41,685 nt of DNA from SAR86 cluster bacterium. Lineage in GTDB: Bacteria > Pseudomonadota > Gammaproteobacteria > Magnimaribacterales > Magnimaribacteraceae. Of this stretch, positions 1 to 41,685 are shown one piece after another. Numbering within the stretch: position 1 is the first letter of the stretch; each line of letters starts with the position of its first letter. Position numbers and translations under genes: made by a program. The notes under the pieces were generated by a model. It was not told where the DNA came from and did no database searches. It was given only the letters and a program-made list of their open reading frames with translations. The stretch is taken from positions 1 through 41,685 of the forward strand of contig JAQWNM010000003.1 of assembly GCA_029268615.1 (NCBI GenBank), in the 5' to 3' direction.

Positions 1-1580
1 TCTTTGATGTCACATGTTTTACAGTGAACACAATTTTGAGCATTAATTACAAATTTTTTCTCATTATTTTTCTCAACAACCTCATAAACTCCGGCAGGAC
101 AATAACGTTGGGCAGGTTCGTCATATAAAGGCAAATTAACACTGATCGGTATTGAGGCATCTTTTAGTTGAAGATGGCATGGTTGATCTTCTTCATGATT
201 AGTATTAGATAAAAATACAGACGATAGTTTATCAAAACTTAAAGAGGCATCAGGTTTAGGGTATTCAATTTTAGCATGCTTACTTGCTTCCTCAGTACAA
301 GCATAATCTGGGGTTGTATGATTTAAGGTAAAAGGTAATTTACCTCTAAATATCAATTGGTCAATAGTAGCTAAAACTCCACCTAGCAATGCCCCAAATT
401 TATGTAAAAAAGGATTCCAATTACGTGCTTTATAAAGTTCTGTGTATAGCCAAGATTCTTTAAATTTAATTTCATAGTTTAATAAATCAGCATCAAAATT
501 TTCATCATTAAATGCTTCAAAAATAGTTTCAGCAGCTAACATGCCAGATTTCATTGCTGTATGTGTTCCTTTTATTTTAGGAAAGTTCAGTGTTCCAGCA
601 TCATCTCCTATCAAGAGGCCTCCCGGAAAAGACATTTTTGGTCTGGATTGATATCCTCCCTTAATAAGAGCCCTAGCACCATATGAAACTCTGGTCCCTT
701 TTTCTAGATACTTCTTTATAGAAGAGTGATGTTTCCATTGTTGAAATTCTTCAAATGGACTTATATAAGGGTTCTTGTAGTCTAATGGCACTACATATCC
801 CAAGTATGCTTGATTATTTTCTCCATGATAAAAATAAGAGCCACTTGGAGTACTTTTACTTGGCCATCCCAATGAATGTATCACTAACCCTTCTTCATGT
901 ATGTCTGGATCAATATCCCATACTTCTTTGAAGCCAATTCCATAATGTTGAGGATCTTTACCTTCATCTAATAAATATTTATTTATAATTTCTTTTCCAA
1001 GGTGACCTCTACACCCCTCTGCTAGAAGAGTATATTTACCAATTAAATCAATGCCTTCTTCAAAGCTCTCTTTCTTTTCTCCATTTTGAGAAACTCCCAT
1101 ATCCCCTGTAGAAACTCCTTTAACTATATTTTCTTCATAAATTAAGCTAGATGCTGGAAATCCTGGAAAAACTTCAACTCCTAAATTTTCAGCATACTCT
1201 GCCAACCAACGACATAAATTAGCTAAGCTAGTTATATAATTCCCATGATTGTTAAATGTTGGCATAAAGAAAACAGGAGCTGGAATCATAGTTTTTTCAT
1301 TTAACATATATCTCACTGAATCCTTTTTTACAGGACTATTTAAGGGTGCATCTAATTCTTTCCAATTAGGTATAAGTTCATTTAAAGCTTTTGGATCAAA
1401 TACATTTCCAGAAAGTATATGTGCTCCAACTTCTGAACCTTTTTCTATGACGCATACTGAAATTTCTTTATTACTCTCAGCTGCAAGTTGTTTAATTTTT
1501 ATTGAAGCAGACAAACCCGCTGGTCCAGCACCTACGATGATTACATCGTATTCCATTGATTCTCTATTTATTTCTTCCAT
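1..1580 (-). CDS. Electron transfer flavoprotein:ubiquinone oxidoreductase (ETF-QO), C-terminus cut by window edge
   Basis: This enzyme takes electrons from reduced ETF through FAD and a 4Fe-4S cluster and passes them to ubiquinone at the inner membrane. Reading the minus strand from an ATG at 1580 gives an open frame to the window edge, about 526 residues. The N-terminus carries a dinucleotide-binding motif (VIIVGAGPAGLSA) near residues 12-24. The last visible part holds RYCPAGVYE and NCVHCKTCDIKD, which are the four cluster cysteines. Family members are about 545-555 residues, so only some 20 C-terminal residues are missing. It is divergent from etfB-etfA, its electron donor, across 87 bp. 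The assignment is very secure; the frame has no stop in the window because its end is off the left edge. Confidence 0.95.
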   Translation of the reverse strand, partial: MEEINRESMEYDVIIVGAGPAGLSASIKIKQLAAESNKEISVCVIEKGSEVGAHILSGNVFDPKALNELIPNWKELDAPLNSPVKKDSVRYMLNEKTMIPAPVFFMPTFNNHGNYITSLANLCRWLAEYAENLGVEVFPGFPASSLIYEENIVKGVSTGDMGVSQNGEKKESFEEGIDLIGKYTLLAEGCRGHLGKEIINKYLLDEGKDPQHYGIGFKEVWDIDPDIHEEGLVIHSLGWPSKSTPSGSYFYHGENNQAYLGYVVPLDYKNPYISPFEEFQQWKHHSSIKKYLEKGTRVSYGARALIKGGYQSRPKMSFPGGLLIGDDAGTLNFPKIKGTHTAMKSGMLAAETIFEAFNDENFDADLLNYEIKFKESWLYTELYKARNWNPFLHKFGALLGGVLATIDQLIFRGKLPFTLNHTTPDYACTEEASKHAKIEYPKPDASLSFDKLSSVFLSNTNHEEDQPCHLQLKDASIPISVNLPLYDEPAQRYCPAGVYEVVEKNNEKKFVINAQNCVHCKTCDIK

Positions 1581-1644
1581 AATTTATTCTATTTTTTAAT
1601 TGTCTGGTTGGTTCAGCAGTTATAGAATACGCGCGCATCTACAT

Positions 1645-1650
1645 TATAAT
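1645..1650 (+). promoter_or_regulatory. Candidate -10 box for etfBA
   Basis: A perfect TATAAT lies 17 bp before the etfB start codon in the 87-bp gap shared with the divergent ETF-QO gene. No good -35 is visible at the expected distance, and TATAAT occurs by chance in DNA this AT-rich. A Shine-Dalgarno-like AAAGGT at 1657-1662 sits 5 nt before the ATG and supports the chosen etfB start. Confidence 0.3.
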
Positions 1651-1667
1651 CATTTTAAAGGTATTTT

Positions 1668-2420
1668 ATGAAGGTATTAGTTCCAATTAAAAGAGTTGTT
1701 GATTACAACGTCAAGGTCAGAGCTAAGTCAGATGGTTCTGGAGTCGATCTAGCAAATGTTAAAATGGCTGTTAATCCATTCTGCGAGATAGCCATTGAAG
1801 AGGCTGTTAGATTAAAAGAAAGTGGTAAGGTTGAAGAAGTTATTGCTGTTTCAGTAGGTACATCTGCATCTCAGGAACAATTAAGAACTGCTTTGGCTTT
1901 AGGAGCAGATAGAGCTATCTTAGTGGAAACAGATATTGAAGTTGAACCTTTGGGGGTAGCTAAATTATTAAAAGGCGTCATAGAAAAAGAAAAACCAGAG
2001 TTAATAATACTAGGCAAACAGGCTATAGATAATGACTCAAATCAAACTGGGCAGATGTTAGCTGCTCTTCTTGGTTATTCTCAAGGAACATTTGCATCTG
2101 AAATAACGATTAATGATGGATCTCTAGAAGTCATTAGAGAGGTTGACGGAGGGCTACAAACTTTAGAGTTAACTTTACCATCTATTATTACTACAGATTT
2201 ACGTTTAAATGAGCCAAGGTATGCTTCATTACCTAATATTATGAAAGCTAAAAAGAAACCTATGGACACTCTAACTCCAGAGGACCTTGGTGTAGATGCA
2301 ACTCCAAGAATCAATACCTTAAAAGTTACTCCTCCACCTGAAAGAGCAGAAGGAATTAAAGTTGAATCTGTTGAAGAACTAATAGATAAATTAAAAAATG
2401 AAGCAAAGGTGATCTCATGA
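1668..2420 (+). CDS. etfB: Electron transfer flavoprotein beta subunit
   Basis: EtfB is the AMP-binding small subunit of the soluble ETF heterodimer that collects electrons from acyl-CoA dehydrogenases. The 250-residue length matches the family. It starts [17 protein letters not shown] and continues with [16 protein letters not shown] and the recognition-loop region [20 protein letters not shown] near residues 183-202, all typical of EtfB. An AAAGGT ribosome-binding site precedes the ATG. Its stop overlaps the etfA start by 4 bp (ATGA), so the two are translationally coupled. The four acyl-CoA dehydrogenase genes and ETF-QO in this window are its expected partners. Confidence 0.97.
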
Positions 2421-3346
2421 AAATTTTAGTAATAGCAGAACATGACAATCAAGAACTTAAAGGCTCTACTCTAAATACAGTTACAGCAGCCTCAGAAATT
2501 GGAGGCGAGATAGATTTATTAGTAGCCGGATTTAATTGTGCCACAGTAGGGGAGCAAGCCACTTCTGTATCGGGTCTATCTAGAGTTTTAGTAGCTGATG
2601 ATGAGTTATATAAAAATTGCCTTGCTGAAAATATATCTTTACTGATTAAAGATTTAGGTAAAGATTATAGCCACATATTAACTCCAGCAACTAGTAATGG
2701 TAAAAACTTTATGCCCAGAGTTGCTGCTCTCTTGGATGTTTCACAGATTTCAGATATTAGTGCAGTAGTAAGCCCAGATACATTTGAGAGGCCTATTTAT
2801 GCTGGTAACTGCATAGCGACTGTACAAAGTACAGATTCAATAAAAGTTTTAACTATCAGGACTACTGGATTTGATGCTTGTTCATCTAATGGAACTCAAG
2901 TAGAGATTTCAAGTATTGAATCTTCTCCTGATGCGTCAGTATCAAAATTTATTAAGGAAGAAATAGCTAAATCAGATAGACCAGAATTAACTGCAGCTGA
3001 AGTTGTCATATCAGGTGGTCGAGGAATGCAAAATGGTGATAACTTTGAACTACTAAATGGGATAGCAGATAAATTAGGTGCTGCGATTGGAGCATCTAGG
3101 GCTGCTGTAGATTCAGGTTTTGTTCCTAATGATATGCAAGTAGGGCAAACGGGTAAAATTGTAGCCCCTGATCTTTATATAGCAGTTGGTATTTCAGGTG
3201 CCATCCAACATTTAGCTGGAATGAAAGATAGCAAAGTCATAGTAGCTATTAATAAAGATGAAGAAGCTCCAATTTTTCAAGTTGCTGACTATGGATTAGT
3301 AGCAGATTTATTTGAAGCCTTACCTGAACTTGAATCAAAACTTTAA
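2417..3346 (+). CDS. etfA: Electron transfer flavoprotein alpha subunit
   Basis: EtfA carries the redox-active FAD of ETF. The protein is 309 residues, the usual length. The C-terminal FAD domain is clear: [20 protein letters not shown] near residue 198, then [30 protein letters not shown] and [20 protein letters not shown]. It overlaps etfB by 4 bp and ends only 4 bp before the stop of the convergent acyl-CoA dehydrogenase gene. No terminator hairpin separates the two converging units, so their transcripts probably overlap. Confidence 0.97.
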
Positions 3347-3350
3347 CTTT

Positions 3351-4439
3351 TTATTGAGATATTTTATTACCTATTTCTGTTAAATGGAATTGGGAGGATC
3401 CTAAAGTTAATTCTAATTGTTTAGCCATAAGACAAAACCGAAATAAAGGGTATTCTCTATCTATACCAATACCCCCATGTAAATGTTGTGCAGAATAACT
3501 CGTTCTATGACATACATCTCCACACCACACTTTAGCAATGGCAACTGATTGACTTGATTCCTTTTTTTTGCATAAAGAAGAAATAGCCTGTTGAGTAACA
3601 GCTCTAAGACAAGCTATATCAATATAACAATTAGCAGCTCTATGGCTTACCGCTTGAAAACTAGCTATAGGTGTTTTAAAGGCTTCTCTTGTAGTTGTAT
3701 ATGAAGTAATTAGATCGAGCATACTCTCATTTAGGCCTATTGAATATGAACAAAATAAAGTAACTGTTTTATTTATTATTCTTTCAAGAATCTCTAATCC
3801 ATTATTTTCGTCACATCTTAATACAAAATCTTGATCTATCTTTAAATTTTGAAAATTTACTATATATTGCGGTTCTCCTGTAGATGTAGCTTGTTCTTTG
3901 AACTCTATATTTGGACTATTTGTATCAATAAGAACTACTTCTATCTTGCTATTCATTAAACAGGAAACTAAGAGATAATCTGATTCTTTAGCATAAGGAA
4001 CGCATACTTTAGAACCATTAAGTATTAATAATTTATTTTTTTTAGTTATTTTAGTTTTGCAAATAAATGGATTTATTATATTTTCTTCGTTTAAGGCTAA
4101 AGTGACTATGCTTCTACCTCTAACGATATCAGATAGAATTTTTAATTTACGAGAACTAGAAATAAATTGTTCAATAGCAATAGCTGAAGAGGTAGTTACT
4201 ATAAAAGGACTAATAACAGCTTTTAATCCTAAATTTTCTGCCACAATACAGGACTCCAAAAAAGATAAATTTGTTCCTCCGTACTTTTTAGGAAGGCTAG
4301 AACCTAAGATGCCTGTATCTACTAGTATTTTCCAAAATGGATTAAATACTTTTCCGTCATCTGCATTAGTGTAATTAGCTAAAATATTTTTAACTAAGTT
4401 TTGGAGATGCATTTGTTCATTGGTGTATGAGAAATCCAT
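3351..4439 (-). CDS. Acyl-CoA dehydrogenase, short partner of a heteromeric pair
   Basis: This is an acyl-CoA dehydrogenase-fold flavoprotein of 362 residues. The FAD-binding segment REAFKTPIASFQAVSHRAAN is present (family pattern RxxFGxxI..FQ..QH), although the usual Gly after Phe is Lys. A QHLHGGIGID segment follows near the C-terminus. The usual catalytic Glu is not seen, neither in the C-terminal loop (SSQFHLTEIG region) nor in the helix-G position where the partner has ER. It overlaps the upstream ACAD gene by one base (TAATG). This is the pattern of alpha2beta2 ACADs, where one subunit supplies FAD contacts and the other the base. The family is certain; the substrate is unknown, and the protein is more divergent than the other three ACADs here. 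Confidence 0.85.
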   Translation of the reverse strand: MDFSYTNEQMHLQNLVKNILANYTNADDGKVFNPFWKILVDTGILGSSLPKKYGGTNLSFLESCIVAENLGLKAVISPFIVTTSSAIAIEQFISSSRKLKILSDIVRGRSIVTLALNEENIINPFICKTKITKKNKLLILNGSKVCVPYAKESDYLLVSCLMNSKIEVVLIDTNSPNIEFKEQATSTGEPQYIVNFQNLKIDQDFVLRCDENNGLEILERIINKTVTLFCSYSIGLNESMLDLITSYTTTREAFKTPIASFQAVSHRAANCYIDIACLRAVTQQAISSLCKKKESSQSVAIAKVWCGDVCHRTSYSAQHLHGGIGIDREYPLFRFCLMAKQLELTLGSSQFHLTEIGNKISQ

Positions 4440-5623
4440 TACCTTTTTTGCCTCGGCATGGACAATCCAGCCATTGATATTATGTCCCTTTGAATTTCAT
4501 TTGTGCCTCCTCCGAAAGTTAGTATAGAACTAACTCTATAGAGCATCTCTAATCTTCCTTCTATTATTCTGCCTTCAGAATTCTTAGTTAACAAAGATTC
4601 AATCCCCAATACTTCCATTAGTAATCTGTAAGCTTCTATAAAAAATTCACTACCATATACTTTCACAACTGATGCATCAGCCATATGTAATTCTTCTTTA
4701 TCTAAGGCGCAAGCTTGTTTCCAGCATAAGATTCTTAAAGCATCAGCTCCTACCTTAACTTTCGCAAGATTATTCTGAACCCAGGGTTCATCTATCAACA
4801 TTTTTTTTTGATCTATTTCTACCAATTTAGCCCAATTAATTACTTCCTCTAGAGCCCTTTCTATGGGTGCATTATTCACTAAAGAAACTCTTTCTCTATT
4901 TAACTGACCGGTAATTAATTTCCAACCTTGATTGATTTCTCCAATTAGATATTTTTGAGGAATTTTGACATCATCATAAAAGGTTGTGTTTGTTCTGACG
5001 TCACCTAAAGTAAAGATCGGGTTAATTGTAATTCCCTTGCAAGAAGAGGGCACTAGCATCATCGATAACCCTTTATGGTCATTAGATTGAGGATCTGTCC
5101 TAACTGCAAGCCAAATATAATCAGAATAATCAGCCAAACTTGTCCACATTTTTTGACCATTTATCAACCATGAATTATCCTTTTTTTCAGCCTTAGTTGT
5201 TAAAGAGGCCAAATCAGTACCTGCATTTTGTTCAGAATACCCTATTGCTATAACGATCTCTCCTGCAAGGATTTGAGGAATGATTTCATCTTTTATTTTT
5301 TTATTTCCATATTCAGCTATTGTGGGTCCAACAGATTCTGTAGTTAGGAAAGGGAAAGGAAATCCAGATCTCATCACTTCTTCAGTAAATATATATTGAT
5401 CTAAGGTAGATCTTTCCTGGCCCCCATATTTTTTTGGCCAACTTAAACCTATCCACCCATCTTTACCTATTTTTTTTAGTGCTTTCTTAAATTCCGGTCC
5501 TCCGCCACCATCTGTTAAGCCATTTGTTAGTTCTTTTTTTAAATCTTTATTTAATAGATCATCAAAATATTCCCTTAATTGAAATCTTAATTTTTGTTGT
5601 TTCTTTGTAAATTCAATATCCAT
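4439..5623 (-). CDS. Acyl-CoA dehydrogenase, long partner of a heteromeric pair
   Basis: This 394-residue acyl-CoA dehydrogenase oxidises an acyl-CoA thioester to the enoyl-CoA and passes electrons to ETF. The family signature GYSEQNAGTDLASL is at residues 128-141, and GGGTNEIQRDI lies near the C-terminus. The common catalytic Glu position in that C-terminal motif is Gly. Instead a Glu sits at residue 244 (NRERVSL), the position used by isovaleryl-CoA and steroid side-chain dehydrogenases. The FAD-binding RxxFG segment is missing here but present in the adjacent short ACAD. The gene overlaps its neighbours by one base on each side (TAATG), within the metH-trmA-ACAD-ACAD run. The substrate cannot be told from sequence. 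Confidence 0.9.
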   Translation of the reverse strand: MDIEFTKKQQKLRFQLREYFDDLLNKDLKKELTNGLTDGGGGPEFKKALKKIGKDGWIGLSWPKKYGGQERSTLDQYIFTEEVMRSGFPFPFLTTESVGPTIAEYGNKKIKDEIIPQILAGEIVIAIGYSEQNAGTDLASLTTKAEKKDNSWLINGQKMWTSLADYSDYIWLAVRTDPQSNDHKGLSMMLVPSSCKGITINPIFTLGDVRTNTTFYDDVKIPQKYLIGEINQGWKLITGQLNRERVSLVNNAPIERALEEVINWAKLVEIDQKKMLIDEPWVQNNLAKVKVGADALRILCWKQACALDKEELHMADASVVKVYGSEFFIEAYRLLMEVLGIESLLTKNSEGRIIEGRLEMLYRVSSILTFGGGTNEIQRDIISMAGLSMPRQKR

Positions 5624-6690
5624 TATTTTAAAGTGAGCAAAACACCAGTTTCCATATGATCAGTAAAAGGGAATTGATCAAAAAGGGCTGCTTTGACTAT
5701 ATTATGAGATTTATTAATTTTTTTTAAGTCTTTAATTAATGAATTAAAACCGCATGACATATATATAATTTGTTTAAAATCTTTCATCTTATCTATAGTG
5801 TAATCATTTAAACCATCTCTAGGAGGGTCTAAAAACAAAGTTTCATATTTATTATTCCTGAGGTCTATATTATCAAGCCTTCTAAAAAGACGTTTTCCAA
5901 GGACAGCTTCAAGAGTTTCTTCTCCAGATAACCTGCCTGTATGTACATTAGTTATATTATTGATGGATAGATTTTGCATTAAACCATTTCTACAAGAACG
6001 ATTATTTTCAGTAGCGAGAACAGAATCAAAACAAGATGCAAGTGGTATCGTAAAAGTGCCGATACCGCAATAAAGTTCCACTAAATTCCCATAATTTGAG
6101 ATGTTTTCTTTTGTCCAAGTTAACATATGATCACAAGCATAAGGGTTTGGTTGGCTAAAACATTGTTCATATAAAAGTATTTTGGTATTTGAATTGCAGA
6201 CCTTATATTCTTCTTCTATAAAATCTTTGCCGATGATAATTTTCTGGTTTCTACTCCTCCCGATTATAGAACTTAATATTTTTTTACTAAGTAACTGAGC
6301 TTCTTTATGCCACTCAGAATCTAATACTTTATGATAGATTAGAGTAATAAATGAATCTTCATTTCTGGAAACTTGAAATTCAACTTGAAATAAATAATCA
6401 TATAATTCTTTATGAAAAGATAGTTCTTCTTTTAACATCCCCATTAAAGTATTAATTTTTGGATGGCATATGTCTAATTTATCAACATTAAACCTAGTTT
6501 TATTTTGAACCATTGTAAAATTTAAATTAGCATTATGAGATTTAAACCCAAACTCAGCCCTAGTTCTAAAACCTTTTTCTGGAGACTTGTAAAAACTGAG
6601 ATCAGAAGTATAGTTTTGAAAAAAATCAGTAAAAATTAATTTCTTTTCATTAAATTGAGTTAAGTATTTTTTAGAGTAATCCTTAGTCAA
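5623..6690 (-). CDS. trmA: tRNA (uracil-5-)-methyltransferase TrmA
   Basis: TrmA makes m5U54 in the T-loop of tRNA using SAM. At 355 residues it is close to the E. coli length (366). The SAM-binding motif [16 protein letters not shown] lies mid-protein, followed by [10 protein letters not shown]. The catalytic cysteine is Cys314 in [10 protein letters not shown], and the general base is Glu347 in the C-terminal [10 protein letters not shown]. Both sit at the same distance from the C-terminus as in E. coli. [11 protein letters not shown] is diagnostic for TrmA against the related RlmC and RlmD. It overlaps the end of metH by 8 bp and the following ACAD start by 1 bp. Confidence 0.96.
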
Positions 6691-9600
6691 TGTTTGGTCT
6701 TAAATATTTTTTTGTAACTTCAAAATCTTCTTTTCTAGCATTCGATATTTCCCGTACTTGATCTTCTCCAATTTTACCTACTCCAAAATATTTACTATCT
6801 TTATTAGATATATACCAACCGCTAACTGAGGCGGCGGGAGACATAGCAAAATTTTCTGTTAATTCTATGCCTGTATTATTATAAGCATCTAGTAGCTTAA
6901 AGAGTTTAGTTTTTTCAGAATGATCAGGGCAAGCTGGATAACCTGGAGCTGGACGTATACCAATATATTTTTCTTTAATAAGATCTTCATTTGAGAGCTG
7001 TTCTTCTGTATCGTAACCCCAATAGTCAGTTCTTACTTTTCGATGCATATATTCAGCTAAAGCCTCAGCAAGACGATCAGCTAAAGCCTTCAACATAATA
7101 GAAGAATAGTCATCATTATTTTCTTCGTATTCTTTACATTTTTTCTCAACACCCAATCCAGCTGTTACAGCAAATCCACCAATATAATCTTTTTCTTCAC
7201 CTGATTCAGGTGAAATAAAATCTGCCAAACAAAGATTATGATTTCCTTTTCCTTGAAATTTTTGTTGTCTTAAAAAATTCAGAGTCATTATCTCTTTAGA
7301 ATTCTTTACCTTAAATATTTTGACACTATTATCTTCATATTGATTAGCAGGCCAAAAACCTATCACAGCTCTTGTTTTTATTAACTTATTTTTTTCAAGT
7401 TCTAATAACATTTTTTTTGCGTCCTTAAATAACTGCTTAGCTGCCTCTCCAACTACATCATCTTTAAGTATTTTTGGGTATTGACCTGTTAGATCCCAAG
7501 ATCTAAAAAAAGGAGTCCAATCTATGTAATCCCTTAATTCTTTTATAGAGATATTTTTAAAAGACTGTACTCCTAGTTTTTTAGGTTTAGTCGGTTTATA
7601 TCCTTTCCAATCAAGCTTAAGTTTATTTTTATTTGCGTCCTTCATAGACATCAAAGGATTTGTTTTTTTATCCAGAAGTCTTTTTCTTACATTTACATAA
7701 TCATTTTTAGTTTCCTGGATAAAAGAATCTTTTGTTGTTTTGCTGACAAGATGTTGGGCTACGCCTACACTTCTTGAAGCATCTATTACATAAATTGTTT
7801 GTCCTTTTTTATAGTTAGGTTCTATTTTTAACGCAGTATGAGCTTTAGATGTAGTAGCCCCTCCAATTAACAGGGGTATAGACAGATTTCTTCTTGTCAT
7901 CTCTTCAGCAACATGGATCATTTCGTCTAAAGAAGGGGTAATTAATCCGCTTAAACCAATAAAGTCAGCTTTTTCTTTCTCAGCAACATCTAGTATTTTA
8001 TCTGCTGGAACCATGACGCCTAAATCTATTACTTCAAAATTATTGCATTGCAATATAACCCCTACAATATTTTTACCAATATCATGAACATCTCCTTTAA
8101 CAGTTGCCATAATTATCTTTCCATTAGACTTTAGAGCACCGTCTTTTTCTTCTTCAATATAAGGAACTAGATAGGCAACCGCTTCTTTCATTACTCTTGC
8201 ACTTTTTACTACCTGAGGTAAAAACATTTTTCCAGATCCAAAAAGATCTCCAACTGTATTCATGCCACTCATCAATGGACCCTCAATAACCTCGATAGGG
8301 GTAGGTAGGATTTGTCTAGCTAACTCGGCATCTTCTATAATAAATTTATTAATTCCATGCACTAAAGAATGTGAAATTCTTTCACTGACTTCAAGTTTCC
8401 TCCATTCCAATACTTGAGCCTTGTTTGTGTTTCCTTCTGACATATAACTTTGTGCTACATCAACCAATCTTTCAGTGCTATCGCTTCTTTTATTAAGAAT
8501 TACATCTTCTATTAATTCTTTTAATTCAGTTTCTATGTCTTCGTAAACTTCTAATTGCCCAGCATTTACTATCCCCATAGATAAGCCGTTGTTAATTGCG
8601 TGAAAAAGAAAAACAGAGTGCATTGCTTCTCTTACTTTATTATTGCCTCTAAAGGAAAATGAAACATTACTAATTCCTCCAGAAATCTTGGCAAAGGGCA
8701 GATTCTTAGAAATATAATCGCATGACTCTATAAAGTCTTGAGCATAATTAACATGCTCTTCCAGACCTGTAGCTACGGCAAATACATTAGGATCTAAAAT
8801 AATATCTTCAGGATTAAAATTAACTTTCTTTACCAAAATATCATAACTTCTTTTTGAAATTTCACACCTTCTTTGATAAGAGTCTGCTTGTCCATTTTCA
8901 TCAAACAGCATAACTACAGCTGCAGCTCCATATTTTTTACAAAGTGTAGCTTTTTGTATAAATTCTTCCTCTCCCTCTTTTAAACTTATAGAATTAACAA
9001 TGCATTTTCCTTGGACCACTTTTAAGCCTGCTTCTATTACATCCCATTTAGAAGAATCAATCATAATAGGAACTTTACAAATATCTGGTTCAGACCCTAC
9101 TAATTTTAGAAAATGAACCATTTCCTTTTCAGAATCAAGCATACCTTCATCCATATTTATATCGATTATTTGAGCGCCTGCTTCTACTTGTTCTCTGGCA
9201 ACTTCCAAAGATTCTTCGTATTGCTTTTCTTCTATAAGCCGAGAAAACCGTTTTGATCCTGTTACATTTGTTCTTTCTCCAATATTTATAAATAATGAAT
9301 TATCATTTATTGAAAGCATTTCTAGGCCGCTTAAAACAGTTTCATTTTTTTGTGATGTAGCTTTTCTCGGTTTAGCTGATTTAGATATTTCATGTATAGC
9401 AGCAATATGTTCCGGTGTTGTTCCACAACACCCGCCAACTATATTAAGTAATTTATCGTCAAGAAATTCTTTTATAGTAGATGCCATTTGATCTGGACTT
9501 TCGTCATACTCTCCCATTTCATTTGGTAAGCCGGCATTTGGATGTAAACTTATAGGTGAATCTGCTACTCTATTTAGAGAGTAAAGGTGAGGTCTTAATT

Positions 9601-10339
9601 GTTCAGCACCAAGAGCACAATTAAAGCCTATTGCAGATGGATTGGCATGTTTCATTGAAGTCCAGAAAGCTTCTGGTGTTTGTCCTGACAATGTTCTCCC
9701 AGAAGCGTCGGTTATAGTGCCAGATATTATTAGAGGTATTTTCTTATTTAATTCTTCGCATTTTTGTAGGTAAGCAAATATTCCAGCTTTAGCATTTAGT
9801 GTATCAAATATAGTTTCTAACATAAGTATGTCACTACCTCCTTCCAGTAACCCATCAATGCATTCACCATAGTTGAATACCAGCGTATCGAAATCTATAT
9901 TTCGTGCACCAGGATCTGCAACATCAGGTGACAGAGAGGCTGTTTTATTAGTAGGCCCGATAGAACCAACTACATACGCCTTTTTACCTGATTTATTTAT
10001 CGCTTCTCTTGCTAAATGAGCGCCCGCTATATTTAATTCTTTAGTAATTTCAGGCAGTTTATAGTCGTCTTGTGAAATAGAGTTAGAATTAAATGTATTC
10101 GTTTCTATAAGATCACTGCCTGCTTCTAAAAAACTAAGATGGATTTCTTTAATTAAATTAGGTTGAGTTAAACTTAAAAGATCATTATTTCCTTTTAGAT
10201 CATGTTCAAAATCCTTAAAGCGAGAACCTCGATAGTCTTCTTCTGTCAACTTATGTCCTTGTATCATGGTCCCCATAGCCCCATCTAAAAGCAGAACCTT
10301 GGACATTAGGAGTTTTTGAAAATCCTTTTCTAAGATCAT
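6683..10339 (-). CDS. metH: Cobalamin-dependent methionine synthase MetH
   Basis: MetH transfers the methyl group of methyl-tetrahydrofolate to homocysteine through methylcobalamin. It has 1218 residues (E. coli 1227) and all four modules. The homocysteine domain has zinc ligands Cys241, Cys304 and Cys305 ([17 protein letters not shown]). A pterin domain spans about 345-630. The B12 domain has axial His752 in [18 protein letters not shown]. The SAM-dependent reactivation domain carries [12 protein letters not shown] near residue 1145. The ATG at 10339 fits; a second Met at residue 12 is possible. It heads an overlapping run with trmA and two ACADs. I saw no cobalamin or SAM riboswitch in the 138-bp gap upstream. 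Confidence 0.97.
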
Positions 10340-10477
10340 AAGTTTAAGTTACTTGATTAAATATTTGAATTTAGTACAGGTGTAGTATTTTAAAGTTACC
10401 ACATCATATTTAACAGTGTTATTTAAAAAGGTGAACAATAAACTTAAATATTATTTTTTTCTTGTTAAAATAAATAT

Positions 10478-11062
10478 ATGGCAGGAATAGAAATTACAAA
10501 TTCAGCACAGGATTATTTAAAAGAACTTTTAAATAAACAAGAAAATACCTTAGGTATTAAAATATTTGTTGCTGAAGCTGGCACCCCAAAAGCAGAAACA
10601 TGTATAGCTTATGCAAAACAAGATGATGATCTAGAAGCATTTATGACAAATGATTTAGACAATCTCAAAGTATTTATTGAAACCCAAACCCTGCAATACA
10701 CAGAAGATGCTGTTGTAGATTACTCATCTGATAGATTTGGAGGAACGTTAACCATCAAGGCTCCAAATGCAAAGATTCCTCAATTAAACGAGGACGCAAG
10801 GATGGATGAACACATAAATTATATTTTATACTCAGAGATAAATCCAAGCCTAGCCTCGCATGGAGGTGAGGTGTCATTAGTTGAGATTTTAAATGAAGAA
10901 ACTGCGATATTGCAGTTTGGTGGAGGATGTCAGGGTTGTGGAATGGTGGATGTAACTTTAAAAGATGGTGTTGAAAAAACACTTTTAGAAAAAGTACCGA
11001 ATCTGAAATCTGTACTCGATGTAACGGATCATTCTTTAAAAGATAACGCTTACTATAAATAA
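10478..11062 (+). CDS. nfuA: Fe-S biogenesis protein NfuA
   Basis: NfuA is a 4Fe-4S carrier that delivers clusters to target enzymes, especially under iron or oxidative stress. The 194-residue protein has the NfuA layout: an N-terminal degenerate A-type domain (residues 1-95) and a C-terminal Nfu domain with the CxxC cluster ligands Cys151 and Cys154 (FGGGCQGCGMVDVTLKDG). The E. coli protein is 191 residues. No clear Shine-Dalgarno sequence precedes the ATG, which is common in this window. The gene is divergent from metH across 138 bp, and sbcB begins 9 bp downstream. Confidence 0.96.
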   Translation: MAGIEITNSAQDYLKELLNKQENTLGIKIFVAEAGTPKAETCIAYAKQDDDLEAFMTNDLDNLKVFIETQTLQYTEDAVVDYSSDRFGGTLTIKAPNAKIPQLNEDARMDEHINYILYSEINPSLASHGGEVSLVEILNEETAILQFGGGCQGCGMVDVTLKDGVEKTLLEKVPNLKSVLDVTDHSLKDNAYYK

Positions 11063-11070
11063 TTTTAATA

Positions 11071-12462
11071 TTGTCAAATCCAAATTCAGATTCTTGCTAT
11101 ATATTTACCGATACAGAAACAACTGGTCTCAATATAACTTTTGATCAGATCATCCAAGTAGGGTCAATTCTTACAGATGAAGATATTAAAGTCTTGGATA
11201 CTCAAGATATAGGATGTAGTTTGCTTCCATGGATATTGCCTAGTCCAGATGCATTATTAGTTCATAAAAAAACAGACTGCCTAGGTATCAATAATAAAAG
11301 TCATTATGAGATGATGCATGAGCTAAGAGAGAAGTGGCTAGAATGGTCTGTTAAAAATAGACCCATTTATATTACCTATAATGGGCATAGATTTGATGAA
11401 GAATTATTTCGAAGACAATTCTTTTGGTGCCTGCTTCCATCTTACATAACAAATATGGATGGAGCTACAAGATTAGATATGCTCTCAACTTTTCAAGTTA
11501 TTGCTAATTTTTTTCCTAACTCACTTAACCTGCCTCTTATAGAAGGAAGGGTGAGCATGAAGCTTACAGACTGGGCTGAAGCTAACGAAGTATCATCAGA
11601 TGATGCACATGATGCTCTTGCAGATTGTAATTTAATGGTAGAGCTTTCCAAAAAGGTAATCGAAACAGCTCCTTTAGCTTGGAAAGCATCCATCCAGGGA
11701 GCCTCTAAACAAGGAAACTTAGATATTCTTCAATCAGAAGGGTTTGCTATGATGGGAGAAATAGTCCGTAGAGATAAATTTACCTATCCTATTACCTTTT
11801 GTGGCCAAAATAGAAAAATGAATAATGAAGTTGCAGTAGCAGATTTATACTTTGATCCTGACGAACTAGATGATTTATCTGATTCTGAGTTACTTGAGCA
11901 GATTGCATTAAATGGTTCCGCTATTAAAAAAGTAAGAATTAATAAATCTATGCCGATAATAAACTACTTAGATATAGATAATATTGAAAACTATATAGAT
12001 ATTCCTATCTCACAATTAGAAGATAGGGCATTAAAAATTAAGAACAATACTAAGCTTCAATCTAGAATTTCAGATCTATTAACTAATAATCAAGTCACAT
12101 ATCCACCTCATAAATATCTTGAACAAACTGTATATTCTGGTTTTGCTTCAGAATCTGATAGTTTGTGGATGGAGAGATTTAATACATCACCTTGGGAAGA
12201 TAGAGAGAAATTAATTGAAGGTTTTGATGACTCAAGATATACGGATTTAGCTGAAAGGCTTTTATGCTCTAATAGACCAGAATTTGCGACAGAGTTAATG
12301 ATGAGAAAGTATGATGAATTTTTACAAAATAGACTTTATGACGAAGGGCCTTGGCTTACTTTAGAAAAATGCAAGAAAAGAACAAGTAAACTTTTGGAAG
12401 ATGCAGAGGGAGAAAATAAAAATATACTTACGCAGCTATCTAATTACTTAGAATCAATCTAA
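11071..12462 (+). CDS. sbcB: Exodeoxyribonuclease I (SbcB)
   Basis: Exonuclease I degrades single-stranded DNA 3' to 5' in recombination and mismatch repair. The protein is 463 residues (E. coli 475). It has the three DEDDh motifs: FTDTETTGL (Asp14, Glu16), YNGHRFDEELFRRQFFWC near residue 110, and AHDALADCNLMVEL near residue 172. The C-terminal SH3-like and helical regions are present (DLYFDPDELDDLSD, FNTSPWEDREKL). The start is TTG: between the preceding in-frame stop and TTG 11071 there are only ATA, ATT and TTA codons, so no ATG or GTG is available. It follows nfuA by 8 bp and ends next to the convergent csiV stop with no gap. Confidence 0.95.
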   Translation: MSNPNSDSCYIFTDTETTGLNITFDQIIQVGSILTDEDIKVLDTQDIGCSLLPWILPSPDALLVHKKTDCLGINNKSHYEMMHELREKWLEWSVKNRPIYITYNGHRFDEELFRRQFFWCLLPSYITNMDGATRLDMLSTFQVIANFFPNSLNLPLIEGRVSMKLTDWAEANEVSSDDAHDALADCNLMVELSKKVIETAPLAWKASIQGASKQGNLDILQSEGFAMMGEIVRRDKFTYPITFCGQNRKMNNEVAVADLYFDPDELDDLSDSELLEQIALNGSAIKKVRINKSMPIINYLDIDNIENYIDIPISQLEDRALKIKNNTKLQSRISDLLTNNQVTYPPHKYLEQTVYSGFASESDSLWMERFNTSPWEDREKLIEGFDDSRYTDLAERLLCSNRPEFATELMMRKYDEFLQNRLYDEGPWLTLEKCKKRTSKLLEDAEGENKNILTQLSNYLESI

Positions 12463-13380
12463 CTATAAGGATTCAACTTTAATAAGGACACCAAAATAGG
12501 GATGATCAAAATAATTATACAAACCGTCATCAATTTTTCGTTCCTCTTTAATCTCATATAAATCACTAAAATTTTTAATGGGATCTACTTCTAAGTTTTC
12601 CTTTTTTTCTTTTAATCCCAAGGGATTTGAAAAATCAAAGTTCATTATTTGATTTAAAAGATTTCGAAACTCTAAATTATTAGATTTAATACCTTTCTGT
12701 AAGTCATTGAAAAATATTAAATTTTTAGGTTCTTTATACTCTAATCCATTTTCATCTTCTATAGAATATCTTAGTTGCATTTCAGAATGTAAGTACTTTT
12801 CTTTGTAGTGACTAATATAACCATATACTTTTATATTGTTAATCTTTGAATCAATGTGAATAAAATTTCTAGAATCGTAAGAAAATATAGGCTGATACCA
12901 GGATTTTGAATATATAATAGTATAATCTTTTTCTCTCTTGAGTCTTGAAACTATTAGATCTAAATCTAGTTTATCGTTTCTTAGATTTTCAAAAAATTGC
13001 ACATTTAGACCTTTTTTAGTTGCCTCTAACTCACTTGAACTCTCTATATTTATGTTAATCTCTTCTAAGGTTATGAGATTATTAAGATCTGAATTAAAAG
13101 CCTCATCCAATGACTCTTGCTCTACAAGTAACTCCGGAATATTATGAAGTTTAATCAACTGATCTTTGTGTTTAAAAGGTCCTAATTTCTTAAATACCTC
13201 TTCATCTAGGCCAGAGTCTTTATTTTCATTTAAAAAAATTATAAGACTTACTTTATAACTTGGGTATTTATCAGGGTTTTGATTAAAAATTTTAATAGTG
13301 TCTTTAATATCTTTACCATAAAGGGATGTGCCCGTCAGTAGAACAAAAAAACTTAATAAAATTACCTTTAGACTCTTCAT
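12463..13380 (-). CDS. csiV: CsiV-like periplasmic protein next to mfd
   Basis: This 305-residue protein has an N-terminal signal peptide (KVILLSFFVLLTGTSLYG). It carries two motifs I associate with the CsiV family: a central YTIIYSKSWYQP segment (residue ~162) and a C-terminal YFDHPYFGVLIKVE. CsiV was described in Vibrio cholerae as a peptidoglycan-binding periplasmic protein needed for survival with D-amino acids. In Pseudomonas the homologue lies directly beside mfd, as here, with 2 bp between the mfd stop and this start. The rest of the sequence is divergent and charged. The family call rests on the two motifs plus synteny, and the exact role in this organism is inferred. Confidence 0.75.
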   Translation of the reverse strand: MKSLKVILLSFFVLLTGTSLYGKDIKDTIKIFNQNPDKYPSYKVSLIIFLNENKDSGLDEEVFKKLGPFKHKDQLIKLHNIPELLVEQESLDEAFNSDLNNLITLEEININIESSSELEATKKGLNVQFFENLRNDKLDLDLIVSRLKREKDYTIIYSKSWYQPIFSYDSRNFIHIDSKINNIKVYGYISHYKEKYLHSEMQLRYSIEDENGLEYKEPKNLIFFNDLQKGIKSNNLEFRNLLNQIMNFDFSNPLGLKEKKENLEVDPIKNFSDLYEIKEERKIDDGLYNYFDHPYFGVLIKVESL

Positions 13381-13382
13381 TT

Positions 13383-16328
13383 TTATATTTTTGATATATA
13401 TTCTACTAAAAAATTAAAAGACTCATCTTTCTCTTCTTCTTTTTTTAAACTATGTGAAGAACCATTGGTAAATTTAAGTATTAGATACTCTCCATAAGAA
13501 TTGATTTCTTTAATATTTTTTTGCCTTGCTAATAAAGCTATCTCTGTTTGAATCATCAAGGACCTGACTTCTTCTGGTAAAAGACCAAATCTATTTATCA
13601 TTTCTAATTGTATTTCTTTTAATTCATCCGGACTTAAGGAGTTTGATATACGACTATATGCAAGGAGTCTTTGATTAATATCAGGGAGATAGTTTGAAGG
13701 GATATAAGCTGATTTACCTAAATTTATAATAGTTTTGTCTTCCAGTAAATTTATATCATCATTTATCAAACCTTCTTTTAAATATTTTACGGTCTTTTTT
13801 AACAACCTCATGTACATTTCAAGACCTACTGATTCTATTGCACCACTTTGTTTTGAGCCTAATAGCTCTCCTGCTCCCCGGATCTCTAAATCTTTTATCG
13901 CTAAAAGAAATCCAGCTGATAAGGAGTCTGATTCCATCAGAGCTTCTAATCTGCTTTCTGACTTTGAGTTTCTTTCTCCTGAATCTTTAAGAAAATAACT
14001 AAAAGCTTGCCTTTTAGATCTTCCTACTCTACCTCTTAGTTGATGGAGTTGGGCTAAGCCAAGTTTATTTGCAGATTCGACTATTAGAGTATTGGCATTA
14101 GGTATATCTATGCCACTTTCAATAATAGTAGAGCAAACTAGAATAGATATTTTATTGCTTTGAAAATTAATCATCACCTTTTCAATGTCTTTGGGCTTCA
14201 TCTTTCCATGAGCTATTGATATTTCCGTATTGGGAAATAATTTTTTTAATCGTAGCCTTCTATCCTCTATTAAGTTTAGATCGTTACATAAATAATAAAC
14301 TTGACCTCCTCGCATAAGTTCTCTTTGGATTCCTTCTTTTATCAAGTTTTCGTTATAACGATAAACAAAAGTATTTACGGGTACCCTTCCTATTGGTGAG
14401 GTAGCGATAATTGATAGATCTTTTAATTCAGAAAGAGCTAAATTTAAAGATCTTGGTATAGGCGTAGCTGAAAGACTCAATACATTTACATCATCTTTAA
14501 TTTTTTTAATTTTTTCTTTCTGCCTTACACCAAACTTATGCTCTTCATCTATAATTAAAAGACCAAGATTATTGAGAACTATAGAGTCTTGAAGAAGGGC
14601 ATGAGTTCCTATAATAAGATCTAAGGATCCATCACTTAATTTTTGTAAAATATCTCTTCTTTCTTTATCAGATTTATTTCTCGATAAAGATTCTATTTCT
14701 AGTCCGAAACCTTTAAACCTATCAATAAAATTATCATAGTGTTGTTGTGCTAGTAACGTTGTAGGGACTAACATGCAGCTTAGTTTATTGTTAAAACACG
14801 CTATAAAAATTGCTCTAAGAGCAACCTCAGTCTTCCCAAAACCCACTTCTCCACAAATGATTCTATCCATTGGTTTATCTGCGGTTAGGTCAAGTTCTAC
14901 TTCATTAATAACTCTGAGTTGATCAGATGTTTCTTGATAGGGAAAACCTTTAGAAAATTCATCATAATCTGGCATTGGAATAATATATTTTTTAGAAACA
15001 GCCTCAATTCTTTTAGCTTGTATTTCTAAAAGCTCAGCTGCTACATCAAATGATTGCTTTAATGCTCTTTCTTTTCTAGAAAGCCATTTTTTTGAGCCCA
15101 AGAAGTCTAATTTTATATTATCAGGTCCAAAATATTTGGAGATTAAATCGGTAGAATGAATTGGAACATATAATTTACTGGATTCAGCAAATTCTATCTC
15201 CAAACAATCAGTTATCTCCTTACCTGTATCAATATTTTTAAGACCTATGAATAAACCTATTCCATGAGATAAGTGAACAACTCTCTCACCAGGCTCAGGT
15301 AAAGAATTAAGGTCTAAAGTAAATGGATTATTATTTTCATTTACGTCCTGAATTGCTTCATTTGATGAGCTTAAGATATCTATATTATTTTTGTAAAAAA
15401 ATAATTCTTTATTTTCAAGGAAAGTATTAAGTTCATCGGAAGTTGAATAAAGTAAATCTGGGTGAATTAGAGGTCTTGCTTGATCGTGCCCGTATTCATC
15501 AAATCTAGAATTAATTAGCGCCCTAAAATCATTCAAAGAATCTTTAAATTTTTCATCTATAAATACTAATGAGACATTTTTAAGGTAATCAATAGGTGAA
15601 TATTTATTTCCGTAAAAAAAAGGTAGGTACATTTCAGCACCCGAAGATTTTTTTTGTTTAGATATTGACCTAAAAATTTCACAATCTTCTTCATATGAAT
15701 CAAAACTAGACCTCCAGTTCTGTTTAAACATATCAACAGATTCCTTATCAAGGGGATATTCATATGGAGTTTTAAGCTGAATTTCATTTACATTATTAAT
15801 TGTTAACTGATCTTTTGTATTAAAAAACCTCATAGATGCAATTTCATCATCAAAAAGTTCAACTCTAATAGGGTTTTCTAAACTAGTTATATAAACATCT
15901 ATTATTGAACCTCTTTCTGCATAGGTACCTATTTCATTGACTATTTCTACACGCGAATATCCTTCACTCATTAAGCTTTCAATAAAATCTTTTTTATTTA
16001 ACTTATCGTTAACTTTTAGATCTCCAAATTTATTAAGAATTTGCTGAGGTTTTGGCGATGGACTTATTAAAGTATCGATAGAGATGATAGTCAGTGCTTT
16101 ATTTTCTGAAAAGTTTTGACTTAAAGCATAAAGTCTTTCATTAATTAAATTAGAAGGTGGAGAAAAGAAATCGTAAGGTAGGGTTTCAGTATTAGGGATA
16201 AGCCCAATTTTTTTATAGCGACTAACAAGCTTTTCTTTTAAATGTTCCGCCTCAGAAGAAGTCTTAGTAATTATTAATTTAGACTTAAGATTAGAGGAGT
16301 TAATTTGTAATAATTCGTCTAAATCCAT
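13383..16328 (-). CDS. mfd: Transcription-repair coupling factor Mfd, apparently short of one domain
   Basis: Mfd removes RNA polymerase stalled at DNA lesions and recruits UvrA. I chose the ATG at 16328 (981 residues); an in-frame TTG 15 bp upstream at 16343 is possible. The UvrB-homology part is present (TETLPYDFFSPPSNLINERL, YAERGSIIDVY). Then come the polymerase-interacting domain (ERVVHLSHGIGLFIGL), the RecG-like motor with Walker A GEVGFGKTE and Walker B IIDEEHKFGV, LSATPIPRSLNLA, and the C-terminal TRCF domain. E. coli Mfd has 1148 residues. The main gap falls between PLIHPDLL and ERVVHL, where only about 55 residues replace the E. coli linker plus domain D3, and the C-terminal domain is also trimmed. 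csiV follows by 2 bp. Confidence 0.96.
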   Translation of the reverse strand: MDLDELLQINSSNLKSKLIITKTSSEAEHLKEKLVSRYKKIGLIPNTETLPYDFFSPPSNLINERLYALSQNFSENKALTIISIDTLISPSPKPQQILNKFGDLKVNDKLNKKDFIESLMSEGYSRVEIVNEIGTYAERGSIIDVYITSLENPIRVELFDDEIASMRFFNTKDQLTINNVNEIQLKTPYEYPLDKESVDMFKQNWRSSFDSYEEDCEIFRSISKQKKSSGAEMYLPFFYGNKYSPIDYLKNVSLVFIDEKFKDSLNDFRALINSRFDEYGHDQARPLIHPDLLYSTSDELNTFLENKELFFYKNNIDILSSSNEAIQDVNENNNPFTLDLNSLPEPGERVVHLSHGIGLFIGLKNIDTGKEITDCLEIEFAESSKLYVPIHSTDLISKYFGPDNIKLDFLGSKKWLSRKERALKQSFDVAAELLEIQAKRIEAVSKKYIIPMPDYDEFSKGFPYQETSDQLRVINEVELDLTADKPMDRIICGEVGFGKTEVALRAIFIACFNNKLSCMLVPTTLLAQQHYDNFIDRFKGFGLEIESLSRNKSDKERRDILQKLSDGSLDLIIGTHALLQDSIVLNNLGLLIIDEEHKFGVRQKEKIKKIKDDVNVLSLSATPIPRSLNLALSELKDLSIIATSPIGRVPVNTFVYRYNENLIKEGIQRELMRGGQVYYLCNDLNLIEDRRLRLKKLFPNTEISIAHGKMKPKDIEKVMINFQSNKISILVCSTIIESGIDIPNANTLIVESANKLGLAQLHQLRGRVGRSKRQAFSYFLKDSGERNSKSESRLEALMESDSLSAGFLLAIKDLEIRGAGELLGSKQSGAIESVGLEMYMRLLKKTVKYLKEGLINDDINLLEDKTIINLGKSAYIPSNYLPDINQRLLAYSRISNSLSPDELKEIQLEMINRFGLLPEEVRSLMIQTEIALLARQKNIKEINSYGEYLILKFTNGSSHSLKKEEEKDESFNFLVEYISKI

Positions 16329-16382
16329 TTTATTTGTAATCAATTAAATAAGTTTCAATATTTTTTTTCAATTAGCAAGGTG

Positions 16383-16388
16383 TATAAT
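16383..16388 (+). promoter_or_regulatory. Candidate -10 box before the second ACAD pair
   Basis: TATAAT sits 33 bp before the ATG of the acyl-CoA dehydrogenase gene, in the gap divergent from mfd. The -35 region at the right distance is only a T-run. No Shine-Dalgarno sequence is visible before that ATG. Confidence 0.25.
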
Positions 16389-16421
16389 AATAATCTTCTT
16401 AAATAAAATAAAATTAAATAA

Positions 16422-17612
16422 ATGGACTTAACGTATTCACAAGAAGATCTTAAATTTAGAGCAGATATTAAATCTTTTATTGAAGATTTTTATCCTCTCG
16501 ATATAAAAAAGAAGCAAGATAACAGACTTCCTCTTGAAAAAGAAGAAATAGTGAGGTGGCAAAAAATATTAGCAGAGAATAATTATTTTGCCATAAATTG
16601 GCCAAAAGAGTACGGAGGAACTAACTGGTCTCCAACTCAAAAATATATTTTTCAAAATGAATTAGCATCAGAAAATACTCCAATTCTAATTCCTTTTGGA
16701 GTCAATATGTGCGGTCCTGTAATTTATACATTTGGAACAGAGGAGCAAAAAGAAGAGCATCTACCAGGAATTATTAATAGTGATGTTTGGTGGTGTCAAG
16801 GCTATTCGGAACCAAGTTCAGGATCAGATCTAGCTTCACTCCAAGTAAAAGCGGTAAAAAATGACGATTGTTATATAGTTAATGGCACTAAAACTTGGAC
16901 AACTTTAGCCCAGCACGCAGACTGGATATTTTGTTTAGTAAGAACAGAATCTACTGACGTTAAGCAAGAGGGTATTAGTTTTCTTTTAATAGATATGAAG
17001 ACTCCAGGTATAGAAGTGCAACCTATTATAACTATAGATGGATCGCATGAAGTTAACATGGTCTTTTTTGAAAATGTTGAAGTCCCTATATCTAATCTAG
17101 TAGGGGAGGAAGGACAAGGCTGGAATATTGCTAAATTTCTTCTTATGCATGAAAGAACTGGAATAGCTGGCTTGGCCTCCTTGAAAAGAGAATTAAACAA
17201 GATGAAAGAAATAGCTTCCTTAACACCACTGGGAGAGGGCACCTTAATGGATGATAAATTTTTTATGAATAAGTTATTCGCTGCCGAGATAGAGCTATCT
17301 GCTATTGAATATACAGAATTAAGAACTCTTTCAGCATTATCTTCAGGAGGAGCACCCGGACCAGAATCATCTATTCTTAAGATAAAAGGAACAGAACTTC
17401 AGCAAACTCTTTCTGAGCTTTTTATTGAGATGATGGGTTATTACTCCCATCCATTTATACCTGAAAATGAACTTGGTTCAAATGCATCAATAGGACCATC
17501 TTACGCTGCTCCTGGGATGGCTCATTATTTAAATTATAGAAAAGTGTCAATCTATGGTGGAAGTAATGAAATACAAAGAAATGTTATAGCAAAAGCAATA
17601 TTAGGACTTTAA
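16422..17612 (+). CDS. Acyl-CoA dehydrogenase, long partner of second heteromeric pair
   Basis: This 396-residue acyl-CoA dehydrogenase resembles the long ACAD at 4439-5623 in layout. It has GYSEPSSGSDLASL at residues 127-140 and the C-terminal YGGSNEIQRNVIAKAIL. The C-terminal catalytic Glu position is Gly, while Glu244 (MHERTGIAG) occupies the helix-G base position, exactly as in the other long subunit. The RxxFG flavin-binding segment is absent. The short ACAD starts 4 bp downstream and carries that segment, so the two probably form one heterotetramer. The gene starts a plus-strand unit divergent from mfd, inserted between mfd and gap, which I remember as near neighbours in Pseudomonas. 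The substrate is unknown. Confidence 0.92.
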   Translation: MDLTYSQEDLKFRADIKSFIEDFYPLDIKKKQDNRLPLEKEEIVRWQKILAENNYFAINWPKEYGGTNWSPTQKYIFQNELASENTPILIPFGVNMCGPVIYTFGTEEQKEEHLPGIINSDVWWCQGYSEPSSGSDLASLQVKAVKNDDCYIVNGTKTWTTLAQHADWIFCLVRTESTDVKQEGISFLLIDMKTPGIEVQPIITIDGSHEVNMVFFENVEVPISNLVGEEGQGWNIAKFLLMHERTGIAGLASLKRELNKMKEIASLTPLGEGTLMDDKFFMNKLFAAEIELSAIEYTELRTLSALSSGGAPGPESSILKIKGTELQQTLSELFIEMMGYYSHPFIPENELGSNASIGPSYAAPGMAHYLNYRKVSIYGGSNEIQRNVIAKAILGL

Positions 17613-17616
17613 AATT

Positions 17617-18744
17617 ATGGACTTTACATACAGCGAAGAACAAACCTTGATCCAGGATCAAGTAGAATCATTTATAACAAAAGATTATGACTGGGAAACT
17701 AGGCAAAAAATTCTTTCTTTAGATGAAGGTTTTAGTCAAGATAATTGGAATACCTTTGGAGAATTAGGTTGGTTAGGACTAAGTATCTCCGAAAAATCTG
17801 GTGGATTTGGCGGTTCTGCGATTGATACTATGATTATTATGGAGCAATTTGGTAAAGGTCTTGTCTTAGAGCCCTATCTAGAAACCATAGTTTTAGGAGC
17901 TGGATTATTAGATTCAATTGGTTCAAATGAACAACAAAAAGAGATTCTAGAAAAAGCTATTACAGGAAAAGTTCAATTAGCAACTGCATTTGCAGAACCT
18001 CAAAGTAGATTCAATTTATCAGATGTTACTACAACCGCCGCTAAAGAAGATAAAGGGTTTACATTAAATGGTTACAAATGTGTTGTTATGAATGGTCCTT
18101 CTGCAGATTATTTTATTGTCTCAGCTAGAACGTCTGGAGGTCAAACAGAACCAAATGGAATTTCTCTGTTTATTGTTAATAAAGATTTGCCTGGTCTTTC
18201 TCAAAGAAGCTACTCAACTGTGGATGGTAAAAAAGCATCAGAACTAACTCTTGAAAATGTAAAAATTGATAACTCGTCATTATTAGGAGAGTTAGATAAA
18301 GGGTTGAATCCTTTATCAAGTGCTATAGACGTAGCAACTTTGGCTATCTGTGCTGAAGCAGTTGGTGCTATGGAGATTTTATATAAAGATACAGTAGAAT
18401 ACACGAAAACAAGAAAACAATTCGGTCAACCTATTGGAAAATTTCAAGTACTACAACATAGAATGGTAGATATGTTTATGGAATATGAGCAATCAAAATC
18501 TCTTCTGTACATGTGTGCAATGAAACTTGCTGAATCTGCAAAAGATTCCTCTAAAGCAATTTCTGGATTAAAGTATCAAATTGGCAAGGCCTCAAGACTA
18601 GTTGGTCAACAAGCCGTTCAGTTACACGGAGGAATGGGAGTAACAGACGAGTTGAATATTGGTCATTACTTTAAAAGACTAACTACAATAAATACTATAT
18701 TTGGAAATGCTGATTTTCATTTAAAAAGATATTCTGAACTTTAA
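17617..18744 (+). CDS. Acyl-CoA dehydrogenase, short partner of second heteromeric pair
   Basis: This ACAD-fold protein has 375 residues. It contains the intact FAD-binding segment TRKQFGQPIGKFQVLQHRMV near residue 268 and QLHGGMGVTDELNIGHYFKR near the C-terminus. The two possible catalytic Glu positions are not acidic in the expected way: the C-terminal loop reads FGNADFHL, and the helix-G position has IDVATLA rather than an ER motif. This complements the upstream long ACAD, which has the Glu but not the FAD-binding arginine segment. It lies 4 bp after the long ACAD and 2 bp before the GAPDH gene, so the three are co-transcribed. The acyl substrate cannot be named. Confidence 0.9.
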   Translation: MDFTYSEEQTLIQDQVESFITKDYDWETRQKILSLDEGFSQDNWNTFGELGWLGLSISEKSGGFGGSAIDTMIIMEQFGKGLVLEPYLETIVLGAGLLDSIGSNEQQKEILEKAITGKVQLATAFAEPQSRFNLSDVTTTAAKEDKGFTLNGYKCVVMNGPSADYFIVSARTSGGQTEPNGISLFIVNKDLPGLSQRSYSTVDGKKASELTLENVKIDNSSLLGELDKGLNPLSSAIDVATLAICAEAVGAMEILYKDTVEYTKTRKQFGQPIGKFQVLQHRMVDMFMEYEQSKSLLYMCAMKLAESAKDSSKAISGLKYQIGKASRLVGQQAVQLHGGMGVTDELNIGHYFKRLTTINTIFGNADFHLKRYSEL

Positions 18745-18746
18745 AA

Positions 18747-20219
18747 ATGCCAGATATACCAGATAAAAGATTAAGACCAGAAAGGCCTACTGATGCTTTT
18801 GGTGATTTTCAATACAGACAAGCTTTAGCAGAGGAGATGCTACCTTCGATTGGAAGACTTTACAGGAATAATGTCCATATTCTTTTATACGGTAAACCAT
18901 TAGTTAATTTATCTGTTTCTGAGATTATGATAGCTCATCGTTTTGTGAGAGAAGCTGAAAATAATGAATTAAGTGAATTTGAAACCTATCAAGTCGTTGA
19001 GATTCTATCTGAGCTTAACTTAGGTGAATCGGAAATTGATATTGGAATCATAGCAGCGGCATTTCTTTACGAAGACAAAGAGGTTCCACTAGAACAATTC
19101 GTTAATGACTTATTAAAAGACTTAATAGATAAAGAAGAGAAAAATAAATCGAATAGCCAGGATATTGTCCTTTATGGATTTGGTAGAATTGGTAGACTCT
19201 TAACAAGGCTATTGATAGAAGATTCTGGTGGAGGAAAGAATCTCAGACTCAGAGCAATAGTGGTAAGAAACTCTGGAGATGATGATTTAATAAAAAGAGC
19301 AAACCTGATGAGAAGGGATTCTGTTCATGGACCATTTAAGGGTACTATTAGAGTGGTTGAAGAAGAAAATATGCTGGTTATAAATGGTTGTGAAGTGAAA
19401 GTCATTTACGCAAAAGATCCTGATTCTGTAGATTATGCTAATCATGGTATTAAAGATGCTCTTTTGATAGATAATACGGGAGTATGGAGGAACAGTGAAA
19501 GCCTAGGTAAGCATCTTATTAATGAGGGAATATCTAAAGTTCTTTTAACTGCTCCTGGAAAAGATGGTATTAAAAATATTGTACATGGCATCAATAATAA
19601 GATTCTTAATTCAGAAGATAAGATCATAGGAGCTGCATCTTGTACTACAAATGCAATTGTTCCCGTCCTAAAGGTTGTACAAGAAGAGTTTGGTATTGTT
19701 GGTGGTCATATAGAAAGTGTGCACTCATATACAAATGATCAAAATTTAATTGATAATCTACATAAGAAATCTAGAAGAGGCAGAAGTGCTGCTCTTAATA
19801 TGGTAATTACCGAAACAGGTGCCGGTAAAGCCGTAGCACAAGTACTTCCAGAGTTAAAAGGTAAACTGACGGCAAATGCTATCAGAGTACCTACACCTAA
19901 TGTATCTTTAGCTATAATGCACTTAAACCTTAATAAACAGGTTTCCAAAGAAAAGATTAATAACTTGCTCAGGCAAAAAGCATTTCACTCAGCTCTTAAA
20001 AACCAGATTGATTTTACTAACTCTAGTGAAGTAGTTTCTTCTGATTTTGTTGGTAGTCGGCATGCTTGTATAGTTGACTCGGAAGCTACTATTTGTAACG
20101 ATAAAAATTGTTCTCTTTATATTTGGTATGACAATGAATTTGGATATAGTACTCAACTTTTGGGGCTTGTTAAGCAAATAACAGGAATTTCTTTTAAAAG
20201 ATACCCTAATTTTGAGTAA
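18747..20219 (+). CDS. Glyceraldehyde-3-phosphate dehydrogenase with long N-terminal extension
   Basis: This is a GAPDH-family enzyme of 490 residues, against about 335 for the classical enzyme. The Rossmann motif VLYGFGRIGR only begins at residue 141. The catalytic Cys299 is in AASCTTNAIVP and the catalytic His326 follows 27 residues later (ESVHSYTND), the classical spacing. IRVPTPNVSLA and WYDNEFGYS are also present. The first ~138 residues are helical and charged, with no family I recognise beyond similar long GAPDHs in Pseudomonas, where such a gene lies between mfd and nqr as here. The residue after the second beta strand (VVRNSGD) does not show the Asp usual in NAD-dependent enzymes, so cofactor preference is open. 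Confidence 0.92.
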   Translation: MPDIPDKRLRPERPTDAFGDFQYRQALAEEMLPSIGRLYRNNVHILLYGKPLVNLSVSEIMIAHRFVREAENNELSEFETYQVVEILSELNLGESEIDIGIIAAAFLYEDKEVPLEQFVNDLLKDLIDKEEKNKSNSQDIVLYGFGRIGRLLTRLLIEDSGGGKNLRLRAIVVRNSGDDDLIKRANLMRRDSVHGPFKGTIRVVEEENMLVINGCEVKVIYAKDPDSVDYANHGIKDALLIDNTGVWRNSESLGKHLINEGISKVLLTAPGKDGIKNIVHGINNKILNSEDKIIGAASCTTNAIVPVLKVVQEEFGIVGGHIESVHSYTNDQNLIDNLHKKSRRGRSAALNMVITETGAGKAVAQVLPELKGKLTANAIRVPTPNVSLAIMHLNLNKQVSKEKINNLLRQKAFHSALKNQIDFTNSSEVVSSDFVGSRHACIVDSEATICNDKNCSLYIWYDNEFGYSTQLLGLVKQITGISFKRYPNFE

Positions 20220-20248
20220 TCTTGGTAGATAATTCTACTAACGATCTC

Positions 20249-20254
20249 TATAAT
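20249..20254 (+). promoter_or_regulatory. Candidate -10 box of the nqr operon
   Basis: TATAAT lies in the 97-bp gap between gap and nqrA, 62 bp before the nqrA ATG. No good -35 is visible at 16-18 bp; the nearest TTGGTA at 20222 is 21 bp away. A GAGAGGG ribosome-binding site lies just before the nqrA start. I saw no rho-independent terminator after gap, so readthrough is also possible. Confidence 0.3.
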
Positions 20255-20316
20255 ACGCACCCATAAGTTTCTTAGTAAATAGCCACTAATAGGTTTTTAA
20301 TCTACATTGAGAGGGC

Positions 20317-21669
20317 ATGATTAGGATTAGAAAAGGTTTGAATATTCCCTTAAAGGGCTCCCCAAACAGTGCTGCTGTTACCATGTCTGCTTCGCGATCT
20401 GTTGGTTTGTTAGGAGACGATTATGTCGGAATGAAACCAACTATGCTTGTTTCAGAAGGAGATACAGTTAAAGCAGGTGATATATTATTTGAAGATAAAA
20501 AAAATAAAGGAGTGGTATTTACTTCCCCTGGATCAGGAGAAATTGAATCTATAAATAGAGGTGCCAGAAGATCTTTGCAATCTATAGTCATAAATTTAGA
20601 TAAAGAAGAACATTTTAAAGAGTTTAATTCTTATAAATCTAACGAACTGCATACTATAGATCCTTCTAAGATAAGAGAGCAGTTAATAAATTCAGGTCTA
20701 TGGACTTCTTTCAGAACTAGACCATTTAGTAAAACTCCATCCATAGATTCATTTCCAGAATCTTTGTTTATAAACTGTATGGATACAAATCCCCTTTCTT
20801 TAAATCCTAATGAAGTGATTTCTATAGAAAGAAATAATTTTCATGCTGGCATTTCTATATTAAGTCGTTTCTTAGACTCTAAAATTTATCTTTGCACTTC
20901 AAAAGATTTTAGTTCTGAGGAATTTAAATTTCCAAATGTTCATCATAGAATCTTTGATGGGCCCCATCCTTCAGGTCTATCAGGAACACATATGCATCAT
21001 ATTTCGCCAGCCTCACTAAAAAATATATTGTGGAGCATTAATTATTCTGATGTTATAAATCTTGGTTATTTATTTTTAAATGGAAGAATACCTATACATA
21101 AATATATTAGTCTGTGCGGACCTCAAGTAGAAAGTCCAAGGATATTAAAGGTAAGAATAGGGGCATGCACTGATGAACTTTGTGCGGGCCAATTAAAACT
21201 TTCTGATAATAGAATAATATCTGGATCTGTTATAAATGGCAGAGAGGCTGTAGGACCTTTTGCTTATTTAGGAAAGTTTCATACTCAAGTTTCGGTTCTT
21301 GAAGAGTCTAGTATGGCAGATAGAGAATTCTTGAATTGGATGATGCCAGGCTTAAATAAACATTCTAAACTTTCTTTATTCGCTCATTCTATTTTTCCTA
21401 CAAAATTATTAGGTTTAAAAACACTCATGAATGGAGCAGATAGATCTATAGTGCCAATAGGGATATATGAAGAGGTGCTTCCTTATAATTTGCTTCCTAC
21501 AATACTTTTAAGATATTTAGTTTTAAAGGATACAGAAAAGGTTCAAGCTTTAGGAGGTTTAGAGTTAGACGAAGAAGATCTAGCGCTCTGCAGTTATGTT
21601 TGTCCTAGTAAATATGATTTTGGTTCTATTTTGAGATCAAATCTTTCTTCTATAGAGGCTGAGGGATAA
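20317..21669 (+). CDS. nqrA: Na+-translocating NADH:quinone reductase subunit A
   Basis: NqrA is the peripheral cytoplasmic subunit of the six-subunit sodium pump that oxidises NADH with ubiquinone. The 450-residue protein starts MIRIRKGLNIPLKG, as in the family. It has VSEGDTVKAGDILFEDKK near residue 45, a biotinyl/lipoyl-like fold without the lysine attachment site, and FHTQVSVLEESS and CSYVCPSKYDFG, typical of NqrA. It is the first gene of the operon, with nqrB starting 1 bp after its stop. The GAGAGGG Shine-Dalgarno before the start is among the strongest in the window. Confidence 0.97.
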   Translation: MIRIRKGLNIPLKGSPNSAAVTMSASRSVGLLGDDYVGMKPTMLVSEGDTVKAGDILFEDKKNKGVVFTSPGSGEIESINRGARRSLQSIVINLDKEEHFKEFNSYKSNELHTIDPSKIREQLINSGLWTSFRTRPFSKTPSIDSFPESLFINCMDTNPLSLNPNEVISIERNNFHAGISILSRFLDSKIYLCTSKDFSSEEFKFPNVHHRIFDGPHPSGLSGTHMHHISPASLKNILWSINYSDVINLGYLFLNGRIPIHKYISLCGPQVESPRILKVRIGACTDELCAGQLKLSDNRIISGSVINGREAVGPFAYLGKFHTQVSVLEESSMADREFLNWMMPGLNKHSKLSLFAHSIFPTKLLGLKTLMNGADRSIVPIGIYEEVLPYNLLPTILLRYLVLKDTEKVQALGGLELDEEDLALCSYVCPSKYDFGSILRSNLSSIEAEG

Positions 21670-21670
21670 G

Positions 21671-22873
21671 GTGAAACCATTACGAAATTTTCTTGACAAT
21701 ATAAAACCTAACTTTGGAAAAAATGGAGTTCTTAGTAAATTTTTTCCAATATTTGATGTGCTAGAGAATTTTCTCTACTCATCTGAAAGGAGAACTTTTG
21801 GTCTAATACATGTTCGTGATTCTGCTGATATACAAAAGATTATGGTTGTAGTTTGGGTGGCTGCATGGCCTGCAATGTTTTATGGAATGTATAACATTGG
21901 CTTTCAAGCCCTTTCAGCTATGGAAGTTAATAATATACTACCAAAAGAAGACTGGCACCTCTTCTTTATTAATCTCTTCTGTGAATACGATCCTAATAGT
22001 TTAATAGATTGCTTGTGGTATGGAGCTTGCTTTTTTATACCTATTTATTTAGTAACCTTTATAGTCGGAATTTTATGGGAAATAATTTTCGCAATAGTCA
22101 GAGGTCATGAAGTTAGCGAAGGAGCATTTGTCACCACTATCTTATTTGCTTTATGTTGCCCTCCTGATGCACCATTGTGGCAAGTTGCTTTAGGAATAAG
22201 TTTTGGACTTGTAGTTGGCAAAGAAATATTTGGTGGTACTGGAAAGAATTTCCTCAATCCAGCTCTTATAGGAAGAGCTTTTTTATATTTTGCTTACCCA
22301 GTACATTGGTCTGGTAATTCTGTTTGGGTAGCTTTAGATGGATATAGCTCTCCTACTATATTAGGAATAGGAGCCCAAGAAGGTTTAGAAGGAATTTCTA
22401 TCAGCTATAGTTGGATAGATTCATTTATTGGAAATATTCCAGGCTCCGTTGGAGAAACATCCACTTTATTTATTCTTTTAGGACTTCTCGTCTTGTTATA
22501 TACCAGAATAGCATCATGGAGAATTATTCTAGGAGTGTTATTAGGATCTTTCTTCATGTCTAATATCTTTAACCTGATAGGTTCAAACACTAACCCAATG
22601 TTTTCTTTACCCTTTTATTGGCATATTGTTATAGGAGGATATGCTTTTGGTCTTGTTTTTATGGCTGTAGAGCCTGTTTCAGGATCTCATACAAACTTAG
22701 GAAGATGGTATTATGGTTTTTTAATAGGAATTATGGTTGTTTTAATAAGAGTAATAAATCCTGCTTTTCCAGAAGGTATGATGTTAGCAATTCTTTTTGC
22801 AAACCTTTTTGCTCCCCTTATTGATCATTTTGTTCAAGAGAGAAATATTAAACAAAGATTAAAATCTATATAA
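21671..22873 (+). CDS. nqrB: Na+-NQR subunit B (membrane, covalent FMN)
   Basis: NqrB is the main membrane subunit and carries a covalent FMN and riboflavin. The 400-residue protein has many hydrophobic segments. The conserved GTGKNFLNPALIGRAFLYFA is near residue 195. GSVGETSTLF near residue 258 contains the threonine region where ApbE attaches FMN. The start is GTG with a GAGGG Shine-Dalgarno 5 nt upstream inside the nqrA stop region. It is followed 1 bp later by nqrC. Confidence 0.97.
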   Translation: MKPLRNFLDNIKPNFGKNGVLSKFFPIFDVLENFLYSSERRTFGLIHVRDSADIQKIMVVVWVAAWPAMFYGMYNIGFQALSAMEVNNILPKEDWHLFFINLFCEYDPNSLIDCLWYGACFFIPIYLVTFIVGILWEIIFAIVRGHEVSEGAFVTTILFALCCPPDAPLWQVALGISFGLVVGKEIFGGTGKNFLNPALIGRAFLYFAYPVHWSGNSVWVALDGYSSPTILGIGAQEGLEGISISYSWIDSFIGNIPGSVGETSTLFILLGLLVLLYTRIASWRIILGVLLGSFFMSNIFNLIGSNTNPMFSLPFYWHIVIGGYAFGLVFMAVEPVSGSHTNLGRWYYGFLIGIMVVLIRVINPAFPEGMMLAILFANLFAPLIDHFVQERNIKQRLKSI

Positions 22874-22874
22874 C

Positions 22875-23672
22875 ATGATTAAAAATAATGACACGATTTT
22901 AAAAACTATATTTGTAGCTATAACTCTTTGTCTAATATGCTCAGCCATTATTTCTTCAGCAGCAGTTGGACTTCGGGATATACAAAATGCTAATAAGAAA
23001 TTAGATCAACAGTCTAAAGTTTTAGCATCAGCAGGCCTTTTAGAACAAAATAAATCTATAGAAGAACTGTTTTCTTCTATAGAAGAAAAAATATTAGATT
23101 TAAGAAGTGGTGAATTTGTAGATTCTATGGATTTAGAAAACTTTGATCCAAAGTTACTGGCAAGAAACATTGATACATCAATAGCTTTAAGTTCTGATCA
23201 AGACATTGCGATACTAAAAAGAAGAGAGAATTATCAAAAGATTTTTTTACATTATGACAAAGATCAATTATCTTCTATCATCCTTCCCGTTAGAGGTTAT
23301 GGCCTGTGGGGTACACTTTATGGATATTTAGCATTAAAACCAGATTTGCAAACAATAATTGGTTTAGAGTTCTATGAACATAAAGAAACGCCTGGACTGG
23401 GAGCTGAAGTTGACAACCCAAGGTGGAAGAACATCTGGAAAGGAAAAAAGATTTATGGAGATGAATACAAGGTCTTAATTTCAGTTATAAAAGGAACTGT
23501 TAATAAACAGTCTCAAAATTCTAATTATCAAGTAGATGGACTCTCGGGTGCAACGATAACTAGCAAAGGCGTATCTAATTTACTTTCTTTTTGGCTTGGA
23601 GATTTAGGCTATTTGCCCTTCATTAAAAAAATAAAAAAACGTCTTTCTTCTGAGGAAATTACTAATGTCTAA
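22875..23672 (+). CDS. nqrC: Na+-NQR subunit C (periplasmic FMN)
   Basis: NqrC is anchored by one N-terminal membrane helix ([20 protein letters not shown]) and exposes a flavin domain to the periplasm. The FMN attachment motif SGAT is in [17 protein letters not shown] near residue 235. The preceding [14 protein letters not shown] and [14 protein letters not shown] are conserved NqrC/RnfG segments. The protein is 265 residues, the usual size. Its end overlaps nqrD by 8 bp. Confidence 0.97.
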
Positions 23673-24333
23673 ATCTAAAGAGGCCCTTATTACGCCTATA
23701 TTCAATGAGAATCCCATAGCACTTCAGATTCTGGGAATTTGCTCAGCTCTTGCAGTAACAAGTAATTTGAAAGTAACTTTAATAATGTGTATTGCCTTAA
23801 CTACCGTTGTCTCTTTTTCAAACCTTTTTGTGTCTATTATCCGTAATCACATACCAACTAATATAAGAATAATAGTTCAAATGACTATAATTTCTTCTTT
23901 AGTTATTTTAGTGGATGAATTATTAAAAGCTTATGACTATGAAAGCAGTAAGACTCTAAGTGTTTTTGTAGGACTAATAATTACTAACTGCATAGTAATG
24001 GGAAGAGCTGAAGCCTATGCTATGCAAAATTCACCATGGCATAGCTTTCTAGATGGACTAGGAAATGGATTAGGCTATAGTGTTATTTTACTGATAGTTG
24101 CATTTTTTCGTGAACTCTTAGGTGCTGGCTCCTTTTTTGGTATAGAGATATTACCATTAGTCCAAAATGGTGGATGGTATCAAGGTAATAATTTTATGCT
24201 CTTGCCAGCTAGTTCATTCTTTATTATTGGATTTCTAATATGGGGTCTTAGGACTTGGAAAACTGCTCAAGTTGAAGAACCTCAATTTAAAATTACTAGA
24301 AATAGTCTAGATGACGACAAAGTAGGCACCTAA
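23665..24333 (+). CDS. nqrD: Na+-NQR subunit D
   Basis: NqrD is a six-helix membrane subunit of 222 residues. Cys26 ([10 protein letters not shown]) and Cys109 ([12 protein letters not shown]) match the two NqrD cysteines that ligate the intramembrane iron site shared with NqrE. The motif [20 protein letters not shown] is diagnostic for NqrD/RnfE. It overlaps nqrC by 8 bp and sits 1 bp before nqrE. Confidence 0.97.
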
Positions 24334-24334
24334 G

Positions 24335-24946
24335 ATGTTTGAGTATTATTTAAATTTATTTATAACCTCAATCTTTATTGAAAATATAGCTTTAGCTTTT
24401 TTCCTAGGGATGTGTACCTTTTTAGCAATTTCTAAACAATTAAACTCAGCGATTCAACTTGGAATAACTGTCATAGTGGTATTAACTATCACCGTCCCAA
24501 TAAATAATCTAATTTATACATATGTGTTAAAAGAAGGAGCCTTAAGTTGGATGGGATTACCTAACACAAATTTACAATTTGTAGGCCTCATAAGTTATAT
24601 CGGTATTATTGCAGCAATAGTTCAAATCCTCGAGATGTTTCTTGATAAATATATTCCGGTCCTTTATACAGCTTTAGGAGTATTCTTGCCCTTAATTACA
24701 GTTAATTGCGCAATATTAGGAGCATCTCTTTTTATGGTTGAAAAAAATTATGAGTTTGCGGAAAGTATTATCTATGGATTAGGGGCAGGAACGGGCTGGG
24801 CTTTAGCAATCATAGGACTTGCAGGCATAAGAGAGAGGCTTAAGTATGCGGACATTCCAGACGGATTAGAGGGTTTAGGGATTACATTTATAATTGTTGG
24901 TTTGATGTGTTTTGGTTTTATGTCATTTGGAGGAATAGCACTTTAA
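24335..24946 (+). CDS. nqrE: Na+-NQR subunit E
   Basis: NqrE is the inverted-topology partner of NqrD, with six predicted membrane helices in 203 residues. Cys27 (LGMCTFLA) and Cys125 (VNCAILGAS) are the iron-site ligands on this side. [13 protein letters not shown] and [20 protein letters not shown] are typical of the family. nqrF follows after 3 bp. Confidence 0.97.
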
Positions 24947-24949
24947 AAG

Positions 24950-26188
24950 ATGAATACTTTTTTTGAAAATGAAATAATTTTAGGTGTTTTAGTTTTTACC
25001 TTAGCTGTCAATACTATGGTATTTATTATTCTTGGAGCCCGAAGAGTTTTAGTCTCTACGGGAGAAGTGTCTATTAATATTAATGGTGATGATGATAAAT
25101 CTTTAATGGTTCAAGCTGGTGGTAAGCTTTTACAGACTTTAGCCAATCAAAACTTATTCTTATCTTCTGCTTGCGGTGGCGGTGGCACTTGTGCTCAGTG
25201 CAAGTGTCGAGTGCTTGATGGAGGAGGATCCATTTTACCTACAGAAGAACCACATTTTTCTAATAGAGAAAGAAAAGAAGGCTGGAGACTATCATGTCAA
25301 GTGCCAGTTAAAGATGATATGAAAATTGAAGTTCCCACTGAAGTTTTCGGAGCTAAAAAATGGGATTGTGAAGTTATATCCAATAAGAATGTTGCAACTT
25401 TTATTAAGGAACTAGTTCTGAAATTACCTGAAGGTGAAGATGTTGGTTTTAAAGCAGGAGGCTATGTTCAAATGGAAATTCCTCCTTATTCACTTGACTA
25501 TACCTCTTTCGAAATAGAAAAAGAATACCAAGAAGATTGGGAAAGATTTGGAGTATTTAATAACAGTTCGAGTGTAAATGAATCAGTTATAAGGGCTTAT
25601 TCTATGGCTAACTATCCAGAAGAAAAAGGCATCATGAAATTTAATATTAGAATAGCTAGTCCTCCTCCTGGTACAGAATTTCCACCTGGAGAGATGACTT
25701 CGTATTTATTTAATTTAAAGGAAGGGGATACCCTAAGGATTTTTGGCCCTTTTGGAGATTTTTATGCAGAAGAGAGTGAAAGTGAGATGATCTTTATTGG
25801 AGGAGGAGCAGGTATGGCTCCTATGCGCTCTCATATATTTGATCAACTACTTAGATTAAATTCATCAAGAAAGATTACGTTTTATTATGGAGCAAGAAGT
25901 ATTAGGGAAGTATTTTATGCTGAAGAGTATGATGAGTTAGCTAGAATTCATGAGAATTTTAATTGGCACCTTGCACTGTCTGATCCTTTGCCTGAAGATA
26001 ACTGGGATGGCTATACTGGCTTCATCCATCAAGTAATACATGATAATTATCTAAAAGATCATCCGTCACCTGAAGATTGTGCTTATTATATGTGCGGACC
26101 ACCTATGATGATGGATGCATGTTTCAAGATGCTAGATGACCTAGGGGTGGAACCCGAAGCTATCAAATTTGATGATTTTGGAAGTTAA
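24950..26188 (+). CDS. nqrF: Na+-NQR subunit F (NADH dehydrogenase, 2Fe-2S and FAD)
   Basis: NqrF is the NADH-oxidising entry point. The 412-residue protein has one N-terminal membrane helix (residues ~8-30) and then a 2Fe-2S ferredoxin domain with cysteines in [16 protein letters not shown] and LSCQVPV. The FAD-binding RAYSMANYP is near residue 220. The NADH site is [18 protein letters not shown], and the C-terminus reads [12 protein letters not shown] followed by KFDDFGS. All redox motifs are intact. apbE starts inside its 3' end. Confidence 0.97.
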
Positions 26189-27215
26189 TCTTTTTTTTAA
26201 TAATAAAACAAAATTCATTTTCTTAAAAAGAGCGAAGAAGTACTTATTTCTTCTTCTTTTCATGCTTACTTTTGTTGCATGTAATCAAACTATTAATACC
26301 ACCTTTGAAGGCAGCATTATGGGCACTAATTATAAGGTGCTTATTTCTGGAAAAGTTCCAAGCATAGTTAACGAAAAGAGCATCTTTAACGTTATAGACA
26401 AAGTTAATCAAGAAATGTCTACTTATATAGTTAATTCAACAGTAAACGAAATAAATAACGCAAATATAAATGAGTTAATTTATGTTACGCAAGATCTCAT
26501 CAACGTACTTTCCTATGGACAAAAAATTTGTAATTTATCTAAAGGTGCATTTGATGTCTCTATTGGACATATTGTAAATGCCTGGGGTTTTGGACCTTCC
26601 GTTAAAGACGACTCTAAAAATTTAGAACAAATGATATCTAATATTGGATGCAACTCTTTTAAAGTAAATCAAGTAAGTAATTCCATTTTAAAAAATAAAG
26701 ATGTTTCAATAGATCTTTCTGCCATAGCAAAAGGTTATGCGATAGATAAGTTAGCTATTTATTTATCGTCTCATAGCATTGATAACTATCTTATTGAAAT
26801 AGGTGGAGAGATTAGAGTCAAAGGAGATAAAAATGGCGTTACATGGAAAGTAGGAATAGAAAACCCCTTTAATTTTTCTAAACCTCTCATGCTCTTAAAT
26901 AATCAAAATTTTGGTGATTTCTCACTTGCAACATCTGGTTCTTACAGGAATTATAAAATGATAGAAGGAGAAAAAATTTCACACACATTTGATCCTAGAA
27001 CAGGATTATCTGTTAAATCCGACCTTCTTTCAGTAAGCGTAATTCATAATACTGCTATGGAAGCAGATACTTTAGCTACTACTTTAAATGTTCTAGGAGC
27101 AGATAAAGGATTTATTTTTTCTGAAGAAAATAACATTAAAGCTATTTTTGTTATTAAAGAAAATGACTCTCTTATATTTAAGACTTCCTCTGAATACAAT
27201 AGAGTATTAAAATAA
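26172..27215 (+). CDS. apbE: FAD:protein FMN transferase ApbE
   Basis: ApbE attaches FMN covalently to threonines of NqrB and NqrC. I chose the ATG at 26172, which overlaps nqrF by 17 bp; a TTG directly before it (26169) is the only other upstream option. An N-terminal hydrophobic stretch ends in FVACNQ near residue 37, a probable lipoprotein signal with the lipobox cysteine. Family motifs follow: [62 protein letters not shown] and [17 protein letters not shown] (Mg2+ site). Its place directly after nqrF fits its job. Confidence 0.95.
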
Positions 27216-27219
27216 GTTC

Positions 27220-27393
27220 ATGACTACGCTTATATTAACATTTATTTTCTTAGTTATATTAGTAGCCTTAATGTCTGTAGGAGTGCTGTTTGGTAGACAA
27301 CCGATAAGTGGATCTTGCGGAGGAATGAAATCAATTGAAGGGCAAATTAACTGTGATTTATGTGGTGGAGATAAATCAAAGTGCATAGAATGA
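27220..27393 (+). CDS. nqrM: Na+-NQR maturation protein NqrM
   Basis: This is a 57-residue protein easily missed by length cut-offs. A single N-terminal membrane helix (TLILTFIFLVILVALMSVGV) is followed by SGSCGGM and CDLCGGDKSKC. The four cysteines (33, 45, 48, 55) are the hallmark of NqrM (DUF539). NqrM is required for assembly of active Na+-NQR, probably by delivering iron to the NqrD/NqrE site. It starts 4 bp after the apbE stop, so it closes the operon. Family, size and context all agree. Confidence 0.95.
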   Translation: MTTLILTFIFLVILVALMSVGVLFGRQPISGSCGGMKSIEGQINCDLCGGDKSKCIE

Positions 27394-27409
27394 TTCTATT
27401 AGTTATCCT

Positions 27410-27436
27410 CTTGTAAAATTTAATTTTAACCATATA
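27410..27436 (+). promoter_or_regulatory. Candidate heat-shock (sigma-32) promoter of hsp20
   Basis: CTTGTAA at 27410-27416 and CCATATA at 27430-27436 are separated by 13 bp. They resemble the sigma-32 elements CTTGAAA and CCCCATNT at the right spacing. A sigma-70 reading is poorer, because the nearest TATAAT (27437-27442) lies 20 bp from TTGTAA. The predicted transcription start, around 27443, is just before the first hairpin of the leader. Confidence 0.4.
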
Positions 27437-27444
27437 TATAATAT

Positions 27445-27493
27445 GGATGCCTAAATAGGGTCCATTTTTATTAACTTGCTTAAATTAAGGAGT
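27445..27493 (+). promoter_or_regulatory. ROSE-like RNA thermometer in the hsp20 leader
   Basis: Two hairpins are visible. The upstream one (27445-27463) pairs GGAU with GUCC and CCU with AGG around an AAAU loop, with one bulged G. The downstream one (27474-27493) pairs ACUU-CUUA with UAAGGAGU around a 3-nt loop, with G27478 bulged and a U-G pair. That buries the AAGGAG ribosome-binding site (27487-27492), 6 nt before the ATG. The UUGCU with a bulged G facing the Shine-Dalgarno is the conserved core of ROSE elements upstream of small heat-shock genes. The fold was derived by hand. Confidence 0.55.
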
Positions 27494-27498
27494 AAATT

Positions 27499-27945
27499 AT
27501 GGTTACAACAATAGAAACTATATGGAGAGATATTTCTCCATACGCCGTAGGATTCGATAGATCTCTCAATGCTTTGTCTTCTCTAGCAAATTCAAAGTCT
27601 CAAACGTCAAACTATCCACCGTATAATATACGAAGAGTTAGTGACGACCAATATACCATTGAACTAGCTTTAGCTGGCTTCGATGAAAAAGATATAGATA
27701 TAGAGCTTGCCGAAGATACCTTGACTATAAAAGGAGAAAAAAAGGATGACATGTCAGAGGGTCTTGTTCACCAAGGTCTGGCTTCAAGAGATTTCATCAA
27801 AAAATTTATACTTTCAGATGATATGATTGTTAAAGGTGCCGCTTTATCTAACGGCATGCTTTATGTTGGTATCGAAAGAATAATACCTGATCATAAAAAA
27901 CCTCAGAAAATAGAATTAACTTCTAAAAAAAATCTTTTGGGATAA
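27499..27945 (+). CDS. Small heat-shock protein, Hsp20/IbpA type
   Basis: This is a cytoplasmic holdase chaperone that binds unfolding proteins. The 148-residue protein has an alpha-crystallin domain from about residue 38 (YNIRRVSDDQYTIELALAGF) through TLTIKGEKK and FILSDDMIVKGAALSNGMLYV near residue 115. The C-terminal tail KPQKIEL holds the I-x-L-type anchor. The N-terminal region (RSLNALSSL) is like IbpA/IbpB. It has a strong AAGGAG ribosome-binding site inside a thermometer-like hairpin and a strong terminator after it, so it is a single-gene unit. It may correspond to ibpA, but I do not separate the paralogues. Confidence 0.95.
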   Translation: MVTTIETIWRDISPYAVGFDRSLNALSSLANSKSQTSNYPPYNIRRVSDDQYTIELALAGFDEKDIDIELAEDTLTIKGEKKDDMSEGLVHQGLASRDFIKKFILSDDMIVKGAALSNGMLYVGIERIIPDHKKPQKIELTSKKNLLG

Positions 27946-27960
27946 TAGGATATTATAAAC

Positions 27961-27989
27961 AAAAGGAAGCTAACTTGCTTCCTTTTTTT
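27961..27989. terminator. Bidirectional rho-independent terminator between hsp20 and aceA
   Basis: A perfect 10-bp stem (AAAAGGAAGC with GCTTCCTTTT) closes a 6-nt loop TAACTT and is followed by further T residues on the plus strand. The complementary A-run upstream gives a U-tract for the minus strand too. It lies between the convergent ends of hsp20 (27945) and aceA (28004) and can serve both. Confidence 0.85.
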
Positions 27990-28003
27990 GTACAACACAT
28001 AAG

Positions 28004-29581
28004 TTAAAATTGATTCATAGTATTATCTTTTCCAGAAGCTTTTAGTGCTGCCTCTCCAGCAAAATATTCTTTGTGATCATCTCCCATATCTGATCCAGCC
28101 ATATTCTGATGCTTAACACAAGCTATCCCTTGTCTTATCTCATTTCTTTGAACACCTTGTACGTATCCCAGCATCCCTTTTTCTCCGAAATATTCTTTAG
28201 CAAGATTGTCGGTAGAAAGAGCCGTCGTATGATATGTTGGTAAGGTTATGAGATGATGAAATATACCAGCTTCTTTTGCTGCATCTGACTGAAAAGTACG
28301 AATTTTTTCATCAGCTTCTAATCCAAGCACAGTTGCATCATATTTTTCATTCATTAGATCATCTCTTTCGTAGTCAGAAATATCTTTCCCATCATCTTGC
28401 ATAGTATCAAATATTTGCTGACGAAAATTTAATGTCCAATTAAAAGAGGGGCTGTTGTTATATACGAGCTTAGCATTTGGCACTTCTTTTCTGATCTCAT
28501 TCATCATCGCACCTATCTGACCTATGTGTGGTTTTTCTGTTTCAATCCAGATTAAATCAGCTCCATTTTGTAAACTTGTAATAGAATCTAAAATACATCT
28601 TTCTTCTCCAGTTCCTTTTTTAAATTGGTATAAATTACTCGGTAAACGTTTGGGTCTAACTAAATTACCATTTTGATTTATAAGTACATCGCCATGGTTC
28701 ATATCCTCTGTATTTACTTCTTCTACATCTAAAAAGGAATTATATTGATCTCCTAAATCTCCAGCTTCATGAGTAATAGCAATTTGCTTAGTTAAACCGG
28801 CTCCTAAGGAATCAGTCCTTGCAACAATAACACCATCATCTACACCCAATTCTAAAAAAGCATATCTAACGGCATTAATTTTAGCCAAAAAGTCTGCATG
28901 AGGAACTGTTACTTTTCCATCTTGATGACCACATTGCTTCTCATCTGATACCTGATTTTCTATCTGAATACAACATGCTCCGGCCTCAATCATCTGCTTT
29001 GCCATTAAATATGTAGCCTCTTCATTACCAAAACCTGCGTCTATGTCAGCTATGATTGGCACAATATGAGTCTCGTAGTCATCAATTTTTCCTTCTATTA
29101 TTGCTTTATCTTCGCTTGCTTCATCAAGATCTCTGAAAAGGGAAGAAAGTTCACGAGCATCTGCTTGTCTTAAAAAAGTGTAAAGTTCATTAATTAAGTT
29201 GGCTACAGAGGTCTTCTCATGCATAGATTGATCAGGCAAAGGCCCGAACTCTGATCTAAGTGCGGCGACCATCCATCCTGATAAATATAAATACTTCTTA
29301 TTATTCGTTCCAAAATGTTTTTTTATAGAAATTAACTTTTGCTGCCCTATAAAACCATGCCAACAACCTAAGGACTGAGTGTAGGAAGATGAATCTGCAT
29401 CATATTCATCCATATCCTTGCGCATAATTGATGCTGTATATTTAGCAATATCAACTCCAGTATTAAATTGATTCTGAAATTTCATCCTTGCTGAGTGCTC
29501 CGGATTAATATTTACGAAGGCTTTCTTTCCTGAATTTTTTAATTTAGAGAATTCTTCAATACAATCTTTATATTTCAACAT
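28004..29581 (-). CDS. aceA: Isocitrate lyase (Pseudomonas-type)
   Basis: This enzyme cleaves isocitrate to succinate and glyoxylate at the start of the glyoxylate shunt. The protein is 525 residues, longer than E. coli AceA (434) and close to the Pseudomonas/Acinetobacter type of about 530. The catalytic loop reads KQCGHQDGKVTVPH with Cys217, rather than the KKCGH of the short type. Mg2+/substrate motifs PIIADIDAGFGNEEATY (~175-191) and VARTDSLGAGL are intact. An AGGATC ribosome-binding site precedes the ATG. purB lies 102 bp upstream with its own terminator. No malate synthase or aceK is in the window. Confidence 0.96.
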   Translation of the reverse strand: MLKYKDCIEEFSKLKNSGKKAFVNINPEHSARMKFQNQFNTGVDIAKYTASIMRKDMDEYDADSSSYTQSLGCWHGFIGQQKLISIKKHFGTNNKKYLYLSGWMVAALRSEFGPLPDQSMHEKTSVANLINELYTFLRQADARELSSLFRDLDEASEDKAIIEGKIDDYETHIVPIIADIDAGFGNEEATYLMAKQMIEAGACCIQIENQVSDEKQCGHQDGKVTVPHADFLAKINAVRYAFLELGVDDGVIVARTDSLGAGLTKQIAITHEAGDLGDQYNSFLDVEEVNTEDMNHGDVLINQNGNLVRPKRLPSNLYQFKKGTGEERCILDSITSLQNGADLIWIETEKPHIGQIGAMMNEIRKEVPNAKLVYNNSPSFNWTLNFRQQIFDTMQDDGKDISDYERDDLMNEKYDATVLGLEADEKIRTFQSDAAKEAGIFHHLITLPTYHTTALSTDNLAKEYFGEKGMLGYVQGVQRNEIRQGIACVKHQNMAGSDMGDDHKEYFAGEAALKASGKDNTMNQF

Positions 29582-29618
29582 AGTGATCCTAAATAATAAT
29601 AAAATAAAACTAAATAAT

Positions 29619-29653
29619 AAAAAACTTGCTTTCTTTTAGAAAGGTCGAAGTTT
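29619..29653 (-). terminator. Rho-independent terminator after purB
   Basis: On the minus strand, AAACTT pairs with AAGTTT and, inside it, CTTTC pairs with GAAAG around a TAAAA loop. The stem has a small asymmetric internal loop. The AAGTTT arm runs into a six-T tract. It sits between the purB stop and the aceA start and should make the two separate transcription units. Confidence 0.6.
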
Positions 29654-29683
29654 AAACAAAGAGGGTAATAAATCAATAAGTTA

Positions 29684-31051
29684 TTAGACTTTTTTAGCAA
29701 GAATACTAGCTAACCCAATGTAATCTGATGGACTAAGTTGTAAGAGAATCTCTCTATCATTGTCTTCAATATTTAAAGATTCAACAAGAAGTTTAATTTT
29801 AGATTTATCTAAAGATTTACCTCTAGATAAGTCCTTCATGATTTCGTATCCATGAGGGATTTTATTCTTTCTCATAATTGTTTGGATTGCTTCTGATAAG
29901 AGTTCCCATGAATTTTCTAAATCATCTTTTATGCTTTTCTTATTGATATCTAATTTTTTAATTCCTTTTTTTAGAGATTCGTAGGCAATAAGAGATAAAG
30001 AAAAAGCACTTCCTATATTCCTTAGAACAGTTGAATCTGATAAGTCTCTTTGCCATCTAGAAATAACAATCTTGTGAGCTATATGTTCAAACATAGAATT
30101 TGATATTCCTAAATTCCCTTCAGCATTTTCAAAATCTATAGGGTTAACTTTATGAGGCATAGTTGAAGAACCTACCTCTCCATCATTTAATTTCTGCTTG
30201 AAATAACCTATAGAAATATAGCCCCAGGCATCTCTAGAAAAATCTAATAAAATATTATTAAGCCTTACATAGGCATGCATTAATTCTGCCAAAGAATCTT
30301 TTTGCTCTACTTGAGTAGTATATAAAGAGAAGTTGAGCCCCAATCCTTTTACAAAAAGATTAGATACTTTCAACCAATCTACATCCGGATAAGCTACTAA
30401 GTGTGCATTATAGTTTCCTACTGCTCCGTTTATTTTTCCTGATAATTTGATCTTCGATATTGAAGACAGTAATCCATCAATTCTATAGACAAAGTTAGCA
30501 AATTCTTTACCCATGGTAGTTGGTGAAGCGCTTTGGCCATGCGTTCTAGATAACATTGCAACACTTGAATAAGAACGAGACTTATCTTTTAAGACTTTTC
30601 TAATGCTCTTAATAGAAGGTATCAAAATATCCTGACATGCATCCTTTAACATTAGGGAATAAGCTAAATTATTTATGTCTTCAGACGTGCAGGCAAAATG
30701 AATAAATTCTTCGCTTTTACTTAATTTTGGTTTTTCAGTAAATTTATTTCTCAAATAGTATTCAACAGCTTTAACATCGTGGTTTGTTCTACTTTCAAGT
30801 TTTTTAATCTTTTGAGCTTCTTTTAAATCAAAGTTTAGATAAATTGATCTTAAAAAATTAACATCTCTTTTATTAAGGGCTATGAGTTCTTTTACTCCTT
30901 TAATTGAAGAAAGAAGAATAAACCATTCTACTTCAATTAAAAGTCTATATTTCATGAGTGCAAACTCGCTGAAATAAGGACTTAGTAATTCAGATACATG
31001 TCTGTATCTTCCATCAACGGAAGAGATTGCTGTTAATTTGTTTAAATTCAT
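29684..31051 (-). CDS. purB: Adenylosuccinate lyase
   Basis: PurB acts twice in purine synthesis, on SAICAR and on adenylosuccinate. The 455-residue length matches E. coli (456). The superfamily signature GSSTMPHKVNPIDFENAEGN is near residue 295. TRTNHDVKAVEYYL near residue 86 and SRTHGQSASPTTMGKEFANF near residue 167 hold the active-site histidines. In many gammaproteobacteria purB is followed upstream or downstream by hflD and mnmA; here a secreted amidohydrolase lies between purB and mnmA instead. Confidence 0.97.
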   Translation of the reverse strand: MNLNKLTAISSVDGRYRHVSELLSPYFSEFALMKYRLLIEVEWFILLSSIKGVKELIALNKRDVNFLRSIYLNFDLKEAQKIKKLESRTNHDVKAVEYYLRNKFTEKPKLSKSEEFIHFACTSEDINNLAYSLMLKDACQDILIPSIKSIRKVLKDKSRSYSSVAMLSRTHGQSASPTTMGKEFANFVYRIDGLLSSISKIKLSGKINGAVGNYNAHLVAYPDVDWLKVSNLFVKGLGLNFSLYTTQVEQKDSLAELMHAYVRLNNILLDFSRDAWGYISIGYFKQKLNDGEVGSSTMPHKVNPIDFENAEGNLGISNSMFEHIAHKIVISRWQRDLSDSTVLRNIGSAFSLSLIAYESLKKGIKKLDINKKSIKDDLENSWELLSEAIQTIMRKNKIPHGYEIMKDLSRGKSLDKSKIKLLVESLNIEDNDREILLQLSPSDYIGLASILAKKV

Positions 31052-31084
31052 TATTTAAAAGTTTTTATTATAACTTAATGTGCC

Positions 31085-31090
31085 TATAAT
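31085..31090 (+). promoter_or_regulatory. Candidate -10 box for the amidohydrolase gene
   Basis: TATAAT lies 38 bp before the amidohydrolase ATG in the 76-bp gap divergent from purB. The -35 position holds a T-rich stretch only. On the opposite strand a TATAAT at 31067-31072 could serve purB, also without a good -35. Confidence 0.3.
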
Positions 31091-31127
31091 ACTTGCGTAA
31101 TAGGTTAACTCGATCCAGACTAGAGAT

Positions 31128-32429
31128 ATGAAAAAAATATCTTTCAATGCTAATTCCTTTCTTTTAAGTCTTTTTGTATTAATATTTTCTCAGATAACTT
31201 CTTCTAAGACAGTTATTCATGCTGGTCAGCTAATTGATGGCAACAATCCAAGTCCTCTGCAGAATATGAGTATCATAATATCTGGAGAAAAGATTATATC
31301 TATTGAGCAAGGTTTTATTGAGCCAGATATAGAAGATATTTATATAGATCTTGGGAGTTATACTGTATTACCAGGTCTCATAGATATGCATGTTCACCTT
31401 GATGGTGAGCATAATAAAAATAGCTCCAATGAGAAATATATACTTACTGAGGCTGATAATGCCATAAATTCTGTGGTTAATGCTCAAAAAACGTTACTAG
31501 CTGGATTTACTACTGTCAGAAATCTTGGAGATTCTGATTTAGTTACGATTAGTCTAAGAAATGCAATTAATAAAGGAATACTTCCTGGTCCTAGAATTTA
31601 TACCTCTGGATCTACAATCTCTTCTACAGGAGGGCATGGAGATCAAAGTAATGGAGCAAGAAAAAACCTCAAAAAAAATCTTCGTAAATCAAATGCTGTT
31701 GTAAATAGCCCTAGTGACGCTTTTCTCGCTGTTAGGAGTAGATATCAAGAAGGTGCTGATCTTATCAAGATAACAGCTACCGGTGGAGTTTTGAGTGTTG
31801 CAAAAAATGGAGAAAACCCTCAATTCACAAAAGAGGAATTGAAAGCTATTATCACTTCTTCAAAAGACTATGGTTTTAAAGTAGCAGCTCATGCACACGG
31901 AGCAGAAGGAATTAAAAGAGCAGTTATAGCTGGGGTAAACTCTATTGAACATGGAACTTTAATGGACGAAGAGGGCAGAAAACTTATGATCCAAAATGGT
32001 ACTTATCTTGTACCTACTATAATGGCGGGCAAGTGGGTTGAAGAAAAGTCAAAAGAAGAAAACTATTTTCCAGAAATTGTTAGGCTAAAAGCAGCAAAAA
32101 TAGGCCCTTTAATTCAAGCATCTTTTGGAAAAGCTTATCAATCTGGAGTAAAAATAGCCTTTGGTACCGATTCAGGAGTTTCCCTTCATGGAGAAAATGC
32201 TAAAGAATTTGTTTTAATGGTTGAAGCGGGCATGCCCCCTTTACAAGCTATTCTTTCAGCAACCAAAGAGGCCTCAATACTCTTAGGCCAAGATAAACTT
32301 TTAGGTACCTTACAAGAAGGAAAGTATGCTGACATTGTAGCTGTTTCAACTAATCCAATAGATGATATATCTTCTCTTCAATCTATAGATTTTGTAATGA
32401 AAGCTGGTGAAGTTTATAAAACCCCTTAG
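31128..32429 (+). CDS. Secreted amidohydrolase (Xaa-Pro/Xaa-Arg dipeptidase-like, imidazolonepropionase-related)
   Basis: This 433-residue metal-dependent hydrolase has a signal peptide (FLLSLFVLIFSQITSS, residues 11-26), so it is probably periplasmic. The metal site of the amidohydrolase superfamily is intact: His88 and His90 (DMHVH), a lysine for carbamylation in LIKITATGG near residue 213, histidines in AAHAHG and SIEHGT, and the Asp of FGTDSG near residue 344. The STGGHGDQ motif and overall layout match periplasmic dipeptidase-like members of the group. Its end overlaps the end of convergent mnmA by 4 bp. It takes the place usually held by hflD between purB and mnmA. The natural substrate is not known; small peptides are the likeliest. 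Confidence 0.85.
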   Translation: MKKISFNANSFLLSLFVLIFSQITSSKTVIHAGQLIDGNNPSPLQNMSIIISGEKIISIEQGFIEPDIEDIYIDLGSYTVLPGLIDMHVHLDGEHNKNSSNEKYILTEADNAINSVVNAQKTLLAGFTTVRNLGDSDLVTISLRNAINKGILPGPRIYTSGSTISSTGGHGDQSNGARKNLKKNLRKSNAVVNSPSDAFLAVRSRYQEGADLIKITATGGVLSVAKNGENPQFTKEELKAIITSSKDYGFKVAAHAHGAEGIKRAVIAGVNSIEHGTLMDEEGRKLMIQNGTYLVPTIMAGKWVEEKSKEENYFPEIVRLKAAKIGPLIQASFGKAYQSGVKIAFGTDSGVSLHGENAKEFVLMVEAGMPPLQAILSATKEASILLGQDKLLGTLQEGKYADIVAVSTNPIDDISSLQSIDFVMKAGEVYKTP

Positions 32430-33502
32430 TTTATTGAATCTATCTCTCCGCCACCTATACACTCATTGTCCTTATAAATAACTGCTGATTGACCGGGAGT
32501 AATAGCCCTCTGAGATTTATCAAATAATACCCTGTATTGACTATCTTCTTTTTTAATTACGCAGTCTTGGTCAGCCTGCCTATACCTAACTTTCACTGAA
32601 TACTTAGTATCATCTGTTAATGCATGATGAGTTTCAAGGTTCTTAATAAGTAACTCTTTTGACATAAGTAGCTTATTGCAATTCCCTTGGACAACTTTAA
32701 GGGTATTATTTTCTAAATCCTTTTCAGCAACATACCAAGGATTATTATTTGAATCTTTCATGCCACCAATGCCTAGTCCTTTTCTTTGCCCTAAAGTGTA
32801 AAAGGGTAAACCATTATGAGTTCCAATTTGCTTATTATTACTATCTATTATGTCTCCTTTTTCTGAAGCTATATATTCAGATAGAAATTCTGGAAATGGC
32901 CTCTCACCTATAAAGCATATACCTGTGCTGTCTTTTTTATCCGAGGTCACTAAATGTATGTCTTTGGCTATCGCACGAACATCTTTTTTATATAAAGACC
33001 CTAACGGAAATAAGATTTTAGAGTAAGTACTTTTAGGAACTGAATATAAAAAATAGCTCTGATCTTTATTATTATCTACGCCTTTATATAAGGCTAAACG
33101 TTTATTAATATTTTTAATTTGAGCATAATGCCCTGTAGAAATAAAATCGTACCCTTTGTCCATTGCATAATTATAAAAAACATCAAATTTAATTTCCCTG
33201 TTGCATAGTATATCTGGGTTAGGAGTTCTTCCTCTTTTTAATTCTCTTAAAAAATAATTAAAAACCTTTGTTTTATATTGTTTTGAGAAATTTTCTTGGA
33301 CTAATTTTATATTTAGCTGATCTGCAACAAAAGAAGCGTCCATAAAATCTTCCTTAATACTGCAATAAGGTGACCCGTCATCATCATTCCAATTTTTCAT
33401 GAAGAGAGCATCTACAGCATAACCTTGCTCTTTCAATAAATGAGCTGCTACAGAAGAATCTACACCTCCTGATAATCCAATTAACACTCTTTTCTTTGAC
33501 AT
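32426..33502 (-). CDS. mnmA: tRNA-specific 2-thiouridylase MnmA
   Basis: MnmA adds sulfur to C2 of U34 in tRNAs for Lys, Glu and Gln. The 358-residue protein has the PP-loop GLSGGVDSSVAA (residues 9-20). The catalytic cysteines are Cys100 (NPDILCNREIKFD) and Cys196 (DSTGICFIGER). STGHYAQ and YTLGQRKGLGIGG are also conserved. It is divergent from icd. Its stop overlaps the amidohydrolase stop by 4 bp, with no terminator visible. Confidence 0.97.
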   Translation of the reverse strand: MSKKRVLIGLSGGVDSSVAAHLLKEQGYAVDALFMKNWNDDDGSPYCSIKEDFMDASFVADQLNIKLVQENFSKQYKTKVFNYFLRELKRGRTPNPDILCNREIKFDVFYNYAMDKGYDFISTGHYAQIKNINKRLALYKGVDNNKDQSYFLYSVPKSTYSKILFPLGSLYKKDVRAIAKDIHLVTSDKKDSTGICFIGERPFPEFLSEYIASEKGDIIDSNNKQIGTHNGLPFYTLGQRKGLGIGGMKDSNNNPWYVAEKDLENNTLKVVQGNCNKLLMSKELLIKNLETHHALTDDTKYSVKVRYRQADQDCVIKKEDSQYRVLFDKSQRAITPGQSAVIYKDNECIGGGEIDSIN

Positions 33503-33537
33503 GTTTAAAAAATCTTCATTTAGATGGATAGGCTAAT

Positions 33538-33567
33538 TTGGGAATCCCAACTTAACTACTATATAAT
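33538..33567 (+). promoter_or_regulatory. Candidate sigma-70 promoter of icd
   Basis: TTGGGA at 33538-33543 and TATAAT at 33562-33567 are 18 bp apart, the best -35/-10 pair I found in the window. It would start transcription near 33574, inside the longer open frame. This supports the icd start at 33611 and a leader of about 37 nt. Confidence 0.45.
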
Positions 33568-33610
33568 CACAATCTCTAATTATACAGAGATCAATAAATT
33601 AATTAATCTT

Positions 33611-34867
33611 ATGACATATAAGCACATACAAATACCTGATTCAGGCAGTAAAATTTCATATTCTCCTGATGGCGAACTTATAGTTCCCAATGACCCTATT
33701 ATCCCCTTTATAGAAGGTGATGGCATAGGTTCAGATATATCTCCCGCAATGATAGATGTAGTTAATAAGGCAGTAGAGAAAGCTTATAACGACGAAAGAA
33801 AAATATCTTGGATGGAAATTTATTGTGGTGAAAAAGCCGTTACCACCTATGGAAATGATATTTGGTTACCGGAAGAAACCCTAGAAGCAATTAAGGAATA
33901 TGTGGTTTCTATCAAAGGCCCTTTAACTACTCCTGTTGGTGGAGGAATAAGATCTTTAAATGTCGCTCTTAGACAAGAACTGGATCTATATGTTTGCCAA
34001 AGACCAGTAAGATATTTCAATGGGGTACCAAGTCCAGTTATTGCTCCAGAAAAAACAGATATGGTTATCTTTAGAGAAAATTCAGAAGACATATATGCTG
34101 GTATTGAATGGGAAGCAGGCTCTGATGAAGCTACTAAAATTATAGACTTTCTTCAAAATGAAATGGGTGTTTCTAAAATTAGATTTCCTGATTTTTGTGG
34201 AATAGGCGTAAAACCTGTTTCTAAACAAGGTACTGAAAGACTAGTAGATAAAGCCATAGAGTATGCCATACAAAATGATAGAGATTCTATAACTCTAGTT
34301 CATAAAGGTAATATCATGAAATTCACAGAAGGCTCTTTTAAAGAATGGGGCTATGATCTATCTTCAGATAAATATGGAGCAGTAGAAATTGATGGCGGTC
34401 CATGGAGGAGCTTTAAGAATCCAATTACCGGTAAAGATATTATTATTAAAGATGTTATAGCTGATGCCTTTCTTCAACAAATATTAACCAGACCTGAGGA
34501 ATATAGTGTCATAGCTACTCTAAACTTAAATGGAGACTATATTTCTGATGCACTTGCAGCAGAAGTTGGTGGCATAGGTATAGCACCTGGTGCTAATCTA
34601 GGCGATGAAATTGGATTATTTGAAGCAACTCATGGCACTGCTCCCAAATATACTAATCTAGATAAAGTAAACCCAGGTTCATTAATACTTTCAGCTGAAA
34701 TGATGCTTAGATTTATGGGTTGGACTGAATCAGCTGATCTTATTATTGAAGGACTATCTAAAACTATCAATCAAAAAAGGGTAACTTATGATTTTGAAAG
34801 ATTAATGGAAGATGCAACCCTTCTTAAGTGCTCTGAGTTTGGACAGGCTATTGTAGAAAACATGTAA
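33611..34867 (+). CDS. icd: Isocitrate dehydrogenase (NADP+)
   Basis: Icd oxidises isocitrate to 2-oxoglutarate in the TCA cycle. The open frame extends up to 33524, but the homology begins at the ATG at 33611, giving 418 residues (E. coli 416). The upstream 29 codons contain a likely promoter. Substrate motif [20 protein letters not shown] has Ser115, equivalent to the AceK-phosphorylated Ser113 of E. coli. [17 protein letters not shown] and the Arg of TYDFERLM match the NADP-binding residues. clpS follows after 17 bp. With aceA close by, the window holds both sides of the isocitrate branch point. Confidence 0.96.
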
Positions 34868-34884
34868 CTAAATGATCTAAAAAA

Positions 34885-35250
34885 ATGCACTTACTATCTT
34901 CTATTAATCAAAACAAAGAAGATGACCTTCAAGAGGATGGCGCTTCTTATGTGCTAGAAGAAGAAACTAGTCCGCTTACTAAAAGACCCTCCTTATACAG
35001 AGTTTTAATATTAAACGATGACTACACTCCAATGGAGTTTGTAGTTTTTGTCCTACAAAATTTTTTTGGGATGGACAATGAAAAGGCAACTCAAATAATG
35101 CTCACAGTGCATACCAAGGGGATAGGAGTGTGCGGAATATTTACAAAGGAAATTGCAGAGACTAGAAGTTCCCAGATTAATAATTTTGCTAAACAAAATG
35201 GCCACCCATTAATTACAGATATTGAAGAAGTAGAGGATGAAGAATGTTAG
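34885..35250 (+). CDS. clpS: ATP-dependent Clp protease adaptor ClpS
   Basis: ClpS presents N-end-rule substrates to ClpAP. The 121-residue protein has an acidic, flexible N-terminal part (residues 1-32). The folded domain follows, with [20 protein letters not shown] (the Asn/Asp residues that bind the N-degron) and [19 protein letters not shown]. It is slightly longer than E. coli ClpS (106) because of both tails. The last codons overlap the clpA start by 7 bp, so synthesis is coupled with its partner. Confidence 0.96.
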
Positions 35251-37499
35251 ATAATCAATTAGAAAATAATTTAACTTTGGCTTTCAAGGAAGCTCATGAA
35301 CAAAAACATGAATTTGTAACCATAGAACATTTGTTATTAGCAATTCTTGACAATTCAGATGCATCAAAAGTTATAACTAGTTGTGGAGGATCAGTAGAAA
35401 TACTAAGGAAAGATTTAAAAGAATTTATAAATAAAACTACCCCTAAGATAGAAGAAAATAAAAATACAGAAATTCAACCCACTTTAGGCTTTCAGCGAGT
35501 CCTCCAAAGGGCTGTTTTTCATGTTCAGTCAACAGGCAAATTAGAAGTAAATGGCGCAAATGTTCTAGTAGCAATATATACCGAAAAAGAAAGTCAGAGT
35601 GTCTTCCTATTGGAACAACAGGGCTTAACTAGACTAGAAGTTGTTGCATATATTAGTCACGGGGACCTAGGAGAAGAATCTAATAATTCCATTGAAGATG
35701 ACCAAGATAATCCAGAAAAAGATTCTAGTTCAAGCTTAGATAAATATACAACTAATCTTAATATACAGGCTTTAAATGGACAGATAGATCCTCTCATAGG
35801 CCGTTCTAAAGAGGTTGATCGTGTTATCCAAATATTAGCCAGAAGATCTAAAAATAACCCATTATTAGTAGGAGAATCTGGAGTTGGTAAAACAGCAATT
35901 GCAGAAGGTATAGCTAGACTTATAGTGCAAAAGAAAGTGCCAGAAATAATGCTTTCTTGTTCTATCTATAGTTTGGATATGGGAGCACTTTTAGCAGGCA
36001 CCAAGTACAGGGGAGATTTTGAAAAAAGATTAAAATCAGTGCTTTCAGATTTAGAAAAAATTCAAGATTCAATTTTATTTATAGATGAAATTCATACGAT
36101 TATTGGAGCTGGAGCTACTTCTGGTGGAGTTATGGATGCTTCTAATCTTCTAAAACCATCTCTAGCTAAAAATGGTATAAAATTCTTTGGTTCAACAACT
36201 TATAAGGAATACAGAGGTATTTTTGATAAAGATAGAGCATTATCACGACGTTTTCAAAAAGTAGAAGTAAAAGAGCCAAGTGTTGAAGAGACTATTAAAA
36301 TATTACAAGGTTTAAAAAAGAGTTATGAAGAACATCATGAAGTTAAATACACAGACGATGCAATAAAAAAAGCTGCAGAATTATCATCTAAATACTTAAA
36401 TGATAGGTTTTTACCAGACAAAGCTATTGATGTGATTGATGAAGCGGGAGCAAAGAATAGATTGAAAGACCCCAAAAATAATAAACGAAAAATAACAGAA
36501 ATAGACATAGAAAAAATTATAGCCTCTATAGCTCAAATACCAGAGAACAGCGTATCTTCTACTGATAAAAAGAACCTTCGTAATTTAGAAAGAAATCTAA
36601 AGAGGGTAATTTTTGGCCAAGATACAGCTGTACATGAGATATCTTCTGCTATAAAACTCTCTAGAGCAGGTTTAAGGGTTGATCAAAAACCAGTTGGATC
36701 ATTCTTATTTTCTGGGCCTACAGGGGTAGGGAAGACAGAACTTTCAAGGCAATTAGCTTTAACAATGGGGATAGAGCTATTGAGGTTTGATATGTCGGAG
36801 TACATGGAAAGACATACTGTGTCTAGATTGATTGGAGCTCCTCCTGGTTATGTTGGATATGATCAAGGAGGTCTACTCACGGAAGCAGTAACAAAAAATC
36901 CTCATTGTGTAATATTATTAGACGAGATTGAAAAAGCACATCCAGAAGTATTCAATATTCTCCTTCAGGTTATGGATCATGGAACACTAACAGATAATAA
37001 TGGCAGGAAAGCTGATTTTAGGAACGTAGTACTAATAATGACAACAAATGCTGGAGCTCAAGATATGAGTAGGGCATCAATGGGATTCAAAGAACAAGAT
37101 CATGCATCAGATGCAATGGAAGTTATTAAAAAGATGTTTAGTCCAGAATTTAGAAATAGACTTGATTCAATAGTGAAGTTTAACCCTCTACCAGTAAAAG
37201 TAATAATGACAGTTATAGATAAATTTCTAGTAGAGCTACAAGCTCAATTAGATGAAAAGAGTGTTCAAATAGAAGTAACTGAAGGAGCTAGGAAATGGCT
37301 ACTTAAGAATGGATACGATCAAAAAATGGGCGCAAGACCTATGCAGAAACTTATACAAGAAAAGATAAAAGGGCCATTATCAGAGGAAATCCTGTTTGGA
37401 GAACTATCTAAGAATGGAGGAAAAGTATTAGTTGAACTAGAGAGAAAAGATATTGTATTGAAATATGAGAGACATAAAAAAGCTGAAAAAATAAAATAG
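35244..37499 (+). CDS. clpA: Clp protease ATP-binding subunit ClpA
   Basis: ClpA unfolds proteins and feeds them to ClpP. At 751 residues it matches E. coli (758). The N-domain has the double Clp repeat (residues 1-145). The first AAA+ module has Walker [14 protein letters not shown] and Walker [11 protein letters not shown], and the second has [13 protein letters not shown] and [15 protein letters not shown]. There is no ClpB-type middle domain. The ClpP-docking loop reads MGF at residues 613-615, in place of the IGL of E. coli. It overlaps clpS by 7 bp and converges on infA, the standard neighbourhood. No clpP is in the window. Confidence 0.97.
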
Positions 37500-37500
37500 T

Positions 37501-37719
37501 TTATTTTTCTCTAAATATAATTCTACCTTTTGTCAGATCATAAGGAGTTATCTCTAACTTAACTTTATCACCTGTCAGAATTCTTATGTAATGCTTTCTC
37601 ATTTTTCCAGAAATATGAGCTATTATGACGTGGTCATTTTCTAGTTTTACTCTGAAAGTAGTGTTGGGAAGTGTTTCAATAACTTCTCCATCCATTTCTA
37701 TTAATTCTTCTTTAGCCAT
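37501..37719 (-). CDS. infA: Translation initiation factor IF-1
   Basis: IF-1 binds the ribosomal A site during initiation. I chose the ATG at 37719, giving 72 residues, the exact family length; an earlier in-frame ATG at 37749 would add ten residues with no homology. The sequence [19 protein letters not shown], then [20 protein letters not shown] and [18 protein letters not shown], is the S1-like fold of IF-1. It converges on clpA with one base between the stops, as in many gammaproteobacteria. Confidence 0.97.
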
Positions 37720-37763
37720 ATAATTACAATTGTGCCTTAGCTTAATCATTATTGAAAGAACTC

Positions 37764-37871
37764 ATGAAAGAAAAAGAATTTAAATTTACCTCACTATTAG
37801 CTGTTCTTGCTTTGATAGTTATAATAATTGCTATTGCCAGTTACGTAATAGACCGTCTCATTGCTGTCTAA
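37764..37871 (+). CDS. Possible 35-residue membrane microprotein
   Basis: An ATG frame of 35 residues codes for a charged N-terminus (MKEKEFKF), one hydrophobic helix (TSLLAVLALIVIIIAIASYV) and a short tail IDRLIAV. The layout is that of a single-pass membrane protein. It is divergent from infA with 44 bp between start codons, so both could share a regulatory gap. A GAAAG at 37754 is a weak ribosome-binding site. I do not recognise a family. AT-rich DNA easily gives hydrophobic frames, so it may be spurious. Confidence 0.35.
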   Translation: MKEKEFKFTSLLAVLALIVIIIAIASYVIDRLIAV

Positions 37872-38105
37872 AAATTCTATAAGTTAAATATAAAGAATAG
37901 GGGGCTAAAAGTATTCCTATGCGTATATATATGTTTTTACTGTTCTATTTATTATTTAACATAATATACATTATGCGAAGTATTAATAACACTATATAGT
38001 GGATAGGTTTATATATAAGCACAATATATTGTTTACTCTTCTTAGAAAGAGCTACCATCTTGTCGACTATCTCAGGAATTAATAGATCTTCCGAAACATA
38101 TATTA
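37872..38105. other. Gene-free gap with three AT-rich palindromes
   Basis: This 234-bp stretch is the longest without a convincing gene. It holds three inverted repeats: 37960-37975 (CATAAT, 4-nt spacer, ATTATG), 37990-38001 (CACTATATAGTG, perfect) and 38021-38032 (ACAATATATTGT, perfect). Their centres are about 28 and 31 bp apart. It lies downstream of the putative outer-membrane gene. No terminator with a G+C-rich stem is visible. The palindromes may be protein-binding sites or chance in AT-rich DNA. Confidence 0.3.
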
Positions 38106-39227
38106 TTATTTTATATTGAAAACTATCCCCATATGTAACTCACCATAAGGATGATCAAAAAAAGAAACGCTCTTTCTGTTATATGACAACGGCTTTAGAC
38201 CAAGTAAATAGTGATTGCTTAGAGCTAACATCCCATAGGCTGTTATTCTTTCAGAAAATCTATAATTAAGATTTAAATTTACTGTTATGTTTGAATTCAG
38301 ATCCTTTTGATAAGGGGATTTAATATAATTTGATCTACTAACTCGCAAGGCTCCTAACTGAGTAGTAAAAGTAAATGAATTATTTATCTTATATAAGATA
38401 CTTAATGTATATCTTAGTTGATTTTCATCCCAAGGATTCTTTTGAGGTAATTGTGTTTTGAAATTACTTATTATTTCTCCTATTGAAGAGCTACCTACCC
38501 TACTTCCTAGAATAAAATTATCAGTAGTATCAAGAAGATCTGAAATATAGTTTATGTTTATTTTTGCTCTGCTTAATCGTAAACTATGATTAATCATAAA
38601 ATTCTTTTGAATGACATCTTTTACGCGTATCGTTATACCTAATTCCTTAGATTTACCTTCAATTCTAAGAATTGGATTATAAGACTTCACTCCAGTCTTT
38701 CTATACTGTTCTGCATCTATAAAACGAATTTCTGCTTCTGCGCATGAGCCACCAATTATTTGACTTCCGAATTGATAACAATCTATGTTTAGAGAGTCCT
38801 GTTTTTCTGAAGTTTGAAATATTTCAAAACTTGTATTATAAGATTTATTCTCTATTAAAGAAGAACCTATAGATACTGAATAATTATCACTATTAGTATT
38901 AATCTCATCAGGATATGTGCTTCTTTGTATTTGATTATTAGACTGACCAAATTCTGCAGAAAGACGAAATCTATTTTTTAACACGTGCGATATAAAGAAC
39001 GATTCAGAAGAAGTTTCATTTAATCTAGTTTGGGCATAATGACTCTTGTAATCAAGAATATCCATTGATTGTTTGTACTGATGTTGAATAAGGCCTATCT
39101 GTCTAATATGATCGTCATGGATAATATTTATATCTTGTAATAACTCTATTTCAGAAGAAAAAATAATAGAACTAAATATTAGATTAATAATTAGAATTAC
39201 ATATCCATTGTTTCTAAATTTATTCAT
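38106..39227 (-). CDS. Putative outer-membrane beta-barrel protein next to a cadherin/RTX protein
   Basis: I do not recognise the family. The 373-residue protein has a signal peptide (YVILIINLIFSSIIFSS, residues 9-25) and a short region rich in His/Gln. The rest consists of many alternating polar/hydrophobic stretches typical of beta strands, such as NYSVSIGSSLI, YNTSFEIFQTS, NITVNLNLNYRFSERITAYG and the final GELHMGIVFNIK. This suggests an outer-membrane barrel, although the terminal residue is Lys rather than the usual aromatic. Two cysteines lie in IDCYQFG and GGSCAEAE. It follows the large repeat protein by 35 bp on the same strand, so it is probably co-transcribed and may help anchor, modify or export that protein (inference). 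Confidence 0.65.
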   Translation of the reverse strand: MNKFRNNGYVILIINLIFSSIIFSSEIELLQDINIIHDDHIRQIGLIQHQYKQSMDILDYKSHYAQTRLNETSSESFFISHVLKNRFRLSAEFGQSNNQIQRSTYPDEINTNSDNYSVSIGSSLIENKSYNTSFEIFQTSEKQDSLNIDCYQFGSQIIGGSCAEAEIRFIDAEQYRKTGVKSYNPILRIEGKSKELGITIRVKDVIQKNFMINHSLRLSRAKININYISDLLDTTDNFILGSRVGSSSIGEIISNFKTQLPQKNPWDENQLRYTLSILYKINNSFTFTTQLGALRVSRSNYIKSPYQKDLNSNITVNLNLNYRFSERITAYGMLALSNHYLLGLKPLSYNRKSVSFFDHPYGELHMGIVFNIK

Positions 39228-39262
39228 TTTAAAGTCCCGTCATAACCACCAATTTGTTCTGT

Positions 39263-41685
39263 CTACTGATATGCAACTGACTCATCAATATCAACTGAAG
39301 TAAATATTCCTTCGACCATGTCTGATGTACTTGCCCCAACTATCCAAAGAAGCCTTTCTTCTCCATAAAGAACAAGAACTCCTCCATCGTAATCACTAAA
39401 AGAAAGCTCTGAAAAGGTAAGTCCATTATCTAGTCCTATCTTATGCTTACTGAAATCAAATCCATTTACCTTGTCATAAGCTATTGTAGGACCATTTATA
39501 CCTGCTTGAACTTCCTGACTAGAATTAACTGACCCGGTGTATCCATCCCCGCCTCTTATAACGACAGTTCCTTGTGCATTCTCTTGAAATTCAACATAGT
39601 CCCTGCCAGTTCCACCGTCTATGGTACAAGTAGCAGGTGATCCATAGCAGTAAATTTGATCGTTACCAGCTCCGCCATAAAGTGTTGAATTACCTTCAAT
39701 AGAAGAATTAAGGATGTTAGCTCTTAAAGCATCCTGACCTGCATAGCCATATACAGTGTTATCTCCTCCCCATCCTTCAAGCCAATTATCTGAGGAATTT
39801 CCTTTTATGATATCTGCTCCTTTGGTGCCTCTTATCCTTTCGAACCCTGAAACCATATCAAGAGTGAGCTCTCTTCCTGAAGAAGAGTCATATTGTTCAA
39901 AACTTAAAAAATCAGCACTAGGTTCTCCCCATCTATCGAGTACATTTGAACCGCCCTCTAGTCCGGAAAGATCCAATTGAGAAACTGGAGTTAAAGTTCC
40001 TAACATAACAAATGAGCCTCCTTTTCCTAAATTGACACTGTCACCACTCTTTATATCTAATCCCGAAATTCTGTCACTAAGTACTCCATCTGGATGATCG
40101 CCCATATGAATATTTAGACTACCGGTATGAACTGTTCTATCCATATTTTCTAACCTAAGATCATCGCCAGCTATTGACCCTAAGATTTTAATCGCACTAC
40201 CAGTAGAAAAATTGTTCTTTAATTCATTCTGATCTGAGACAGATTCGTCGGACCACCATAACCTAGCCCCGTCTCGAGGATATCCTGATTCTAGTTGAGA
40301 AGTAAAATAGACAGCATTCTCATTGGAGCTAAACCATCCCCCATAGCAGTTTACATTACCCGAACAGGCTTGACCCGAATCACCCCATATCTGAATATAA
40401 ACATTGTCTCCAATTATTAGATTCTCAATATCTCTAAATTTGAAATATATATGATTTCCAATTATAAAATTCCACCAACCAGTATCTTTATTCCAGTAAA
40501 GATCATCAAAACTAGCCAAGCTGGTCACTCCGCTGTAGTTGATGTTTAAAGTATCATCTCCTGTTCCTCCTTCAATGATATCCGTGAAAGTTCCACTCTT
40601 TTCAGTGATATTGAAAGTGTCATCCCCTCCGGCACCTCCTAATTCATCACTGCCTCCTAAACCATTAAATGTATCGTCACCAGAAGAGGCTATTAATATG
40701 TCATTTCCTGACGTTCCTGTAATGTTACCGCTCAGCGCTTCTGTTACATCGGTTACATTGATAGTCAAATCACCAGAAACGCTTAACGATCCATCGCTGG
40801 CAGTAATGGTGATCGAATAAGAATTCTTAGTCTCATAATCTGGAGCAGTATTAAAAGATATAAATCCAGAACCAGTGATACTGAAGTCAGAGCCATCCGT
40901 ACCTGACAATGAGTAACTAATGGAATCTCCTTCAGGATCACTAGAAGAAATTGATTTTACATCAGTTTGGTTTTCTTCAACTGAAACACTTCCGGTTCCA
41001 GATAATGTAGGTGCTTCATTTACATTGGAGATATTGATAGTTAATTCTTGACTGCTTGTGTCTTCAGAATCACTAACATTTAAACTGATAACATAAGAAC
41101 TCTTAGATTCATAATCTGGAGATGAGTTAAAAGTGATGACCCCAGAAGAATTGACACTCAGTGATCCAGCGTCTGTTCCAGTTAAGCTATAAGACAAAGA
41201 ATCCCCGTCCGCATCAGAAGCTGAGACAGTTACCACTGAGGTTTGATTTTCATCAACAGAAACACTTGCTTCTAGTCCTGAAATGGTAGGTGCTGTATTC
41301 GGGGTTTCATCCACATCGGTTATGTTTACAGTAACTTCTTGACTGGCAGTATTGCTTCCATCACTTACATTAACGGTGATGGAGTAACTGGTCTTGGTCT
41401 CATAATCTGGTGCTGAGTTAAAAGTGATTACTCCAGAGGAATTGATACTTAATGATCCAGCATCTGTTCCACTTAGACTATAAGATAATGAGTTTCCATC
41501 AGCATCAGAAGCAGACACCGAAGTAACTGCAGTTTGGTTCTCAACTGCAGAAACGGAAGATGCCAATCCAGAGATAACCGGATTGTTATCATTCAGATTA
41601 CCAATATTAATAGTGAGCCCTTGACTGTTGGTACTAATACCATCATTAACATTGATGGTAACTGAGTAAGACGTCTTGGTCTCAT
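39263..41685 (-). CDS. Cadherin-repeat / RTX-like secreted or surface protein, N-terminus off the window
   Basis: The frame is open to the right edge, so the start is outside; 806 residues are visible. The N-terminal visible part is a tandem array of cadherin-like domains with ENQ, SASDADG(D/N)SLSYSL, DAGSLS, GVITFN, PDYE.KTSY and VSDGS motifs. Two Ca2+-binding nonapeptide-like blocks follow: GNDILIASSGDDTFNGLGG at about 40720-40620 and GADIIKGNSSDNWLEGWGG near 39830. Between them lie about 240 residues of no recognised domain, rich in Trp and Tyr, with a Cys pair (ACSGNVNC). The C-terminus is acidic/hydrophobic and has no membrane anchor, as in type I secretion substrates. G+C is higher (~40% in sampled lines) than in neighbouring genes. 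It is probably a Ca2+-dependent adhesin or surface-layer-like protein; partner and target are unknown. Confidence 0.85.
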   Translation of the reverse strand, partial: ETKTSYSVTINVNDGISTNSQGLTINIGNLNDNNPVISGLASSVSAVENQTAVTSVSASDADGNSLSYSLSGTDAGSLSINSSGVITFNSAPDYETKTSYSITVNVSDGSNTASQEVTVNITDVDETPNTAPTISGLEASVSVDENQTSVVTVSASDADGDSLSYSLTGTDAGSLSVNSSGVITFNSSPDYESKSSYVISLNVSDSEDTSSQELTINISNVNEAPTLSGTGSVSVEENQTDVKSISSSDPEGDSISYSLSGTDGSDFSITGSGFISFNTAPDYETKNSYSITITASDGSLSVSGDLTINVTDVTEALSGNITGTSGNDILIASSGDDTFNGLGGSDELGGAGGDDTFNITEKSGTFTDIIEGGTGDDTLNINYSGVTSLASFDDLYWNKDTGWWNFIIGNHIYFKFRDIENLIIGDNVYIQIWGDSGQACSGNVNCYGGWFSSNENAVYFTSQLESGYPRDGARLWWSDESVSDQNELKNNFSTGSAIKILGSIAGDDLRLENMDRTVHTGSLNIHMGDHPDGVLSDRISGLDIKSGDSVNLGKGGSFVMLGTLTPVSQLDLSGLEGGSNVLDRWGEPSADFLSFEQYDSSSGRELTLDMVSGFERIRGTKGADIIKGNSSDNWLEGWGGDNTVYGYAGQDALRANILNSSIEGNSTLYGGAGNDQIYCYGSPATCTIDGGTGRDYVEFQENAQGTVVIRGGDGYTGSVNSSQEVQAGINGPTIAYDKVNGFDFSKHKIGLDNGLTFSELSFSDYDGGVLVLYGEERLLWIVGASTSDMVEGIFTSVDIDESVAYQ
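39599..39832 (-). repeat. Second RTX-like block near the C-terminus
   Basis: GTKGADIIKGNSSDNWLEG, WGGDNTVYGYAGQDAL, LYGGAGNDQIYCYG and IDGGTGRDYVEF follow the RTX pattern imperfectly. An inserted Cys-x6-Cys (CYGSPATC) interrupts the block. Confidence 0.75.
40541..40723 (-). repeat. First RTX-like (Ca2+-binding nonapeptide) block
   Basis: GTSGNDILIASSGDDTFNG, GGSDELGGAGGDDTF and, after a short gap, GGTGDDTLNI follow the GGxGxDxUx pattern. The block is short, with about four to five imperfect nonapeptides. Confidence 0.75.
40733..40996 (-). repeat. Cadherin-like repeat unit 3 (last of the array)
   Basis: This unit starts at GSVSVEENQ and ends at INVTDVTEAL. It is more diverged than units 1 and 2 (DPEGDSISYSLSGTDGSDFS) and leads directly into the first RTX-like block. 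Confidence 0.8.
40997..41272 (-). repeat. Cadherin-like repeat unit 2 (92 residues)
   Basis: This unit starts at ASVSVDENQ and ends at NEAPTLSG. It differs from unit 1 mainly by a five-residue shorter linker. DADGDSLSYSLTGTDAGSLS is nearly identical to unit 1. Confidence 0.85.
41273..41563 (-). repeat. Cadherin-like repeat unit 1 (97 residues)
   Basis: This unit starts at SSVSAVENQ and ends at TAPTISGL. It is 291 bp long, with the DADGNSLSYSL Ca2+-site motif. It is the closest relative of unit 2 both in protein and in DNA. Confidence 0.85.
41567..41685 (-). repeat. Partial cadherin-like repeat unit at window edge
   Basis: The last ~39 codons (ETKTSYSVTINVNDG and following, to NDNNPVISGL) are the second half of a cadherin-like unit. 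This shows the array continues beyond the window. Confidence 0.85.

Follow-up and report, generated by a model that had tools for sequence, protein, structure and literature searches.

What kind of element is the 56-nt leader (27443-27498) that precedes an hsp20 gene (start ATG at 27499) in a SAR86 cluster bacterium, and could it make the synthesis of the encoded chaperone depend on temperature? The leader lies in the 41,685-nt stretch of DNA analyzed here as a whole (hereafter, the window), and is, in all likelihood, an RNA thermometer of the ROSE type with two hairpins, governing a small heat-shock chaperone that resembles IbpA, the temperature switching being attributed to it by homology. 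This reading, already put forward by a first-pass annotation made from the letters of the window, is backed by the sequence, an Rfam match, the promoter motif and its conservation, the presence of an rpoH gene, hairpins that are conserved across SAR86, PS1 and SAR11 and covary, and the decay of the leader after gene loss. The element falls within a type already described, the short ROSE with two hairpins found at Pseudomonas ibpA, and its own novelty is modest; it is the extension to phages that is the part worth following.

The hsp20 Leader and Its Promoter

The features of the locus are collected in Table 1. The promoter (CTTGTAA-N12-ACCATAT, 27410-27435) agrees with the sigma-32 consensus at 12/14 positions, which is rarely matched when the upstream region is dinucleotide-shuffled (p of 0.005), and a score of at least 12 is reached by 79% of 81 related promoters vs. 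0.7% of shuffles, which bears out the sigma-32-like promoter that had been placed directly 5' of the leader. Of the consensus CTTGAA-N(13-18)-CNCCATAT for RpoH promoters, a counterpart is thus found directly upstream of the leader, with a spacer of N12 that is one base under the published range of N(13-18) (PMC3669281) and 2 nt below that of most relatives. The 1.77 Mb genome from which the window comes encodes rpoH (394 bits). As to the gene itself, the closest NCBIfam model to its product is IbpA, the score falling below the cut-off of that model, and the product is an ordinary Hsp20.

Table 1. Features of the hsp20 locus in the window.
Feature	Position	Strand	Sequence or basis
-35 element, sigma-32-like promoter	27410-27416	+	CTTGTAA; CTTGAAA/CTTGATT in most relatives
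-10 element, sigma-32-like promoter	27429-27435	+	ACCATAT; CCCATAT/CCCCATAT in relatives
Putative transcription start	27442-27443	+	Deduced from the promoter, 7-8 nt 3' of the -10
RF02523 (ROSE_3) match	27441-27504	+	Rfam
Hairpin I	27443-27465	+	AUGGAU[G]CCU-AAAU-AGGGUCCAU; bulged G at 27449; core UGCC/GGGU; sequence and covariation
Hairpin II (putative thermosensor)	27474-27493	+	ACUU[G]CUUA-AAU-UAAGGAGU; 8 bp, bulged G at 27478, U-G pair; sequence, Rfam, comparison
Shine-Dalgarno (SD), inside hairpin II	27487-27492	+	AAGGAG; sequence
hsp20 (IbpA-like small heat-shock protein, 148 aa)	27499-27945	+	PF00011, 59.1 bits
Probable intrinsic terminator of hsp20	27961-27989	+	AAAAGGAAGC-TAACTT-GCTTCCTTTT and a T run; read from the sequence

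Within the leader, the sequence is just as first described, with two hairpins, the second of which encloses AAGGAG in an 8-bp stem containing a bulged G and a U-G pair. Several of the features by which short ROSE elements are recognized are found here: a U(U/C)GCU motif that has a bulged G and pairs with the SD within the 3' hairpin, a stable 5' hairpin I (present in the relatives as well), and a small heat-shock gene as the one whose 5' UTR holds the element. A bulged-G motif, Y[G]C, is common to hairpin I and hairpin II, and hairpin I carries [TC]GC[CT]/GGG in all of the leaders, as it does in the Rfam consensus. As to the strong SD amid SD-poor genes, to which attention had been drawn, hsp20 ranks second in anti-SD pairing among the 31 likely genes of the window and is one of only two with a 5-base match, and about half of these genes are without an SD.

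In the proposed mechanism, an RpoH-type RNA polymerase would transcribe hsp20 from the promoter above, yielding the 56-nt leader, in which, at normal sea temperature, hairpin II would keep the SD base-paired to ACUU[G]CU, an imperfect anti-SD, and thereby bar ribosomes from loading. Warming would open this weak stem (a bulged G, a U-G pair and A-U pairs) and let translation start, while hairpin I might act as a stable 5' stem aiding the folding or protecting the transcript.

Covariance Model Searches

The search with ROSE covariance models, which had been suggested as a check, returned RF02523 above its gathering score (44.1 bits vs. 43, a margin of only 1.1 bits), and this was the only match over a gathering score when the whole window was scanned against Rfam. 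Over the relatives and the class, few Rfam ROSE_3 matches were seen, and in the sample of the order only the window passes the cut-off. This scarcity is a limit of sensitivity, since model R1 finds matches in 60/199 genomes of the order (the weak matches including some false ones), and marine relatives are mostly missed by Rfam. Weak R1 matches at three loci (L139, L140 and L142) were rejected as ROSE elements, having a different leader and gene and no UUGCU core, and a fourth (L155) was judged false and not counted. No second ROSE copy was found by R1 in the whole genome of the window, even at an E of 5.

Conservation, Covariation and Decay

Orthologues in the family, together with 80 named loci, gave 97 readable leaders, and both hairpins are present in 97/97 of them, representing SAR86, PS1/OCS116, AG-447-type alphaproteobacteria and Pelagibacteraceae/SAR11-type bacteria. 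MAFFT alignments of all the leaders were dropped, as they set the hairpin arms off by one base, and covariation was for this reason counted on a motif-anchored, non-redundant set of 49 stems (hairpin I) and on an alignment fitted to R1 (whole structure). Each of the first five outer pairs of hairpin I is formed in 43-49 of the 49 stems by 5-6 standard pair types, and at least five outer pairs are found in 82% of the stems vs. 0.06% of dinucleotide shuffles. For the whole structure, in the R1-fitted alignment, which itself leans to the structure, 95.1% of the cells are paired, 101 cells carry a change in both partners (mean of the shuffles, 23), and the covariation score is 0.425, as compared with 0.151 for shuffled versions and no more than 0.07 for slid ones. 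Compensatory changes of the kind that had been called for are thus strong in hairpin I, whereas hairpin II shows little covariation because its core pairs are nearly invariant: the ACUU[G]CU/AGGAG core is kept in 50/50 distinct sequences, the few changes being A-U to C-G in two and U-A to A-U in four. The UUGCU/SD pairing, the loss of which in close relatives would have spoken against a thermometer, has not been lost.

The element also follows the gene. It is present in 20/20 family genomes with a close hsp20, while in those without one it was limited to a single case at the end of a contig (G022) and to a pair of decayed remnants. One of the remnants belongs to a SAR86 genome (G008) that is collinear with another (G003), with flanks 89-91% identical on both sides and exactly the hsp20 ORF missing; in the orphan leader left behind, TTGCTT has become TTGTT, AAGGAG has become AAAGAG, and the -10 is altered as well. 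The other genome (G004, loci L150/L161) holds a similar orphan, a ROSE leader decayed after the loss of hsp20.

The hsp20 of PS1/OCS116 alphaproteobacteria (five loci: L030, L031, L033, L035 and L044) is 65-67% identical to that of the window, and in the tree it groups with SAR86 f1 (100/99), apart from other SAR86 hsp20 genes, on account of which the gene, together with a similar leader, seems to have crossed between the classes. In another SAR86 family, f2 (L144, L147, L148 and L157), the hsp20 leader has three hairpins and a UCGCU core.

Folding and Alternative Explanations

The fold of the single sequence is unremarkable (z of -0.75, with 38/200 shuffles folding as well), which is why the case rests on comparison. 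Taken by itself, such a z might suggest that the hairpins arose by chance in an AT-rich leader, an explanation to which hardly any weight can be given, as it is refuted by covariation far over that of shuffles and is further opposed by the Rfam E of 5.8e-6 over the window and the co-occurrence with hsp20. ViennaRNA, moreover, places its minimum for hairpin II of the window in another register, UUGCUU/GAGUAA, which at 37 °C is approximately 1.5 kcal/mol better than the ROSE one; that the RNA really adopts this structure, with the ROSE register a coincidence, is nevertheless very improbable, as the former is fully possible in only 11/50 distinct relatives and the latter is fully paired in 50/50.

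A somewhat more serious, albeit still unlikely, contender is a structured 5' UTR that only stabilizes the mRNA or tunes its translation and does not switch within the temperature range of the organism. Folding across temperatures, likewise suggested as a check, was not informative: nearest-neighbor folding gave no sharp opening of the SD and its computed accessibility (ViennaRNA) is almost constant over 4-47 °C, and in the alternative register half of the SD would be open whatever the temperature. Against such a plain UTR stand the restriction of the element to hsp20, the sigma-32 promoter, a ROSE core invariant in 50/50 sequences, and the thermoregulation proven for the same architecture in Pseudomonas (PMC3669281). 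We take the flat computed profile to reflect the limits of the energy model, although no sharp switch is seen in it. Non-canonical pairs, which the nearest-neighbor model ignores, reportedly stabilize ROSE cores.

Relation to Known Thermometers

The short ROSE-like thermometer of Pseudomonas ibpA represses translation at 25 °C and allows it at 42 °C (Krajewski et al. 2013, PMC3669281); it is hairpin II that melts, and hairpin I remains closed (PMC3669281). The window leader shares with it and with RF02523 the two hairpins, the U(U/C)GCU anti-SD with its bulged G, the SD in hairpin II, a free AUG, a UTR of approximately 60 nt, a sigma-32 promoter and an IbpA-type gene. It differs in its AT-richness, hairpin II having fewer G-C clamps, in its length (56 nt vs. 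61-62 nt) and in its host, a streamlined marine lineage; most of the marine relatives tested are under the cut-off of Rfam or not found. The “minimal” two-hairpin ROSE of the first-pass annotation is not a new form, having been shown experimentally for Pseudomonas ibpA (PMC3669281). Classical ROSE elements, such as those of Bradyrhizobium hspA and E. coli ibpA, likewise carry a UUGCU/SD core in their last hairpin, yet comprise three to four hairpins, whereas the window leader has only two. An SD-masking hairpin is also what FourU thermometers have, and this assignment was rejected, as the SD does not face four consecutive U. The reading of the leader as a ROSE thermometer would place a two-step heat response (transcription by RpoH and translation by an RNA thermometer) in some of the most abundant bacteria of the ocean, and would make their thermal response testable from sequence at low growth temperatures.

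Viral and Phage hsp20 Leaders

Searches of IMG/VR viral contigs (L163-L282 and L299-L418), the matches of which are not independent of each other, found hsp20 downstream of the pattern ACTTGCTT..AGGAGT..ATG in 92/120 and downstream of ACTCGCTT..AAGGAG..ATG in 100/120 of the matches listed, vs. 0/120 of those listed for a control with a scrambled core of the same composition; of the 20 remaining matches listed for ACTCGCTT, at least seven run into the end of the contig soon after the ATG. Hairpin I with at least four outer pairs was present, among the matches listed, in 62/92 (ACTTGCTT) and 73/100 (ACTCGCTT) leaders vs. 1/120 in the control, and TATAAATA lay upstream in 32/92 of the listed ACTTGCTT leaders of viral hsp20 vs. 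0.9% of background stretches.

Among annotated phages (loci L283-L298), two hairpins were seen by inspection in 14/15 leaders, i.e., those of S-CRM01, S-RIM44, S-PM2, metaG-MbCM1, P-SSM3, S-H9-1, S-E7, ACG-2014f, ACG-2014d, P-TIM40, Pelagibacter phages Mosig and HTVC103P, Agrobacterium phage Atu_ph07 and PA5oct, the exception being S-TIM5; the unannotated marine virus AG-345-E02 has them too. None of the 18 phage loci tested gave an Rfam ROSE match, and no paper describing ROSE leaders on phage hsp20 was found in the open-access literature. In a joint hsp20 tree, several nodes of which are weak, the viral sequences interleave with cellular groups.

ROSE-type thermometers are, then, probably general on the hsp20 genes of marine phages (cyanophages, pelagiphages and some jumbo phages), where the promoter just 5' of them would often be TATAAATA/TAAATA, of the phage-late type, and not a sigma-32 one, which would put a virus-carried chaperone under direct RNA temperature control, with the thermometer-hsp20 cassette being exchanged among phages and ocean bacteria that are not related to one another (SAR86, PS1 and SAR11). 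Phages may, in other words, carry chaperones under a temperature sensor of their own, and the RNA family is suggested to be much wider (SAR11, PS1 and phage genomes) than Rfam shows.

The TATAAATA/TAAATA motif is often seen just upstream of the two-hairpin phage leaders. ROSE-like leaders also stand 5' of a second viral gene family encoding proteins of 63-84 aa (L314, L368, L401 and L404, as well as L325, L355 and L349, where hairpin I is less clear), which look phasin-like by eye and gave no confident Pfam or PHROGs match, and a similar leader precedes an AhpC/TSA peroxiredoxin gene on one viral contig (L307).
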